Source: Veillonella infantium (GTDB lineage: Bacteria > Bacillota > Negativicutes > Veillonellales > Veillonellaceae). Taken from it: a stretch of DNA of 64,000 nucleotides. Under the pieces are notes generated by a model. The model saw only the letters and a list, made by a program, of their open reading frames with translations. It was not told the origin of the DNA and ran no database searches. A program made the translations under genes and the position numbers. Of the stretch, positions 1 through 64,000 are shown in pieces; within the stretch, counting starts at the first letter, position 1, and each line of letters begins with the position of its first letter. The stretch lies in the NCBI RefSeq assembly GCF_002959895.1, contig NZ_PPDD01000015.1, positions 1 through 64,000 of the forward strand, written 5' to 3'.

Positions 1-45
1 CTATCACTAGGAGGTTCTTTCCTTTTCTCTAAGAATTTTTACCGA

Positions 46-64
46 CCCCCAGTTTAACTGGGGG
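46..64. other. Perfect hairpin, possible terminator
   Basis: A perfect inverted repeat has arms CCCCCAGTT and AACTGGGGG around one base. It is followed by only TTTAG on the plus strand and by no T-run on the minus strand, so terminator function is uncertain. It may belong to a gene beyond the left edge. Confidence 0.4.
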
Positions 65-93
65 TTTAGTCATGCCTATTCGGCGTACAATCA

Positions 94-123
94 AAAACCC
101 CTTATCTGAGATTAGATAAGGGG
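94..123 (-). terminator. Rho-independent terminator of the OmpH-family gene
   Basis: Read on the minus strand, arms CCCCTTATCT and AGATAAGGGG (98-107 and 114-123) form a 10-bp stem followed by TTTTT. It lies 16 bases after the stop codon of the minus-strand OmpH/Skp gene, so it most likely ends that transcript. Confidence 0.85.
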
Positions 124-138
124 TCATGTTTAGTCCTA

Positions 139-597
139 TTATTTTTTAAGACGGCTAATTACTTCATTAGTAATATTTTCGATTTTGCTGTTAGCATCAG
201 CTGCACGGATTGTGTATGGATCATCCAATACTACATCCATTTTTTTCTCAACACGAATGCTTTCAACTGCATTGTGAATTGCTTGCATCATAGGTTGAGC
301 AATTTTGTTGATTTCTTCGTTTTCTTTTTGAAGCAATGGAGCTACAGATTTATTGAATTCAGCTTCTGCTTGAGTTTGATCTTGAATTTTTTCAATTTCT
401 TGTACTTTTTTCTCAATTTGTGGACGGTATTGAGCGTCTACTTGTTGCATTTTCATATCTAATGCACCATAGCCAGGGTAGCTATTTACTACTTGGCTCA
501 TATTTACTAAGCCAATGTTAGCAGCACTTGCCACTGCAGCAGTAGCAGACATAGCACCAACGATAGCTAAGGTAGTTAATTTTTTAGATAATTTCAT
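139..597 (-). CDS. OmpH/Skp-family periplasmic chaperone
   Basis: A 152-residue protein of the OmpH/Skp family, which in double-membrane bacteria holds unfolded outer-membrane proteins in the periplasm. Residues 1-25 form a signal peptide (MKLSKK, hydrophobic core, ASA before the likely cut). Then comes the family start NIGLVNMSQVVNSYPG and a long charged, Gln/Glu/Lys-rich helical stretch (about residues 45-110) expected to form the coiled-coil tentacle. The start at 597 is preferred over an upstream in-frame ATG at 681 because it gives a clean signal peptide and is preceded by AGGAGGATTT. The gene is monocistronic, with its own terminator. Its presence supports a diderm organism. The family assignment is strong; the client proteins are inferred. 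Confidence 0.88.
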   Translation of the reverse strand: MKLSKKLTTLAIVGAMSATAAVASAANIGLVNMSQVVNSYPGYGALDMKMQQVDAQYRPQIEKKVQEIEKIQDQTQAEAEFNKSVAPLLQKENEEINKIAQPMMQAIHNAVESIRVEKKMDVVLDDPYTIRAADANSKIENITNEVISRLKK

Positions 598-747
598 CTG
601 AAATCCTCCTCGAAATAAAAGTGTCACTATACAATCCAATAGTGTACTATTTTTACTATAACAAATCTCGCTAACTTTCACAAGACTATGTTACATAGCA
701 TAATAAAGCCCTATGAAATGCTTATGAAAGTCTATAGAAGTTAAAAT

Positions 748-820
748 AATACCCACACGCATGCCCTGAAGCTAAAATTGCAGTCGCTACGGACATATTC
801 AGAGCACACATGTGGGTATT
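748..820 (-). terminator. Long hairpin after ytfJ, possible terminator
   Basis: Perfect outer arms AATACCCACA (748-757) and TGTGGGTATT (811-820) enclose an inner CTGAA/TTCAG pair and a small GTC-GCTACG-GAC tip. On the minus strand the stem runs into ATTATTTTAAC, a weak T-tract. It sits between the ytfJ stop and ompH, so it may end the ytfJ transcript. The large structured loop is unusual for a simple terminator. Confidence 0.55.
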
Positions 821-856
821 ACGGCTTTCACCTATTATTTATAATTCGGTAACGAA

Positions 857-1234
857 TTATTGTTCATCGTTAATATAGATGTATTTATCGGATTTCAATT
901 TAGACACGAGGTCAGGCACCAAACCAATGAGACGATCGAAGCTGCTGCTGTAAGGGTTGCCTTTAATGTTGAACAACTCGATGCGTTCACCTTTAATAAC
1001 GAGGATAGCGCTTGGTTCCATTTTAGCACCACCGCCACCGCCGCCACATTCGTGGTTTTTGTTCGCAGTGTTGTGGTTTGTACCAGTACCAAAACCAAAT
1101 GTTACGTCTACGAATGGAACAAGTGTAGTATCGCCGATTTGCACAGCTTCGCCTACTACGGTTTCCACTTTGATCATATTTCTGAATTTCTCGAATAGGA
1201 CTTCCAAATTCTCTTTTACATTACTGTTCTCCAT
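857..1234 (-). CDS. ytfJ: YtfJ/GerW-family protein
   Basis: A 125-residue protein of the YtfJ (GerW) family. It carries the family core VVGEAVQIGDTTLVPFVDV (about residues 27-45), followed by a Gly-rich stretch with six consecutive glycines at residues 64-69 and SAILVIKGERIELFNIKG. In endospore formers the family is linked to sporulation and germination; in non-sporulating relatives its role is unknown. The start at 1234 is chosen because it has AGCGGAGGT just upstream and matches the family length; an in-frame ATG at 1327 would add 31 unrelated residues. The gene lies downstream of the DUF2953 gene, the same pairing as ytfI-ytfJ in Bacillus, which supports both calls. Confidence 0.85.
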   Translation of the reverse strand: MENSNVKENLEVLFEKFRNMIKVETVVGEAVQIGDTTLVPFVDVTFGFGTGTNHNTANKNHECGGGGGGAKMEPSAILVIKGERIELFNIKGNPYSSSFDRLIGLVPDLVSKLKSDKYIYINDEQ

Positions 1235-1391
1235 CACAGTACCTCCGCTTTTTATGAAAGTATCTTTGCTATACATACAATACTTAGGTTTATATACTAT
1301 GTATTTACCTTTATAAGGTACATACATTATTTGTAGACATCCTATATATTGTCTTAATATAGTTTATTTACTTAGTTGACTTAATATATCC

Positions 1392-2540
1392 TTACGCTGT
1401 TTGACCTTGTTCGGCTTTCAGCTTTTCTAACTGCTTAGCTTCCTTCCGTTTAACCCAGAAGACGCGAGCGCTTTCACCCAATAGGGAACGCATTGGTTTA
1501 GATAACAAGAATCTTGTACCATGCCAAGCCATGACCGCTAAAATGATGCGCCCTTTAATATGACCACTACCTTCACCGACCCAATTTACATAATCGAGCT
1601 CGATGTTCTCAGCTTGCTCAGGCCAAATACTGTACAGCATAGATGCGATAATTCCCATACGATATGGGTCACCGATACCAAATCGACCTTCTATGGCCAC
1701 ATCGCGTGGTTTAGAGTGGTCATAGCATCGCTTCGAAACAAGGAATAGCTGGTGCCATAATTCTGTATTTTGTACATGTTTCATGAACCAGAATGTAGGA
1801 ATTTTAGATTTAAATGATGCCACCGGATCATTTGGGTCTGGTTTTTCAAAACGATGTTTAACCGTCGTTTTGAGGTCTTTCACCTTTGTAAATACCTTTT
1901 CCTTGATAGAACCGTCACTGTTGAAAGTAACACGGCTCACTGTTTCGTCATCGCTTTTAATATGGGATGTTGGATCTTGCTGAATGGAGTCATACCGATC
2001 AGCTCGAGCCTGTGCATCCATATCCTTAGAAGTTTGTTCAGGACGTTCAATGCGTTCATTTGGATTTTCAGATCTACCAGCCCCTGGTGATTCTTCATCA
2101 CCAAAGGTTGCGTTAGAACGTTGAGAGCTCTTCAAATCTTCAAAGCTAGTGCCACTAGAGCTTGCAGAAGGGCCTTGTCCACCCCCTTGCATCGCCTTAG
2201 CAAAGGCTTCAGCTTGTGACATATCATCGTCTTCATCCACAACTTTTTGGTATTCTTCGTCTACACGATTTTCAAGCCATTCTTCATAGTCTTTCACAGG
2301 ACCAATCTTGAGCATACCCAAAATATATAATTCCTTAAAAAATGGTTTGTCCTGCAAATACGCTAGATGCAGTGAAAATACACGCCACAGCCATTTGACA
2401 CGCACCTCGCCACGATAGGGCGAGCGTCCGTCAACTTCGATGCTATATGTGATTGGTGTCAGTAGGATAATCAAGATGAGTGCTGCAATGATGGCCACAA
2501 TAACGAGGGCCACAATAGCCACTGTACTCAACCACATCAC
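1392..2540 (-). CDS. DUF2953 (YtfI-like) membrane-anchored protein
   Basis: A roughly 380-residue protein with one N-terminal membrane helix (about residues 6-30), then a DUF2953-type start (YSIEVDGRSPYRGEVRVKWLWRVFSLHLAY). A long low-complexity, charged Ser/Asp/Glu linker (about 100-215) follows, and then a conserved C-terminal part with FWFMKHVQNTELW and GRFGIGDPYRMGIIASML. The DUF2953/YtfI family has no established reaction; it is usually next to ytfJ, as here. The start is ambiguous: GTG at 2540, ATG at 2537 and TTG at 2531 all follow one AGGAGG, and the TTG has the most usual spacing. The gene starts 20 bases after the cobO stop, so the two are probably cotranscribed. The linker is longer than I would expect for the family. 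Confidence 0.78.
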   Translation of the reverse strand: MMWLSTVAIVALVIVAIIAALILIILLTPITYSIEVDGRSPYRGEVRVKWLWRVFSLHLAYLQDKPFFKELYILGMLKIGPVKDYEEWLENRVDEEYQKVVDEDDDMSQAEAFAKAMQGGGQGPSASSSGTSFEDLKSSQRSNATFGDEESPGAGRSENPNERIERPEQTSKDMDAQARADRYDSIQQDPTSHIKSDDETVSRVTFNSDGSIKEKVFTKVKDLKTTVKHRFEKPDPNDPVASFKSKIPTFWFMKHVQNTELWHQLFLVSKRCYDHSKPRDVAIEGRFGIGDPYRMGIIASMLYSIWPEQAENIELDYVNWVGEGSGHIKGRIILAVMAWHGTRFLLSKPMRSLLGESARVFWVKRKEAKQLEKLKAEQGQTA

Positions 2541-2560
2541 CTCCTTAGGTGTACCTATGA

Positions 2561-3139
2561 TTAGTTTTCAATACCTTTTCGAGCCATTACGCCTTGAAGG
2601 TAGTAGTGTTTAACCTCTTTCATTTCCGTTACAAGGTCTGCCTCGTCGATTAATTCTTGAGGAGCCCCTCGGCCCGTGAATACGAGTTCCGTTTCTGGAT
2701 GACGAGCATCGAGCAAAGCCTTTGTTTTATCCCATGTAATGAGTTCAAAGAAGAGCGCCATGTTATATTCATCAAGAACGACAAGATCGTACTCTCCACT
2801 GCTGATAGCAGCCAGTGCGCGTTCGTAGCCTTTTTCGATGAGTGCTACATAGTCTTTTGGCGGATTACCAGATTCAAAGACAACGACTTCATCGCCCCAT
2901 TTAGCGAGTTCATCCTTGCTTTTCATCCCTTCTTTGATGATAAAGAATGGCTTGCCCACGGTTTCTAAGGTTAAATTCTGTAAGGTAGGTAAAATAGTAT
3001 GTTCACTATATACTTTAGATTTCATAAATTGCAAAAAGAGGACTTTCTTGCCAGCACCGATGGCACGGATAGCTAGACCGATAGCAGCTGTCGTTTTGCC
3101 CTTGCCTTCGCCGGTATAAACTTGTACATAGGCCTTCAT
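2561..3139 (-). CDS. cobO: Corrinoid adenosyltransferase CobO/BtuR
   Basis: A 192-residue ATP:cob(I)alamin adenosyltransferase of the CobA/BtuR/CobO family, which attaches the adenosyl group to the cobalt of corrinoids in the cytoplasm. Visible features are the N-terminal P-loop GEGKGKTT (residues 10-17), the DLVVLDEYN segment (about 118-126), and the C-terminal FTGRGAPQELIDEADLVTEM typical of the family. The start at 3139 is supported by GGAGGT upstream and by family length; the longer ATG start at 3157 adds only six residues. It is the first gene of a short minus-strand run with the DUF2953 gene. It fits with the B12-dependent methionine synthase encoded nearby. Confidence in function is high. 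Confidence 0.92.
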   Translation of the reverse strand: MKAYVQVYTGEGKGKTTAAIGLAIRAIGAGKKVLFLQFMKSKVYSEHTILPTLQNLTLETVGKPFFIIKEGMKSKDELAKWGDEVVVFESGNPPKDYVALIEKGYERALAAISSGEYDLVVLDEYNMALFFELITWDKTKALLDARHPETELVFTGRGAPQELIDEADLVTEMKEVKHYYLQGVMARKGIEN

Positions 3140-3195
3140 AGATATACCTCCGTTCATATACTTTTATTTTACAATATATATATGCAAAAATAAAG

Positions 3196-3243
3196 AAAAA
3201 GAACTTGTTATTAGTGCATTTGCACGCATAACAAGTTCTTTTT
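3196..3243. terminator. Bidirectional rho-independent terminator
   Basis: Arms AAAAAGAACTTGTTAT and ATAACAAGTTCTTTTT form a 16-bp perfect stem around a 16-base loop. It has T-runs on both strands. It lies just after the stop of the minus-strand M23 peptidase gene and separates it from cobO. Confidence 0.9.
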
Positions 3244-3271
3244 GTATGACTTATATTGAGTTTTTATGTGT

Positions 3272-4225
3272 CTAATTGCTAATTGGCAAGAAGATCATAG
3301 GATCTGTAGGAGATCCATTGAGGCGTACCTCGTAGTGAACGTGAGCACCTGTACTTTTACCAGTACTGCCCATCAAGGCAATTGTTTGACCTTGTTTTAC
3401 GCTCATACCTACAGTTACAAGTACAGCACTATTATGGCCATAACGCGTTACAAAGCCGTTACCATGATCAATCTCAACGAGATTTCCGTATCCACCATCT
3501 GTATACCCTGCAAAGGTTACAATACCTGCAGCAGTAGCCACAACTGGTGTACCATAATCATCCGCAATATCTACCCCTTCATGGAAGGCACCAATAGCAC
3601 CTGTTACAGGGTCCACACGACTACCAAATGGAGAGGTAATAACGCCCTTGCTCGGCCAGATACTTGGTGTAGTGTTATTCGTAACACCACCAGAGCCAGC
3701 TGAGAAGTTAATGGATTGCATAGCCATAAGGTCTTGCGCTCCACCATCACGAAGGATATTACGCATTGTATAGAAGCTAACTAGCAATTTTTGTGCGTCC
3801 TTGTCCATTTTGGACAGACGAGCTGATAATTGTGCCGCTGTTAGCGTCTTTACTTCGCTTTCATCAGCGGCTGGCTGCTTTGGGTCGCTACCGTCCCCGC
3901 CACCTTGAGATGGTGTGCCAGATTCAGCGCCCTTCAGCATTTGCTTGTTTTCTTCACTAATTTGATTTAAGTTTTGAATTTTCTTATCTAAAACATCTGT
4001 CTTTTGTTGTAACAATTTCAGCTGTTCAGATTGTAATTGTGTCTGTTGACGTAATTGCACCACCTCAGCTTGGCGCACGATGCCCCAAATGCCGAGAACC
4101 AATGCGGCGATAATTATGATAGAGCTTACAATAGCTGCTATCTTCGCTTGCTTGGTTGTTAATGTCAATATGCAGTTGTCACCATTTCTTTCAACTTTAT
4201 TTGAAATAAATGCCGGTACTTTCAA
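3272..4225 (-). CDS. M23-family peptidoglycan endopeptidase, membrane anchored
   Basis: A 317-residue protein with a short cytoplasmic N-terminus, one membrane helix (about residues 30-50) and a coiled-coil region (about 55-95, Gln/Leu-rich). A Gly/Ser/Pro-rich linker leads to a C-terminal LytM/M23 domain. Zinc-ligand motifs are intact: HEGVD in the first half and HVHYE near the end, so it is probably an active metallo-endopeptidase acting on peptide cross-links, or an EnvC-like activator if activity is low. The reading frame opens at a TTG codon (4225) with GGAAGG nine bases upstream, and no ATG exists before the membrane helix. It lies 12 bases after the DUF4446 gene, suggesting one transcript. 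Confidence 0.88.
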   Translation of the reverse strand: MKVPAFISNKVERNGDNCILTLTTKQAKIAAIVSSIIIIAALVLGIWGIVRQAEVVQLRQQTQLQSEQLKLLQQKTDVLDKKIQNLNQISEENKQMLKGAESGTPSQGGGDGSDPKQPAADESEVKTLTAAQLSARLSKMDKDAQKLLVSFYTMRNILRDGGAQDLMAMQSINFSAGSGGVTNNTTPSIWPSKGVITSPFGSRVDPVTGAIGAFHEGVDIADDYGTPVVATAAGIVTFAGYTDGGYGNLVEIDHGNGFVTRYGHNSAVLVTVGMSVKQGQTIALMGSTGKSTGAHVHYEVRLNGSPTDPMIFLPISN

Positions 4226-4237
4226 TACAAACCTTCC

Positions 4238-4759
4238 TTATTTAGAAACGATGGCGCTCGTTAACGCTTCCTCATTGGTGCGCTCGCCCAACGCTTCGTT
4301 CAAACTCTCTAATTCTTCTTGTGAAAGACTTACGAGACTTTTACCTTTCACAATAGGTTTACTAAAAATACGGGATTCGCTACGACCGTAAATACTGGAG
4401 ATACAGATACCGTTATTGTTGCCATCAAGTAATGTTAGCGCAAAAGACAAATCATTACCGATATTTTCAAAGGCATTATATTTAACAAAGCCAATTTTTT
4501 GTATCGTATTGCTTTGAATATTGCGGATCGCCGCTTGTTCGGTCATCATAGTCTCAAGACCCTTAGCAGCATCGCGAATTTCGCTAACCTCTACAGATAA
4601 TTTACGTTCTAGGCTCGCACCATTGTCCCCTTGCATAAAGAAATCATATTTCTTTTTAAGGCTCCCTAAGCGAATGTGCAAGATTACACAATACACTAAC
4701 AACGCTATTACAAGGACGATGGTCGCCATGCCAATCCACGGTTGAATCGATTCGAACAT
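4238..4759 (-). CDS. DUF4446 family protein
   Basis: A 173-residue protein with one N-terminal membrane helix (about residues 10-30), a short coiled coil, and the conserved DUF4446 block IGFVKYNAFENIGNDLSFALTLLDGNNNGICISSIYGRSESRIFSKPI (about residues 88-136; quoted in outline only as IGFVKYNAFENIG and LSFALTLLDGNNNG). The family is of unknown function and in Firmicutes is often found near parAB, as here. AGGAAGG precedes the ATG. It is closely followed by the M23 peptidase gene, so a role at the cell envelope is plausible but is inference only. Confidence 0.82.
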   Translation of the reverse strand: MFESIQPWIGMATIVLVIALLVYCVILHIRLGSLKKKYDFFMQGDNGASLERKLSVEVSEIRDAAKGLETMMTEQAAIRNIQSNTIQKIGFVKYNAFENIGNDLSFALTLLDGNNNGICISSIYGRSESRIFSKPIVKGKSLVSLSQEELESLNEALGERTNEEALTSAIVSK

Positions 4760-4878
4760 GTATATTCCTTCCTATACAATCATTCAAACTCCAACACTTA
4801 ATTATACCATTCTTATTGTGAAAGTTAAATGACTGCATGCAATTTAATTTAATATGTGTAATGATAGATTAATTATAC

Positions 4879-6144
4879 CTACCCTTTTATTTCGTCAATA
4901 AATGGGCTTATCGCTCGTTCTAGTATACCATGTAGAGCCGCTATGAGTACACCGTAATTTACGATTGGTGTGCCTTGTACAACGGCACATTCAATGCGTC
5001 GTAACACCTCGCGGCGTGTGAGCATACAAGCACCACAATGGATGATTAAATCATACTGGGATACATCTTTTGGGAACGCTCCCCCACTAGTGAATTCTAG
5101 CTGTAAATCTGTATGACCTTGCTTCTTAAGAAGGTTAGGAATCTTTACAGTACCAATATCATCACATTGGCGGCGATGTGTACAGCCTTCACTGATAAGC
5201 ACCTTAGAGCCTGGTTTTAAATTCTTAATCGCTTCTACACCAGCTACTAAGTCTTGTAATTTGCCCTTAAAACGGGCCATCAAAATAGAGAATGATGTCA
5301 GCGAAATTGTATCAGGTGTCAATTCATCAACGCGATCAAAAGCTTGCGAGTCACAGATAACCATCTTAGGTGGATATTTAAGAGAGTTAATCATAGCAGG
5401 TAATTCTTCTGTTTGGCATACTAACGCTAAGCCTTTATAATCCAATATTTCACGAATAGTTTGTACTTGTGGCAAAATAAGGCGGCCCTTTGGTGCTGCA
5501 CTGTCGATAGGACATACAAGAATTATAGTATCCCCCTCTTCTACTAGGCCTTGTAATAGAGTTTGATCCCCTTCTACATCAAGTGGTGTTAACCCACCCA
5601 AGAGATCAAGTAATTCTAAACGTTTAGCTTTAGATGTAAAATCAGCTGAACCAATAACAGTAACTAATTCAGATAATCCCTTATGAGTTTCTACATAAGT
5701 AGATGCATCTGTTTTATTTTCTATGTTATTTACTTTATTATTTTCTTTGTCAATTTCTGCATTGATTTCATTTATAAATAATGCAATAGGCACATTATTT
5801 TGTTTTAATAGGCCTAACCAATGTATATCATCAGTAGTTGGTTCTTCATCGGTACGAAGCACATAAACAGCGAGATTAATCTTTTTCACAACCTCTTCTG
5901 TTTTCTCTATCCGCAATGTACCTAATTCAGTTGTATCGTCTATACCAGCTGTATCGGTAATCACCACAGGTCCTAATGGCAAAATCTCCATGGATTTGCT
6001 CACTGGGTCTGTTGTTGTTCCTGCCACCTCCGACACAAGAGATACAGGTTGATCTGTTAACATATTAATCAATGTAGACTTACCAGCGTTACAACGGCCA
6101 AAAAAGCCTATATGAGCGCGGTTTGCTTTAGGTGTTTGTTCCAT
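4879..6144 (-). CDS. hydF: [FeFe]-hydrogenase maturation GTPase HydF
   Basis: A 421-residue HydF, the GTPase scaffold on which the H-cluster of [FeFe]-hydrogenase is assembled before transfer to the enzyme. Residues 16-24 are the G1 motif GRCNAGKST, and residues 64-67 are DTAG. The C-terminal iron-sulfur cluster ligands are seen as C321-T-H323 and H369-C-G-A-C373, the pattern expected for HydF. The N-terminal GTPase, the dimerisation part and the cluster-binding part are all complete. No hydE, hydG or hydrogenase structural gene is in this window, so the partners must be elsewhere. An Asn/Lys-rich insert at about residues 133-147 looks less conserved. Confidence 0.93.
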   Translation of the reverse strand: MEQTPKANRAHIGFFGRCNAGKSTLINMLTDQPVSLVSEVAGTTTDPVSKSMEILPLGPVVITDTAGIDDTTELGTLRIEKTEEVVKKINLAVYVLRTDEEPTTDDIHWLGLLKQNNVPIALFINEINAEIDKENNKVNNIENKTDASTYVETHKGLSELVTVIGSADFTSKAKRLELLDLLGGLTPLDVEGDQTLLQGLVEEGDTIILVCPIDSAAPKGRLILPQVQTIREILDYKGLALVCQTEELPAMINSLKYPPKMVICDSQAFDRVDELTPDTISLTSFSILMARFKGKLQDLVAGVEAIKNLKPGSKVLISEGCTHRRQCDDIGTVKIPNLLKKQGHTDLQLEFTSGGAFPKDVSQYDLIIHCGACMLTRREVLRRIECAVVQGTPIVNYGVLIAALHGILERAISPFIDEIKG

Positions 6145-6275
6145 AGTCTATCCTTGTTACTTAACGTTTATATTTATTACAAAATATAGTTAATCATCTT
6201 ACAACAACATGTATTATGATCTACTAAGTTATCTTACAATATTATTATAACTCAATAAAATACCTTATATACAGT

Positions 6276-6300
6276 AAAAGCGCAGTCCGTAGACTACGCT
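6276..6300 (-). terminator. Terminator after parB
   Basis: On the minus strand AGCGTAGTC and GACTGCGCT pair (one G-T wobble) around TACG, followed by TTTT. It lies about 100 bases downstream of the parB stop and is the likely end of the parA-parB transcript. Confidence 0.75.
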
Positions 6301-6398
6301 TTCACCGTGGATTGTAAATTGTATTTATATTATACAGAATTGTTATCTATTTGTCATTACTAAATTCACATAATTCGATTCGAATTTAAGTATATCAA

Positions 6399-7328
6399 TT
6401 ATACTCTAAATTCTACGGTTTCAGTATCATCTGTGTTATCTTGACCATCCATAAAGGCAATAAGACGTTCTAATTCTGCTTCAGAGGAGAAGGCAATTTC
6501 AATCTTACCTTGAACCTTTTTACTAGCACGGAATTTAATATTTACAGGAGACCCTAAGCTTAGTTTTAAACGGTCCATAAGAGCACGTACCTCTGCAGTA
6601 CTTTGCGGCTTAGCAGCCTTCGCTTTAGGTGTCTTATTTTGCATAGACTTCACAAGGGCCTCTGCTTGACGAGCACTTAAGTCGCCCTCTTTAATACGTT
6701 CAGCAGCTTCAATTTGTTGCGCTGCACTACGCAATGCCAACAATGGACGCGCTTGACCTACTGTTAAGTCACCTTCGATGAGATCTTTTTGTACAGAATC
6801 ACATAATTTTAACAAACGAACCATATTTGCAATATAAGAACGACTGCGACCTAGGCGAGCAGAAATCATTTCTTGGGTTTGTTTATACGTATCCATTAAA
6901 CCTTGGTATGCCAAAGCTTCTTCAATTGGATCCAAGCCTTCACGTTGTAGATTTTCAACGAGGGCCACTTCTGTCATCTCTTCTGTATTATATTTTTTTA
7001 CAATAACTGGTACAGTCTCAAGGCCTGCAATGATAGCAGCACGGTAACGACGTTCACCAGCTACGATTTGATATTTATTCTTTTGTTTACGTACTACAAT
7101 TGGTTGAAAAATACCAAGATTTTTAATAGATTCAGCTAATGTTACTAAACTATCTTCATCAAAACTTTTACGTGGTTGATCTGCATTAGGAACTAACTCG
7201 GAGATTGGTAGTTCATGAATCTCCTTTTCAGGCAATACAGACTCTACCGTATCTACCTTCATTAAATTTCCAAGGCCCTTCCCCAAGCCGGATGATTTAC
7301 TTTTCTTACTTTTTACTTCTCTAGGCAT
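6399..7328 (-). CDS. parB: Chromosome partitioning protein ParB (Spo0J)
   Basis: A 309-residue ParB/Spo0J, the CTP-dependent clamp that loads at parS sites and spreads along DNA to segregate the origin region. The N-terminus has the basic GLGKGLGNLM segment, which in this family stimulates ParA. GERRYRA at residues 91-97 belongs to the CTP-binding motif. A helix-turn-helix around residues 150-170 (ISARLGRSRSYIANMVRLLKL region) recognises parS. The C-terminal part, after a Lys/Ala-rich linker, is the dimerisation domain. It lies downstream of parA in the same direction with about 160 bases between them. Five perfect parS sites lie within 4 kb, which confirms the system. Confidence 0.95.
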   Translation of the reverse strand: MPREVKSKKSKSSGLGKGLGNLMKVDTVESVLPEKEIHELPISELVPNADQPRKSFDEDSLVTLAESIKNLGIFQPIVVRKQKNKYQIVAGERRYRAAIIAGLETVPVIVKKYNTEEMTEVALVENLQREGLDPIEEALAYQGLMDTYKQTQEMISARLGRSRSYIANMVRLLKLCDSVQKDLIEGDLTVGQARPLLALRSAAQQIEAAERIKEGDLSARQAEALVKSMQNKTPKAKAAKPQSTAEVRALMDRLKLSLGSPVNIKFRASKKVQGKIEIAFSSEAELERLIAFMDGQDNTDDTETVEFRV

Positions 7329-7487
7329 AACTAACCTCTCTCACCTTACATATGTGACTATATATCAATTTGTAACACCCAATTATTTAATAGCCAAGGT
7401 ATTAGTCTAGTCATTTTAACTATTTAACTAAACAACTAGCTATCTATTTAACGAAACAATTGGCTATCTATTGAACTATTGAACTAT

Positions 7488-8258
7488 TTATTTATTTTTT
7501 GAAGCTTTAATCACTTCTTTAGCTAGTTTAGTATATACGTCTGCCCCTTTAGATTTTGGATCATATACGATAATAGGTTCACCATAACTTGGAGCTTCGC
7601 TAAGACGTACATTACGTGGAATAATAGTCTTATATACTTTATTGCCAAAGAATTTTTTCACTTCATCAGCAACTTGAATAGATAAATTTGTACGACCATC
7701 AAACATAGTTAACAAAACGCCTTCAATTTCAAGATTTTTATTAGATGTTTGTTGCACAATTGTTATAGTTTTTACTAATTGACTAACCCCTTCTAATGCG
7801 TAGAATTCACTTTGAATCGGAATTAGTACGCTATCTGCTGCTGTAAAGGCATTTAATGTTAGCAAGCCAAGGGATGGCGGACAATCAATAATGACAAAAT
7901 CGTATTCGTCACGTACTGGTGCCAATGCTTTTTTTAACATTGTTTCACGTGAAACAACTGAAACGAGTTCCACTTCTGCTCCAGCTAATTGAATTGTTGC
8001 AGGCGCTACAAATAGCTTTTTAAGCATTGTAGGCTGAACAATATCAGCAATAGGTTCACCATCGATAAGAACATCGTGTACACAGAGTTCTAAATCATCT
8101 TTTTCAATACCTAAACCAGAGCTAGCATTACCTTGTGGATCTAAATCAACAAGCAATACTTTTTTACCAGCATCAGCCAAACAAGCGCTCAAATTCACGG
8201 ATGTTGTTGTTTTACCAACACCGCCTTTTTGATTAGTAATAGCTATAACTTTGCCCAC
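7488..8258 (-). CDS. parA: Chromosome partitioning ATPase ParA (Soj)
   Basis: A 256-residue ParA/Soj, a DNA-binding ATPase that cooperates with ParB to move and separate origin regions, and that can modulate DnaA in relatives. Residues 11-18 form the deviant Walker A KGGVGKTT; VDLDPQGNAS and FVIIDCPPSLG follow as further nucleotide-binding motifs. The start is a GTG at 8258 preceded by GAGGTGAA; the next residues are the standard KVIAITNQ. The gene contains a perfect parS site (7941-7956) within its coding sequence. It is the first gene of the parA-parB run. Confidence 0.95.
   Translation of the reverse strand: MGKVIAITNQKGGVGKTTTSVNLSACLADAGKKVLLVDLDPQGNASSGLGIEKDDLELCVHDVLIDGEPIADIVQPTMLKKLFVAPATIQLAGAEVELVSVVSRETMLKKALAPVRDEYDFVIIDCPPSLGLLTLNAFTAADSVLIPIQSEFYALEGVSQLVKTITIVQQTSNKNLEIEGVLLTMFDGRTNLSIQVADEVKKFFGNKVYKTIIPRNVRLSEAPSYGEPIIVYDPKSKGADVYTKLAKEVIKASKNK
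7941..7956. other. parS site inside parA
   Basis: A perfect 16-base palindrome TGTTTCACGTGAAACA, identical to the parS consensus bound by ParB/Spo0J. It lies within the parA coding sequence, as a parS does in Bacillus soj-spo0J loci. Confidence 0.95.
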
Positions 8259-8482
8259 TTAATTCACCTCACATGTTCGTTTAAAATATTTCGTTTTAAT
8301 TATAACATAAAACAACGATAATTACGGTAATTACAAATCAAATTCCATAAAAATTATCTATATTTTTCTACTAACTACATTCTTTAATAATACGCATATT
8401 TACATATTAACAAATAATATGATTAAATCTTATTTTTAAACCTCATTTTGTATTTCTAAAAAGCTACTATAAGAATTTTAAT

Positions 8483-8498
8483 TGTTTCACGTGAAACA
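8483..8498. other. parS site
   Basis: Perfect TGTTTCACGTGAAACA palindrome upstream of parA. Confidence 0.95.
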
Positions 8499-8550
8499 AA
8501 TTACCTTTACTTCTTCATAGCAAAATTTTGATTTAAAACATATTTGTAAA

Positions 8551-8566
8551 TGTTTCACGTGAAACA
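8551..8566. other. parS site
   Basis: Perfect TGTTTCACGTGAAACA palindrome, 52 bases beyond the previous copy. Confidence 0.95.
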
Positions 8567-8895
8567 TTTATGATTAATAAAAATAAATACTAATAATTTA
8601 CTCTCTTAACATATAATTTTAATAAAAAAATTTATATTGGAAAAATAATTTTGGTATATAAACATATACCAATCATTCAAATTTACACAAAAAAATTTAA
8701 ATCCAAAATTTATCTAAAAACAATTAATTAAAAATCAAAATTTGGCCAATGAAAATAATTTAGTCAGAAAAAATAAATCATTTAGAAAAAACAATTCATT
8801 ACAAAGCATTATTAAGATTACAATTATTAATCAAAATTTACTACTAAAATAAAATTTAATATATTGAGCAAAATTTATAGACAAAGTATTAAGAC

Positions 8896-8911
8896 TGTTT
8901 CACGTGAAACA
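8896..8911. other. parS site
   Basis: Perfect TGTTTCACGTGAAACA palindrome in the AT-rich region before the methionine synthase genes. Confidence 0.95.
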
Positions 8912-9075
8912 ATTTAATATAAATATAAAACAGTAAAATTATTAAGTTAATATAATGAGCTAAAACATTTAGAATATCACTAATAATAACTTTTAAGATT
9001 AAAATATATTCTGATATAGCTTTAAGTTATATCAATACACCACTAAATTATATGAGAATACAGGCCCTATATGCT

Positions 9076-9104
9076 TTGACAGGCTTTCATCATATCTATA
9101 TACT
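9076..9104 (+). promoter_or_regulatory. Sigma70-type promoter of the methionine synthase genes
   Basis: TTGACA (9076-9081), a 17-base spacer and TATACT (9099-9104) make a near-consensus promoter. Transcription would start near 9111, giving a leader of about 135 bases before the first gene. Confidence 0.75.
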
Positions 9105-9197
9105 ATTAACTAGATAGTAATTAGATTGATTATCTTTAATATAGTTAAATTGATTATATTACATGATCTAAATATATAAATTATAGTAAGCACACAC

Positions 9198-9228
9198 GCT
9201 CTACGGATACGCAGAGCTTTTTATTTTT
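9198..9228 (+). terminator. Terminator-like hairpin in the leader, possible attenuator
   Basis: GCTCT-A-CG and CG-C-AGAGC pair around GATA, followed by CTTTTTATTTTT. It lies between the promoter at 9076 and the ribosome site AGAGGAGG at about 9231-9239, so it would stop transcription ahead of the genes unless controlled. No known riboswitch fold was recognised in the leader. Confidence 0.6.
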
Positions 9229-9245
9229 GAAGAGGAGGCGTTTCC

Positions 9246-10013
9246 ATGCCCATCTATAACGGAATGCTTCCTGCCATCGATAAAGCAGAAGTAAAACGAT
9301 ACGCAGGACTTCGTCACGCTGAGGATTTCCCACAACAATATGTAGACGAAGCATGTAAGGAAATCCAATTATTAGCTACACCTAAAGGTGTATATCAAGA
9401 ATATGATTATGATGCAGAGACAAAAACAATTTTAAGCAATCCACCGCTTAAAATTGAAGGTTCAATCATCGAAAAACACTTAGAAAAATCTACAAAGGTC
9501 TATGTATTAGGCGTAACAGTAGGTGAAGATGTAGAAATTCGCAGTGAACAGCTTTTTAAACAAGGTAATTACACTGTAGGTTTATTGCTTGATGCAGCTG
9601 CTACAACAGCAGTAGAGCAGGTAGCTGATCAAGTAAATGAAGTTATTAATACAATCGCTAAAAAACAAGGTTATAAACCAACATGGCGATTTAGTCCTGG
9701 TTACGGTAACTGGCCACTAGAAATTCAGCCACAATTAGCTAAAATTATTAAAACAGAGATGATTGGTTTGCAAGTAACGGAGAACTATTTATTGTTTCCA
9801 CGTAAATCTGTGACAGCTATTATTGGATTAATGCCAGCTGACCAGGATATCAATACAAAGCGTGGTTGTACATCTTGTTCCCAAAAGGATTGTGCATCTC
9901 GTAAATTACCAGAAAAGGCATCTGTAACCACTAATAATAAAGGAGAAGAGAGCTGTAGTAAAACGACAGCTGAAGCCTCTGGTATCGCTATGAAAGGCCA
10001 ACCAACAGAATAA
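9246..10013 (+). CDS. Methionine synthase activation-domain protein
   Basis: A 255-residue stand-alone version of the C-terminal activation domain of B12-dependent methionine synthase, which binds S-adenosylmethionine for reductive repair of oxidised cobalamin. R148-F-S-P-G-Y-G154 matches the SAM-binding motif of the domain, and FPRKSVTAIIG follows (185-194). Cysteines at 208, 211 and 216 resemble the small Cys cluster seen in these stand-alone proteins. The ATG has AGAGGAGGCG upstream. The metH gene, which lacks this domain, begins 49 bases after the stop, so the two proteins together rebuild the full enzyme. A promoter and terminator-like hairpin precede it. Confidence 0.85.
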   Translation: MPIYNGMLPAIDKAEVKRYAGLRHAEDFPQQYVDEACKEIQLLATPKGVYQEYDYDAETKTILSNPPLKIEGSIIEKHLEKSTKVYVLGVTVGEDVEIRSEQLFKQGNYTVGLLLDAAATTAVEQVADQVNEVINTIAKKQGYKPTWRFSPGYGNWPLEIQPQLAKIIKTEMIGLQVTENYLLFPRKSVTAIIGLMPADQDINTKRGCTSCSQKDCASRKLPEKASVTTNNKGEESCSKTTAEASGIAMKGQPTE

Positions 10014-10029
10014 TGTTTCACGTGAAACA
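10014..10029. other. parS site between the activation gene and metH
   Basis: Perfect TGTTTCACGTGAAACA, beginning on the base right after the stop codon of the upstream gene. It is the fifth and outermost copy. Confidence 0.95.
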
Positions 10030-10062
10030 TTTTAAAATTTAGGATGATAAAGGAAGATTTTT

Positions 10063-12498
10063 ATGTATATATTTGACGGTGCTATGGGCACAATGCTTCA
10101 AGCTGCAGGCTTGGAAGAGGGCTATTGTCCAGAATTATTTAATCTAGAAAAACCAGAAGTAGTAAAGAATATTCACGCTCAATACCTACAACATGGCAGT
10201 GATGTTATTACTACCAACACATTCGGTGCTTGTGGTCTTAAGTTAGAAGATTACGACTTACAAGATCGCGTAAGAGAAATTAATATTGCAGCTGTAAAGG
10301 TAGCAAAAGAAGCTATTGCAGAGGTTAAACCATCTGCCCGTGTAGCTGGTTCTATGGGGCCTACAGGTCGTTTCTTACAACCATTAGGCAATATGAGCTT
10401 TGATTCTATTTATGACACGTACCGTGAACAAGCAGATGCATTGATTGAAGGTGGCGTAGATTTCATTATCATTGAAACTATCATTGACGTACAAGAAATG
10501 CGTGCCGCTTTATTAGCATCTCTTGACGCTCGTGAAGCAGCAGGGAAGACAAAAGAAGATGTACAAATCATCTGTCAGTTTTCTTTCAGTGAAGACGGCC
10601 GTACTATTACAGGTACACCGCCAGCAGTTGCAACTACTATTGTAGAATCAATGGGTGCAGATATCATCGGCATTAACTGTTCCCTTGGACCTGAACAAAT
10701 TACACCACTTATTGAGGAAATCGCTAGCGTTACCAACTTGCCAATTAGCTGTCAACCAAATGCAGGCATGCCTCAATTAATTAACAAACAAACTGTATTC
10801 CCACTTACAGCAGAAGAAATGGGTCCATTGATGCTTCCAATCGTAGATGCAGGTGCAAGCTATGTAGGTGGTTGCTGTGGTACAACACCAGCTCATATCC
10901 AATCTATTTCCGACGCTGTAAAAGCACATACACCTAAAGAACGTGCTCATATTGAACCTAAAACAATCATTACGAGCCGTACTAAATTGTTAGAATTAGG
11001 TCATCATACAAAACCGCTTATCATCGGTGAACGTATCAATCCTACAGGCCGTAAAGTGCTTGCTCAAGAATTACGCGATGGCTCTTTCATCCGTGTAAAA
11101 CGTGATGCGTTAGACCAAGTAGAAGCAGGTGCCGATATCCTCGACGTAAACATGGGCGTAGCAGGCATGGACCAAACTCCATTGATGGAGCGTGCTATCT
11201 TCGAATTATCCATGCTTGTTGAAACTCCATTATCTATCGATACATTGGATCCAGCAGCTATGGAAGTAGCCCTTAAAAACTACCCAGGTCGTGCTCTTAT
11301 CAACTCTGTAAATGGGGAAGAAGAGTCCATCACACACGTTATGCCATTGGCTAAGCGTTATGGTGCAGCATTGCTTTGCTTGCCAATCTGCAGTGGTGAC
11401 TTACCTGAAAAAGCAGAGGACCGCGTTGCGTTAGCTGAAAGCATCGTAAATCGCGCTTATGGATATGGTCTTCAACCACATGACCTATTACTTGACCCAT
11501 TGGTATTAACACTTGCTAGCGGTGAAGATAGTGCACGTCAAACATTGCGTACATTACAGCTATATAAAGAGAAATTTGGCTTCCCAACAGTAATGGGCTT
11601 GTCCAACATTTCATTCGGTATGCCACAACGTCCATACTTGAATGGTCAATTCTTAACAATGGCCCTTGCATGCGGTTTGACAACACCAATCATGAACCCA
11701 TTAAACTATCCAGCTAAAAAAGCTTTTGTATCTAGTACAACATTATTAGGCTGGGATCCAGGTTCTGCTCAATTCATTAAAGAATACGGCTACGAAGACG
11801 AAACAAGTGCTCCTGGTAACGCTGCTCCAAAAGGTCCTGAAAAGAAATCCTTCGACAGTAATGATCCACTCGCTAATATCCGTGCTTGCGTAGAGCAAGG
11901 GGAAAAAGAGGCGATTATAGATCTTGTAAAAAAAGCATTAGCCGATGGCATTGATCCATTGGATCTTACGAAAAAAGGCTTATCGGAAGCGATGAATGTA
12001 GTAGGGGACAAGTTCGGTTCTGGTAAATTATTCTTGCCACAAGTAATGCTTGCTGCCGAAACAATGCAGGCTGCTTTCAACACCATTAAAGAAATTATTC
12101 CTGCTAGTGAAAGTTTAGATAAAGGTACGGTCGTTGTAGCAACAGTTAAAGGCGACATCCACGATTTAGGTAAAAATATCGTAGCAGCCTTGCTTGAAAA
12201 CAATGGTTACAAAATCGTTGACCTTGGTAAAGACGTTGATCCAGAAGACATCGTTCAAGCTATTAAGGACAACAAGGCGGCTCTCGTTGGTATCTGTTCC
12301 TTGATGACTACAACAATGCCTCAAATCGACAATACTGTGGCTGCTATCCGCGCTGCAGGCCTTAATACTAAGGTCATGGTTGGTGGTGCCGTAGTATCTC
12401 AAGAATACGCAGATCAAGCGGGCGCAGATATCTACGCTAAAGACGGCATCGCTGCAGTTAACCATGCCAACGATTTCTTTGAAACTTTAGAGAAATAA
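10063..12498 (+). CDS. metH: Cobalamin-dependent methionine synthase MetH (no activation domain)
   Basis: An 811-residue methionine synthase that transfers the methyl group of methyl-tetrahydrofolate through cobalamin to homocysteine. The homocysteine domain (about 1-290) has zinc ligands C206, C271 and C272 in GINCS and GGCCGTT. The pterin domain spans about 310-570 (GERINPTGRK, DVNMG). A B12 cap and a Rossmann B12 domain follow, with DIHDLGKN near residue 697, where His is the cobalt ligand. The chain ends at about residue 811, where full-length MetH (about 1,200) would continue with the activation domain; that part is encoded just upstream. AGGA-type ribosome site is present. metF follows after 18 bases. 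Confidence 0.95.
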   Translation: MYIFDGAMGTMLQAAGLEEGYCPELFNLEKPEVVKNIHAQYLQHGSDVITTNTFGACGLKLEDYDLQDRVREINIAAVKVAKEAIAEVKPSARVAGSMGPTGRFLQPLGNMSFDSIYDTYREQADALIEGGVDFIIIETIIDVQEMRAALLASLDAREAAGKTKEDVQIICQFSFSEDGRTITGTPPAVATTIVESMGADIIGINCSLGPEQITPLIEEIASVTNLPISCQPNAGMPQLINKQTVFPLTAEEMGPLMLPIVDAGASYVGGCCGTTPAHIQSISDAVKAHTPKERAHIEPKTIITSRTKLLELGHHTKPLIIGERINPTGRKVLAQELRDGSFIRVKRDALDQVEAGADILDVNMGVAGMDQTPLMERAIFELSMLVETPLSIDTLDPAAMEVALKNYPGRALINSVNGEEESITHVMPLAKRYGAALLCLPICSGDLPEKAEDRVALAESIVNRAYGYGLQPHDLLLDPLVLTLASGEDSARQTLRTLQLYKEKFGFPTVMGLSNISFGMPQRPYLNGQFLTMALACGLTTPIMNPLNYPAKKAFVSSTTLLGWDPGSAQFIKEYGYEDETSAPGNAAPKGPEKKSFDSNDPLANIRACVEQGEKEAIIDLVKKALADGIDPLDLTKKGLSEAMNVVGDKFGSGKLFLPQVMLAAETMQAAFNTIKEIIPASESLDKGTVVVATVKGDIHDLGKNIVAALLENNGYKIVDLGKDVDPEDIVQAIKDNKAALVGICSLMTTTMPQIDNTVAAIRAAGLNTKVMVGGAVVSQEYADQAGADIYAKDGIAAVNHANDFFETLEK

Positions 12499-12516
12499 TT
12501 TGTAATAAAGAGGTAC

Positions 12517-13377
12517 ATGATGACATTAAGAGAGAAACATCAACAAGGGAAATTCACCATTACTGTTGAATTAGACCCACCAAAGAGCAGTTCTGCTCAA
12601 AAGGTATTTGACCAAGCAGCTCGTTTGAAAGGAAAAGTAGATGCTATTAACATCGCTGACAGCCCTATGTCCAAGATGCGTATGAGCCCAATTTCCTTGT
12701 CCTATTTGTTACAACATAATAAAGACATCGAAACTATCTTCCACCTTACATGCCGCGACCGTAACATCATAGGCTTACAATCCGAATTACTAGGCGCTGC
12801 AGCACTTGGCGTAAATAACATCTTAACCCTTACTGGTGACAAACCAGATAATGGGGACCACCCATTTGCACAATCCGTATTTGAAGTAGACTGTATGGGC
12901 TTGCTCAATATCGCTAAAACATTAAATGCTGGTAAGGACTTGGCAGGTAATGATTTAGATGAGCCTACAAACTTCTACATCGGTGCTACTGGCAATCCTG
13001 GTGCGCCAGATTTAGAGATCGAGCGTCAAAAATTGGCTGCTAAAATCCAAAATGGTGCTCACTTCGTACAAACACAACCTATTTACGATTTAGAACAAGC
13101 AAAACGCTACATCGATAAAATGTCTGAATTCGATGTGCCTATTATGCTTGGCTTAATTCCACTTAAAAGCTTCAAAATGGCTACATATTTACATGAAAAA
13201 GTGCCTGGGATCAATATTACACAAGAAATCCTAGACCGTGTAGAAAAAGGCGGTAAAGAAGCGGGTACAGAAATCGCTATCGAAACCTTGGAACAAATCA
13301 AAAAAATCGCTGCAGGCGTACATATTATGCCTTTAAACGATATTGATACAACATTACATATCATTGACCACGTATAG
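12517..13377 (+). CDS. metF: Methylenetetrahydrofolate reductase
   Basis: A 286-residue flavin-dependent methylenetetrahydrofolate reductase of the MetF family. It makes the methyl-tetrahydrofolate used by the adjacent MetH. The N-terminal VELDPPKS, TCRDRN (about 85-90), LTLTGDKP and HFVQTQPIYD segments are characteristic of the TIM-barrel fold. The length equals the usual bacterial MetF. Two ATG codons in tandem (12517 and 12520) follow AAAGAGG; the second has the better spacing, a difference of one residue. The gene ends the three-gene methionine/folate operon, with a strong terminator 36 bases later. Confidence 0.9.
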   Translation: MMTLREKHQQGKFTITVELDPPKSSSAQKVFDQAARLKGKVDAINIADSPMSKMRMSPISLSYLLQHNKDIETIFHLTCRDRNIIGLQSELLGAAALGVNNILTLTGDKPDNGDHPFAQSVFEVDCMGLLNIAKTLNAGKDLAGNDLDEPTNFYIGATGNPGAPDLEIERQKLAAKIQNGAHFVQTQPIYDLEQAKRYIDKMSEFDVPIMLGLIPLKSFKMATYLHEKVPGINITQEILDRVEKGGKEAGTEIAIETLEQIKKIAAGVHIMPLNDIDTTLHIIDHV

Positions 13378-13412
13378 GTCATTGTAAAATTATCATATGA
13401 TAAGAAAAGAGA

Positions 13413-13445
13413 AAGAGGATGCAAATCTATGATTTGCATCCTCTT
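13413..13445. terminator. Terminator between convergent metF and rsmG
   Basis: Perfect 15-bp arms AAGAGGATGCAAATC and GATTTGCATCCTCTT around TAT. T-rich sequence follows on both strands (modest on plus, CTCTTTTC on minus). It lies between metF and the convergent rsmG. Confidence 0.85.
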
Positions 13446-13490
13446 GTTGTTTATATTGTGCTTACAAGCAACTATATGCCCCTTTAAAGA

Positions 13491-14243
13491 TTACACTAAC
13501 GGTTTATCTTTAATTTCTTTTGGCTTACGTGGGTATTGTTTTGGTGTTTTACCTGTTTTTTTGATGTACAGGATAGCTCGTTTATCATCTAAGGTTGGCA
13601 GAGTAACAGTACGAACCTCTTCAATCTTCGCTTTTAGTGTACTGAGGGCTTTATTAGATTCTCCCACTTCTTCTTCGTATATAGCGCCTTTTAAAGCAAT
13701 TACGTAACCACCTTCTTTAACATAAGGAACAGTCCATTCCAAAAGAATAGGTAAACGTGCCACTGCACGACTCGTAGCAATATCGAAGCTTTCACGGTAA
13801 TCTTGATGACTAAGATCCTCTGCACGGCCATGCAAGGTCGTACAATTCGTCAATTTTAGCTCATCCATAACGGATTCAAGGAAGGTAAGACGTTTTTTCA
13901 AAGAATCAAATAGCGTAACCTTGAGGCTACGGTCATATATAGCCAACGGAATACCTGGGAAACCAGCGCCTGTACCAACATCGATGATAGACATGCCGGA
14001 TTTAATGATATTTGGGTCATAGCAGGAGAGGGAGTCGATCATGTGCTTAACTACAACCTCTTTCATATCTGTAATACCAGTGAGGTTGAGATATTTATTT
14101 GTTTCAATCATGCGCGCATAATACACATAAAAGTCCTTCGCTTGCTCTTCCGTACAAGGCAAACCAAATTGGCTCATTTGCTCCATCATGTATGAAACAA
14201 ATTCAGACTCCGGTGCTATAGGCACATCGTATTTTTCTTTCAT
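13491..14243 (-). CDS. rsmG: 16S rRNA (guanine-N7) methyltransferase RsmG
   Basis: A 250-residue RsmG (GidB), the SAM-dependent enzyme that methylates G527 of 16S rRNA in the small ribosomal subunit. The SAM site is seen as IIDVGTGAGFPGIPLA (about residues 72-87); KHMIDSL precedes it and TSRAVARLPIL follows, all characteristic of the family. The start at 14243 has AGGAGTG upstream; an in-frame ATG at 14267 would add eight residues. The gene is usually beside parA and mnmG in Firmicutes; here an AT-rich stretch with a toxin-antitoxin pair separates it from mnmG. Confidence 0.93.
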   Translation of the reverse strand: MKEKYDVPIAPESEFVSYMMEQMSQFGLPCTEEQAKDFYVYYARMIETNKYLNLTGITDMKEVVVKHMIDSLSCYDPNIIKSGMSIIDVGTGAGFPGIPLAIYDRSLKVTLFDSLKKRLTFLESVMDELKLTNCTTLHGRAEDLSHQDYRESFDIATSRAVARLPILLEWTVPYVKEGGYVIALKGAIYEEEVGESNKALSTLKAKIEEVRTVTLPTLDDKRAILYIKKTGKTPKQYPRKPKEIKDKPLV

Positions 14244-14940
14244 AAGCACTCCTAATAAATTATTCAATATTTATATAAAAGTAAAAGCTATCCACAATTA
14301 TTCAATACAACTCATGTCATATAGCTCATCATATAAATAAATCTATGTAATTAACAATATATGAGATAGTGAAATAGTATTTCTAATTTCAAATGCTATA
14401 AAACTCAAAAATTTAAGCTCTACCGCTTATTTGATCAATTTTATATAGTTTATATACAAAAACTAATAAAATGACCATATAAGCGAAATATTTAAGTATT
14501 ATTTCTTTATATTATAGCATATTCTCAATGTATTCTCATTTATAAACAAAAACATAGGGTCTTCGTCAAACAAAAGCTATGACCTGCGCAAAACAAAATA
14601 GGGTAGGGGTAGGGATAGAGATGTTACACCTGTATTATCATTTAAATAATTAATTGAGAAATCGGTCCATCTTTTTGACCTGTATTTTCAATCTTTTATC
14701 AAGTTTTCAGATTCTTCTTCTATTTCAATTTCATCATTCATCTTTTTATCAACCAAATTTCACAATTTATTTCTAATTTATCACCATGAACTTTTCTTCA
14801 CATATAGATTATTTTGTCTATTCTGAATGTACATCTAATGTATTTCTCTAGTGTACATATTTTAACCATAGAATAATATGTGTTTTATAAATATACATAT
14901 AAATATACACAGAAATTCCATTATGATATGTATACAAAAT
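14244..14940. other. AT-rich intergenic stretch
   Basis: About 700 AT-rich bases with no convincing gene. A G-rich patch AGGGTAGGGGTAGGG lies near 14600-14614. The promoters for rsmG (left) and vapBC (right) must lie here. Nothing else was recognised. Confidence 0.5.
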
Positions 14941-14971
14941 TATACCTTGTTAAAATATATATCAAGGTATA
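14941..14971. promoter_or_regulatory. Inverted repeat upstream of vapBC, probable operator
   Basis: TATACCTTG (14941-14949) and CAAGGTATA (14963-14971) form a perfect 9-base inverted repeat 28 bases before the vapB start. Antitoxins of this type commonly repress their own promoter by binding such repeats; binding here is inferred. Confidence 0.6.
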
Positions 14972-14999
14972 TACTTTTATTAACAAGGAGGTGATATGT

Positions 15000-15230
15000 A
15001 TGACCACAGCAAAGCTATTCGAAAATGGCCGCAGCCAGGCTGTACGATTACCAAAAGAATTTCGGTTTAATGGTGATGAAGTAATCATCAACAAAATTGG
15101 AAATGTAGTTTTACTTATGCCAAAAGATGATGAGTGGGCAGGATTTGTAGCTGGTTTATCATTATTTACAGATGATTTTATGTGTAACGGACGGGAAGAT
15201 ATCGATCATCAGGAGCGTGAAGCCTTATGA
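15000..15230 (+). CDS. vapB: VapB-type antitoxin (AbrB/MazE fold)
   Basis: A 76-residue antitoxin. The N-terminal half (TTAKLFENGRSQAVRLPKEF, residues 2-21) is the swapped-hairpin AbrB/SpoVT DNA-binding fold typical of VapB. The acidic C-terminal tail would block the toxin active site. The start at 15000 is set by AAGGAGGTGAT directly upstream; the reading frame extends 120 bases further up but that part looks non-coding. Its last codons overlap the toxin start (ATGA). A palindrome just upstream suggests autoregulation. The pair sits in an AT-rich gap between core genes, suggesting gain by transfer. Confidence 0.88.
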   Translation: MTTAKLFENGRSQAVRLPKEFRFNGDEVIINKIGNVVLLMPKDDEWAGFVAGLSLFTDDFMCNGREDIDHQEREAL

Positions 15231-15637
15231 AGTATATGTTAGATACAAATATATGTATTTATGCCATTAAGCAAGAGCCAGAAGTTGTACTACAAAAAAT
15301 TTTAAAGCATCGTCCTTCAGATATATGTATATCATCAATTACATATGCTGAGTTAATGCATGGTGTAGAAAAAAGCCAATCAAAAGATAAAAATAGATTA
15401 GCTTTAACACTTTTATTATCGCCTATCCAAATTGTTGATTTTGACAGCCACGCTGCTGAGGAATATGGAAAAATAAAAGCAGATTTACAATCACAAGGAA
15501 AAATTATTGGTCCTATGGATCTGCTCATTGCAAGCCACGCAAAGTCAAAGGGTCTTACCATTGTTACTAATAATACAAAAGAGTTTGAAAGAGTAAGGCA
15601 ATTAGAAGTTGAAGATTGGTCCAAACCATTAAGCTAA
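15227..15637 (+). CDS. vapC: VapC-type PIN-domain ribonuclease toxin
   Basis: A 136-residue PIN-domain toxin, expected to be a Mg-dependent endoribonuclease (VapC toxins often cut tRNA or rRNA). The acidic active-site residues are visible: D6 (MLDTNI), E42 (YAELMHG) and D98 (GPMDLLIA). A further position in TNNTKEF (115-120) has Asn where many members have Asp. Overlap of four bases with vapB indicates translational coupling. A strong terminator follows. The specific target cannot be told from sequence. Confidence 0.88.
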   Translation: MKYMLDTNICIYAIKQEPEVVLQKILKHRPSDICISSITYAELMHGVEKSQSKDKNRLALTLLLSPIQIVDFDSHAAEEYGKIKADLQSQGKIIGPMDLLIASHAKSKGLTIVTNNTKEFERVRQLEVEDWSKPLS

Positions 15638-15658
15638 TTAAAACTATAAATAGTTACT

Positions 15659-15694
15659 AAAAAAGCTAGCTAAATCAAATTAGCTAGCTTTTTT
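15659..15694. terminator. Bidirectional terminator between vapC and mnmG
   Basis: Arms AAAAAAGCTAGCTAA and TTAGCTAGCTTTTTT form a 15-bp stem around a six-base loop, with T-runs on both strands. It serves convergent vapC and mnmG. Confidence 0.92.
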
Positions 15695-15711
15695 CTATGC
15701 AATCACATATT

Positions 15712-17583
15712 TTATTTGCTTCGATTGTATTGTTCTAGTTGAATCAACAAAACAGATACGTCCGCCGGGGATACGCCAGAGATACGGCTTGCTTGGCCAA
15801 TGGAGTGAGGGCGGATTTTATTGAGCTTTTGTTGAGCTTCAAGGGAGATGCCCTTAATTTGTGTGTAATCCCATTCTTTTGGAAGAATTTTTTCTTCTAA
15901 TTTGCGAACCTTGTCGACTTGGTCCATTTGCTTTTTAATATAACCTTCGTACGTAATGGAGATATCAACAGCTTCTTCTATGTCAGGTGTATAGCGTTTC
16001 AAACCAAATGCATCGGCTACGATAGCATAAGAAAGTTCGTTACGTTTCACCAAATCGTAGGCGTGAATGCCCGTTCTAATCGGTGCTGTACCTAAGCTTT
16101 CAAGTAAGGCTTGTGTTTCCTTAGATGGATTAACAGGTGTATTTCGCAACATATCCATCGCTTCTTCGATAGCAGCTTTCTTAGCTGTAAATTTAGCCCA
16201 ACGATCGTCTTTTACAAGACCGATAGCACGGCCTTTTTCAGTAAGACGCATATCTGCATTATCTTGACGAAGCAATAGACGATATTCGCTACGGCTTGTC
16301 ATCATACGGTACGGTTCATTCGTACCTTTTGTTACGAGATCATCGATGAGAACACCGATATAGGCTTCAGAGCGAGCAAGGATAAACGGTTCTTTACCTT
16401 CAAGCCATAAAGCAGCATTAATACCAGCCATTAGACCTTGTGCAGCGGCTTCTTCATAGCCAGATGTACCATTTGCTTGACCAGCAGAGTAGAGGCCTTC
16501 AATATGTTTCACTTGAAGGGCTGGTGTTAATTGTGTTGGGTTCAAACAATCGTATTCAATGGCATAGGCAGGGCGCATGATTTCTACATTTTCAAGGCCT
16601 GGAATGGTGCGAAGGAATGCATATTGTACGTCCATTGGAAGAGACGTACTCATGCCTTGCACGTACATTTCGTTTGTGCTAGTACCTTCTGGTTCTACGA
16701 ATAATTGATGACGTTCTTTATCGGCAAAGCGCACTACTTTATCTTCGATGGAAGGGCAGTAACGAGGGCCTACGCCTTCAATTTTACCACTGTACATTGG
16801 AGCGCGGTGAATATTGCTCGTAATGATTTCATGCGTTTCTTTGTTAGTATAGGTCAACCAACATACGTCTTCATTGCGGTTAATCCATTCATCCATGAAA
16901 GAGAAAGAGTGATGATGTGTATCGCCTTCTTGAACCTCCATGTTTTCGAGGTTAAGCGTGCGTTTATCTACGCGAGCTGGCGTACCAGTCTTAAAGCGCA
17001 TCAACTCAATGCCATTATCTAGCAAGGATTGAGAGAAATGTTCTGCTACACGTTGACCATTTGGACCACCTACATAATCGATATCGCCGATGAGGATTTT
17101 ACCTTTCAAGTAGGTACCTGTACAAAGAATAACAGCCTTAGCACCATAGAATTCGCCAAGTTCTGTTACAATACCTGTTACCTTGCCATCCTCAACCTTA
17201 AGCTCAGTTACCATGATTTGCTTAACATTGAGATTCTCTGTATTTTCAATGGTTTGTTTCATCAAATGTTGGTATTTGATTTTATCAGATTGGCAGCGCA
17301 AGGAATGCACTGCAGGGCCTTTACCCATGTTGAGCATACGCATTTGGATAGCCGTAGCGTCAGCGTTGATACCCATTTGACCGCCTAAGGCATCAAGCTC
17401 ATAAACAAGATGACTTTTACCAGGACCGCCAACGGCAGGATTACATGGCATAAGCGCAATATTATCTAAACTGATGGTCGCCATCAACGTGCGATGACCC
17501 ATGCGGGCAGCGGCGAGGGCCGCCTCACAACCAGCATGACCACCACCGATGACGATGACATCATAATTATCTACTGTGTACAT
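15712..17583 (-). CDS. mnmG: tRNA uridine 5-carboxymethylaminomethyl modification enzyme MnmG (GidA)
   Basis: A 623-residue FAD-dependent MnmG, which with MnmE modifies the wobble uridine (position 34) of several tRNAs. The FAD motif GGGHAGCEAA lies at residues 13-22. GTYLKGKI, GPRYCPSIEDKVVRF and the C-terminal GYIKKQ segments match the family, and the length is the usual one. It ends with SGVSPADVSVLLIQLEQYN, typical of the C-terminal domain that contacts MnmE. The partner mnmE lies directly upstream on the same strand, separated by a 330-base gap that holds a repeat array. Confidence 0.95.
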   Translation of the reverse strand: MYTVDNYDVIVIGGGHAGCEAALAAARMGHRTLMATISLDNIALMPCNPAVGGPGKSHLVYELDALGGQMGINADATAIQMRMLNMGKGPAVHSLRCQSDKIKYQHLMKQTIENTENLNVKQIMVTELKVEDGKVTGIVTELGEFYGAKAVILCTGTYLKGKILIGDIDYVGGPNGQRVAEHFSQSLLDNGIELMRFKTGTPARVDKRTLNLENMEVQEGDTHHHSFSFMDEWINRNEDVCWLTYTNKETHEIITSNIHRAPMYSGKIEGVGPRYCPSIEDKVVRFADKERHQLFVEPEGTSTNEMYVQGMSTSLPMDVQYAFLRTIPGLENVEIMRPAYAIEYDCLNPTQLTPALQVKHIEGLYSAGQANGTSGYEEAAAQGLMAGINAALWLEGKEPFILARSEAYIGVLIDDLVTKGTNEPYRMMTSRSEYRLLLRQDNADMRLTEKGRAIGLVKDDRWAKFTAKKAAIEEAMDMLRNTPVNPSKETQALLESLGTAPIRTGIHAYDLVKRNELSYAIVADAFGLKRYTPDIEEAVDISITYEGYIKKQMDQVDKVRKLEEKILPKEWDYTQIKGISLEAQQKLNKIRPHSIGQASRISGVSPADVSVLLIQLEQYNRSK

Positions 17584-17660
17584 ATCAATTGAATTCCTTA
17601 TATTTGTTACTTATCTTATTGTGAAAGTTTATTTTACTCAAAACTGCAAGGCAAAATATC

Positions 17661-17899
17661 CTAGAGTCCGGATCCTCACTGTAAAAGTTTTTAAAGTGAT
17701 GCTTTGGTTTGACCCAGAGTCCAGTTCCTCACTGTGAATTTTCTTTAGGCTACGTTGTAGCCTAGAAAATTTTACGTTCGGAACAAAGTGATGCTTGGGT
17801 TTAGCCCAATGTCCAGGTCGCTCGCTGGGCATTTTTCTTCGAAAAATTGCACGCTCCGACCAAAGTGATGTGTGGCTCCCATCGTCGCTAATGCTCCTC
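17661..17899. repeat. Array of three diverged hairpin repeat units plus tail
   Basis: Three related units lie between mnmE and mnmG (about 17661-17702, 17712-17794, 17804-17871). Each starts with a GTCCAGTTCCTCACTGTG-like block and ends with AACAAAGTGATG-like sequence, with a self-complementary centre between. The middle unit is repeated in reverse orientation at 26397-26469 with 73 identical bases. The tail (17872-17899, GGCTCCCATCGTCGCT) also has its counterpart at 26371-26396. Centres differ but remain hairpins. Confidence 0.85.
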
Positions 17900-17913
17900 T
17901 GTTAGCTCACACC

Positions 17914-19299
17914 CTACTTTCCTAAGCAGAATCGACTAAATAGTTCATCGATCATGGATTCTCGGATGGTGTCGCCCGTGATGTCCCCAAGTAGTTCCCA
18001 GGCGCTGCGCAGGTCGGTAGCGACAAAGTCCACTGGCATGCCCATATCGATGGAGGAGAGGGCTTGTTCAACTTGCGCCTTTGCTTGTTCCATGAGGCTA
18101 ATGTGGCGCACGTTACTGATCATGGCGCTATTGTCTTGTTTTACACGACCGCCGTAGACGAGTTCTTGTACCCATTTAGAGAGGACTGCAGAGCCTTCGC
18201 CTTCTTTGGCACTAATGCGCTCAATAGCTGTAAAAGTCCCGTGTTCTTTAATATTTTCATCTGTAACGACTTGTGCCACATCGGACTTATTGAGGAGTAC
18301 GATGGTATTCAAACCGCTGACAGAGGTCAAAATTTCGATTTCTTCAGGGGTTAATGGCGTAGATCCATCGATAACACAGAGCACGATGTCTGCTTTGTTA
18401 ATATAATCGCGAGCCCGTTCCACGCCGAGGGCTTCTACCGTATCTTGAGTATCGCGAATACCTGCCGTATCGATGAGGCGCAGAGAAATGCCTTCTACGG
18501 TCATATATTCTTCAATACTGTCCCGTGTTGTCCCCGGAATATCCGTTACAATAGCGCGGTTTTCACGCAATAGAGCATTCATAAGGCTCGATTTACCTGC
18601 ATTTGGGCGGCCTACAATAACCGTCGTAATACCGTCGCGAATAAGGCGACCTGTGTTCGCTGTGGACAACAAATCGTCCATAGCTTTCAAAATAGGCTCT
18701 AGCTGCTCACGAACCTCTTGGCTCGTTACATCCTCGATATCCTCTTCTGGATAGTCGATGGTTACCTCTAAATGAGCAATCATGGCGATGAGCTGTTCAC
18801 GCACATCTTTTACAAAGGACGAAACTGTGCCGTCTAGCTGCGATACAGCGAGAGAGAGGGAGTCCTCTGTTTTTGCTTCAATAATATCAATGATCGCCTC
18901 CGCTTGGGTGAGGTCGATACGTCCATTCATAAAGGCGCGCTTCGTAAATTCGCCGGCCTCTGCCATGCGCACATCGTGATTTACGAGCAGTTTCAAGATT
19001 TGTCGAACCGGCACAATACCGCCGTGACACTGAATTTCTACCACGTCTTCTGCGGTGTAAGAATGAGGGCCTTTCATTAATAATACAAGAACCTCGTCGA
19101 TGGTCTTATTCGTTGCTGGATCCACAATGGTTCCGTATTGTATCGTTCTGTTTTGGCGGTCCATCAAAGGAACGGTGCCAGCGCTCTTGAACAGGCTATT
19201 TACAATAGGAAAACTATCCTTACCGCTGACCCGAATAATGCCAACCCCGCCGATGCCGGGCGGCGTCGCAATGGCCGCTATTGTATCATCTATATACAT
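17914..19299 (-). CDS. mnmE: tRNA modification GTPase MnmE (TrmE)
   Basis: A 461-residue MnmE, the potassium-activated GTPase that works with MnmG on wobble uridine of tRNA. The N-terminal formyl-THF-binding domain begins MYIDDTIAAIATPPGIGGVGIIRVSG. The G domain is inserted in the helical domain with GRPNAGKSSLMNALL (about residue 225) and DTAGIRDT. The protein ends in CLGK, the conserved C-terminal CxGK motif. GGAGATATGT lies before the ATG. It belongs to the minus-strand series from rpmH to mnmG, the normal Firmicute order. Confidence 0.95.
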   Translation of the reverse strand: MYIDDTIAAIATPPGIGGVGIIRVSGKDSFPIVNSLFKSAGTVPLMDRQNRTIQYGTIVDPATNKTIDEVLVLLMKGPHSYTAEDVVEIQCHGGIVPVRQILKLLVNHDVRMAEAGEFTKRAFMNGRIDLTQAEAIIDIIEAKTEDSLSLAVSQLDGTVSSFVKDVREQLIAMIAHLEVTIDYPEEDIEDVTSQEVREQLEPILKAMDDLLSTANTGRLIRDGITTVIVGRPNAGKSSLMNALLRENRAIVTDIPGTTRDSIEEYMTVEGISLRLIDTAGIRDTQDTVEALGVERARDYINKADIVLCVIDGSTPLTPEEIEILTSVSGLNTIVLLNKSDVAQVVTDENIKEHGTFTAIERISAKEGEGSAVLSKWVQELVYGGRVKQDNSAMISNVRHISLMEQAKAQVEQALSSIDMGMPVDFVATDLRSAWELLGDITGDTIRESMIDELFSRFCLGK

Positions 19300-19354
19300 A
19301 CATATCTCCGTATTTCGATTATCTAGTATTTGCTTTTGTATATGTTCTTCGCCT

Positions 19355-19412
19355 GTGAAAGTTAAACTAAACTAATCTTTGCATGCGAAGATTAACTTAG
19401 GTTAGCTTTCAC
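19355..19412. other. Long imperfect hairpin flanked by GTGAAAG/CTTTCAC
   Basis: Arms of about 25 bases (left starting GTGAAAGTTAAAC, right ending GGTTAGCTTTCAC) pair with about 20 matches around TGCATGCG. It lies between jag and mnmE on the minus strand. No T-run follows. The ends carry the CTTTCAC-type motif seen elsewhere in the window. Confidence 0.6.
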
Positions 19413-19486
19413 CATAACCTAAAGAATAAAGGGGGGCAGCCCTCAAGCAACCATGAATTCAGTCACTTGAAAGCTGCACCACTATA

Positions 19487-20284
19487 TTATTTTTTGTACG
19501 TAATCACAACGTGACGGAATGGTTCGTCCCCTTCACTGTTAGTAACAACGTTTTTATCCCCTTGAAGGGCAGTGTGAATGATTTTACGTTCAAAAGCATT
19601 CATCGGTTCTAAGGAAACCTTTTGACGGTTGCGTTTCACCTTAGAAGCCAAGCGTTTCGCGAGATTTACCAATGTTTCTTCTCGACGAGAACGGTAATTT
19701 TCCACATCTACAACGATGTGGCAGTGGCCAGACACATCCTTGTGAGCCACGAGATTTGTTAAGTATTGAATAGCATCCAATGTTTGACCATGTTTACCGA
19801 TCAAAATACCTAAATCTTCGCCGTGTACTTGGAATGTAATCTTATCTTTAGTCATCATTTTTTCGATAACTACAGTGAGGCCCATTTGTGTAAACATATC
19901 ATCGAGGAATTGTTTACCTTTTTCAGCAATTTCTTGTTGCTCTTCTTTTGAAAGTTCCTTTTTAGAAGGTTTTTCTACAACATCACCTTCAGAAGTTTCA
20001 ACTGCTGTATCTTGTACTTCTGTTTCACTTGTTGCTACTGGCTTGGAAGCAACAGCTACAGATTGTTCTTCTACATGAGCTACTTCTTCTTGCGTAGCAG
20101 TTTTAGCTACAGATGTGAAGAATAAGCGAACAACTGCTGGTTTACGACCAATGCCCAAGAAGCCATTAGAAGGTTGTTCCAAGACTTTAGTTTCTACCAA
20201 TTCTTGGCCATCTTCAGCCAATTGAGCTACGCCTTTGGCAATGGCATCTTCAATGGTTTTAGCAGATACATCGATAAATTCCAT
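19487..20284 (-). CDS. jag: RNA-binding protein Jag (KhpB)
   Basis: A 265-residue Jag/KhpB protein. The N-terminal Jag domain (about 1-50) contains GFLGIGRKPAVVRLFF; a Glu/Val/Thr-rich linker (about 62-120) follows. The KH domain with ILIGKHGQTLDAIQYL (about 165-180) and the C-terminal R3H domain (about 200-265, with ERKIIHTALQ) complete it. In Gram-positive relatives KhpB pairs with KhpA and binds many RNAs that affect cell division and elongation. It starts eight bases after the yidC stop, so the two are cotranscribed and probably translationally linked. Confidence 0.92.
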   Translation of the reverse strand: MEFIDVSAKTIEDAIAKGVAQLAEDGQELVETKVLEQPSNGFLGIGRKPAVVRLFFTSVAKTATQEEVAHVEEQSVAVASKPVATSETEVQDTAVETSEGDVVEKPSKKELSKEEQQEIAEKGKQFLDDMFTQMGLTVVIEKMMTKDKITFQVHGEDLGILIGKHGQTLDAIQYLTNLVAHKDVSGHCHIVVDVENYRSRREETLVNLAKRLASKVKRNRQKVSLEPMNAFERKIIHTALQGDKNVVTNSEGDEPFRHVVITYKK

Positions 20285-20292
20285 AGTGTCTC

Positions 20293-20961
20293 CTATTTCT
20301 TAGCTTCTAAGCTTTTGTAAATGAAATGTTGTTGCACAAATTGGAATACATTGGATACGATCCAGTAAATAACTAAGCCAGATGGGAAGTTAAGGGAGAT
20401 GTAACCAATGAATAAAGGCATAAAGATTGTCATAATCTTTTGTTGTTGCGCAGCAGCACCAGTTGCACCGCTACTAGTTTGCTTGGACATAATCCATGTA
20501 GATAATGCACTCAATACTGGCAAAATATACATTGGATCTGGTTCACCAAGACTAGGAAGCCATAAGAATTGTACATAGTTTTGATCGTATGGATAGCCTT
20601 GTAAAGCATAGAAGATAGCGATCAAGAATGGCATTTGCACCAATAGAGGCAAACAACCAGCCAATGGGTTAACACCCATTTCTTTGTACAATGCACCCAT
20701 TTCTGCTTGAAGTTTTGCAGGATCGTTTTTGTATTTATCTTGCAATTCTTTCATGCGAGGCTGTAACTCTTGCATAGCCTTCATGGATTTGATTTGTTTT
20801 ACAGTAAGTGGTGCCAAAACCGCTTTAATAACGATTGTTAAAAGGATAATAGCCACACCGTAGCTTGGATAGCCTACCATTTGAGTTAATTGGAACGCAT
20901 AGGTTACCAATGTAGTCATCAATTCAACGATAGGGTGGAATATACTACTTAAGAATTCCAT
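20293..20961 (-). CDS. yidC: Membrane protein insertase YidC
   Basis: A 222-residue YidC/Oxa1/Alb3 insertase that helps membrane proteins enter and fold in the inner membrane. Five hydrophobic segments are visible. The conserved positively charged hydrophilic groove residue is present in TIVIKAVLAPLTVKQIKS. PLAGCLPLLVQMPFLIAIFYAL and FPSGLVIYWIVSNVF are classical family segments. The protein lacks the large periplasmic domain of proteobacterial YidC and, unlike many Gram-positive forms, no lipobox is evident at the start. It lies between yidD/rnpA and jag, the standard arrangement. Confidence 0.94.
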   Translation of the reverse strand: MEFLSSIFHPIVELMTTLVTYAFQLTQMVGYPSYGVAIILLTIVIKAVLAPLTVKQIKSMKAMQELQPRMKELQDKYKNDPAKLQAEMGALYKEMGVNPLAGCLPLLVQMPFLIAIFYALQGYPYDQNYVQFLWLPSLGEPDPMYILPVLSALSTWIMSKQTSSGATGAAAQQQKIMTIFMPLFIGYISLNFPSGLVIYWIVSNVFQFVQQHFIYKSLEAKK

Positions 20962-21082
20962 TGTTTCTCCTTTTTCTTACAGTCCGAAACCGTCCTTTGC
21001 GCATCCATATATCGTTATGGTATGGTCTAAATTTCATCCATACAGATGCTCAGGTATTTCCAAAACTGTGCTAGATGTTTTT

Positions 21083-21101
21083 TGTGAAAGTTGCTTTCAC
21101 A
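21083..21101. other. TGTGAAAG/CTTTCACA inverted pair hairpin
   Basis: TGTGAAAG, a three-base loop TTG, and CTTTCACA form a perfect 8-bp hairpin between yidD and yidC. It follows TTTTTT on the plus strand. It is built of two copies of the octamer that is over-represented in this window. Confidence 0.7.
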
Positions 21102-21129
21102 GAACGCATCCAGCCTAATCAAAAATAGA

Positions 21130-21351
21130 TTATGGTACTGGGTCATAGCCACCCTTGTGGAAAGGATGGCAGCGAAGAATGCGTTTTAAACCCATCCAGC
21201 TACCTTTCAAAGGACCATATTTTTCGATGGCCTGCAAAGTATATGTGGAACATGTCGGATAATAACGGCAACATCCAGGTTTTAAGGGAGATATGGCAAG
21301 CTGATAGAACCTAATTAAAAGTCGTAAAAGCATTGTTATACAGCGTTTCAT
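21130..21351 (-). CDS. yidD: Membrane protein insertion efficiency factor YidD
   Basis: A 73-residue YidD protein. The family hallmark is complete: [31 protein letters not shown], split here as [17 protein letters not shown] and [10 protein letters not shown], then [20 protein letters not shown]. It assists YidC-dependent insertion at the inner membrane. The start at 21351 is supported by GGAGATTT before the ATG; a longer in-frame start at 21381 would run nearly to the rnpA stop. It lies between rnpA and yidC as usual. Confidence 0.92.
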
Positions 21352-21399
21352 AGAAATCTCCATATACACAAAAAGGACCAAAGCCTCTAACTTGTGGTC

Positions 21400-21759
21400 C
21401 TATTTATCATTTTGTACCAATAATTTGCTTTTTCGCAAGAGATACAAAATCTCCTTTTCCGCTTTTTCGTAGGTAGCGTTTTTCAGAGGGCCACGTCCAA
21501 CAATTACGATATGATACCCTTCGCGTATGGAATGTTGATTGAGGCGATATACCTCTTTCATGAGCCGTCTAGCTCGGTTGCGCTCAACAGCACAACCAAC
21601 CTTTTTGCCTGTTACAAAACCAATGCGAGTAGATTGCTTCGCCACGGGCATACGATAGAGTACACACATACGTCCTACTTCGTATTTTCCGTGCTTATAC
21701 ACAAGGCGATATTCATTATTGTGCGTCAGTCGTCTTGCTTTATCGAGGCAATAATCCAT
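21400..21759 (-). CDS. rnpA: Ribonuclease P protein component RnpA
   Basis: A 119-residue RnpA, the basic protein subunit of RNase P, which trims the 5' end of precursor tRNA. The RNR motif is present as ERNRARRLMKE (about residues 60-70 of the protein), with GFVTGKKVGCAV before it and YHIVIVGRGP after. Two in-frame ATGs are possible (21765 and 21759); the second lies at better distance from AAGGACA. It is downstream of rpmH, from which a terminator-like hairpin separates it, and upstream of yidD. Confidence 0.93.
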   Translation of the reverse strand: MDYCLDKARRLTHNNEYRLVYKHGKYEVGRMCVLYRMPVAKQSTRIGFVTGKKVGCAVERNRARRLMKEVYRLNQHSIREGYHIVIVGRGPLKNATYEKAEKEILYLLRKSKLLVQNDK

Positions 21760-21790
21760 ATGCATTGTCCTTAAGTCCTAAGAATAGAAA

Positions 21791-21816
21791 AACTTGGCAG
21801 CAGCGCCAAGTTTTTT
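21791..21816. terminator. Hairpin between rpmH and rnpA
   Basis: AACTTGGC and GCCAAGTT pair around AGCAGC, with T-runs on both sides. On the minus strand it lies after rpmH and before rnpA, so it could reduce transcription into rnpA and explain higher rpmH expression. Confidence 0.8.
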
Positions 21817-21838
21817 CTCCTGCCTAACAGCTATTATA

Positions 21839-21973
21839 TTATGCAGATAAGCGTTTTCTGCCTTTTGCACGTCTTCTTTTTAAAACGAGACGGCCACCGA
21901 TAGTTTTCATGCGTTCACGGAAACCATGGGTACGTTTTCTCCAAAGAGTATTTGGTTGGTAAGTACGTTTCAT
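21839..21973 (-). CDS. rpmH: 50S ribosomal protein L34
   Basis: A 44-residue L34, too short for many gene callers. Translation of the minus strand reads [18 protein letters not shown], then [20 protein letters not shown] and RKRLSA, an unmistakable L34 with its many Arg and Lys. AGGAGGTG lies upstream of the ATG at 21973. As in nearly all bacteria it stands beside rnpA and close to dnaA, which is divergently transcribed here. The space between rpmH and dnaA (1.35 kb) is unusually long and holds giant palindromes and oriC. Confidence 0.97.
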
Positions 21974-22068
21974 TAGTAAAACACCTCCTCGTCATTTGTA
22001 TTGTTTTACTTATACCATAACAGGGTAATTATAGAGTTAAAACGTAAATTTGTCAATATTTTAGGGCT

Positions 22069-22300
22069 ATTCTGAAAGACTTTTATATAGATTTTACTTA
22101 AATCCGATAGAACTTAAAACTGATACTACTTTTATAGGAGCAGGAATAGATGTGGTTTTCTCCCTCCATACGACACGTAAGTCGGTCAAAAATCCACATC
22201 TATTCCTGCTCCTAACACATTTTAATGACTACTATAACACCTACTACCAGTATAAAAAGTAGTATCAGTTTTTATAGCAAATCTAAAAGTCTTTCAGAAT
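22069..22300. repeat. Giant imperfect palindrome 1 with conserved tip
   Basis: A nested inverted repeat of 232 bases. Perfect 17-base outer arms lie at 22069-22085 and 22284-22300; middle arms (AAAACTGATACTAC-type) at 22116-22136 and 22251-22272; perfect 21-base inner arms at 22135-22155 and 22194-22214. The tip (22156-22193) contains CTCCATACGACACGTAAGTC and then GGTCAAAA. No open reading frame is present. It is the first of three such elements. Confidence 0.85.
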
Positions 22301-22346
22301 ACGGATCTAAGATTAACAAATTTTACCTTTTAACCGCTGGGGGAGG

Positions 22347-22536
22347 AGATGAGAATGATGTTACGTTTCCAGGGGGAGGAATATAGGGCTCCTTCATCGC
22401 TCCATACGACGCGTAAAGTCGCTCAAAAGGACCCTATATTCCCTCCCTAAGTAAACCCTAAACTCACCTTACACACCACTACACGATGTAAACGTAACAT
22501 CAATTATTAGCAATACAAGAACTCTCATTCTAATCT
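22347..22536. repeat. Giant imperfect palindrome 2 with conserved tip
   Basis: Nested arms: AGATGAGAATGA-type at 22347-22358 with 22525-22536, perfect GATGTTACGTTT at 22357-22368 with 22490-22501, and GGAATATAGGG at 22378-22388 with 22432-22442. The tip (22389-22431) contains GCTCCATACGACGCGTAAAG and TCGCTCAAAA, almost the same as palindrome 1. The element is flanked by near-identical direct repeats, CAAATTTTACCTTTT (22317-22331) and CAAATTTACCTTTT (22549-22562). Confidence 0.82.
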
Positions 22537-22586
22537 TTTTATATAAGACAAATTTACCTTTTGATCTCTAGTTAGAAAGAGGGGAA

Positions 22587-22608
22587 GAATAGATGTGGTT
22601 TTCTCCCT
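22587..22608. repeat. Partial copy of palindrome 1 left arm
   Basis: Twenty-two bases identical to 22144-22165 (beginning GAATAGATGTGG, ending TTCTCCCT), followed by a decayed CCCTCTACGCC. There is no matching right arm, so this is a broken or partial copy. Confidence 0.75.
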
Positions 22609-22628
22609 TTTCCCTCTACGCCATATAA

Positions 22629-22914
22629 AATTACAATTTGTTTTATTAACAGAAGTTTATTGTTTAGTAACGATGATTGGATAGTTTCTAGATTACTTTT
22701 CCACAATTATTATTTATTAACATGGTTATCTATTATTGTTAGAAAGGGGATTGATACTAATTTTTAAGCGACTTGCGTCAGAATGGAGCGAGAAAATTAG
22801 TATCAATCCCTTCCTAAAAGTAATCTAGAAACAAATGTAAAAATAGATGGATAAAAATTAGATTTATAACTCATCGTTACTTAGTTAAATATAGTTCATA
22901 TACAAATTGTAATT
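22629..22914. repeat. Giant imperfect palindrome 3, tip in reverse orientation
   Basis: A nested inverted repeat of 286 bases: perfect 13-base arms at 22629-22641 and 22902-22914, AGTAACGATGA at 22666-22676 with 22871-22881, perfect 17-base arms at 22684-22700 and 22816-22832, and an 18-base inner pair at 22747-22764 and 22793-22810. The tip (22765-22792) reads, on the minus strand, CTCGCTCCATTCTGACGCAA then GTCGCTTA, the same tip as palindromes 1 and 2 reversed. Confidence 0.85.
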
Positions 22915-23013
22915 CAATAAAAGTAGTTTTCAGTCCTCCCCCAAAAGTAATTGATGAACAAAAGATGAGATAATTACTGAGTTATTAACATTTCTCCTTC
23001 AGATAATCAAAAG

Positions 23014-23315
23014 TTATCCACAGAATAAATGACAAACTAGTGATTTTTTGGTACAATCATACTTGAAATTAGGAAAAAGTATATATTTTTATAAGTTTTT
23101 GTTGGATAACTTTTAAGGTTATCCACATTTTTTCTCTTTTAACCTGTGTAATCTATAAAGTCAGTTATTATCTGGTTGGAAGAGAATTTTATTTTCACTT
23201 ATTCACAGGTTGTGTACAGGTTATTCACAGGAATAACAGGTTTTTCCACAGCTTTCACAATAGTTATACACATTATTCCTAAAGTTATACACATTTATCG
23301 CAATAGTTATACACA
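23014..23315. other. oriC, left DnaA-box cluster
   Basis: Upstream of dnaA lie perfect boxes TTATCCACA at 23014-23022 and 23119-23127, and one-mismatch forms at 23199 and 23221 (TTATTCACA), 23242 (TTTTCCACA), 23264, 23285 and 23307 (TTATACACA). All read in the same direction. The last three are regularly spaced by 21-22 bases, a typical array for DnaA assembly and for dnaA autoregulation. Confidence 0.9.
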
Positions 23316-23326
23316 AGAGGCACGTC

Positions 23327-24904
23327 ATGCAATCATTTGATTTGAATAATATATGGGAACATATATTGCAAGAGGCGAAAAAGAACATGCAACATTTGCC
23401 TGACGCGTTGTACTTGCGCGTCACGTCATCGTTGATTCCCATGTCTCTCGACAGTCATTCGATCCATATAGGGGTCATGCAAACATTTGTTAAAAACTTA
23501 ATCGATCAGCAGCCGCAGATTAGCAAGGCTTTACAGGATGCTATTACTACGGTTATCGGTTCCCATCGGGATATGGTGTTATTTGATTTCAATCAAGAGA
23601 GTATAGATACTACCTTTGTTGATGAAAGTCTCATCGATGATGCACCTGTAGTGGCTCCACCGATGCCATTACCGCCTGTGGTAGAGGAAAAAGCTCAACA
23701 AGATGAGTTCTATAAACCAATCTATCAAGAGCCTGTCTATATCGACCGCGCACCAGCTCCTGTGAATATTCCAGATGAGCCAATGGTAGCGCCTAGTAAA
23801 ACAGTTGAAACTACAACACCTACATTACAGTCTGATAATGTACCTGTGGATTTATCCTTATCTAACCTTAATCCAGCGTACCGTTTTGACAACTACGTTA
23901 CAGGCAACGCGAACCGCATTCCATTTGGGGCGGCTCAAAATGTAGCTGAGTTCCCAGGCGGCGACTATAATCCGCTCTTTATTTATGGCCCTTCAGGTCT
24001 AGGTAAAACGCATTTGATGCACGCCATCGGCAACGCTATCAAGGAAAATCATCCTCACATGAAGGTTATGTCCATTACGAGCGAAAACTTTATGAACATT
24101 TTCGTAGAAACATTGCAGCGTAACCAAGGTAAATTGTTCCGCAACACATTCCGCAACATCGACGTGCTCATGATTGACGATATTCAGTTCCTTGAAAGTC
24201 GTGAAAGTACGAAAACTGAGCTATTTAATACGTTCAATGAGTTATTAAATAACAACAAGCAAATCGTCCTCACCTCTGATACGATGCCAAACGATATGGA
24301 GCAATTCGAAGACCGTCTTCGTTCTCGTTTCCAAGCTGGCTATATTGCTACCATGGAAAATCCAGATTTAGAAACACGCATTGCCATCTTTAGATCTTTG
24401 CTGGAACGAGAATATAAGAAAAATCGCGTTATCCGCATCGATAACGACTCCATCAACTATGTGGCATTACAATTTAGCGAAAATGTCCGCGTGTTGCAAG
24501 GGGCTTTCACAAAATTAATCGGTACCGCATCCATCGATCAACGTCTTGAATCTATCGATCTAGAATACACTAAACAAGCCTTGGCTGGCCTCGTTCACAC
24601 CGAAGAGGTGAACATGGTCACTATTGAAAGTATCCAGAATTTTGTAAGTTCTTATTTCAGTATTAAAAAGCAAGACTTGCTCGGCAAGAAGCGTAAGGCA
24701 CAGTTCGCATTTCCACGCCAAGTGGCCATGTATCTATGCCGCGATATGATCAATGAAAGTTATCCGCAAATCGCAGCAGCCTTCTCTCGTGACCATACGA
24801 CAATTCTCCATGCGTACGATAAAATTACGAAGGAAATTGAACGAAACGAAGAAACTAAGAACATGATTTCTGAAATTAAACAGAAATTAACAACCTGTGG
24901 ATAA
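23327..24904 (+). CDS. dnaA: Chromosomal replication initiator DnaA
   Basis: A 525-residue DnaA. Domain I occupies about residues 1-85. Domain II is a long Pro/Val-rich acidic linker (about 95-180). The AAA+ domain III begins near LNPAYRFDNYVTGNANR, with Walker A GPSGLGKTH (about 222-230), Walker B VLMIDDIQF (about 285) and DRLRSRFQAG. Domain IV ends with the DNA-binding signature AFSRDHTTILHAYDKI (about 487-502). The linker makes it some 70 residues longer than the B. subtilis protein. The stop codon lies inside a DnaA box. AAGAGG precedes the ATG at suitable spacing. DnaA boxes flank the gene on both sides. Confidence 0.97.
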   Translation: MQSFDLNNIWEHILQEAKKNMQHLPDALYLRVTSSLIPMSLDSHSIHIGVMQTFVKNLIDQQPQISKALQDAITTVIGSHRDMVLFDFNQESIDTTFVDESLIDDAPVVAPPMPLPPVVEEKAQQDEFYKPIYQEPVYIDRAPAPVNIPDEPMVAPSKTVETTTPTLQSDNVPVDLSLSNLNPAYRFDNYVTGNANRIPFGAAQNVAEFPGGDYNPLFIYGPSGLGKTHLMHAIGNAIKENHPHMKVMSITSENFMNIFVETLQRNQGKLFRNTFRNIDVLMIDDIQFLESRESTKTELFNTFNELLNNNKQIVLTSDTMPNDMEQFEDRLRSRFQAGYIATMENPDLETRIAIFRSLLEREYKKNRVIRIDNDSINYVALQFSENVRVLQGAFTKLIGTASIDQRLESIDLEYTKQALAGLVHTEEVNMVTIESIQNFVSSYFSIKKQDLLGKKRKAQFAFPRQVAMYLCRDMINESYPQIAAAFSRDHTTILHAYDKITKEIERNEETKNMISEIKQKLTTCG

Positions 24905-25051
24905 CTCTGTGGATATATTGTGCGTAACTTTGTGGATATCCTAAAAACTGCACTCTGCTGTGAGTATGTGGATAAGTGGTTACAAACTATCAACATAGTT
25001 ATACACAACCGAGAAATCACACAGTTAGTAGCGCCAATTCACTTTTACACA
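24896..25051. other. oriC, right DnaA-box cluster
   Basis: Between dnaA and dnaN lie TGTGGATAA (24896-24904, overlapping the dnaA stop), TGTGGATAT (24908-24916 and 24931-24939), TGTGGATAA (24967-24975), TTATACACA (24999-25007) and a weaker TTTTACACA (25043-25051). Orientation switches between the fourth and fifth box, facing the unwinding tract that follows. Confidence 0.88.
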
Positions 25052-25060
25052 TATGAACAG

Positions 25061-25090
25061 GCCCCTACTATTACTACTACTAAAACTAAC
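25061..25090 (+). other. DnaA-trio-like unwinding element
   Basis: A short GC-rich GCCCC is followed by TACTATTACTACTACTAAAA and CTAAC. This resembles the DnaA-trio described in B. subtilis, where triplets next to a GC-rich patch and DnaA boxes guide DnaA onto single-stranded DNA. Position between dnaA and dnaN agrees. Function is inferred from the match. Confidence 0.75.
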
Positions 25091-25238
25091 AAACAATCAA
25101 AAAACCAGTAGAAACAGATCTATCGCAGAATATCTATAGAGCATGTACGATAGCAAACATAGAATATTACAAACAAGATAAGTAATTATTAGAGCTTCTA
25201 CAATATATAGAAATATAGAAATCAAAAAGGAGTTATAT

Positions 25239-26351
25239 ATGCATATTACATTCCCAAAAGCAAATCTCCAAAAAGCAATCAACGTATTGCAAAAAGTATC
25301 TCAAAATAAAACAAGTTCCAATTTACCAGGTGCTATCTACATGACAACAAAAAATGGTCAAGTAGAATTGCAAGGTAACGACTTTGAACTCGGTATTCGT
25401 TTAACCATCGATGGCGACATCAAAGAACCTGGCACATTAGTTGTAGGTTCCCGTTATTTCCAAGAATTAATTCGCAAATTACCTGGCGATACCATCGAAC
25501 TTTATAAACCAGAGGACGGTAATTCTTTAACAATCACATCTGGTTCTTCCGAATTTAACCTCGTAACATTACATCCAGATGATTTCTCCTTGGTTGAACA
25601 AATTCACGACCAAGATCATGTAAACATTGATAGCTTTGCTATGAAAGAACTCATCGATTTAACAAACTATGCAGCTGCTACTGACGAAGATCGTCCTGTA
25701 TTTACTGGTGCTCTTCTTGAAATTAAAGAAAACGAAGTAACAATGGTTGCCACTGATACACACCGCATGGCTGTTAAGAAAATTACTATCGATGAACCAG
25801 CAACTACGCCAATGCGTGCTATCATTCCTACAAAAACGTTGGCTGAAGTATCTCGTTTGTTACCAACAGATAATCCAGCGATGATCAACATCATTTGGAA
25901 CCGCACACAAATCGTTTTCAACTTTGAATCGATTTACATTATTTCTCGTTTAATTGAAGGCACATACCCTGAATATGAAAAGGTTATTCCTTCCCAATTC
26001 GACTCTAGCGCTGTTATTGACCTCCGCGAATTCGCTGGTGCCGTTGACCGCGTATCCTTGTTGGCTAAAGACATCAGCTATAACGTAATTCGTTATGATT
26101 GGGCTGAAAGTAATGTAACATTGTCTACTCAAAATACTGAAATCGGTATGGCAAAAGAAGACGTAGCTGTTGAATTTAAAGGCACACCTTTCACAATCTC
26201 CTTCAATGGTCGTTATATCTCTGATATCTTGCGCCATAGCACAGGCGACAATATCCACTTGTTCTTAAAACAAAATGGTCCAGTTGTTATTCGCCAAGAT
26301 AATAATCCGAACTATACATACGTAGTAACACCAGTTCGTACGAATGCATAA
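25239..26351 (+). CDS. dnaN: DNA polymerase III beta subunit (sliding clamp)
   Basis: A 370-residue DnaN that forms the ring clamp holding the replicative polymerase on DNA. It starts MHITFPKANLQKAINVLQKV and contains the three repeated clamp domains; ATDTHRMAVKK (about residue 170-180) and the C-terminal YVVTPVRTNA are characteristic. AAAAAGGAG lies before the ATG. The gene follows dnaA after the oriC spacer, the usual order. It is followed by a repeat element rather than directly by the S4 gene. Confidence 0.96.
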   Translation: MHITFPKANLQKAINVLQKVSQNKTSSNLPGAIYMTTKNGQVELQGNDFELGIRLTIDGDIKEPGTLVVGSRYFQELIRKLPGDTIELYKPEDGNSLTITSGSSEFNLVTLHPDDFSLVEQIHDQDHVNIDSFAMKELIDLTNYAAATDEDRPVFTGALLEIKENEVTMVATDTHRMAVKKITIDEPATTPMRAIIPTKTLAEVSRLLPTDNPAMINIIWNRTQIVFNFESIYIISRLIEGTYPEYEKVIPSQFDSSAVIDLREFAGAVDRVSLLAKDISYNVIRYDWAESNVTLSTQNTEIGMAKEDVAVEFKGTPFTISFNGRYISDILRHSTGDNIHLFLKQNGPVVIRQDNNPNYTYVVTPVRTNA

Positions 26352-26370
26352 AGTAGGGCAGTAGTCAATG

Positions 26371-26482
26371 GAGGAGCTTGCGACGACAGGGACACTGCAT
26401 CACTTTGTTCCGAACGTAAAATTTTCTAGGCTACAACGTAGCCTAAAGAAAATTCACAGTGAGGAACTGTACTCTGGTACTA
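26371..26482. repeat. Single hairpin repeat unit, reverse copy of the 17.7 kb element
   Basis: Bases 26397-26469 are the exact reverse complement of 17722-17794 (73 bases); similarity continues a further 11 bases with three differences. GGAGCTTGCGACGACAGGGA at the left matches the tail of the other array. The centre pairs TTTTCTAGGCTAC with GTAGCCTAAAGAAAA. It sits between dnaN and the S4 gene. Confidence 0.88.
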
Positions 26483-26577
26483 AATAATTAATAATGTTAA
26501 AGTCAGTCTATTATTAGTTTATTGATAATACAATCACTACGTTGTATATTTTATTGAATTAATATACAAATCTATAT

Positions 26578-26610
26578 TAGGTAATGATGAGTAAAAGTCA
26601 TCGTTACCTA
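26578..26610. other. Hairpin before the S4-domain gene
   Basis: TAGGTAATGATGA and TCATCGTTACCTA pair over 13 bases (one wobble) around GTAAAAG. No T-run follows. It lies 41 bases before the S4 gene. The arm TCATCGTTAC also occurs in palindrome 3 at 22871. Confidence 0.6.
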
Positions 26611-26651
26611 ATTCCCATATAGTTATAAATTGTCCACTATAGGAGGACGTT

Positions 26652-26885
26652 ATGAAAGCGCAACAGCAGGTACCCATTCATACGGAGTACATTCAAATTG
26701 ATCAGTTGTTGAAGTTAGAAGGCATCATCGAAACAGGTGGTCAAATTAAATCCTTTATCGAAGAAGGTATCCTTACTTTGAATGGTCAAGTTGTCACAGA
26801 GAAACGCAAGAAATGCCGCGTTGGCGATGTGATTTCTTGCGAAGGTCTCGATGTAGATCTCGTAATTACTCAAGAGGAGGCTTAA
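26652..26885 (+). CDS. S4-domain RNA-binding protein (YaaA-like)
   Basis: A 77-residue protein made up of a single S4 RNA-binding domain. IQIDQLLKLEGIIETGGQIKSFIEEG and LNGQVVTEKRKKCRVGDVI are the visible S4 segments (about residues 16-62). Its place between dnaN and recF is that of yaaA in B. subtilis, a small S4 protein linked to ribosome assembly. AGGAGGACGTT precedes the ATG. recF follows after three bases, so they are cotranscribed and probably coupled. Confidence 0.88.
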   Translation: MKAQQQVPIHTEYIQIDQLLKLEGIIETGGQIKSFIEEGILTLNGQVVTEKRKKCRVGDVISCEGLDVDLVITQEEA

Positions 26886-26888
26886 TCG

Positions 26889-27989
26889 GTGAGAATTGAC
26901 TCACTGCAATTATTCCAGTTTCGTAATTACAAGGATGTACAGATTCAGTTCAACCCGGAGATTATCGTTTTGCACGGCACCAATGGGGCTGGTAAGACGA
27001 ATATCCTCGAGTCCATTTATGTGGGTACCATTGGTAAAAGCCATCGGACCAACGATACGTCTGATATGCTCATGTTCAATGCTGAGGAATCAGGCATTGT
27101 CGTTAAGTTCGAGAAAAAGGATACGCCACAAAAGGTAAATATTAAGTTATTCCGCCAAGGTCCTAAGGATATTCGTTTAAATGATACTAAAATATCGCAA
27201 AAAGAACTGATTGGTACATTAAATACAGTTATCTTCTGTCCTGAAGATTTACAGCTCATCAAGGGGACTCCGTCGGGACGTAGACGTTTTCTCGATATGG
27301 AAATCTCTCAGACGAGTGCTACTTATTATCATCAGTTGATGCAGTATAATCGGTTATTACAGCAGCGCAATGCGATCCTTAAAGAATATAGAGGTAAGCA
27401 GAACATTCCTCTTGAAGAATGGGATTTGCAATTAGCCGATATGGCGAGTTTTATCGTAAAGAAACGGTTAGAAAGCTTGAAGAAAATTAACCTTCTCATC
27501 GATTTGATGAACCGTAAATTGACGGGTGGTCTTGAGAATTTGACCATCGGTTATGAACAGCCTTATATGGACAATGGTTCATTAGAGTATACAAAGGAAG
27601 GTTTTTACGAGCGCATTAAAGCAGCATTGCCACAGGATCGTCATCGGATGACCACCAGCGTAGGTCCTCACCGCGATGATCTTAGATTTTTCTCTGATGC
27701 GATGGATTTAAAGAAATTTGGATCCCAAGGGCAGCAACGAACAGCTGTATTGTCCTTAAAGTTGAGCGAGCTTGAGTTTATTAAGTCCGAGGTTGGGGAA
27801 TATCCAGTTCTGCTACTAGATGATGTATTGAGCGAACTTGATGAGTCGAGACGAGCGAATTTATTGCAGTTTATTCATAAACGCATTCAAACATTTATTA
27901 CTACTACAGACATTCATGATTTTAAAGATTTGAAATCTGTTCAATTTATTTCTTGTGAAGGGGGAAAGGTTCAGTATGGACAGCCTTGA
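26889..27989 (+). CDS. recF: DNA replication and repair protein RecF
   Basis: A 366-residue RecF, an SMC-like ATPase that helps load RecA at gaps. Walker A is GTNGAGKTN at residues 30-38; the signature FGSQGQQRTAVLSLKLSE and Walker B PVLLLDDVLSELD are present in the C-terminal half. It starts at GTG (26889) after GAGGAGGC, and the coding sequence overlaps the next gene by 14 bases. Length and motif order are standard. Confidence 0.95.
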   Translation: MRIDSLQLFQFRNYKDVQIQFNPEIIVLHGTNGAGKTNILESIYVGTIGKSHRTNDTSDMLMFNAEESGIVVKFEKKDTPQKVNIKLFRQGPKDIRLNDTKISQKELIGTLNTVIFCPEDLQLIKGTPSGRRRFLDMEISQTSATYYHQLMQYNRLLQQRNAILKEYRGKQNIPLEEWDLQLADMASFIVKKRLESLKKINLLIDLMNRKLTGGLENLTIGYEQPYMDNGSLEYTKEGFYERIKAALPQDRHRMTTSVGPHRDDLRFFSDAMDLKKFGSQGQQRTAVLSLKLSELEFIKSEVGEYPVLLLDDVLSELDESRRANLLQFIHKRIQTFITTTDIHDFKDLKSVQFISCEGGKVQYGQP

Positions 27990-28878
27990 TCTTTGTTTAA
28001 CAAAGGCCTTATCAAAACTGAATTTACTGGAAAAATATAAATTAAATACCCTCGTTCACAAGTGGCGTGATGTAGTGGGCGATGTCATTGCAGACCATAC
28101 GAAAATTGTGTCTATCAAGCCTCCAGATATGGTTATCAGTGCAGATAATTCCATGTGGATGCAGGAACTACAGATGCAAAAACGACGCATCATCGAGGCC
28201 ATAAACAAGTATTACCGCCAAGAGGTCATCACAGATATTCGCTTTATTATGAAACGTCAGAGCTATGTGAAAGTAGACACCAATACGTCTATATCTCTTC
28301 CTGACAAAATAGGGGAATCTAAAAAGATTAATTTTGCAGACATCGTGCTTTCAAAAGAAGATGTAGACGCCATCGATAAATCGTTAGAACAAACGGATAA
28401 CGAAGAATTAAAGGCTGCTTTCAGAAAAGTACAAATTACGGCTCGAAAGCGGGAAATCTATTTAGAGCAGCATGGGTATCATCGTTGTAAGCGATGTGGC
28501 ATGCATATGGAATCTAAAAAAGAAATCTGTCCGACCTGTGAATATGAATTGCATCGAAAACATATTAAGGACATTAAGGCGGTTATTAGAAAGTATCCGT
28601 ACTTTAAATATAGCGATTGTCAGCAGTTTATACAGTGTACCTTCCCAGATTTTGCAGAAGCCATGCGGGAATCTATATACTTTTACTTAGATAAAATTTA
28701 TAAAGGGTCCATTAATCGCCGTCACATGTATATGGTGGCTATGCTCATCACTCATAAGAAGCCTGATGAGTTAACAGACCAGCATGTTATTAATTTGTGT
28801 AACAAGTATCGATCTAAGTTCCTTGCAGAAGAGGAACAGCGGAAAATTGATTCATTAAATGGGACATTAGAAAAGTAG
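27976..28878 (+). CDS. DUF721 (DciA-like) protein with C-terminal zinc ribbon
   Basis: A 300-residue protein. Residues 1-95 match the DUF721/DciA family (LVHKWRDVVGDVIADHTKIVSI and MQELQMQKRRII), whose DciA members load replicative helicase in many bacteria. A linker follows, then a zinc-ribbon-like Cys set (C171, C174, C185, C188: CKRCG and CPTCEYEL), and an uncharacterised helical C-terminus. Most DUF721 proteins stop after the first domain, so the tail is an addition. The start at 27976 has AAAGG upstream and overlaps recF by 14 bases. Position between recF and gyrB is the usual one for DUF721 genes in Firmicutes and Actinobacteria. Confidence 0.8.
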   Translation: MDSLDLCLTKALSKLNLLEKYKLNTLVHKWRDVVGDVIADHTKIVSIKPPDMVISADNSMWMQELQMQKRRIIEAINKYYRQEVITDIRFIMKRQSYVKVDTNTSISLPDKIGESKKINFADIVLSKEDVDAIDKSLEQTDNEELKAAFRKVQITARKREIYLEQHGYHRCKRCGMHMESKKEICPTCEYELHRKHIKDIKAVIRKYPYFKYSDCQQFIQCTFPDFAEAMRESIYFYLDKIYKGSINRRHMYMVAMLITHKKPDELTDQHVINLCNKYRSKFLAEEEQRKIDSLNGTLEK

Positions 28879-28891
28879 AGGAGGCATTCCT

Positions 28892-29140
28892 ATGTACGTT
28901 CATATTGGGGATACCGTTTCCGTGCCTATTGAATCCATCATTACCATGGTGCACGCCAAGGGCGGAAAGTCCCATAAAAGTCCTATTCATCACTATGAAA
29001 CACTAGAGTATATCGCCATGGTACCAGAGGAGCAAATCAAGACCTATGTGGTCACTGATGATTGCGTTTACGGATCTGGTATTAGCATTAAGACTTTAAT
29101 GAGGCGAATTGATGAATTTTATAGTATAATAAAGAGATAA
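28892..29140 (+). CDS. RemB-like (DUF370/YaaB) regulator
   Basis: An 82-residue protein of the DUF370 group that contains RemA and RemB (YaaB). It starts MYVHIGDTVSVPIESIITMV and ends with KTYVVTDDCVYGSGISIKT and LMRR, typical of the family. RemB in B. subtilis lies between recF and gyrB, as here, and affects biofilm-matrix genes; the family includes DNA-binding regulators. AGAGGAGGC precedes the ATG. Function in this organism is inferred from position and family only. Confidence 0.82.
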   Translation: MYVHIGDTVSVPIESIITMVHAKGGKSHKSPIHHYETLEYIAMVPEEQIKTYVVTDDCVYGSGISIKTLMRRIDEFYSIIKR

Positions 29141-29146
29141 GTTTAA

Positions 29147-31117
<1,971 letters not shown>

Positions 31118-31127
31118 GAGGTGCACC

Positions 31128-32609
31128 ATGGCTGATAATCAAAATAATAACGTAGAGTTTACGTCTAACAAAGATCAACATCTAAAACGTACCCTGAAAG
31201 CACGTCATATGAATATGATCGCTCTCGGCGGTGCTATTGGTACTGGCTTATTCGTTGCTGGTGGTGAAGTAGTAAGTACTGCAGGCCCTGGTGGTGCTCT
31301 TGTAGCTTATGGCCTCATTGGCCTTATGGTTTACTTCCTCATGACTTCTCTTGGGGAAATGGCTACTTACTTGCCGATTCCTGGTTCCTTCGGGACTTAT
31401 GCAAAACGCTATGTAGACCCTGCCTTTGGTTTTGCCTTAGGTTGGAACTACTGGTTTAACTGGGCTATTACATTGGCTGCTGAAGTATTAGCAGGGGCGC
31501 TCATCATGAAATATTGGTTCCCTGATGTGCCTGCCATCGTATGGTCTGCTCTGTTCTTGCTCGTTTTATTCGGCTTGAACTATTTATCAACTCGTTCCTT
31601 TGGTGAAAGTGAATATGTGTTCTCTAGCATCAAGGTTATTACTGTATTCGTATTCCTCTTCTGTGGCTTTATGCTCATCTTTGGCATTGGCGGCACATCC
31701 CCAGGATTTACGAACTGGACAGTAGGGGAAGCGCCATTTGTAGGTGGTTGGGAATCCATCCTCGCTATCTTCATGGTAGCTGGTTTCTCCTTCCAAGGTA
31801 CTGAGCTTATCGGCGTAGCCGCTGGTGAAGCAGAAGACCCTGAAAAGAACGTGCCAAAAGCTATTAACTCTATCTTCTGGCGTATTCTATTGTTCTATAT
31901 CGGTGCTTTCACAGTTATCGGTTTCTTGATTCCTTATACTGATCCAAATCTTTTGAATTCTAGTGTAGAGAATGTATCTATTTCTCCATTTACACTTGTA
32001 TTTGACCGCTTTGGTTTTGCCTTTGCTGCTAGCTTTATCAATGCTATCATCTTAACGGCAGTACTCAGTGCTGGTAACTCTGGTCTATATTCTTCTACGC
32101 GCATGCTGTACGCACTCGCTAAAGAAGGTCAAGCACCTCAAATCTTTGCTAAGCTTAATAGCCGTGGCGTTCCAGTGCCAGCGTTAGTCTTAACGACTGC
32201 AATCGGTTTATTTGCGTTCCTTACAAGCTTCATCGGCGAAGGTACAGCATATACATGGATTGTTAATATTTCTGGTCTATGTGGCTTTATCGCATGGGTT
32301 GGTATCGCTGTGTCTCATTATCGTTTCCGCCGTGCCTTCATTGCACAAGGTAGAGATCTTAAAGAATTACCTTACAAAGCGTGGTTGTTCCCAATTGGTC
32401 CAATCTTGGCGTTCATTCTTTGCGTCATCATCATTGCTGGCCAAAACTACTCCGCTTTCACAGGCGATACAATCGACTGGTATGGCGTATCCGTTGCGTA
32501 CATCGGCTTGCCAATCTTCTTCGCAGTATACTTAGGTTACAAATATATCAAGAAAACAAAACTTGTTCCTTTGAAAGAGGTTAACCTAGACCGCGATTTC
32601 GATAAATAA
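31128..32609 (+). CDS. APC-family amino-acid permease, LysP-like
   Basis: A 493-residue permease of the amino acid-polyamine-organocation superfamily (AAT family). The opening LKRTLKARHMNMIALGGAIGTGLFVAGG is the typical TM1 unwound helix region, and FSFQGTELIGVAAGEAEDPEKNVPKAI lies near the middle. About 12 membrane segments are visible. The closest known type is the lysine permease LysP, although the substrate cannot be fixed from sequence. It starts ten bases after the gyrB stop and may be read together with it. A strong terminator with a loop motif follows. Confidence 0.88.
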   Translation: MADNQNNNVEFTSNKDQHLKRTLKARHMNMIALGGAIGTGLFVAGGEVVSTAGPGGALVAYGLIGLMVYFLMTSLGEMATYLPIPGSFGTYAKRYVDPAFGFALGWNYWFNWAITLAAEVLAGALIMKYWFPDVPAIVWSALFLLVLFGLNYLSTRSFGESEYVFSSIKVITVFVFLFCGFMLIFGIGGTSPGFTNWTVGEAPFVGGWESILAIFMVAGFSFQGTELIGVAAGEAEDPEKNVPKAINSIFWRILLFYIGAFTVIGFLIPYTDPNLLNSSVENVSISPFTLVFDRFGFAFAASFINAIILTAVLSAGNSGLYSSTRMLYALAKEGQAPQIFAKLNSRGVPVPALVLTTAIGLFAFLTSFIGEGTAYTWIVNISGLCGFIAWVGIAVSHYRFRRAFIAQGRDLKELPYKAWLFPIGPILAFILCVIIIAGQNYSAFTGDTIDWYGVSVAYIGLPIFFAVYLGYKYIKKTKLVPLKEVNLDRDFDK

Positions 32610-32646
32610 TAATTGATTCAATTACTATTTAATTAATAAAATAATA

Positions 32647-32698
32647 AAATCCTACTTAATGATCTTTCCTGTGAAAGTAAATTAAGTAGGATTTTTTT
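32647..32698 (+). terminator. Terminator after the permease gene, with TGTGAAAG in the loop
   Basis: Arms AAATCCTACTTAAT and ATTAAGTAGGATTT form a 14-bp stem followed by seven T. The loop has an inner CTTTC/GAAAG pair that includes TGTGAAAG (32670-32677). Confidence 0.93.
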
Positions 32699-32863
32699 GT
32701 ATTTATACTAGTTATAATGTATGATATATATATTGGAATTTTAAAATATTAAAAAATAATTTATGTAATAATAAGTTATAAATGACTATATAAAAGTTAC
32801 TATTTAAGATTCTTAATAATAAATATAGTAAGAATTAATGTGATTAGTATAGGAGAGAATACT

Positions 32864-33409
32864 ATGAAAAAATTTATTACCTTTATATTAGCAGCTATAT
32901 CAATATTATCTATCTCTATATTATTTACTGGATGTGGAACACAAACAGTAGATGACATAACAGGTGAATATATTTTAGTTAGAGATGGACAGGAGATAAA
33001 AGAAGATAACAAACATTATTATCTTATAGTTTTAGAAAAAGATATAACTAAGCAGAATAAACCAGCTATTAAAGTACGTTTTACTGAACAACGATATAAT
33101 TCAGATTTAGATAAATACTATTATGTAAATCGTGATTTCTATATGGATCCTAAAACATTACAATCATTTGACTCAGAAAAAAATCATTTTAGTATCAATG
33201 ATAAAAAGAATATTTTAGTAAATAACGTAGAATATAAAAAAATATCATCTAACATGGTAAATAAAGATGATACAAATTATACAGCTCATAATTTAATTCA
33301 AGATTTAGTAAAAATACCAAAATTTAATGAATTACATTATAAACGTGAGCGTATACGAGATGAATTCAGCGGTTATAAAACTGAATTAGAAAAACTAGTT
33401 TATTATTAA
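32864..33409 (+). CDS. Putative lipoprotein of unknown function
   Basis: A 181-residue protein with a lipoprotein signal: MKKFITFILAAISILSIS, then ILFTGC with the lipid-bearing Cys near residue 24. The mature part starts TQTVDDITGEYILVRDGQEI and is rich in Lys, Asn and Tyr without a family I recognise. The start at 32864 follows AGGAGAG; an in-frame ATG at 32840 would add eight residues. It is flanked by terminators on both sides, so it is monocistronic. Base use is more AT-rich than the neighbours, suggesting a strain-variable or acquired gene. Confidence 0.72.
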   Translation: MKKFITFILAAISILSISILFTGCGTQTVDDITGEYILVRDGQEIKEDNKHYYLIVLEKDITKQNKPAIKVRFTEQRYNSDLDKYYYVNRDFYMDPKTLQSFDSEKNHFSINDKKNILVNNVEYKKISSNMVNKDDTNYTAHNLIQDLVKIPKFNELHYKRERIRDEFSGYKTELEKLVYY

Positions 33410-33444
33410 TATCAACAAAATAGCAAAGAATAAAATAATCATAT

Positions 33445-33486
33445 AAAAGAGCTGTTCAGTATATACATAATGAACAGCTCTTTTTT
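33445..33486 (+). terminator. Terminator after the lipoprotein gene
   Basis: Arms AAAAGAGCTGTTCA and TGAACAGCTCTTTT form a 14-bp stem with a 12-base loop and a T-run. Confidence 0.92.
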
Positions 33487-33560
33487 GGTGATTGTATTTC
33501 TGTGAAAGCCTTGCTATAATTAATCAAAATATATTGTAGTCAATTAGAGAGGATACAATT

Positions 33561-33878
33561 ATGATTATTACTACAACTATGCATATTGAAAATAAACCTG
33601 TACAAGAGTACAAAGGTATCGTATTTGGTGAGGTCGTAGAAGGCCGTAACTTTGTGAAAGACTTTATGTCTGGTATTCGCGACATCGTTGGTGGCCGTAG
33701 TGGCAGCTATGAAAACTCCTTAATGAATGCACGCCAAGCAGCCCTTGATGAAATGTCTCAACGGGCTTCTAAATTGGGTGCTAATGCTGTTATCGGCGTA
33801 TCCTTCCAATACAGCACAGTAGGTGCAGAAAATGGTATGCTCATGGTTACATGCAATGGTACAGCCGTTGTAGTTTAA
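33561..33878 (+). CDS. YbjQ family (heavy-metal-binding-domain, DUF74) protein
   Basis: A 105-residue YbjQ-family protein. Visible family features are EYKGIVFGEVVEGRNFVKDF (about residues 16-35), VGGRSGSYENSL and the LGANAVIGVSFQYSTVG segment (about 75-91). The domain is also called putative heavy-metal-binding, but its biochemical role is not established; members form pentamer-like rings. GAGAGGAT precedes the ATG. It stands alone between terminators. Confidence 0.88.
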   Translation: MIITTTMHIENKPVQEYKGIVFGEVVEGRNFVKDFMSGIRDIVGGRSGSYENSLMNARQAALDEMSQRASKLGANAVIGVSFQYSTVGAENGMLMVTCNGTAVVV

Positions 33879-33883
33879 TAAGT

Positions 33884-33917
33884 AAAAAATAGCAGGGTTA
33901 AAGCCTTGCTATTTTTT
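33884..33917 (+). terminator. Terminator after the ybjQ-family gene
   Basis: AAAAAATAGCAGGG pairs with CCTTGCTATTTTTT (one wobble) around a six-base loop; T-run included. Confidence 0.88.
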
Positions 33918-33939
33918 ATATGTTAGTCATGTATAAAAG

Positions 33940-33995
33940 AAATCCCCTAATCAATGTGTAAGCGAGATAGCTTTCACAAAGAATAGGGGATTTTT
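33940..33995. terminator. Terminator for the convergent RND operon
   Basis: AAATCCCCTA (33940-33949) and TAGGGGATTT (33984-33993) pair; T-tracts lie on both strands. The loop carries CTTTCACA (33971-33978). On the minus strand it lies about 50 bases after the efflux permease stop. Confidence 0.8.
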
Positions 33996-34047
33996 ATTTA
34001 GAAAATAAAGGTACTAATGAATCGTAGCTTTTATAGGGCGATTGTAC

Positions 34048-37000
34048 CTATTTTATTTTATACCAACTTGCATACATAACTGGTAATACGATAAGTGTGA
34101 GCACTGTTGCCACTAGTAAGCCGCCGCTAAAGGCGATAGCAAGTGGACTCCAGAATACAGATCCCATGAGCGGAATCATGCCTAAAATTGCTGCGATAGC
34201 AGTGAGCATGATAGGGCGGAAACGAAGTGTAGCGGAGTTGATAATCGCTTCACGAGGTTTTTGTCCTTCTGCTTTATGGATTTCGATTTGGTCTAACAAG
34301 ATAATGGAGTTACGAATGATCATACCCGATAGGGCAATGATGCCAAGAATAGCCATAAAGCCCAATGGCGTTCTCGTAATATTTAGAGCCAATACGACGC
34401 CGATTAATCCGAGAGGAGCTGTGAGCAAGGCCATGAACATGAGGGCGATACGCTTTAATTGGAACATGAGGATTGTCATGATCACAAAGAGCATAATCGG
34501 CATTGGTGTTAACAGATTTTGTACAGCTGTTACGCTCTTTTCAGCGGCCCCATCAAGTTCAATGGTATATCCTGTAGGCAAGGAATCGCGAATGTCTTGT
34601 AAGGATTTATACACTTCTTTAGTTTTCGCATTGCCTAAGACGCCAGCATTTACATTAGCGTGAATGCTGATGGTTGGCATCATGTTGCGATGCCAGATGA
34701 TACCATCCTCTTGAGTCATGGTGATGGTTGCAATTTGGCTAAGCGGTACGTAGGAACCATTGCCTGTTTGAATTGGTAAGGAGGATAGAGCACTTAAGTT
34801 GTGTTGTTCATTATCTCCTAACCGGAATGTAACAGGAATTGTTTGGTTACCTTCGTAGTATTCACCAGATTTTGTACCGGATAATAAACTTTGCAAGTGT
34901 AAGGATACGGCATAGCTATCGATACCGAGTAAGCGAGCCTTATTAGGATCGATATGAACATTGGCTACTGGTTCTGTATCTGGCCAGTCAAAGGATATGT
35001 TATGCAAATCCTTATCGCCTTGCATCTTATCTTTTACCTTGTTGGCAATTTCTTTTACCACCTTTTGATCAGGTCCAGAAACGCGGAGCATAACTGGATA
35101 CTTGGATGGTGGACCAATTTGTAAGAATTGCGTATTTACAAGTGCAGATGGGAATTCTTCATTTAAGTATGGAGTCAATTCATTGTATAGTTTATCGCGG
35201 TCCTCTAAGGATTTAGTAACGATAACGTACTGCAAGAAATTGTTCCGTTGCAATTCCGGTTCCAAGGTGAGGACGAAACGTGGAGAACCTTGTCCGATGT
35301 AGGATGTAAAGGTTGAAATATGTTCGTTACCTTGTAAATATTTGTCGATGATCTTCGCTTGATTTGCGGTGTACTCGATGGATGAACTTTGAGGGAATTG
35401 CATAGATACTATGATTTCATTACGCGTTGATGATGGGAAAAATTCCTGTTTAATCAATGGTAGTGAAAGTAGAGATAACACAAAGGCACCTAAGGTTATG
35501 AGTAATACCACCTTATGATGGCCTAAGGCCCAATGTAACAGTCTTTCAAATTTATCATAGAATGTAACACTGAGCTTGTGCATGATACGGTCTCGTTTGG
35601 TCCATTCAGATTCAGGTTTTGGAGCCTTATTTTCGATGATTTTATAACCGAGAACAGGGCTGACGAGAACAGAGGCGAACCAAGATAGGATGAGCGCCAT
35701 AAATACAACGATGGATAGAGATTTTGTAAACTCTGCTACCATGCCTTCTGCGAGTGCTAATGGTAAGAAGCCAGCACAGGTAATGAGCGTACCAGATAGC
35801 ATAGGGAATGCTGTCGATTGATAAGCAAAGGTGGCAGATCTAAAGTGACCCCAACCTTCTTCGAGCTTAACGCTCATCATTTCTACAACGATGATGGCAT
35901 CGTCTACGAGGAGGCCTAGAGCCAGTATTAATGCACCTAGACTAACCTTGTGCAGATAAATGCCATTTTCATACATCAAAATGAATGTGGTAGACACAAC
36001 GACTGGAATAGTGAGGGCTACGACCACACCTGTACGCAAGCCAAGAGATGCAAAGCTTACGAGCAATACGATGGCGATGGCTTCAAATAAGGATTGTGAG
36101 AAGTCCCCAATGGATTCCTTAACAATATGTGGCTGGTTAGATACTTGATCGAGTTCAAGGCCTGCAGGGATGGTTTTCTTCAACTCTGCTAGCTTTTTAT
36201 CGATAGCTTCACCAAATTCCACATTGTTAGCCCCAGCATCCATGGAGATGGCAATACCGATAGCTGGCTTGCCTTCATAGTAGAATTGAGGATTACTAGG
36301 ATCTTGGTAGGTCATGGTTACATCAGCCATATCGCCAAGGCGCAAGGTTTGATTGTTGATGCGAATAGGCATATCTTGTACGGCTTGAGGGCTATCGAAT
36401 AGACCGTTTACTCGAAGATATACATTATTTGTATCCGTTGTAATCATACCAGCTGGTACCATCATACTTTGCTGTTTGATAGCTGTTAACAGCTGTTGTG
36501 TACTGATTTTATAGGATGCTAATTTATCCTTATTAATCGTTACATTAAGGGTTTGTTGTTGAACCCCAATAAGGCTGATTTTTTTAACGTTTGGAACAGA
36601 TAAAAGCTGACGTTTTAAGTCTTCCGCTTGTTGACGCTTTTCTTCATAGGAGAATTCATCTCCACTAATGGCGTAGATAATACCGTATACATCATCGAAT
36701 CTATCGTTGATAGTCGGCCCTTGAACGCCTTGTGGGAGAGATTTCCATTCGTCGTTAATCATGTTCCGCGCTTCTTCCCAAGCGGGACGAATTTTATCAG
36801 ATGGTAGATTTTCTTTCAGATTAATATAAATAACTGATTTGCTTCCATCTGTGAAAGATTTTGTATAATCCACGCCAGGTAGGTCGCGCAGTTTTTCTTC
36901 TAATTTGTCCGTTACTTGATCCGACATTTCTTGAGGGGAAGCCCCTGGCCAAGCAACGCCGACAACCATGGTTCGCATCGTAAAGTCTGGGTCTTCCATA

Positions 37001-37110
37001 CGCCCCATGTGGTTGTATGAGAAGATACCAAAGGTGAGGAGCACAGCCATGAAGTAGTAGATAATGGACTTGTGTTTGAGGGCCCATTCGGCTAAGTTAA
37101 ATTGTTTCAT
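34048..37110 (-). CDS. RND efflux transporter permease (AcrB/HAE1-like)
   Basis: A 1,020-residue RND pump of the inner membrane that would export substrates through the periplasm by proton exchange. N-terminal TM1 (about 12-30) is followed by a periplasmic loop with WPGASPQEM, and the TM4 motif GLLVDDAIIVVEMM carries the paired Asp residues of the proton relay. A second half repeats the fold, ending in TM11-12 (MLTAIAAILGMIPLM). The specific substrate cannot be judged. It overlaps the adaptor gene by four bases (ATGA), so they form an operon. No outer-membrane channel gene follows. Confidence 0.93.
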   Translation of the reverse strand: MKQFNLAEWALKHKSIIYYFMAVLLTFGIFSYNHMGRMEDPDFTMRTMVVGVAWPGASPQEMSDQVTDKLEEKLRDLPGVDYTKSFTDGSKSVIYINLKENLPSDKIRPAWEEARNMINDEWKSLPQGVQGPTINDRFDDVYGIIYAISGDEFSYEEKRQQAEDLKRQLLSVPNVKKISLIGVQQQTLNVTINKDKLASYKISTQQLLTAIKQQSMMVPAGMITTDTNNVYLRVNGLFDSPQAVQDMPIRINNQTLRLGDMADVTMTYQDPSNPQFYYEGKPAIGIAISMDAGANNVEFGEAIDKKLAELKKTIPAGLELDQVSNQPHIVKESIGDFSQSLFEAIAIVLLVSFASLGLRTGVVVALTIPVVVSTTFILMYENGIYLHKVSLGALILALGLLVDDAIIVVEMMSVKLEEGWGHFRSATFAYQSTAFPMLSGTLITCAGFLPLALAEGMVAEFTKSLSIVVFMALILSWFASVLVSPVLGYKIIENKAPKPESEWTKRDRIMHKLSVTFYDKFERLLHWALGHHKVVLLITLGAFVLSLLSLPLIKQEFFPSSTRNEIIVSMQFPQSSSIEYTANQAKIIDKYLQGNEHISTFTSYIGQGSPRFVLTLEPELQRNNFLQYVIVTKSLEDRDKLYNELTPYLNEEFPSALVNTQFLQIGPPSKYPVMLRVSGPDQKVVKEIANKVKDKMQGDKDLHNISFDWPDTEPVANVHIDPNKARLLGIDSYAVSLHLQSLLSGTKSGEYYEGNQTIPVTFRLGDNEQHNLSALSSLPIQTGNGSYVPLSQIATITMTQEDGIIWHRNMMPTISIHANVNAGVLGNAKTKEVYKSLQDIRDSLPTGYTIELDGAAEKSVTAVQNLLTPMPIMLFVIMTILMFQLKRIALMFMALLTAPLGLIGVVLALNITRTPLGFMAILGIIALSGMIIRNSIILLDQIEIHKAEGQKPREAIINSATLRFRPIMLTAIAAILGMIPLMGSVFWSPLAIAFSGGLLVATVLTLIVLPVMYASWYKIK

Positions 37111-38171
37111 TGACTAACCGCCGTCCCTTCTTGTAATTGTTGAGTGCCTGCGGTGATGACAATGTCGCCCTTAGCTAAACCAGATGTAACGATGACGGAG
37201 TTTTTACCGAACTCACCAGTCTTAATAGGAACGAGATGAGCCTTTTTATCTCGAATAATATACACTGCATTATTGCCGTTAGAGTCTTTCACAAGAGCTG
37301 TCAATGGAATAGAAATATTGGTGCTATCTGTGGTAGATAGATTTGCATTGACCGTCATGCCTAGTTGTACCTCTTTAGGTGGATTTTGTAATGCAATTTT
37401 TACCGTATATGTTCTGGCCACAGGGTCAGGAACCGGTGAAATTTCTCGCACCACACCTTGCACGGTTACATCAGGTAGAGCCCAGAATGTAATATTGGCA
37501 GGACTACCTACATGAATCTTGGTCATTTCTTGTTCGGGAAGGGCAATGACTGCTTCTGGGTCGTGACCGGCCGCTAAGGTGCCAACGCTTTGACCGGCTG
37601 CTACGACTTGGCCTGCTTCAATATTGAAAGCAGTAATAATACCTGTATCAGGAGCCGTCAAATTAGTATAGCTATTTTGATTGCTACTCAAGTTGAGGCT
37701 GGCCTGTGCTTGTTGTAATTGAGCAGCTGTCGCATTCAATTGGTTTTCTGCTTGGTCTAATTGCAACTTACTAATCGCTTGTTGAGCATAGAGATCGCGA
37801 TATCGTTTAGCATTAGTTTCTGCTAATTCATAGGCCGATTGAGCAGCTTTCACAGCACCCTCAGCATTTTGTACTTGAGCTGATGTATCTGAACCATTGA
37901 TTTGAGCAATTACTTGGCCTGCTTGTACAGTATCACCGACATTGACAAATTTGTTGATGACGCGACCCCCAATTTGAAAGGCTAAGTTTGTTTCCGTTTT
38001 ATTATGGATGGTGCCTGCATAGCCAGCACTAGTAGTACCAGATTCTTCACCGATGGTGATGGTGCGCACCTTGAGGCTAGTATCCTCAGATTGCTTTTCA
38101 GATCCGCAACCACTGATTATAGCAGTTCCTATTAAAAGGGCTCCTATGGTTGCTATGACTTTTTGATTCAT
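37107..38171 (-). CDS. RND periplasmic adaptor (membrane fusion) lipoprotein
   Basis: A 354-residue membrane fusion protein. The N-terminus is a lipoprotein signal (GALLIGTAIISGC, Cys near residue 22). Then come the barrel-sandwich halves (FAFQIGGRVINKFVNVGDTVQAGQVIAQING pattern, quoted in parts as GGRVINKFVNVGDTV and LTAPDTGIITAF) and an alpha-hairpin between them (about 95-150). The beta-barrel and membrane-proximal domain follow. It would bridge the RND pump to an outer-membrane channel. It is first in the operon, with 5' region facing the CNNM/CorC gene terminator. Confidence 0.92.
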   Translation of the reverse strand: MNQKVIATIGALLIGTAIISGCGSEKQSEDTSLKVRTITIGEESGTTSAGYAGTIHNKTETNLAFQIGGRVINKFVNVGDTVQAGQVIAQINGSDTSAQVQNAEGAVKAAQSAYELAETNAKRYRDLYAQQAISKLQLDQAENQLNATAAQLQQAQASLNLSSNQNSYTNLTAPDTGIITAFNIEAGQVVAAGQSVGTLAAGHDPEAVIALPEQEMTKIHVGSPANITFWALPDVTVQGVVREISPVPDPVARTYTVKIALQNPPKEVQLGMTVNANLSTTDSTNISIPLTALVKDSNGNNAVYIIRDKKAHLVPIKTGEFGKNSVIVTSGLAKGDIVITAGTQQLQEGTAVSQ

Positions 38172-38370
38172 AGAATCTCTCCTTTATACCACACATAAGC
38201 CCTATGACACAGAACTACACATGAGTAATCATAGGACGATATATTTTATGAAAGTAACTCTAATTTAGCCATTAGAGTTATTTTAGATAATAGCTCTATT
38301 AGATTTTATTATATATTTTATACAATTTAATAATACTATATTTATATGTAAACGGCTAGGGGTATATATA

Positions 38371-38400
38371 AAAAGTGAGTCCTCCATAGGAGAACTCACT
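38371..38400 (-). terminator. Terminator after the CNNM/CorC-like gene
   Basis: On the minus strand AGTGAGTTCTCC and GGAGGACTCACT pair around TAT, followed by TTTTTATAT. It lies 45 bases past the gene stop. Confidence 0.9.
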
Positions 38401-38444
38401 CTTTATAAATCTACAATGCTCATAAATCTACAAGCTAGTAGGTA

Positions 38445-39809
38445 TTAATCTTTTTCTTCTGTTTCTTGTATTACGATAGGTTCTTCATAGGTTACAAGAA
38501 TTTTGTCGATACGGGTGTTATCCATATCTACCACTTCAAAGGTATAGCCATTCCATTTTGCTTTGTCTAATTCTTTTGGAATGCGACCAAAGAGAACGTT
38601 TAATAGACCGCCCATTGTTTTGTACAAGTCTTTTTCTTCGCCTGGTAATTCTTCATCGATGTGGAAGAATTCTTTAAATTCGTCTACGTCGAGAAGGCCA
38701 TCTACAAGCCAGGAGCCGTCTTCACGTTCGATGATTTTATTTTCTTCTTCCTTGATTTCTTCTTCACCGGAAGGCATGAGACCTACGATTTCTTCCATAA
38801 TATCATGTAATGTTACAAGACCGCTAAAACCGCCATACTCGTCGAGAACGATCGTTTCATGGACGCCTTCTGTACGGAGTACATTCAACAATTTCATGAG
38901 TGTAATGGATTCTGGAATGAGTAATGGTTCTTTCAAACAAGATTCAATAATATCATGAATAGAGCGTTCGCTAGGACGTTGCATAATTTGAACTAATACG
39001 TCAGATACGGTAATGAGACCTTTTAATTCATCTAAGGAATCGGTACCTACAGGGATGCGGTAATGGTTGGCATTTTTGAGGACTTCCATAATTTCGTCCT
39101 CTGTGCCATTAAGGTCGATCCATTTAAGCTGTGTACGAGGTGTCATGATGTCACCAGCGTTCATATCTGCTAGGTGGAAGATATTTTCCACGAGGATAGG
39201 TTCCTCTTCTTCATACGCACCCATGGCAACGCCTTCGGTGAGCATCTTGTTAATTTCAGACTCTGTAACAGGAGCCTCTTCTTTCACAGTCACGCCTAGT
39301 AATTTTAAGAGGAATTCTGTGGAAACGCCGAGGAAGCTAACGATAGGTTTCAATGCTACAGACAACCAATAAATCGGTTTTGCTACTACTACGGCGATGC
39401 TTTCAGGACTATTTAAAGCCAATCGTTTTGGCACGAGTTCGCCAATAACGAGGGATAAATAGGTGATGATAGCAACGATGAGTAAGGAGCTAATGGATGC
39501 TGCATAGGGCTCAATACTTGGAATATTAGCTACTAAAATCTCTTCTAATGGACCAGAGAAGGTCGCACCAGAATATAAACCAGTTAAAATACCAACGAGA
39601 GTAATACCAATTTGAATAGTAGAAAACATATTATTTGGATTCTCTGCTAATTCAAAGGCTTTTTTAGCACGCTCATTGCCTGCCTCTGCCATTTCTTCGA
39701 GTTTACGTTTTTTAGCATTGACGATGGCCAATTCCGTCATAGAAAATAAGCCGTTTGCTATGATTAATACGACGATAATTATAAAATCTAAGGTCAGATC
39801 ACTGTCCAT
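38445..39809 (-). CDS. CNNM/CorC-type (hemolysin C family) membrane protein
   Basis: A 454-residue protein with an N-terminal CNNM (DUF21) membrane domain (about 1-190, four hydrophobic segments; SMTELAIVNAKKRKLEEMAEAGN in the first loop), a CBS-domain pair (about 205-340, IMTPRTQLKWID and VLDEYGGFSGLVTLHDI), and a C-terminal CorC_HlyC domain (about 360-440). The family is linked to magnesium and cobalt export and to transport control, although the exact ion is not shown by sequence. It starts at ATG 39809. The gene stands alone with its own terminator. Confidence 0.9.
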   Translation of the reverse strand: MDSDLTLDFIIIVVLIIANGLFSMTELAIVNAKKRKLEEMAEAGNERAKKAFELAENPNNMFSTIQIGITLVGILTGLYSGATFSGPLEEILVANIPSIEPYAASISSLLIVAIITYLSLVIGELVPKRLALNSPESIAVVVAKPIYWLSVALKPIVSFLGVSTEFLLKLLGVTVKEEAPVTESEINKMLTEGVAMGAYEEEEPILVENIFHLADMNAGDIMTPRTQLKWIDLNGTEDEIMEVLKNANHYRIPVGTDSLDELKGLITVSDVLVQIMQRPSERSIHDIIESCLKEPLLIPESITLMKLLNVLRTEGVHETIVLDEYGGFSGLVTLHDIMEEIVGLMPSGEEEIKEEENKIIEREDGSWLVDGLLDVDEFKEFFHIDEELPGEEKDLYKTMGGLLNVLFGRIPKELDKAKWNGYTFEVVDMDNTRIDKILVTYEEPIVIQETEEKD

Positions 39810-39904
39810 GTAAATAGATACTCCTTTTTATATAATTCTGCACATGAGAATATTAAAATATTACTCTTTAGTATACCATATTAGCATCAATAAATGTTTG
39901 TATA

Positions 39905-39936
39905 CAATAAAAGCACCCAAAAGGGTGCTTTTATTG
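39905..39936. terminator. Perfect hairpin in a divergent intergenic gap
   Basis: CAATAAAAGCACCC and GGGTGCTTTTATTG form a perfect 14-bp stem around AAAA, terminator-like in either direction. It lies between divergent gene starts, where no terminator is expected. Confidence 0.7.
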
Positions 39937-39990
39937 TGTCACTACATCTGCAAGTGGCTAGATAGATACTTTCGTCAGTAACTAGCACAG

Positions 39991-40018
39991 AAAAAGGAGG
40001 GCTGCCACCCTCCTCTTT
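39991..40018. terminator. Second terminator-like hairpin in the same gap
   Basis: GGAGGG and CCCTCC pair around CTGCCA, with AAAAA before and TCTTTT after. Together with the hairpin at 39905 it brackets a 54-base stretch that could be a small RNA or its end. Confidence 0.6.
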
Positions 40019-40195
40019 TGTTTTGCATGCATTAAAATGCTTACAAAATATTTATTTCCTTTATCTATTATTATATTACACAATTTACTATTATTTGTAA
40101 ATAATACTAGATACATATAATATATAAGATATGACTAGTCATTAGCAATAGTATGGCTTATATAAGATAGATAATTATTTTAATAGGAACTACAT

Positions 40196-40795
40196 ATGAC
40201 AAGTGAACAGGAATGGGAACAGGTTTTACAAATAAAGACAGCAGGCCGTGACGATAGTCGGTCTGATACGGAGCATCATCCGTACGAGCCCACAGATTAT
40301 TGCGTCCTAGAGCGCTTGGCGAACAGCGGTCATATTCGCAAGAAACATACTCTCATCGACTATGGCAGTGGCAAGGGTCGCGTTAGCATTTTTATGGCTT
40401 ACCAAACGGGCTGTCATTCCATCGGTATCGAATACGATGAACGATTATATGAAAAGGCTTTACTCAATGGTGAAAGCCCAGCAGCGCGGAATCGGGTGAG
40501 TTTTGTGCATGGTGATGCGGCGCTCTATGAATTACCAGCTCAAGCAGATCGATGCTTTTTCTTTAATCCCTTTGCGCTCCATACGATTAAGCGCGTTCTA
40601 GGAAATATCTTTGATTCCTTATACCATCATCCTCGTGAGATTAAGCTTTTTTTCTACTACGTAAATGACGAGGTAGAAAACTTCTTAAATAACCATGTGC
40701 GACTCGAACAGGAAGAACCTATCGATTGTAGCGATCTCTTTGAAGAAAAGGATGCAAAGGAACGAATTTTAGTGTATTCAGTTAACTTTATTTAG
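40196..40795 (+). CDS. SAM-dependent methyltransferase, class I
   Basis: A 199-residue class I methyltransferase. The SAM-binding motif I is LIDYGSGKGRVSIFM (about residues 53-67), the acidic residue ends the next strand (IGIEYDE), and motif IV is DRCFFFNPFALH. The product name stays generic: target unknown. The upstream gap holds two terminator-like hairpins, and a terminator follows, so it is probably monocistronic. Confidence 0.82.
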   Translation: MTSEQEWEQVLQIKTAGRDDSRSDTEHHPYEPTDYCVLERLANSGHIRKKHTLIDYGSGKGRVSIFMAYQTGCHSIGIEYDERLYEKALLNGESPAARNRVSFVHGDAALYELPAQADRCFFFNPFALHTIKRVLGNIFDSLYHHPREIKLFFYYVNDEVENFLNNHVRLEQEEPIDCSDLFEEKDAKERILVYSVNFI

Positions 40796-40803
40796 TATGT
40801 AAG

Positions 40804-40877
40804 AAACCTCAATGTTGAAGGCTTGTTTTAGGGGCTCTAAATTTGTACGACTAGAACATAATTCAAATTGAGGTTTT
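40804..40877 (+). terminator. Probable terminator after the methyltransferase gene
   Basis: AAACCTCAAT (40804-40813) and ATTGAGGTTT (40867-40876) pair across a roughly 53-base loop, with an inner GTTGAA/TTCAAA extension and a T-run after. Confidence 0.65.
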
Positions 40878-41049
40878 ATTCTATTTTTAAGAAACTTTCA
40901 CCTATATTATTAAGGAAAAAGCAGATAAATTCTGATATAATAATATATTAGAGATTATAAAATCGATTTATTTTTTACGGTTCTATACATTGATTCGTAT
41001 GTGCTAGTTTAGCGGGTAGGGATGAGTGTATTGAATACAGGAGGTATGC

Positions 41050-42252
41050 ATGGAACTCATCGATACAGCGTTGATTGAACGCATTCGCAAGTCCTTAATT
41101 AAACGATATGATCGAGATCAACAAATTCAACAAATGATTGAAGAAATTGGTGCCGAAGAGGGACTCAATGAAACTGAATTGGCTATTGTTTACCAAGCTT
41201 ATTTAGAGGTTAAGGAACGCATATACTATACATCCTCTCTCGTCGATTTGTGGAATCAAATTGAAGAGGTTCAAAAACGGATGTCCATGTTGCATACCTA
41301 TGATTCTCTTGAAGAGGATTTGTTTGGCAATGTGTTAGGCGACGATAAAGAGAATATCATCATTTCTGATGGATCTTATCTTGGCAAGGGTGCTAGTCAT
41401 AATAACGATGTATACGCTATGGAACAGGTCCAATTATCGGATATTCCTGTGCAGCATGATTCTACAGTGGGCATGAACCATATTAAATTGAACGAATTGC
41501 ATTCTATGGGTGGTCTTTTTACAGGATCTGGTGAAAGCTCCCAACATGAGATATCGGACCTTGATGAAGACATTGTAGAGCATATGGATGTAAATCCACT
41601 AGATGGCGTGGAAAGCTTAGAAGTCCATCACTTAGATGATGAAAATCCTTTTGATAATGATGATTTGGAAGAAATGTTAGCATCTAAGAATAAAGATAAA
41701 GATTCTAAAAAAGAAGATAAATCTCATAAAAAAGATAAGAAATTAGAGGAAGAAGATGTATTGGATGATGACGATATGTCCTCTATTGATCCATATACAG
41801 CAGTAAATGCTTTATTATTCGGTAAGTCTGGCTTAGATTCAGATAAAGCCAATAAGAAGATGGAAAAGCTTCTTAAAAAACAATTGAAACGCGTAGATGA
41901 TGAATGGGCGCGTATCAATGGAACTGACGATACATCTAAAAAATCTAAGGATTATAAAAAATTCAAAGAAGATAAGAAATCTAAGGGAGACAAGAAATCC
42001 AAAGAGGATAAAAAGTCTAAAGAGGATAAAAAGGACAAAAAATATAAAAAGTCCAAAGAAGATAAACATTCCAAATCCAAAGAAAAATTAAAGAAAAAGA
42101 AAGATAAGACTGAAAAGAAGCTTAAAGTCTTGAACGATAAGTTAAAAACAGTATTTTTGGCGGATACTTTCAAGAAAAAAGATAAGAAGAAAGACAAGAA
42201 AAAGGATAAAAAGTCCGAAAAGGATACATCCGAAAAAAAGCAAAAACGATAG
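41050..42252 (+). CDS. Lys-rich protein of unknown function
   Basis: A 400-residue protein I cannot assign. Residues 1-100 look like a folded helical region (IEEIGAEEGLNETELAIVYQ). The middle is acidic, and residues about 215-235 and 300-400 are low-complexity Lys/Asp/Ser/Glu repeats (KKSKEDKKS-like). GGAGGT precedes the ATG at 41050. The zero frame ends KKQKR and stop. At codons 396-397 the bases are A AAA AAG, a classical -1 slippery heptamer in the right phase; the -1 frame is open for another 52 codons and ends with a Cys-rich tail (see the next feature). An indel would have the same effect. Confidence 0.7.
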   Translation: MELIDTALIERIRKSLIKRYDRDQQIQQMIEEIGAEEGLNETELAIVYQAYLEVKERIYYTSSLVDLWNQIEEVQKRMSMLHTYDSLEEDLFGNVLGDDKENIIISDGSYLGKGASHNNDVYAMEQVQLSDIPVQHDSTVGMNHIKLNELHSMGGLFTGSGESSQHEISDLDEDIVEHMDVNPLDGVESLEVHHLDDENPFDNDDLEEMLASKNKDKDSKKEDKSHKKDKKLEEEDVLDDDDMSSIDPYTAVNALLFGKSGLDSDKANKKMEKLLKKQLKRVDDEWARINGTDDTSKKSKDYKKFKEDKKSKGDKKSKEDKKSKEDKKDKKYKKSKEDKHSKSKEKLKKKKDKTEKKLKVLNDKLKTVFLADTFKKKDKKKDKKKDKKSEKDTSEKKQKR

Positions 42253-42398
42253 TTTCTGTATGGAATAGTAATGCCTCTGAACAGGGGGCCAAGGAGAGTG
42301 CTAGTGCTAAGAAATTAGCCGGTACTGGGACTATCGACCGTGGATGCGGTAAATGCAAGCGATGTAAGGGACCTAAGTGTAAGAAATATCCAATATAA
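42234..42398 (+). other. Open -1 frame encoding a Cys-rich tail, candidate frameshift extension
   Basis: After a -1 slip at 42234-42240, the frame reads AKTIVSVWNSNASEQGAKES, then ASAKKLAGTGTIDRGCGKCK, then RCKGPKCKKYPI and stop at 42396-42398. It has no start codon of its own. CGKCKRCKGPKCKK looks like a small metal-binding tail. A GCTAA-GAAA-TTAGC hairpin lies at about 42306-42319, which is farther than the usual distance for a stimulator. Readings: programmed frameshift, phase variation at the A7 tract, or a disabled C-terminus. Confidence 0.6.
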
Positions 42399-42451
42399 TT
42401 ACAGTTAGGTAGTATAGAGTAGTTACGTTATATAAAGAACAGTAGGGGTTA

Positions 42452-44431
42452 ATGATGAACCGATGGCAACGATTATTTGAAGGCATAAAGACAGAGATTA
42501 AGGTGTTTATCTTTTTCTCTGCTTTATTGACTGCATTTAGAATCGTATTTCTTGCAGTATTTCAATCACAACTAGCTTCTGTGACGATGGAGAATATTCT
42601 TACGTCCTTATGGCTAGGCTTTAGATTGAGTCTCAAGACCGTCGGTTCTTTGTGTTTACTAGGCTTTTTAGGAGGCACATTGGTACATACCTTTGTACCT
42701 AAATGGCCGTCCATGCGCATTAAACAGGTTGTATATTCTATTGCCACTGTATTGTTGACCTTCCTATTCTTAGGCCGCATTCCGTTCTACAAAATATTCA
42801 ATTCCTCTTATAATGCGATGCTCATCAATGGTAAAAATGATGATATAGGTGCCATTGTAAATACGGCGATTAATGAATATAACGCCCTCATGTACATTGT
42901 TGGAGCCGTTGTGTTGAGCGCAGCCCTTTGTTATTTCCTCGTTAAATTCTTGGCGTGGGGTACAAAGAAATATAGTGATTACGTTGATACTCAATTAGTT
43001 TGTCCTACTTGGTATCCAAAGACTAAGAAAACACAATGGATCACAGGCATTGGATTGACTGTAGTTATCGGTGTATTAGGTCTGTTCTTTAGATTTGGTG
43101 GTGCTTTTAACTATACGAATTCCATTAACTGGGAAAGTGCGGCGCGCCTCAGTTCTAATTTATTAAACGAAACTATCCTCGACGATGTGCAGGCTCTTTA
43201 TCGTGTTAAAAGCATTGCAAAACGCGCGGAGGAGTTAGAGGTTATCAACTTAACCCCTCAAGAATTGAGTGAGAAAATCAGTGCCATTGGTGGAACATTT
43301 AATGGTAAGGATTTTGATGGTTCTTTCACAAGAACTATTACGACAGAGCGTTTAGCGGAGCAACCACAGTCCATCAATATCGTTCTCGGTGAATCCTATG
43401 GTTTGTGGCCATTCCTCGCTGAATACAATGAACCTGGTGCGTATCTCGTTGAACAAGGTCGTAAATACGCTGCCAGTCCTCAAGCGATGAGCACGCAGCT
43501 CGCTCTTGCCCAAGGTACAGGCACTATGCCTGCTATCAATGGTTTACTCACAGGTATGCCTGACACAGGTCTATATCCTAATTACGAAGGTGAAAGTTTC
43601 AAACAACCGTATGGCTTAGGAATTGGTTCTGTTATGAAAAAGCTAGGCTATAAAACTGTATTCTGGTACGGTGGCTTTAGTACATGGCAAAATGTGAAGA
43701 ACTTCGTCTTGTCTCAAGGTTTTGATGAATTCCATGATGCGTCTGAAATGCCAAGTGAAGAAGGCAATGCATGGGGGGTAGCGGATAAGGATATGTTTAA
43801 AGCCATTTCCGCTTACATGGATCAACATAGAGGGGAAAAAATCCTCAATGTTATTATGACCACATCTAATCATCCTCCATATAGCGTTAATGTCGCTAAA
43901 GAAGGCTATGATGTGAATAAGGTAAAAGGCCATTTGCCTGATACAATTGCAGAAACTGATAAGCAATTGAACGAAATGGGCCATATTTGGTATGCAGATC
44001 ACGTGATGGGCGAATATATCGCTAGTGAAGAAAAAGCAGATCCATCAGCGCTCTTCGTTATCACTGGGGACCATAGCGAACGATTTACATTTGCCCGCGA
44101 AGTAAGTCCTAATGTGGCATCTACGATTCCCATTATCTTCTACGGTCGCGGTATTCATAAAGACTGGCTTGCTCCTAATGCGTTTGGCATGAGCATTCAA
44201 ATCATTCCAACCTTGGCAGAACTAGCGGGGCGACCTGGTCAAACCTATGAAGCGATGGTGCCAAGCTTGTTTACACAAGAGGAATTTGTCTTTAACCATA
44301 GACTATATCTAGATAACAGTGGCAAACTTATAGAACAAGGCACAAATATGCCTAAAGCCTATGGTGATGTGATTAAGAACATGCGCGAACTAGCGGCGTG
44401 GCGTATTAAGCATGGGGATAGTATTCAATAA
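42452..44431 (+). CDS. LTA-synthase/sulfatase-superfamily membrane enzyme (copy 1)
   Basis: A 659-residue protein with about five N-terminal membrane segments (residues 15-175) and a large extracytoplasmic sulfatase-fold domain. Metal-site features are LGESYGLW (about residue 313), a Thr-containing segment GTGTMPAINGLLTG (T356/T358, a candidate nucleophile) and VITGDHSERF (about 540). Lipoteichoic-acid synthases and related phosphoglycerol or phosphoethanolamine transferases have this design. In an outer-membrane organism the substrate is more likely LPS or an oligosaccharide than teichoic acid; that is inference. ATG pair at 42452/42455; GGGG stands just upstream. Confidence 0.8.
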   Translation: MMNRWQRLFEGIKTEIKVFIFFSALLTAFRIVFLAVFQSQLASVTMENILTSLWLGFRLSLKTVGSLCLLGFLGGTLVHTFVPKWPSMRIKQVVYSIATVLLTFLFLGRIPFYKIFNSSYNAMLINGKNDDIGAIVNTAINEYNALMYIVGAVVLSAALCYFLVKFLAWGTKKYSDYVDTQLVCPTWYPKTKKTQWITGIGLTVVIGVLGLFFRFGGAFNYTNSINWESAARLSSNLLNETILDDVQALYRVKSIAKRAEELEVINLTPQELSEKISAIGGTFNGKDFDGSFTRTITTERLAEQPQSINIVLGESYGLWPFLAEYNEPGAYLVEQGRKYAASPQAMSTQLALAQGTGTMPAINGLLTGMPDTGLYPNYEGESFKQPYGLGIGSVMKKLGYKTVFWYGGFSTWQNVKNFVLSQGFDEFHDASEMPSEEGNAWGVADKDMFKAISAYMDQHRGEKILNVIMTTSNHPPYSVNVAKEGYDVNKVKGHLPDTIAETDKQLNEMGHIWYADHVMGEYIASEEKADPSALFVITGDHSERFTFAREVSPNVASTIPIIFYGRGIHKDWLAPNAFGMSIQIIPTLAELAGRPGQTYEAMVPSLFTQEEFVFNHRLYLDNSGKLIEQGTNMPKAYGDVIKNMRELAAWRIKHGDSIQ

Positions 44432-44446
44432 TTTTTTATACGATAT

Positions 44447-44479
44447 ATATGGTAGATATCATATTTGTATCTACCATAT
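44447..44479. other. Hairpin between polysaccharide genes
   Basis: ATATGGTAGATA (44447-44458) and TATCTACCATAT (44468-44479) pair perfectly without a T-run. It may slow or stabilise the transcript between two surface genes. Confidence 0.5.
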
Positions 44480-44526
44480 GTATCTACATAGTGAATTAAC
44501 GGGATTTGTAAGTTAAAGGATGATCT

Positions 44527-45282
44527 ATGAGCACTGTGACGGCTATTATCTTAGCTCGCAACGAAGAAAAACATATTGTAGATTGTATTAAAAGTATTCA
44601 ATTTGCTGATGAAATATTAGTTATTGATGATGGAAGTACAGATCAAACGGTACCTCTTGCTACTAATTTGGGGGCTAAAGTTATACCACATCCTCTGAAT
44701 GGAGATTGGTCACAACAACGGAGATTTGGTATATCTCAAGCAAATTCTGAATGGATTCTATTTATAGATTCGGATGAGCGTGTATCTCCTCAATTAGCAA
44801 AATCAATCCAAGAATCTATTAAAGGAGAGCCAAAGGCCTATTGGCTACGAAGATATAATTTATTCCATCACAATCCAGCTACGCATGGCGTAGTAAGACC
44901 TGATAAGGTTTTGAGATTAATGCCTCGTGAAGGGGCTACAGTGGAGGGGGCAGTCCATGAGACTTTTATTAGTCCTTATCCACAAGCTACATTAGAAGGT
45001 AAATTGTATCATTACACTTATGATAACTGGCATCAGTTTTTTGAAAAGTTCAATAAATACACTACAGCAGCGGCCAACAAGTACAAGAATCAAGGGAAAT
45101 CTTGTAGTTTTTTAGGGGATATTATATTGCGTCCAACATGGGCATTTTTTAAGATATATATTTTGCAAGGTGGCATATTAGATGGAAAAATAGGTTTTCT
45201 ATTATCTATCTACCATATGATGTACACCATGACGAAATATGTAAAATTATATTATTTAAACAAATCTAATGGGCAATTATAA
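44527..45282 (+). CDS. Family 2 glycosyltransferase, WaaE/KdtX-like
   Basis: A 251-residue GT-A glycosyltransferase. IILARNEEKHIVDCIKSIQF (about residues 6-25) and DEILVIDDGSTDQT (about 28-41) are close to LPS core glycosyltransferases of the WaaE/KdtX group; LFIDSDERVS (about 78-87) supplies the metal-binding acidic motif. The C-terminal HYTYDNWHQFFEKFNKYT is also typical. It probably adds a hexose to LPS core; the sugar is not known. It lies between two LTA-synthase-like genes. Confidence 0.85.
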   Translation: MSTVTAIILARNEEKHIVDCIKSIQFADEILVIDDGSTDQTVPLATNLGAKVIPHPLNGDWSQQRRFGISQANSEWILFIDSDERVSPQLAKSIQESIKGEPKAYWLRRYNLFHHNPATHGVVRPDKVLRLMPREGATVEGAVHETFISPYPQATLEGKLYHYTYDNWHQFFEKFNKYTTAAANKYKNQGKSCSFLGDIILRPTWAFFKIYILQGGILDGKIGFLLSIYHMMYTMTKYVKLYYLNKSNGQL

Positions 45283-45348
45283 TCAGTAATTTAGTATAGT
45301 AGATTACTATGGGGAATTATTGTTCTTGAAGTAGATATGGAAGTATGA

Positions 45349-47370
45349 ATGAGTGAACAATTTTTTCTATCCCTACAACAAAATATAAAACTAATGCTTT
45401 GGGCTCCTATATTGAGCACCATCTTTCGAATCATATTCATGATTGTGTATAATCCTTATCCCACATGGAAGGGACGCTGGAAATCTGTATTAGGTTCATT
45501 GCGTTATGGCTTTTGGTGGGGCATGGATTTTGATGCTTATGTATTCTTACTACCCTTAGTATTGGTGACGCTCCCTGCATTATTATTTGATGGGTATTAC
45601 CAAATAGAAGATACTGTACGGTTAGTGGGATTAACTATTTATTCCTGCATACTTTACGCAGCTTTTGCAGGAAAAATGATTTTTTATAAGCATTTCCATG
45701 ATACGTATAACTATATGGTTCATTATGGAAATCATGCAGAGAAACGTAATTTGATTGATGTATTCTTTAATCAAGATCGAGGAATTCTCGTCATTTTAGG
45801 CTTGATTCCTATTACGTTTATATCCTGGTACATGGGAGATTTCTTCTTATCCTTGCCATCTATACCTTATCCAACTATTGAAGGAACTTGGCCTACTGTA
45901 GCTTGGAATATAGGTCTTGTGGCTGCCTCCGTTTTGGGGTTTTATTGGTTCCGCTATGGTGGAACCTTATCTCATGATGATAAACCAGAATGGGATACGA
46001 TTCCTACAGTGGTAAAAGAGGATATATTCTTTGCTCGTGCTACAGTGCCAGATCTATGTGCCTTAGAAACGGTGCTAAAACATCCCCTTCGTGATGAATA
46101 TACCGCATCTGCTGAGGACATTGATGACGCGATTCACCGTATTGTTCCTAAGGAATATAAAGATTCTTGGCAGGATTTGAATACACCGCTTCATGCATTC
46201 AAGCGCGTTGCATCAGGTCCTCGTATTGATAAACCACAACATATATTCTTTATTGTTGGTGAAAGTATCCCACAATGGTCTCTTGATAAACCTTATAAGG
46301 AACTTAATATATGTCCTGGTTTATGGGATTTTAAAGATAATCCACATACGGCACAAGTACCTAATTTCTTGCCTGCCGGTAATGTATCTCGTCCATCCAT
46401 TGTGAGTCTGTTATCTGGTGTCTATGATGCGGGTATGGAAATCAATGAACGGGAAGCCTTCTGGCATGAATCATTGCCGACTTCTTTGGCATCTCAAATG
46501 AATCGTTTAGGTTATGATACGATTTATTGGTATGGTGGCAATGCATCGTATGGTAACTTTAATCACTTTGGTAAGGCTCAAGGATTTAATCGCGTAGAAA
46601 GTGCTTCCGTTTTTTGTGGTCCCCATGCACCTAAGACTTGGGTAGGCGTTTATGACCATGTATTTTTAGAACATATTGAAGAGAAAATCAAATCTTTAGA
46701 ACATCCTACATTCCATTTTATTTATACTACATCCAATCATGGTCCATATAAAATGGAGGATTCCTTATTAGATTATGATCCTGAACAGGTGATGCCAAAC
46801 CTTGGAGATGATCTGAAATCTAACAAGAAACGTAATAAAGAATTGGCTACCTATCGCTATAGTGATAAGGCGATTTTTAACTTTGTGCATGCTATGAAAG
46901 AGGCTTTTCCTGATAGTTTATTCGTTGTCACTGGTGACCACTCGAATCTATTTGGGTCTTTGAATAATACATCTTTAATTCAACGGGACTATACCTTACG
47001 CGACACATTCTGTACCGTAGGATTATTGCAACATCCTGCTTTCACCAAGAATAGTATTACGGCGCCTATAGGCACGCATATGAGCCTCATGCCTACCATT
47101 ATTGAAGCCATTGCACCAAAGGGTTTCGAATACTATTCCATCGTACCGTCCTTGTTTGATGAACAACCAGATACATTAGTTACACCGTATCAATGGATTA
47201 CACCTCATATGATGGGCGATGTTCGTATGGATTATGGTGAAAGTAACATACCGTCCTATAAACCGGTTGAGCCAATTCGCCCTATTAATAATCATGGGGA
47301 CGATGCGCGAGATTGGACAATGTTGACCATGTGGCTCATTAACCATGAGGACAGCATGAATAAGTCGTAG
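45349..47370 (+). CDS. LTA-synthase/sulfatase-superfamily membrane enzyme (copy 2)
   Basis: A 673-residue enzyme of the same superfamily as copy 1 but quite different in sequence. About five membrane segments occupy residues 15-215. The extracytoplasmic domain has FIVGESIPQWSL, GNVSRPSIVSLLSGVYD (with Ser/Thr candidates for the nucleophile), HFIYTTSNHGPYK and FVVTGDHSNLFG. Likely substrate is again a phosphoglycerol- or phosphoethanolamine-type head group moved to a glycan. GGAAG is a weak ribosome site ahead of ATG 45349. It is separated from copy 1 by the WaaE-like gene. Confidence 0.8.
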   Translation: MSEQFFLSLQQNIKLMLWAPILSTIFRIIFMIVYNPYPTWKGRWKSVLGSLRYGFWWGMDFDAYVFLLPLVLVTLPALLFDGYYQIEDTVRLVGLTIYSCILYAAFAGKMIFYKHFHDTYNYMVHYGNHAEKRNLIDVFFNQDRGILVILGLIPITFISWYMGDFFLSLPSIPYPTIEGTWPTVAWNIGLVAASVLGFYWFRYGGTLSHDDKPEWDTIPTVVKEDIFFARATVPDLCALETVLKHPLRDEYTASAEDIDDAIHRIVPKEYKDSWQDLNTPLHAFKRVASGPRIDKPQHIFFIVGESIPQWSLDKPYKELNICPGLWDFKDNPHTAQVPNFLPAGNVSRPSIVSLLSGVYDAGMEINEREAFWHESLPTSLASQMNRLGYDTIYWYGGNASYGNFNHFGKAQGFNRVESASVFCGPHAPKTWVGVYDHVFLEHIEEKIKSLEHPTFHFIYTTSNHGPYKMEDSLLDYDPEQVMPNLGDDLKSNKKRNKELATYRYSDKAIFNFVHAMKEAFPDSLFVVTGDHSNLFGSLNNTSLIQRDYTLRDTFCTVGLLQHPAFTKNSITAPIGTHMSLMPTIIEAIAPKGFEYYSIVPSLFDEQPDTLVTPYQWITPHMMGDVRMDYGESNIPSYKPVEPIRPINNHGDDARDWTMLTMWLINHEDSMNKS

Positions 47371-47389
47371 TATAATTAAATGATAATAG

Positions 47390-47433
47390 TCTATTGATGT
47401 ATATGTAATCACTATTTCGTATACATCAATAGA
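47390..47433. other. Perfect hairpin between polysaccharide genes
   Basis: TCTATTGATGTATA (47390-47403) and TATACATCAATAGA (47420-47433) pair over 14 bases, without a T-run. It lies between the second LTA-synthase-like gene and a glycosyltransferase. Confidence 0.5.
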
Positions 47434-47476
47434 TGCTACTATATGTGTATTGATATGTGTATGATAGGAGGAACCT

Positions 47477-48562
47477 ATGTCTATAATCAATGTTGTAGGC
47501 GCCAAAATTTGGGGTGGCGGTGAACAATATGTATATGATATTTGTAAGCAATTACAACAACGACATAGGACTGCGTATATCTTAGTGGACCAATCGAATG
47601 AAGATATGCAATCTCGGTATGCCCAAGTGGGCCATGTGATGACTGCTAATCTCTATACCTTGAAGGGTTTTCTATCTGTTAATGCCGTGGCTAAACAGAT
47701 GAAAGAACAGGGGATTAATACGATTGTATGCCACTCTGGTAAATATATCTTATTCTGTATTGCTCTTAAGCAGTTAACAGGTGCTAAATTGGTGTTTATA
47801 AAGCATAATCTTGTACCTGGTAAAACCGATATATATCATAGATGGATTAATGCACAAGTAGATGCCTTCGTTTGTGTGTCTAAACTTGTTTATGACGATC
47901 TTATGACGCCTGCTATTAAGGATACTAGCAAATACCATGTTGTATATAATGGTATTGATCCGAACCGATTCCAGTCTTTTTCAGATGCTGTTCCCATGAA
48001 GTATAAGGTTAGAACCTTTGGATATAGTGCGCGTATAACAGAACGAAAAGGTTTGTATCTGATTTTAAGTGCTCTGGAACAGATTCATCAAAACAATCCC
48101 GATGTTCGATTGATTATATCGGGGGCTGGTACAGAGGATCAAATTAAGAAATTAAAAGATTATATACATGCACATCAAATGCATTCTTATGTTGAATTTA
48201 TAGGCTTTACACGAGATATTGAAGGTTTATATAGATCCATAGATTGCTTACTATTGCCAACGATAACGCGTGAAGCCTTTGGTCTCGTTATTTGTGAGGC
48301 TATGTATTGCGGTGTACCAGTCATTACAAGTGGCTCTGGGGCTCAGCGAGAAATCATAGACGATGGTGAATCTGGCTTTATTGTAGATCCGCTGAATGAA
48401 CACAGCTTACAACAAGCCATGGAACATGTGATGAGTGATGCTGTAGATTTGCCAAATATCATCACAAAGGCACGACAAGTTGTGGAACAGCGATTCATTG
48501 TTAATCGTGTGGCAGATGAATTAGTTACGATTATAGATAATTTACACTCCACTAATAAGTAA
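47477..48562 (+). CDS. Family 4 glycosyltransferase
   Basis: A 361-residue GT-B glycosyltransferase. The N-terminal IWGGGEQYVYDIC is the acceptor-side loop, ARITERKGLYLILSALEQ opens the C-terminal domain, and EAFGLVICEAMYCGVPVI (about residues 266-283) is the EX7E motif that binds the sugar nucleotide. AGGAGGAACCT precedes the ATG. The sugar cannot be told from sequence. It starts the second half of the LPS-like gene set, followed by a VirK-type gene. Confidence 0.88.
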   Translation: MSIINVVGAKIWGGGEQYVYDICKQLQQRHRTAYILVDQSNEDMQSRYAQVGHVMTANLYTLKGFLSVNAVAKQMKEQGINTIVCHSGKYILFCIALKQLTGAKLVFIKHNLVPGKTDIYHRWINAQVDAFVCVSKLVYDDLMTPAIKDTSKYHVVYNGIDPNRFQSFSDAVPMKYKVRTFGYSARITERKGLYLILSALEQIHQNNPDVRLIISGAGTEDQIKKLKDYIHAHQMHSYVEFIGFTRDIEGLYRSIDCLLLPTITREAFGLVICEAMYCGVPVITSGSGAQREIIDDGESGFIVDPLNEHSLQQAMEHVMSDAVDLPNIITKARQVVEQRFIVNRVADELVTIIDNLHSTNK

Positions 48563-48602
48563 TGATAAGGTTTGGTAGTTTTTCAGTGGATAGGAGTTTG
48601 AG

Positions 48603-49547
48603 ATGGGATATTTAGAAACACAATGGCAGCGAGGTCGTAAGATTTACGGCAAACGTAGTTGGAGGGAAACACGACGCACTTTCCTTCATACAATGCGCTC
48701 TATCCGCAATAAACGAGAAATAGAGGCACTAGAGAACTATTTTGCAAGCTATACGCCAGATCCAACATTATTAGACCGTCAAGTTGGTCTATTTGAGTTA
48801 ATGACGCGATATTTCTTGTTTAAAAGCTCAACACCACAGGAACGATTAGAGGCTATTATTAATCATTTTGATTATTTGAAAGATGTGTTTACAGATGAAG
48901 CCATTCGCGAAATGTACTCTGTAGATCCAGATAATATTTATGACGATGTAAGTCGTATGAATCGTGGCTTTATCGTATGGGAATCAGAAGACCTTGATAT
49001 GGTGGCCCGTTTATATTATGGACCGGGTCAACGAAAAGAAGGTTTTTTAACCTTGTTGTTAACCTTGGGTAAACAAGGCGTATATCATGCTAACTTCCGC
49101 TTTGGTAAAGGTTTTAATGGGGAACCTGCTATGTGGATTGGCACGATTCAAGGATATAAAGATGGCCTTGATAATGCTAAAACAGTTACTAAAAAGATGT
49201 TTGGGTATCGACCAAAAAACTTTATTATGTTCCTATTACGCCATATTGCGGTCCTTTGTAAGGTCGAATCCATTTATGCCGTATCTGATGAAGGCTTCTA
49301 TGCAAATACCCATTTAGTACGCGGCCATCGCGCTAAGGTAGCTGAGCTAGATCCATTGTGGGAGGAATCTGGTGGTGTTGTATGTAGTGATGACCGTTTC
49401 TTCAACATTCCATTAGAGGAATATCGTAAACCTATTGAAGAAATTAAATCACAAAAACGTAGCCAATACAGAAAACGCTATGAATTACTCGATCAATATG
49501 AGCAAGAGATTCAAGATCATCTGAAACCATTGTTACGTGTAAAATAG
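48603..49547 (+). CDS. DUF535 (VirK/YbjX family) protein
   Basis: A 314-residue protein of the DUF535 family that includes VirK and YbjX. Characteristic parts are LYYGPGQRKEGFLTLLLTLG, MWIGTIQGYKDG and the stretch GYRPKNFIMFLLRHIA (about residues 199-214), with ESIYAVSDEGFY after it. Members affect outer-membrane or surface-protein and LPS traits in enterobacteria, without known catalysis. It lies between a glycosyltransferase and the O-antigen ligase, which agrees with a surface role. Confidence 0.82.
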   Translation: MGYLETQWQRGRKIYGKRSWRETRRTFLHTMRSIRNKREIEALENYFASYTPDPTLLDRQVGLFELMTRYFLFKSSTPQERLEAIINHFDYLKDVFTDEAIREMYSVDPDNIYDDVSRMNRGFIVWESEDLDMVARLYYGPGQRKEGFLTLLLTLGKQGVYHANFRFGKGFNGEPAMWIGTIQGYKDGLDNAKTVTKKMFGYRPKNFIMFLLRHIAVLCKVESIYAVSDEGFYANTHLVRGHRAKVAELDPLWEESGGVVCSDDRFFNIPLEEYRKPIEEIKSQKRSQYRKRYELLDQYEQEIQDHLKPLLRVK

Positions 49548-49615
49548 ATATCTATAAAATAGATGTTAATATGATGAAAATTAGATTGTAACTATGTAGG
49601 TGAAAAGGGGTTAGT

Positions 49616-50827
49616 ATGCAATCTTGGATAATTAAGAATTCTGAAATGGTGCTGACCGTACTCATTTCACTGATGATATGTACGACGCGGTCATCTATGG
49701 CACTAGGGAATTTAATATATAGCCTTATTATATTGATGACCTTAGTAACTTGTTGGTATAGACGACATGAAATCTCTGTACCACAGTCCATACGCCAATA
49801 TGGATGGGCCTATGTAGGCATGTTACTATGCGTATTGCCGTCCGCATTAATCAGCAATGATATAGCGGTGACTACTAAATATTTCTTTAATATTTGGGTT
49901 TGGAAGGTATTAGTCATCGTACCAATTCTGTTATTTATTAAAAGTTCTCGCAAATTATACGCTATATTATCAGTATTCTTTGTATATATGGGTATCGATG
50001 CTGTATCTGCCTTTGCACAGTATCTATTGGGCTATAATTTAGGTCCAGGAGGTCGTGCAGGTGGTGTCATTCATGGCTCTATGATGGGGCTAGCCATGTT
50101 GTTAACATTGGCCTTTCCATTGGCTTTAATTGCCGCTTATGATAAAGCATTTCCTTCATATGTAAGAAAATTAGCTGTATTCTCTTTATTTGGTATGTTA
50201 TTGGGGATGTGGGGTAATCAAAGCCGTGGTTCTTGGTTATTTAATGGTATTAACGGTGTACTCATAACATTACGTTATTGCTTTGTTAATATTCGCTATA
50301 TATTGGTACTACTTGTAGCCGTTGTAGGTATAGGATATGCATTTAGTAGTAATCAAGCCTATGTAGCTCGTTTTGAAAGTACTTTTAATATAAGCACAGA
50401 TGGTTCAAATTTGGGCCGTATTTATGTATGGGAAGCAGATAAGCAAATGATTATGGATCATCCTGTAACAGGTGTTGGTCCTGGATTATGGCAAAAAACA
50501 TATCGAGAACACTATAAATTAAAACAAGAAACTCAAGATTTAGGCCATTCTCATAATAATCTATTGCAAATAGCCTCTGAATCTGGCATATTAGGCCTCA
50601 TTGGATTCTTAGGATTTTCATTCTTTATATTCTGTAAATCTTTGATACATTATGTTAAATCAAGAAACCCTTATGATTTATCAATAATGGTAGGCTTTAT
50701 TAGCTATTTGTTCTTGTTTGGATCTATAGATTATACATGGGGAAATTCATCGGGGATCCGCATGTTTTGGATTGTTATGGGCATCATGATTCAATTGAAA
50801 ATAAATGAGAATCACAAGATTATTTAG
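49616..50827 (+). CDS. O-antigen ligase (WaaL) family protein
   Basis: A 403-residue membrane protein with ten or more hydrophobic segments. The large loop near the C-terminus has VTGVGPGLWQKTYREHY and LGHSHNNLLQIASESGILGLIGF (about residues 309-331), typical of the WaaL/Wzy superfamily; the conserved His of the ligase sits in GHSHNN. In an LPS-bearing organism it would ligate the polysaccharide to lipid A-core on the periplasmic side. Polymerase activity cannot be excluded by sequence, but a Wzy-like gene lies at 61492. Confidence 0.8.
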   Translation: MQSWIIKNSEMVLTVLISLMICTTRSSMALGNLIYSLIILMTLVTCWYRRHEISVPQSIRQYGWAYVGMLLCVLPSALISNDIAVTTKYFFNIWVWKVLVIVPILLFIKSSRKLYAILSVFFVYMGIDAVSAFAQYLLGYNLGPGGRAGGVIHGSMMGLAMLLTLAFPLALIAAYDKAFPSYVRKLAVFSLFGMLLGMWGNQSRGSWLFNGINGVLITLRYCFVNIRYILVLLVAVVGIGYAFSSNQAYVARFESTFNISTDGSNLGRIYVWEADKQMIMDHPVTGVGPGLWQKTYREHYKLKQETQDLGHSHNNLLQIASESGILGLIGFLGFSFFIFCKSLIHYVKSRNPYDLSIMVGFISYLFLFGSIDYTWGNSSGIRMFWIVMGIMIQLKINENHKII

Positions 50828-50994
50828 GAAATATTTACGTATTATTTAATTGATTTTTATGTCTGATTTAAATAGACTGAAAATCTCCAAAAAACTACAT
50901 AAAAGATAGCTAAAATCTATGTTTTTTCATAGTTTTAGATATTTGAATATGATACAATATAAGTAAATATTGGTACATTGTATTCGTATGATAG

Positions 50995-51040
50995 AGAGGT
51001 TGTTTTCTTTAAAATTAATTGAGAAAACAACCTCTTTTTT
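50995..51040 (+). terminator. Terminator immediately ahead of the WbaP-like gene, possible attenuator
   Basis: AGAGGTTGTTTTCT (50995-51008) and AGAAAACAACCTCT (51022-51035) make a 14-bp stem with a TTTTT tail. It stops 18 bases before the next gene start. Transcription of the following operon would need to pass it, so either a promoter lies between, which I do not see, or read-through is controlled. Confidence 0.85.
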
Positions 51041-51058
51041 AAAAATTGGGGTATTAGT

Positions 51059-52495
51059 ATGAATAGTTCTGGATATAACAATAACAATAAGTTGCTTATC
51101 AGCAAAATCATAGTGCTGATAGCAGATTATGTTTCTATTGTGTTAGGTACATTAGCAGCCTATCATCTACGTTTAAATTTGCCATTTTTACCGGTAAGTC
51201 CACATTTTAAGGTAGATGAAATCTATGTATATGGCGTTATACCTTTCGTATTCTTAGCTATATTGCTTCTAAATAATGCCTATTCTGTAGTATCTCCGTA
51301 TTGGGATACTATGAAGAACTTATTCCGTAGCATTACCATCGGTGTTGTTGTATCTATTGTGCTCATGTACACAGGACACGTAATCAACGATGTATCTCGT
51401 CTCTTTGTTGTATTTGCCTATGTATTCATGTTGCTCTTTATCTTTAGCTCCCGTTTTATTGTAGGTAAGATTCTTTCTAAGGCCGGATACTTAACGATAC
51501 CAGTTTTATTAGTTGGTGCAGGTAAAACAGCAGAGCTCGTAAAGAAATCCTTAGATCGCATGCCAATTGCTACGTACAAGATTATTGGTTATGTAGATGA
51601 TAATCCTAAATCCTCTGCCATTCCTAAAGAATATCCATGTTTAGGTGCTTTTTCCGATGTTGAAAGAGTTATTAAAGATACAGGTGTACAAACAGTCCTT
51701 ATATGTGCACCAGGGCTAGAACCTAAAAAGTTAGTATCATTGGTCAATCAATTGCAATTATTGGTAAAACGCGTAGCCTTTGTGCCTGAGTTATTTGGTT
51801 TACCAGCAAGTAATATTACGGCTCGTGGCATGATGGAAGAGCAAGCCGTTGTACTGCGCGTACAAAATAACTTAGCTCGCAAGTCTAACCGTATTATGAA
51901 GCGCATCTTTGATATTGTAGCTACCGTATGTGGGGGCCTCTTAATTTTGCCAATCCTCGCCATCGTAGCCATACTGATTTATCTAGATTCTCCAGGTCCT
52001 ATCGTATTTGGACACAAGCGCGTTGGCCAAGGTGGTAAAGAGTTCCCATGCTATAAATTCCGCTCTATGGTGCCGAATGCACAAGAGGCATTAGAGGTAT
52101 ATTTGAAAGAAAATCCTGCAGCTCGTGAGGAATGGGAACGAGATTTCAAATTAAAAGATGATCCTCGTGTTACAAGAATTGGTAAATTCCTTCGTAAAAC
52201 GAGTCTTGATGAATTGCCACAATTGTGGAATGTTCTCGTTGGGGATATGAGCCTTGTAGGTCCTCGTCCTATCGTGCGCGATGAAATCGTGAAATACGGT
52301 GACTATATCAACGACTTTTACCTTGTACCACCAGGAATTACTGGTGTATGGCAAGTTAGCGGTCGTAGCGATACTACCTATGAAGAGCGTGTATTAATGG
52401 ACTCTTGGTATGTTCATAACTGGTCCGTGTGGATCGATATTGTATATCTTTTGAAAACTGTGTTGGCTGTCGTTAAATCGAAAGGGGCTTATTAG
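51059..52495 (+). CDS. Undecaprenyl-phosphate sugar-1-phosphate transferase (WbaP-like)
   Basis: A 478-residue polyprenyl glycosylphosphotransferase. The N-terminal part has about four membrane segments and a CoA-like Rossmann region ([16 protein letters not shown], about 151-166). The C-terminal catalytic domain starts at [15 protein letters not shown] and contains [40 protein letters not shown] (quoted in part as [14 protein letters not shown] and SLVGPRP) and [10 protein letters not shown]. It primes glycan assembly by placing the first sugar phosphate on undecaprenyl phosphate. It is the first gene after a terminator-like hairpin and heads the assembly operon. Confidence 0.93.
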
Positions 52496-52503
52496 TCGGT
52501 ATT

Positions 52504-53475
52504 ATGAGGGATAGTAGTTTTGATATTATGAAGGGGATTGCAATTTTGCTTGTTGTTTTGGGGCATTCTGTTCCAGACCAAGCAAGTGCTAGTGGCATTG
52601 CTAGTTATCCTCTATATTTGATACGAACTATAATTTATAGCTTCCATATGCCTGTATTTTTCTTTGTAGCTGGCTATTTTATGCATATACCTTTGAAAGA
52701 GGGCTTCCAGAAATTCGTAAAAGATAAAAGTATACGGTTAATGGTTCCTTATTTCACTATTGGTTTATTATATTTTCCTTTCAAATTAGCTTTATCAAAA
52801 TTTGCAAATCAGCAAATTAATCCACAAGATATATGGAAAATATTAATAGGTATTAATCCGGATGGGGAACTATGGTTCTTATATTGTTTGTTCTTCATTT
52901 CAATCTTGATTGCCATATTGGTTAAGCGTGTTAATTTAGGCTTACTAATAGGATCTTTCCTTATTGGAATGCTATCTGATGTATTAAATATCTTTTCTAT
53001 AGCTATGATATCGGAGATATTGTACTTCCAATTCTTCTTTATCTTGGGATTATATATAAAGAAATATGCGCTATTGGATTATATGAAATCCGCAGGAATA
53101 GCTTTTATATCTATGGTGATTTTTGGTGTAGGTAATTATGCATTACTACATGATATTAATGTGTTTAAAATACTTACTCTTGTAACAGCAGTTTCGGGCA
53201 TTACTATTACATACTATATAGCTAACCAAATCTCATCTAGAATCGGATTATATAAAACACTATTAATCTTTTTAGGCACTGTCTCAATGGATGTTTATAT
53301 CTTTAGTGATATTGTTAAGATTCCATTCAGAATTGTACTTTGGTCTAAATTAGGATTGTATTATGAAGCTTTTATTGTGTGCTTCCTAGCATCTACAATT
53401 CTATCTATCTTGATAGGTTATATATTAAGAAAAAATCATTATTCACGATTGCTATGTCTTGGTATGAAAAAATAA
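52504..53475 (+). CDS. Acyltransferase family 3 membrane protein
   Basis: A 323-residue AT3 protein with about ten membrane segments. The start FDIMKGIAILLVVLGHS holds the catalytic-like His at residue 21, and FHMPVFFFVAGYF (about 47-59) follows, as in OafA/WecH-type acyltransferases. It probably adds O-acetyl or another acyl group to the glycan. No strong ribosome site is seen, and it follows the WbaP-like gene by eight bases, suggesting coupling. Base use is more AT-rich than in the genes on either side, so it may be a cassette gene. Confidence 0.85.
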   Translation: MRDSSFDIMKGIAILLVVLGHSVPDQASASGIASYPLYLIRTIIYSFHMPVFFFVAGYFMHIPLKEGFQKFVKDKSIRLMVPYFTIGLLYFPFKLALSKFANQQINPQDIWKILIGINPDGELWFLYCLFFISILIAILVKRVNLGLLIGSFLIGMLSDVLNIFSIAMISEILYFQFFFILGLYIKKYALLDYMKSAGIAFISMVIFGVGNYALLHDINVFKILTLVTAVSGITITYYIANQISSRIGLYKTLLIFLGTVSMDVYIFSDIVKIPFRIVLWSKLGLYYEAFIVCFLASTILSILIGYILRKNHYSRLLCLGMKK

Positions 53476-53485
53476 GGATATACAT

Positions 53486-54589
53486 ATGAAAAAAAAATTT
53501 GATTATTTAGTAGTTGGGGCAGGCCCATTCGGTGCTGTATTTGCCCATGAGGCGCATAAGCGTGGTAAATCTGTACTTGTTATTGATCGTCGTAATCATA
53601 TAGCAGGTAATTTGTATTGTGAAAACAAAGATGATATTAACATTCACGTGTATGGTGCGCATATTTTCCATACATCCTTAAAGCATGTGTGGGATTATGT
53701 GAACCAATTTGCTGAGTTCAATCATTATGTAAATAGTCCTGTAGCGAACTATAAAGGTGAAATGTACAACTTGCCATTTAATATGAATACCTTCTCCAAA
53801 ATGTGGAATATTCGAACTCCTAAAGAGGCACAGGACATCATTACTAAGCAACGATCTGCTATTACAAGTGAACCTAAGAACTTAGAAGAGCAAGCTATTA
53901 GCCTTGTAGGCACAGATATTTACGAAAAGCTCATCAAAGGGTATACGGAAAAACAATGGGGCCGTAAATGTACAGAATTGCCAGCTTTTATTATTAAACG
54001 CTTACCAGTTCGTTATACCTACGATAACAATTACTTTAATGACCGTTTCCAAGGTATTCCTATGGGCGGTTATACTAAGATGATTGAACGCATGTTAGAG
54101 GATATTGAAGTTCGTTTAGGTGTAGATTTCCTTAAACATCGCGATGAATATGAAGCCTTGTCAGATAAGATTATCTATACAGGTACTATTGATGAGTATT
54201 TTGATTACTCTGAAGGTGTATTGGAATATCGTGGTCTTCACTTTGAAACAGAACGTCTTGAAGAGGAAAACCATCAAGGTGTTGCTGTTGTGAACTATAC
54301 GGAAGGGGACATTCCGTATACTCGTATTATTGAACATAAGCATTTTGAATTTGGTACACAACCTGTTACATATGTAACAAAAGAATATCCAAAAGACTGG
54401 AAAATTGGGGAAGAAGCGTATTATCCAGTAAATGATGTAAAGAATTTAGATCTTTACGCAAAATATGTTAAAAAAGCAGAAACGATTTCTAATGTTATCT
54501 TTGGTGGTCGTTTAGGGGAATATAAATATTACGATATGGATAAGGTTATTGCTAGCGCTTTGGCATTAGTAGAAAAGGAGTTAGCCTAA
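53486..54589 (+). CDS. glf: UDP-galactopyranose mutase
   Basis: A 367-residue flavoenzyme that converts UDP-galactopyranose to UDP-galactofuranose. The FAD motif GAGPFGAVFAHEA lies at residues 11-23, then VIDRRNHIAGNLY. HVYGAHIFHTS, GYTEKQWGRKCTELP and the Arg-containing RIIEHKHFE and FGGRLGEYKYYDMD segments are all characteristic. It shows that the glycan contains galactofuranose. It belongs to a closely spaced operon from the WbaP-like gene to the Wzy-like gene. Confidence 0.95.
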   Translation: MKKKFDYLVVGAGPFGAVFAHEAHKRGKSVLVIDRRNHIAGNLYCENKDDINIHVYGAHIFHTSLKHVWDYVNQFAEFNHYVNSPVANYKGEMYNLPFNMNTFSKMWNIRTPKEAQDIITKQRSAITSEPKNLEEQAISLVGTDIYEKLIKGYTEKQWGRKCTELPAFIIKRLPVRYTYDNNYFNDRFQGIPMGGYTKMIERMLEDIEVRLGVDFLKHRDEYEALSDKIIYTGTIDEYFDYSEGVLEYRGLHFETERLEEENHQGVAVVNYTEGDIPYTRIIEHKHFEFGTQPVTYVTKEYPKDWKIGEEAYYPVNDVKNLDLYAKYVKKAETISNVIFGGRLGEYKYYDMDKVIASALALVEKELA

Positions 54590-54650
54590 CCAAGTTTTCA
54601 TATGCTAAGTAGATAGACTTGAGAGACAACACTCATGTAGGAGAGTACTA

Positions 54651-55421
54651 GTGAATATTAAGATTTTAGTAGCTACACATAAGCAATATTGGATGCCAGA
54701 AGATTCCGTGTACATGCCAATCCATGTAGGTCGAGAAGGCAAGGTTGATATTGGTTATACTGGCGATCATACGGGAGATAATATCTCTTCAAAGAATGCA
54801 AATTACTGCGAATTGACAGGTCTGTATTGGGCTTGGAAAAACCTTGATGCGGACTATATCGGTCTCGTCCATTATAGACGTTACTTTACGCGCAAAGAGG
54901 TTCGTTCCGTAGAGGATAAAAAGAATCAAATCCTTACAGGAGCGGAATGGGAACAACTACTTTCAGAATATCCTGTAGTCGTAGCAGATAAGCGTAAATA
55001 TTATATTGAATCTAACCGTTCTCACTATAATAATGCTCACCATAGCGATGGCCTTGATGCGGCAGAGCAAATCATCGCTGAGAAATATCCTGAATATAGC
55101 GCTGCTTTCACAAAGGTTTGTAATCGTACTTGGGCGCATATGTTCAACATGTTTGTTATGCGCCGCGACCTATTTGATCAATACTGCGAGTGGATGTTCT
55201 CCATCTTGGAAGAAATTGAACATCGCGTCGATATTTCCAATTACGATACATACGAAGCGCGTATTTATGGTTTTGTAAGCGAAATCTTGCTCGACGTATG
55301 GATTGAAGCTAATAACATCGACTATAAAGAACAAAATGTATCCTTTATGGAGCCTCAAAATTGGTTGAAAAAGGGTAGTTCCTTTGTGTTGCGTAAATTT
55401 GGTTTACAAAGTAAAGGCTAG
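54651..55421 (+). CDS. DUF4422 glycosyltransferase-like protein
   Basis: A 256-residue DUF4422 protein. Family features are ILVATHKQYWMPEDSVYMPI at the start, NYCELTGLYWAWKNLDADYIGLVHYRRYF (in part, ELTGLYWAWKN and GLVHYRRYF, about 58-84) and MFNMFVMRRDLFDQYCEWMF. These proteins are found in capsule and LPS clusters and are thought to be glycosyltransferases. Translation starts at GTG 54651 after AGGAGAG. It lies between glf and two glycosyltransferases, so it may be a galactofuranosyl or other transferase; that is inference. Confidence 0.85.
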   Translation: MNIKILVATHKQYWMPEDSVYMPIHVGREGKVDIGYTGDHTGDNISSKNANYCELTGLYWAWKNLDADYIGLVHYRRYFTRKEVRSVEDKKNQILTGAEWEQLLSEYPVVVADKRKYYIESNRSHYNNAHHSDGLDAAEQIIAEKYPEYSAAFTKVCNRTWAHMFNMFVMRRDLFDQYCEWMFSILEEIEHRVDISNYDTYEARIYGFVSEILLDVWIEANNIDYKEQNVSFMEPQNWLKKGSSFVLRKFGLQSKG

Positions 55422-55429
55422 GTACCATT

Positions 55430-56494
55430 GTGAATCCAGTACTATCTATCATTGTTGCAGCATATAATGCGGAAACTACAATTAAACAAGTTATAGACAG
55501 TGTATATTCACAAAATGTAGACACATCCCTATATGAGTTGATTATTATAAATGACGGTTCTCAGGATAAAACAGGGGAACTGCTTGATACATTGGCTAGC
55601 GCCTATCCTGATATGTGTCTTGTGATTCATCATATTCCAAACGGTGGCGTATGTAATGCTCGCAACTATGGCATGTTCATTGCACGCGGCGAATACGTAA
55701 CATTTATGGACTCCGATGATTACTATGGTGAAAGTATCCTTTCCTCCTTTTTCGAGAAATATAACCAGCATCCACAACTAGATTTTTGGAAATACGGTGC
55801 TGTTGAACATTACATTGAGCATGGTGAAAGCCTTCGTGACAAGGTAAACGACGTGGTGGATTTTCTATCTAGTGATGCTACAGATATATTACGAATGGCT
55901 CTTGAAATGGAATATATTCCTCTCTTTGGTTATGTGTGGAACGGATTTTATAAACGATCTATCATCGAAGAGCATCATATTCAATTCTCATCGGAATATA
56001 TTATGGAGGACTTTATGTTCTCCTTTGAATACTTAACCTATGCAAAGTCTATGGGGACTATTCCTCATGTGTATTATCACTATATGCTCGACTTAGATAA
56101 GACTAGTCTTTCTAAGAAATGGGAGCCAAAGTACTACGAAATGTATCGCTTGAAGGTTCAAACCATTCATCAATATATGGTTAATGTAGGTATTGATGAT
56201 GCGCAGTGCTACCAATTGTTGAGTGCGTTATACGTTAAATATATGTATTCTGCACTAGAACGGATGGGCGCAGTTTCTTCGATAGCTGGTAAATATACAT
56301 GGTTACAGCAGTTATGGCAAGACGATGTATATAAGGCTATGCAACCTCATATGAAGGGTGGTGCCTCTCTCATCGGCGTATTATCTGGATTGCTTAAATA
56401 TAAATGGAATTTAGGTATTATCGCATGTACAGAGTGCATTTCCTTTGTGCGCCATCGCTTAAAAGGTCTATTTGCAAAGATCAAATCTAATTAG
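55430..56494 (+). CDS. Family 2 glycosyltransferase
   Basis: A 354-residue GT-A glycosyltransferase. SIIVAAYNAETTIKQVIDSV (about 6-25), LIIINDGSQDKTGELL and TFMDSDDYYGESIL (about residue 91-104, metal-binding motif) define the family. C-terminal half is less conserved. It starts at GTG 55430, eight bases after the DUF4422 gene, and so is probably translated by coupling. The sugar is unknown. Confidence 0.86.
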   Translation: MNPVLSIIVAAYNAETTIKQVIDSVYSQNVDTSLYELIIINDGSQDKTGELLDTLASAYPDMCLVIHHIPNGGVCNARNYGMFIARGEYVTFMDSDDYYGESILSSFFEKYNQHPQLDFWKYGAVEHYIEHGESLRDKVNDVVDFLSSDATDILRMALEMEYIPLFGYVWNGFYKRSIIEEHHIQFSSEYIMEDFMFSFEYLTYAKSMGTIPHVYYHYMLDLDKTSLSKKWEPKYYEMYRLKVQTIHQYMVNVGIDDAQCYQLLSALYVKYMYSALERMGAVSSIAGKYTWLQQLWQDDVYKAMQPHMKGGASLIGVLSGLLKYKWNLGIIACTECISFVRHRLKGLFAKIKSN

Positions 56495-56508
56495 AAAGAA
56501 GCACGATT

Positions 56509-57654
56509 ATGATAAACCGAGAATCCCGTAGATTGCGTGTATTACAAGTCGGTATGACACGTAATCTAGGTGGCATAGAAACATATTTGATAGAACAATT
56601 TAGACATCTTGATAAAAGTAAAATTGATTATGATTTTGTGAACATCACAGGGGAATACTCTATTTGTTATGAAGATGAAATCTTAGCCTCTGGCAGTAAG
56701 ATTTTTAAGGTTGTTTCTAGACATAAAAACCCATTGCTCCACTATTGGCAGTGGTTTAATATATTGTTACAAAATAAAGGCGTTTATGATGTAATTGTCT
56801 TGAATACGAATAGCTTGGAATACGTGTTTCCTCTAGTATTGGGAAAAATCTTTGGCATACCTGTTCGTGTTATTCATAGCCATAATTCAGGCTTTGAAAA
56901 CAAGCAAGGCTTGGCTCGTCGTCTCTTGGTGGGAATGAACAAGAAATTATTGGCTTGGAGTGCTAACTTGCGCTTTGCATGCAGTCAATTTGCAGGACAA
57001 TGGATGTTTAAAGACAATCCATACCATGTTATTTATAATGCCATCGATATTCATAAATACGATGCAGATCCGATAGTTCGGGAAGAAACACGGAATGCTT
57101 TAGGATTACACACAGAATTGACCTTATTACATGTAGGTCGTTTTTCGTATCAAAAGAATCATAGTTTCTTACTCGATATATTTAAGGGAGTTCATAGGAT
57201 TCAGCCCGATTCTGTGTTGTTGCTAGTAGGGGATACTACTGAAGAAAGTGAATTCTTAACGGAAGTCAAACGAAAAATCAAAGCATACGGGTTAGAGAAT
57301 GTCGTTCGTTTGCTAGGCAGACGAGATGATGTTAATAAGATTATGCAGGCTGCAGATGTACTTGTGATGCCGTCCTTTTTTGAAGGCCTTACTGTTGTTG
57401 GTATTGAGGCACAAGCATCGGATTTACCACTGCTTTTATCTGATACAGTAACTAAAGAATTGGGACTTTTACCATCTACTCAATTCATTTCATTAGAAGC
57501 AGGTCCTACAGCATGGGCTGAGGCAATAGTAAATAGTAAACAACATAATAGACAGAGTCGTTATGAAGAATTAAAAGCAGCTGGCTATGATATTGGGAAC
57601 GAAACAGAGCGTGTAGAGAAGTTATTGATAGATGCCTATCATGAGCTAGTGTAA
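56509..57654 (+). CDS. Family 4 glycosyltransferase, CapM/EpsF-like
   Basis: A 381-residue GT-B glycosyltransferase. MTRNLGGIETYLIEQFRHLD (about residues 15-34) and VIHSHNSGFE in the N-terminal domain and HVGRFSYQKNHSFLLDIF then SFFEGLTVVGIEAQASDLPL (about 288-307) in the C-terminal domain fit capsule and exopolysaccharide transferases of the CapM/EpsF type. The EX7E motif is seen as EGLTVVGIE. It belongs to the same operon, 14 bases after the previous gene. Confidence 0.88.
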   Translation: MINRESRRLRVLQVGMTRNLGGIETYLIEQFRHLDKSKIDYDFVNITGEYSICYEDEILASGSKIFKVVSRHKNPLLHYWQWFNILLQNKGVYDVIVLNTNSLEYVFPLVLGKIFGIPVRVIHSHNSGFENKQGLARRLLVGMNKKLLAWSANLRFACSQFAGQWMFKDNPYHVIYNAIDIHKYDADPIVREETRNALGLHTELTLLHVGRFSYQKNHSFLLDIFKGVHRIQPDSVLLLVGDTTEESEFLTEVKRKIKAYGLENVVRLLGRRDDVNKIMQAADVLVMPSFFEGLTVVGIEAQASDLPLLLSDTVTKELGLLPSTQFISLEAGPTAWAEAIVNSKQHNRQSRYEELKAAGYDIGNETERVEKLLIDAYHELV

Positions 57655-57670
57655 TAGTTGGAGAGAAGAA

Positions 57671-59563
57671 ATGGATTTAGTATTACAACAAGCTATTGAT
57701 GTACATCCAGTCATTACATTTGATGTGTATGATACATTATTGCGTCGAATTGTTTCTAAAGATAGAGATTTATGGAAATTAGTAGATCAAGAGTGGGAAA
57801 AAAGATTTGGAGCAAAATCTTTTAATTTTTATAATGAACGTAGCAAAGCAGATAAGATTGCACGAAAGGCATATGATTATTCTGAAGTTAATATTGATGA
57901 GATTTATGAACATTTATCTAATCTTATAGGTGAAGATAATGCAAAGCGTTGTAAAACTTTAGAGTTAGAGTTTGAACATACTTTGGTTACGCCGAACAAA
58001 CCTATTGTTGATGCATTTTATTATGCACTTAGTAAAGGTAAAGATGTTTATATAATTTCAGATATGTATTTGCGACACGCTGATGTTGAATCTGCATTAG
58101 AGAATATAGGTGTTAAGGGTTATAAAAAATTATTTGTTTCTTGTGAATATCGTGCTACGAAACATGAATCTGGAGAACTTTATAAAATTGTTTCTCAAGA
58201 TATAAATGCAGACATTACCAATATCTTACATATTGGTAATGATAAAAATGCGGATGTTAACAAAGCAAGCGCTGTTGGAGCGGATACATATTGGGTCAGA
58301 GAACAATCAAATACGCATTATATAGATGAAAAAAAATCGGATATATCTTTAGATTTTTCTTTATTAAATGGATTTATTAGTAAATATAGTAAAGAAGAGG
58401 ATAATCTTGCTTATAAATTAGGTTTTGAAGTATTTGGTCCTATAATTAGTGGCTTTTTGTATTGGATTGGTCAACATAAAATCAAAGAAGAGTTAGACAA
58501 GGTTATTTTTTTGGCTCGAGATGGCTATATATTAGAGGATATCTGTAAAGAAAATCATATACTAGGTGATACAGAATATTTCTATTTATCTAGAAGGTCT
58601 ATGATTGTTCCCATGATTCAATATCAAGAGAATTTAGAAGATATCTTAAACTTATATAAATCTTGGCCGACAAAAAGTTCTGCTACCATATTATTTGATA
58701 AGTTAGGTTTAGAAAATAATTTTAATTTGTTGCACCAATTTGGTATTAGTGAGTCAGAAGAATTTACAAAGCAGGAATTAATTCAAGATAATCGAATAGC
58801 AAATTTATTTGATTCTGTAAAACATATTGTATATGAAAACTCTATTAATGAATCTAATTTGCTAAAACAATATATAGAGTCTTTAGGTTCTAATATTCGT
58901 ATAGGTGTTGTCGATTTAGGTTCTGGTACAATTTATAATGGTCTAGTAGAATTTACTAAATATCATAATATAGATATTGAATGGATTCCATTATACTTTC
59001 AAAATACACAATGTCCTAATCATTCTTATATGGATATTAGTAATAATCCTAATTTAAAAAGTGCATTACGTTTTGGATATCTATTTTTAGAAATTTTCTT
59101 TACTGCTCCACATGGAACAACTTTAGGCTATATTAGTCAATTAAATAAGGTACAACCAGTATTATCAAAATATGAGTATGATACTTGTCCTGATAAATAT
59201 AAAAGTAGATTGTTAGATTTACATAGAGGGGCAAAGGATTTTTACAATGTATTTCCTCATCAACTAGTAGATGAGACATCTAGTTCACTTATTTTTTCTA
59301 ATATAGAGACCTTTTTACTACATCCGAGTAATTTGGATATAGAATACTGGGGAGAATTTCCATTTTTTGAAAACTATTATATTTATAATTCAATGATTAA
59401 AAGTAGAAATATAGTAGAATATATAAAACATCCCAAATTATTAGTATCTGATATGAGGAGTAGTTTATGGCTATCAGGTTTTCTAAGAAAGTTAATAGGA
59501 AATAATTTAGGAATTGAGATTATATCAAAACTCTATCTACTTAAAGCTAAGTATATGCAATAG
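57671..59563 (+). CDS. HAD-like polysaccharide-locus protein (COG5610 type)
   Basis: A 630-residue protein with an N-terminal HAD-like domain: FDVYDTLLRR (D18 the nucleophile position, Tyr at +2), YIISDMYLRHADVE and ILHIGNDKNADV. The C-terminal region has VIFLARDGYILEDIC, YFYLSRRSM and VDLGSGTIYNGLVEF. Such two-part proteins occur in capsule and LPS clusters and are labelled HAD hydrolases without a proved reaction. It is visibly more AT-rich, with many AAT, ATA and TTA codons, than its neighbours, which suggests separate acquisition. Confidence 0.78.
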   Translation: MDLVLQQAIDVHPVITFDVYDTLLRRIVSKDRDLWKLVDQEWEKRFGAKSFNFYNERSKADKIARKAYDYSEVNIDEIYEHLSNLIGEDNAKRCKTLELEFEHTLVTPNKPIVDAFYYALSKGKDVYIISDMYLRHADVESALENIGVKGYKKLFVSCEYRATKHESGELYKIVSQDINADITNILHIGNDKNADVNKASAVGADTYWVREQSNTHYIDEKKSDISLDFSLLNGFISKYSKEEDNLAYKLGFEVFGPIISGFLYWIGQHKIKEELDKVIFLARDGYILEDICKENHILGDTEYFYLSRRSMIVPMIQYQENLEDILNLYKSWPTKSSATILFDKLGLENNFNLLHQFGISESEEFTKQELIQDNRIANLFDSVKHIVYENSINESNLLKQYIESLGSNIRIGVVDLGSGTIYNGLVEFTKYHNIDIEWIPLYFQNTQCPNHSYMDISNNPNLKSALRFGYLFLEIFFTAPHGTTLGYISQLNKVQPVLSKYEYDTCPDKYKSRLLDLHRGAKDFYNVFPHQLVDETSSSLIFSNIETFLLHPSNLDIEYWGEFPFFENYYIYNSMIKSRNIVEYIKHPKLLVSDMRSSLWLSGFLRKLIGNNLGIEIISKLYLLKAKYMQ

Positions 59564-59572
59564 GTATATTCA

Positions 59573-60817
59573 ATGAAAATAAATTTTAAACTAATGGAAA
59601 ATATTGCATCTTTGCTTACTGTAAAAGGTCTTCAATATATTCTGAGCTTTATTACCTTCCCTTATTTAGTGCGGGTTCTTCACGTTGATGGCTTTGGTCA
59701 GCTCGCCTTTGCAACAGGCGTAGTACAGTACTTCTTGCTATTCTCAAACTTTGGTTTTGATCTGAGTGGTCCGAAAAGTATTGCTCGTCACGATAGGGGG
59801 CTGAAGCGAGGTTTCTATTTTAGCTCCATCATGGGGGCTAAGCTCTTTATTCTCGCCGTTATAACCGCTGTGTTTGGGATATTGATGTTTATCCTGTCTA
59901 ACTGGTTCAATTATAATGCACTCCTTTATGGGGCGGTGTATTTAAATGTTATTGGCACGGCTCTGTTTCCAATTTGGTTCTTCCAAGGAATACAGAAGAT
60001 GCGCTACATCACCTTTGTTAGTATCTTAGGTCGTATCGTATCGGTAGCGGGGATCTTTATCTTTGTAAATACCTTAGATGATATCGTGTGGGCTGCCTTT
60101 TTTCAATCCATTACTAATGTGATTGCGGCGGTTTTATCGTGGATCATCATCTACAAGGAATATCCAGATATTCTGATGCGTATTAAATGGTGTCATATTA
60201 AGGATGCCATTAAGGATAGCGTTCCTTACTTTGGTTCCATGGTGGCTATTAATCTCTATACTAGCTCTACCATCGTATTCCTTGGTTTAGTAACCTCCGA
60301 TTACGTAGTAGGTATCTATACGGCAGCAAATCGTATTATCGATGCTTTCAGAGGAGGATTAAGTCCTGTAGTAGACGCGTTATATCCATTTGTTAATAAA
60401 ATTGCTAAGGAATCTAAGGAGGGTGCTCAATCGGTATTGCGTAAAGCAACGATTATCTTGTGTTCTGGTATGTCCTTGTTCTGTATCGGCATTTTCTTAA
60501 CTGCTAAATGGTTAGTCTATTACATCTTGGGGCCAAGTTATGAAGATTCCGTATCAGTGTTACAAATTTTGGCATTTTTACCACTTGTGGTCATTACGAG
60601 CAATATTTATGGCCTCTTCGGCATGATATCCTTTGGTTATCAAAAGGAATTTGTTACGATTTTAGTTCATTCCGCAATTCTAGATTTATGTATTGTGTTC
60701 CCGTTGCTCTATTACATGGGGGCCGATGGCGCAGCATTGACCATGCTTTTAACAGAAATCTATGTACTCTACAGATGTATTAAATTCGTAAATGCTAGTG
60801 ATTTTAGATTTTTATAA
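59573..60817 (+). CDS. Polysaccharide flippase (Wzx-like)
   Basis: A 414-residue membrane protein of the MOP/PST flippase superfamily. About 12 membrane segments are visible; the start has GLQYILSFITFPYLVRVLHVDGFGQLAFA, a typical Wzx N-terminus (quoted in parts as LSFITFPYLVRVL and DGFGQLAFA). It would flip the lipid-linked repeat unit across the inner membrane. It lies before the Wzz-like and Wzy-like genes, which fits a Wzy-dependent pathway. Confidence in the family is high; the substrate is unknown. Confidence 0.92.
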   Translation: MKINFKLMENIASLLTVKGLQYILSFITFPYLVRVLHVDGFGQLAFATGVVQYFLLFSNFGFDLSGPKSIARHDRGLKRGFYFSSIMGAKLFILAVITAVFGILMFILSNWFNYNALLYGAVYLNVIGTALFPIWFFQGIQKMRYITFVSILGRIVSVAGIFIFVNTLDDIVWAAFFQSITNVIAAVLSWIIIYKEYPDILMRIKWCHIKDAIKDSVPYFGSMVAINLYTSSTIVFLGLVTSDYVVGIYTAANRIIDAFRGGLSPVVDALYPFVNKIAKESKEGAQSVLRKATIILCSGMSLFCIGIFLTAKWLVYYILGPSYEDSVSVLQILAFLPLVVITSNIYGLFGMISFGYQKEFVTILVHSAILDLCIVFPLLYYMGADGAALTMLLTEIYVLYRCIKFVNASDFRFL

Positions 60818-60839
60818 TTAAATAAAGAAGTGAAAGCAT

Positions 60840-61502
60840 ATGAATACATATATTTTAAACGACCTTAAACGAAAATGGTGGCAAATAGCCCTCGTAGGTA
60901 TCCTTTGTGCTATCGTTATCATCGTGTCTCGTACGGTACTAGTAAAACCAACCATGGTGCATGGTCCCATCAATGCATCTGTTATCTTTACAGTAGATAA
61001 TAAGACTCCAAATACCATGGTGAAAGAGGATCTTCATCTAAGGGGATTATTGCAATCTCAAGGCTTTATCATGGGCTTTGTAAAACAGTCATCTCATGTT
61101 TTAGATTGGTCTAAGTTGAACGCCAATTGGAATACGATGTCTGCAGTGAACCAATTTAAATGGTATCAACAACATATTTTTGTAAATACGGATGATCCTA
61201 AAATTTATGAATTGTATATTATGTTTAACCCTAATGATGTACAAGATCCAGATTATACAAAAGCTCATTTAGATATGTTATTTGATCAATATATTAACTA
61301 TACTAATAGCAAGGTACAAGCTATTAATTCTAACTATTCTATCCGAATCGTTGATAAACAAATTATAGAAGGAGATGCACAGTTCCAAAATGAAGGTTTC
61401 TTACCTGTGAAGTATGGTATTATAGGCTTTGTTTTAGGTGGTATGGTTATGACCTTGTTTGTTTCTGTAACAGCTGTAAGGAAGTATCGTCATGGTAGAT
61501 AG
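60840..61502 (+). CDS. Wzz-like chain-length (PCP) protein, putative
   Basis: A 220-residue protein with a TM helix at each end (about 15-33 and 191-210) and a periplasmic middle, the layout of polysaccharide co-polymerases. Sequence match is weak; no clear Wzz signature Pro-rich motif near TM2 beyond FLPVKYG is seen. It is placed between the flippase and the polymerase-like gene, which it overlaps by 11 bases. This supports a chain-length role, given as inference. Confidence 0.6.
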   Translation: MNTYILNDLKRKWWQIALVGILCAIVIIVSRTVLVKPTMVHGPINASVIFTVDNKTPNTMVKEDLHLRGLLQSQGFIMGFVKQSSHVLDWSKLNANWNTMSAVNQFKWYQQHIFVNTDDPKIYELYIMFNPNDVQDPDYTKAHLDMLFDQYINYTNSKVQAINSNYSIRIVDKQIIEGDAQFQNEGFLPVKYGIIGFVLGGMVMTLFVSVTAVRKYRHGR

Positions 61503-62802
61503 CCAATTTTGGTTCACAGCGCTGTCCCTATCATCAGTTTTGTTGTTGTTAGTGACGCTATATGCTCTAGATTTTGATTTACTATCGCCAGTTATCGCAA
61601 CACAGTCGTCCTTAACGATTGCCAGTATTTTGTGCAGCGTTATGGTGAAGCACTGGCAATTGCCCATGCATGGCAGTACCGTGTTAATCCTCATCATTGC
61701 TCAAATCGTTATGACAATAGGCGCACTCTATGTAGCCTATTGCCTAAATGATAGGCTTATGGTGAAAGCAAGCGTATCTATGCAGAATATAAGTGATGTG
61801 TGCATTCCGGTGTATCGCCAAGGGATTTTATGGATATTGTTAGGTGTTATTGTAGGCTTAGCAGGTCATGAGATGTATACCTTAGCGGAGAAGGTGGGAA
61901 ATAAGAATGGTATACTAGGCATTGCTACTTCTCTTAGACCTTATTTTATGAATGAGAGTTCTGATATTAAGCTATCTCGGTGGATGGCATATTATCAAAT
62001 TCTATTACAACAAATAACATATGTATCAATATTTGCCTTTATCCAGCGTACGATTTTTAAAGCGTGGCAGTGGTCCAATCTATGTTATTTGGTACCATTA
62101 TTATTTTTCTTCCCCTTCGTTTATCTAACGACTGGGAGAATTTTAATTATCACGCTTGTTATATTTATTTTTACTATTGTCGGTCATGCTATATATCGCA
62201 AGTATGAAGGCTTTGAATATGTGAAGAAACTATTAACAACAGCGGGGCTATCCTTTGTAGCTTTCTTCCTACTCTTCGTCGTAATTGGTACATTATTTGG
62301 AAAGGGTATCAGTTCAAATAAATCGGCCTTTGAAATTTTGGCGCATTATGCAGGAATTTCATTATCCGCATTTGATGTGATTTTACAGTATCAATTGGCT
62401 GACTCTACTTTGATTGGGCAAACTATATTTGTAGGCCCTTATGGTAATTTGAATACGTTAGGTTTCGCATTGCCGGAACCAAGTATTTTCTTATTCTTTA
62501 CTTATTTTTACAATATTGATACGAATGTATACACATCGTTAATGCGATATTACCAGGACTTTTCTTTAGTAGGTATGTATCTCTTCGCATTGCTTATCAT
62601 TATGGTGTATACGATTTTGTACTATGTTTGTAGACAGCGCAATAGTATTCAAATGATATTGGCATATGCAACCTTTGTGTATCCTTTATATTTATTCTAT
62701 GTAGATGATCGTATTTTTATGGATTTCTTTGGTACACAAATCATATATATTATTGTGTTACAGTTTATCCTAATTAAATTACTATATAAATATAAAAGCT
62801 AA
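61492..62802 (+). CDS. Oligosaccharide repeat-unit polymerase, Wzy-like
   Basis: A 436-residue membrane protein with about 11-12 hydrophobic segments and a large loop (IGQTIFVGPYGNLNTLGFALPEPSIFLF area, about residues 306-333) typical of the O-antigen polymerase family rather than transporters. It would join repeat units in the periplasm. It starts inside the Wzz-like gene and is the last gene of the operon, with a hairpin terminator about 60 bases later. WaaL/Wzy proteins are hard to separate by sequence; position supports Wzy. Confidence 0.78.
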   Translation: MVDSQFWFTALSLSSVLLLLVTLYALDFDLLSPVIATQSSLTIASILCSVMVKHWQLPMHGSTVLILIIAQIVMTIGALYVAYCLNDRLMVKASVSMQNISDVCIPVYRQGILWILLGVIVGLAGHEMYTLAEKVGNKNGILGIATSLRPYFMNESSDIKLSRWMAYYQILLQQITYVSIFAFIQRTIFKAWQWSNLCYLVPLLFFFPFVYLTTGRILIITLVIFIFTIVGHAIYRKYEGFEYVKKLLTTAGLSFVAFFLLFVVIGTLFGKGISSNKSAFEILAHYAGISLSAFDVILQYQLADSTLIGQTIFVGPYGNLNTLGFALPEPSIFLFFTYFYNIDTNVYTSLMRYYQDFSLVGMYLFALLIIMVYTILYYVCRQRNSIQMILAYATFVYPLYLFYVDDRIFMDFFGTQIIYIIVLQFILIKLLYKYKS

Positions 62803-62863
62803 AATATCTCTATTGATAAGTGCTCAAGATATTAAATATAGTGCAATAGTAAAGAAATAGACA

Positions 62864-62905
62864 AAGGCTAATGCTCAAATATGATTATTTAGAGCATTAG
62901 TCTTT
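62864..62905 (+). terminator. Terminator of the polysaccharide operon
   Basis: AAGGCTAATGCTC and GAGCATTAGTCTT pair (one wobble) around a loop with AAATA/TATTT, followed by TCTTTC. It lies about 60 bases past the Wzy-like stop. Confidence 0.8.
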
Positions 62906-63103
62906 CATGTATTAATAAAGGAAATAAATAATTTTATTATGGTTATTCTATTTTATATAAAATGAAGGATTGATGAAAATTTAATAACTTCAATATAGAT
63001 ATTTTATATTTTTCGGATATACTAATCATATTGGAATTGTTAAATACAATAAATTGCAGATTGGGATTAGTGAATATAAGGGTAATATATTGAGGGAGAA
63101 AAT

Positions 63104-63514
63104 ATGAGCACTTGTTTTATGCTGATGAATAATCCAATGGATTTAATCATGAATTTAGTGGTAGACACTACTGTTACAAGCAATCAAACAGTAGTGGAAG
63201 GTGCTATTAAAAAGTATAAAGTTGATTTTGATGCAGCATCTAAACAAGCTATTTTTACTTTTAAAATGTATGATAGTTCTAAATTCTATAAATTACGCAT
63301 CGTTGCAGATGCTGAAAAGAATTTAGAAGACCTTACTACGACAGAGCATTTTTTCAAAATTGTAAATACTTTAGGTCTTACTATTAATATGGCTAAGTCT
63401 AAAAAGAAATCATTAGCCATTAAGGTAGACATGGAAAGATCATATGTATATCTTGAAGACTTAAGTTCTAATAATGGGGCTACATATAAATTCCATGGTT
63501 GGTTGGAACATTAA
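63104..63514 (+). CDS. Hypothetical protein
   Basis: A 136-residue protein I do not recognise. It starts MSTCFMLMNNPMDLIMNLVV and ends NNGATYKFHGWLEH; no signal peptide, membrane helix or catalytic motif stands out, and the composition is Lys/Asp/Thr-rich. GAGGGAGAAA lies upstream of the ATG, and terminators flank it on both sides, so it is probably a real monocistronic gene. Its neighbours (polysaccharide operon, OmpM-like fragment) suggest a surface role only weakly. Confidence 0.6.
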   Translation: MSTCFMLMNNPMDLIMNLVVDTTVTSNQTVVEGAIKKYKVDFDAASKQAIFTFKMYDSSKFYKLRIVADAEKNLEDLTTTEHFFKIVNTLGLTINMAKSKKKSLAIKVDMERSYVYLEDLSSNNGATYKFHGWLEH

Positions 63515-63536
63515 AAATTTGATATTCATATTATTT

Positions 63537-63580
63537 AACTCACTATATAGAGCTTTAAATGTTGTTCTATATGGTGAGTT
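63537..63580 (+). terminator. Terminator after the hypothetical gene
   Basis: AACTCACTATATAGA and TCTATATGGTGAGTT pair (one mismatch or bulge) with a T-rich tail TTATTTTA. Confidence 0.75.
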
Positions 63581-63751
63581 TTATTTTATGATGAATTGCA
63601 ATAAGTAATGCGACAAAACTAACTGGATGATAATTATTGTATAATACCCAGAATTTATTTCTAGCTTAATGATTATTAATATTTACATGCTATACTGACG
63701 ATGTTTAGTATGAAAGTATGAATTCCATGGTGTGTAAAAGGGAATTGATAG

Positions 63752-64000
63752 GGAGTAATCTTCACTTTCAAAGGCCAAAATAACATTACTCGTTACGAAA
63801 TGGCGCAAATGATTGCAAAAGCTATGGCGAACCAGGATCGTGCCAATGCAGAGCAACAGGCTATGATTAATCGCTTGGCTGATGAATTCTCTAATGAACT
63901 GAATAATTTGGGTGTTCGTGTGGCTCGTTTAGAAGACCGCGTGGGTAATGTAAAGGTAACTGGCGATGTACGTCTTCGTTATCTTGGCTCCCAAGAAAAA
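63752..64000 (+). pseudogene. 5'-truncated OmpM-like SLH-domain porin, runs off the right edge
   Basis: Open frame from after a TAG at 63749 to the window end. It reads FKGQNNITRYEMAQMIAKAM, then ANQDRANAEQQAMINRLADE, then a coiled-coil-like FSNELNNLGVRVARLEDRVG and VKVTGDVRLRYLG. This is the end of an SLH domain, the linking coiled coil and the first beta-strand of a Negativicute OmpM outer-membrane protein. The signal peptide and the first part of the SLH domain are missing; no ATG exists before ITRYEM. A -1/+1 search of the bases upstream found no lost N-terminus. It may be a decayed copy or a silent cassette. Confidence 0.65.

Follow-up and report, generated by a model that had tools for sequence, protein, structure and literature searches.

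Why do three long nested palindromes lie side by side between rpmH and dnaA, beside the replication origin of Veillonella infantium, and are they peculiar to this place? The question is raised by a stretch of 64,000 nucleotides of this genome (hereafter the window), in which rpmH starts at about 21973 on the minus strand and dnaA occupies 23327–24904 on the plus strand.

Palindromes in the Origin Region

An earlier note, made from the sequence alone, described three nested palindromes with a shared tip in this spacer, and all three are indeed present. Element A, on the minus strand, is wider than had been noted: by inverted-repeat search the whole nested palindrome covers 22046–22323, with outer arms at 22046–22088 and 22281–22323 (79% identity), middle arms at 22116–22133 and 22255–22272 (18/18) and inner arms at 22135–22159 and 22190–22214 (24/25). 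Element B, also on the minus strand, extends over about 22349–22531, with outer arms at about 22349–22355 and 22524–22531, middle arms at 22356–22371 and 22487–22502 (94%) and inner arms at about 22370–22388 and 22432–22448 (88% for 22373–22388 with 22432–22447). Element C, at 22624–22919 on the plus strand, is inverted relative to A and B; its outermost arms are at 22624–22641 and 22902–22919 (89%), its outer arms at 22684–22700 and 22816–22832 (17/17) and its inner arms at 22747–22764 and 22793–22810 (18/18). The second of two covariance models described below (R2) matches A at 22144–22206 on the minus strand (44.3 bits), B at 22380–22442 on the minus strand (47.2 bits) and C at 22748–22808 on the plus strand (66.9 bits). 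When folded as single-stranded DNA, A, B and C are more stable than dinucleotide shuffles by z = −12.0, −4.1 and −6.4, and none of 200, 200 and 100 shuffles, respectively, is as stable; a chance origin is rejected by these folding controls together with the conservation across species.

The tips of A and B are identical at 18 of 20 bases, and C carries the tip in reverse. Of the arms, which had been called completely different, the inner stems do differ, while the middle stem of A (CTGATACTACTTTT) resembles by eye the inner stem of C (TTGATACTAATTTT). No ORF of 80 or more amino acids lies in 21774–23327, in line with the claim that there is no protein frame inside, and no Rfam family reaches its cut-off within the window.

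Further pieces are found around the three elements. The stretch 22587–22608 is an exact repeat of the left inner arm of A with the edge of the tip, and has no partner arm, and about 22925–22963 corresponds, by eye comparison with the loci L040–L043 and L047, to a right-arm remnant of a type D element that relatives carry next to dnaA. Both fragments are traces of past rearrangement. The rpmH promoter, TTGACA-17-TATAAT at 22028–22056 on the minus strand, has its −35 region inside the outermost arm of A. A dnaA promoter-like site, ATGACA-17-TACAAT, is located at 23029–23057 on the plus strand; relatives have the −35 region of this site inside element D, as part of its outermost arm.

The rpmH–dnaA spacer was read in the other 13 genomes of the genus. 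In G001 and G006, a contig end cuts the spacer or rpmH was not found; all 11 remaining spacers harbor nested hairpins, one intact hairpin and one chimera in G007 and at least two in each of the others. In these spacers the better-folding strand is the minus strand for hairpins on the rpmH side and the plus strand for dnaA-side hairpins. Depending on the species, A and B occur more than once, are missing, or have become fused at the tip to form chimeras. The chimeric hairpins L043, L047 and L040 (oriC) and L091 (at the bioD locus) pair poorly, with the left arm from one copy and the right arm from another, joined at the tip. In L050 (G002), at about 1975–2273, tandem repeats of approximately 55 bp stand between two oriC hairpins, and G013 has one unit at the same place.

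R2 gives no match in the rpmH–dnaA loci of 14 genomes from three other genera of the family, and a general property of the rpmH–dnaA spacers of this family is thereby ruled out. In L054, from another genus of the family (G023, in which rpmH was not located), tandem repeats of approximately 180 bp are found upstream of dnaA; at their end stands a single 20-bp palindrome, its loop 35 nt long and its tip unrelated.

Dispersed Copies and Their Range

The three elements belong to a dispersed family of long intergenic hairpins, whose members turned up, within our search, in Veillonella and in one genome of a sister genus. The first covariance model (R1) was built from 15 cores and the second from 25 diverse cores, both partly from genomes that were later searched, and copies that related genomes share at one place do not count as independent. 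Already with the first model, weaker copies were found elsewhere in the genomes; the ones inspected form hairpins of about 20 bp, in which a tip of this kind caps an unrelated stem. At E ≤ 0.1, R2 matches number at least 17, 11, 4, 1, 9 and 17 in G000–G005, zero in G006, and at least 17, 20, 10, 19, 17, 19 and 5 in G007–G013, these being lower bounds because scoring was limited to the best 150 candidates in each genome, which also makes absences less firm. Nine of the 14 genomes of the genus hold at least 10 matches (range 0–20), G003 has a single match, and G006 is the one in which R2 found no copy. Making such a model and searching Veillonella genomes with it was the check set beforehand, and it yielded many further copies whose arms pair.

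Outside the genus, G014, from a second genus, has at least 22 matches at E ≤ 0.1. Among the best 150 candidates per genome, six g3 genomes have none, and seven g4 genomes have 0–2 weak matches each (four of the seven with any, best E 2e-4). In a search of 300 genomes of the class with stricter filters and the best 18 candidates scored per genome, 14 genomes match at E ≤ 0.001, namely 13 of the 14 of the same genus and G014 of the sister genus, and no other. The exact tip pattern is also found in V. parvula SKV38, V. rogosae JCM 15642 and Veillonella sp. T11011-6.

A Conserved Tip on Variable Stems

The tip of A (22160–22189) reads GACCGACTTACG-TGT-CGTATGGAGGGAG on the minus strand, with two tandem G.A mismatches; that of B (22393–22427, edges approximate) reads GAGCGACTTTACG-CGT-CGTATGGAGCGA on the minus strand, and that of C (22765–22792) reads TAAGCGACTTGCGTCAGAATGGAGCGAG on the plus strand. 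The tip is best described as tandem G.A mismatches plus a small apical hairpin (GCGACTT...GGAGC) on the complement of the strand given in the earlier note. The choice of strand in that note was probably wrong: all 28 oriC inner hairpins compared, which represent 21 distinct cores and were delimited by hand with chimeric and degenerate ones excluded, fold better as the complement. On the better-folding strand, the core of types A, B and D is 5′-GA-NN-GA-C-TT-(apical stem)-T-G-GA-N′N′-GA, in which two tandem G.A/A.G mismatches flank covarying Watson–Crick pairs (GC/GC, CC/GG or CT/AG). The outer G.A pair is missing or altered in types C and E and in G002 and G013. The distant G003 has by eye the same inner core with A-T replacing C-G; its oriC hairpins, assigned by eye, are without an R2 match, and its two rows are scored as unpaired there in the alignment of 21 cores.

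Apical loops of the type GN(1–3)A closed by C-G or G-C are found in 18 of 31 distinct apical sequences, as compared with 2.9 on average and never more than 10 across 2000 letter shuffles, the sequences being related to one another. In DNA, tandem G.A pairs and small loops of the GNA type are both known for their great stability. A K-turn reading of the tip was dropped, as no 3-nt bulge is seen beside the G.A pairs. In some tips (G012:1800306, G012:293759, L076 in G003, and L049/L050), a longer GGCC-rich hairpin replaces the short apical loop. To judge from their sequences, such tips, present at several loci and in several clades, look as if the tip had been exchanged between loci.

The reasoning that a constant tip with covarying stems means retained pairing is borne out by three covariation counts. 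In the 21 distinct oriC cores, 79.5% of the cells in the inner stems and core are paired, compared with 61.2% after shuffling and 41.7–60.7% with slid partners, and double changes occur in 13 of 16 pairs. For the inner stems and core of the 25 diverse cores, the covariation score is 0.606 (0.198 shuffled, at most 0.238 slid). For the outer stem of 16 full-length copies, left from 31 matched stretches by a redundancy filter at 85% (one that would also discard stretches longer than 240 nt), it is 0.604 (0.154 shuffled, at most 0.187 slid), with compensated double changes in all 12 pairs outside a fixed ATGGG. Stem pairing is kept while the stem sequence turns over, and the tip is conserved.

Many dispersed copies extend beyond the length of the model, and a second module (ATGGGAC / GGGCCCCAT) is found in some of them. 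In 15 of 16 dispersed copies with this module the length is 153–156 nt and in one it is 166 nt, including 12-nt flanks, under a search pattern that permitted large length differences, yet fixed both modules. Among the 18 non-oriC matches of G012 the second module is exact in seven, partial in three and absent in eight, and it is absent from the window. The middle arms enclose 116–121 nt in dispersed copies and 112–121 nt at oriC in the window and eight relatives, with 128–150 nt in G002, G003 and G013.

Individual loci give the same picture at closer range. Between orthologous places the stems have diverged through paired changes, transversions included; for example, six stems at a nitroreductase locus have six differing positions, and 20–22 of their 22–23 pairs are Watson–Crick, the rest being G.T. 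Similar tips recur at loci with unrelated stems. In G002, the two oriC elements, a copy about 5 kb from dnaA and one at bioD have nearly the same long GGCC-rich tip, and copies on contig C5 of this genome have short tips instead. At a putatively orthologous place 26 kb from oriC, G007 has AGCTCGCTT and G012 has AGGTCACTA. Behind a 492-codon frame common to G000 and G013, two genomes with 68% identity between their DnaA proteins, both the tip and the pairing have been retained.

Pairing is not indispensable for each copy, as seen in the mismatched arms of the chimeras L040, L043, L047 and L091 and in the bioD locus of G005 and G011, where one copy is without the tip and the second half, and a plain terminator-like hairpin remains. 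In G003, G004, G009 and G013, the bioD locus has neither an intact copy nor an alignable empty site. In the bioD locus of G008 (L102), two plus-strand genes, at 4719–5474 (251 aa) and 5539–6906 (455 aa), are located between a minus- and a plus-strand hairpin; neither has a Pfam family above cut-off, and both are absent from the other hairpin-bearing bioD loci read. The gene pair is possibly cargo of a slot flanked by hairpins.

Position on the Chromosome

In five single-contig genomes, with copies within 5 kb merged into one site and oriC left out, the origin half of the chromosome contains 11/11, 12/14, 7/8, 13/14 and 13/14 of the sites (one-sided p = 0.0005, 0.0065, 0.035, 0.0009 and 0.0009, the genomes not being independent). 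Altogether, 55 of 61 non-oriC sites in these complete genomes lie within 20% of the genome length of oriC; sites outside the origin half number 2, 1, 1 and 1 in four of the five, and there is none in G005. As a control, 20 evenly spaced 15-kb samples of G012 gave 31 other strong hairpins, mostly short-looped, divided 12:19 between the origin half and the far half, against 13:1 for family sites in this genome (Fisher p = 0.0009). The family crowds around the origin, and the other strong hairpins of the G012 control are without such clustering. The bias could stem from a better conserved gene order near oriC.

Five parS sites are found within 2.1 kb (7941–10029 of the window) beside parA/parB, 12–15 kb from the palindromes. 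Tight parS clusters are similarly present in most of the other 13 genomes of the genus, and G006 has one exact site.

What the Hairpins May Do

What we say about function is what we infer from the observed family, its pairing and its clustering. We read the hairpins, with a probability of about 0.4, as DNA-level landmarks of the origin domain that are recognized at the tip. The palindromes would extrude as hairpins or cruciforms, helped by negative supercoiling, which at oriC would act between the divergent rpmH and dnaA promoters. One protein common to all copies would read the tip with its tandem G.A pairs and its small apical loop, often of the GNA/GNNA type, and would also read the second module where present, and the hairpins thus bound would mark the origin domain for chromosome organization, segregation or initiation control. 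With pairing and spacing as the sole requirements, stem sequence would be free to change; the arms may be kept perfect partly by template-switch repair between them, and some copies directly behind genes probably act as bidirectional terminators as well. The proposal in its full form, that 10–20 extruded hairpins of defined geometry delimit the origin domain, flank the dnaA–rpmH promoters, are read by shape at the tip and are kept perfect via template switching, is possible, although we regard it as doubtful.

A DNA element is preferred because the stems are 96% Watson–Crick with low G.T, because no common transcription direction exists and because GN(1–3)A loops are frequent. Of 989 stem pairs, 953 are Watson–Crick, a share inflated because the stems were cut out by Watson–Crick score; 16 (1.6%) are G.T and six A.C. 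An RNA helix under selection would be expected to have more G.T than this. The excess of G.T over A.C (16:6, p = 0.05; 11:5 in distinct contexts, p = 0.2) leans weakly toward one single strand, possibly RNA. That the family works at the RNA level, as a transcribed structured RNA, an elaborate bidirectional terminator or a 3′-UTR element whose tip is bound by an RNA-binding protein or by RNA polymerase, is somewhat unlikely but has several observations in its favor. Stem covariation is expected of it, one strand folds better in all 28 oriC inner hairpins, tandem G.A pairs are present, and a terminator-like hairpin survives the loss of the tip at bioD in G005 and G011. By mechanical ORFs of G012, 12 of 18 non-oriC matches are 13–188 nt from the end of an ORF of at least 139 aa with the tip strand antisense to it, also in accord with RNA; two are near the end of a same-sense ORF, one of these also being among the antisense 12, and five have no ORF longer than 100 aa ending that near. 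No single direction of transcription fits the contexts of all copies.

Of 39 arm pairs from dispersed copies, 17 have both an A-run and a T-run at the inner stem, and therefore, on sequence grounds, some copies may terminate transcription; this is not the common property of the family, as the pair of runs is present in 0 of 11 oriC arm pairs, and a T-run after the stem, the mark of an intrinsic terminator, is found in 18 of the 39 dispersed arm pairs and in 2 of the 11 at oriC. Transcription ending at the inner stem would leave the second half of the outer module unmade, and a terminator function leaves the clustering at the origin unexplained, since other hairpins do not cluster. Around the oriC set, promoter-like sites are at chance level (4, against a shuffle mean of 7.0); beyond the rpmH and dnaA promoters there are two weak ones, at 22933–22906 and 22917–22888 on the minus strand, from which transcription could run leftwards through the set. 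An Rfam search of eight further loci gives no match at cut-off and a single one below it, to the miRNA precursor model RF04095 (37.3 bits against a cut-off of 79, E 0.00075) in an oriC hairpin of G003 (L051, raw coordinates 864–966), taken as a chance likeness to a long hairpin.

The palindromes may also have no present function for the host, being relic or selfish sequences that dispersed long ago by inverted duplication and recombination, with arms kept complementary by template switching at replication, tips kept by exchange between copies, and survival best near the origin. We consider this unlikely, yet the duplication of flanks in inverted form, which the earlier note had offered as its other explanation, is in part real. 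On the rpmH side, both in the window (element A) and in several relatives, the outermost arm repeats the rpmH −35 region in inverted form. Five relatives show the corresponding arrangement for dnaA, with the −35 region of this gene copied in inverted orientation in the outermost arm of their dnaA-side element D (arms of 21–24 nt, 18–24 matched). Furthermore, the left arm of A in the window has GAGCAGG, matching its own right arm, at a place where five relatives have GGGGAGG, as though it had been rewritten to fit its partner, the outcome that template switching would give. According to PMC8794818, hairpins can be both created and maintained by this process. The similar tips at loci with unrelated arms, such as the long GGCC-rich tip of G002, and the copy numbers and chimeras that vary between species also agree with relics. 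Of inert relics, in turn, one would not expect that sequence modules and a length of 153–156 nt are kept despite unrelated stems, nor that tip and pairing persist behind the 492-codon frame in both G000 and G013. In blastn, which would miss copies sharing the tip alone, the bioD cluster has no relative in plasmids or phages and the oriC stretch has none in phages.

If the hairpins mark the origin domain, Veillonella would have a counterpart to parS-type sites that is read by shape; if template switching alone keeps them, they would provide a clear example from nature of hairpins upheld by a mutational process. V. parvula SKV38 carries the hairpins, and therefore both readings, domain mark and mutational maintenance, can be tested.

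Relation to Known Systems

It is very improbable that the family is an ordinary member of a described repeat class such as REP/BIME, MITE or parS-like repeats, although its copies are dispersed, intergenic, palindromic and often in opposed pairs; against this, stems are not conserved and copies number about 20 at most. Like REP/BIME, the Veillonella hairpins are dispersed between genes, often behind them, and in opposed orientations. REP/BIME elements are, however, a conserved palindrome of approximately 20–40 bp in very many copies, whereas the Veillonella family has 0–20 matches per genome of the genus among the best 150 candidates, fully variable stem sequence, a length of 150 nt and more, and a clustering at the origin. 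Membership in REP/RAYT is rejected, as G007, with 18 model matches, has no match to the Y1 transposase family PF01797. Matches to PF01797 number 0 to 14 per genome in G000–G013, with none in G001 and G007; elsewhere they look like insertion sequences, many having the same score within a genome.

MITEs and Correia-type elements are foldback elements of about 150 nt between genes, as here. Copies of a MITE share terminal repeats, whereas the arms of the Veillonella hairpins are unrelated between loci, and it is the tip and the inner module that are shared; shared terminal inverted repeats were not found, all 12 outer-stem pairs beyond ATGGG varying with compensation. Plasmid single-strand origins and other hairpin sites of single-stranded DNA have variable stems and a conserved loop that is read on folded DNA. 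The Veillonella hairpins differ from plasmid single-strand origins in being chromosomal and in many copies, and no replication or relaxase gene is seen beside the copies looked at. In viral contigs a 22-base tip pattern has no match, and a 19-base pattern has one (L154), with no palindrome there and no 31-mers shared with the window. A phage or plasmid origin is rejected from these patterns and from blastn, by which copies sharing the tip alone would be missed.

As far as the accessible text of PMC8632094 describes them, the HMP-PP riboswitch and the HRC-8-4 motif likewise have a terminator-like stem and conserved tip nucleotides; the Veillonella hairpins differ in stems usable in both directions, in an outer module at fixed spacing, in having no constant downstream gene in the loci read, and in lying also between divergent promoters. 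In the open-access literature searched, including the accessible text of PMC8632094, PMC7160235, PMC4666352, PMC8040213 and PMC8794818, no description of the hairpin family was found, and within this literature it is apparently undescribed.

With parS/ParB the family shares the presence of several sites around oriC. The parS motif (TGTTTCACGTGAAACA, up to two mismatches) is found in G000 only at 7941–10029 and not at the palindromes, and identity with parS is rejected, parS forming a separate compact cluster. In parS the duplex sequence is kept; in the Veillonella hairpins pairing is kept instead. REP/BIME, MITE and parS thus each differ from the family in a defining feature tested here. Dispersed bacterial palindromes are normally recognized by shared sequence, and here geometry is kept, stem sequence is free and the copies crowd around the origin. 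In kind this is a family of dispersed palindromic elements, set apart by free stems, a kept geometry with short modules, and crowding at the origin.
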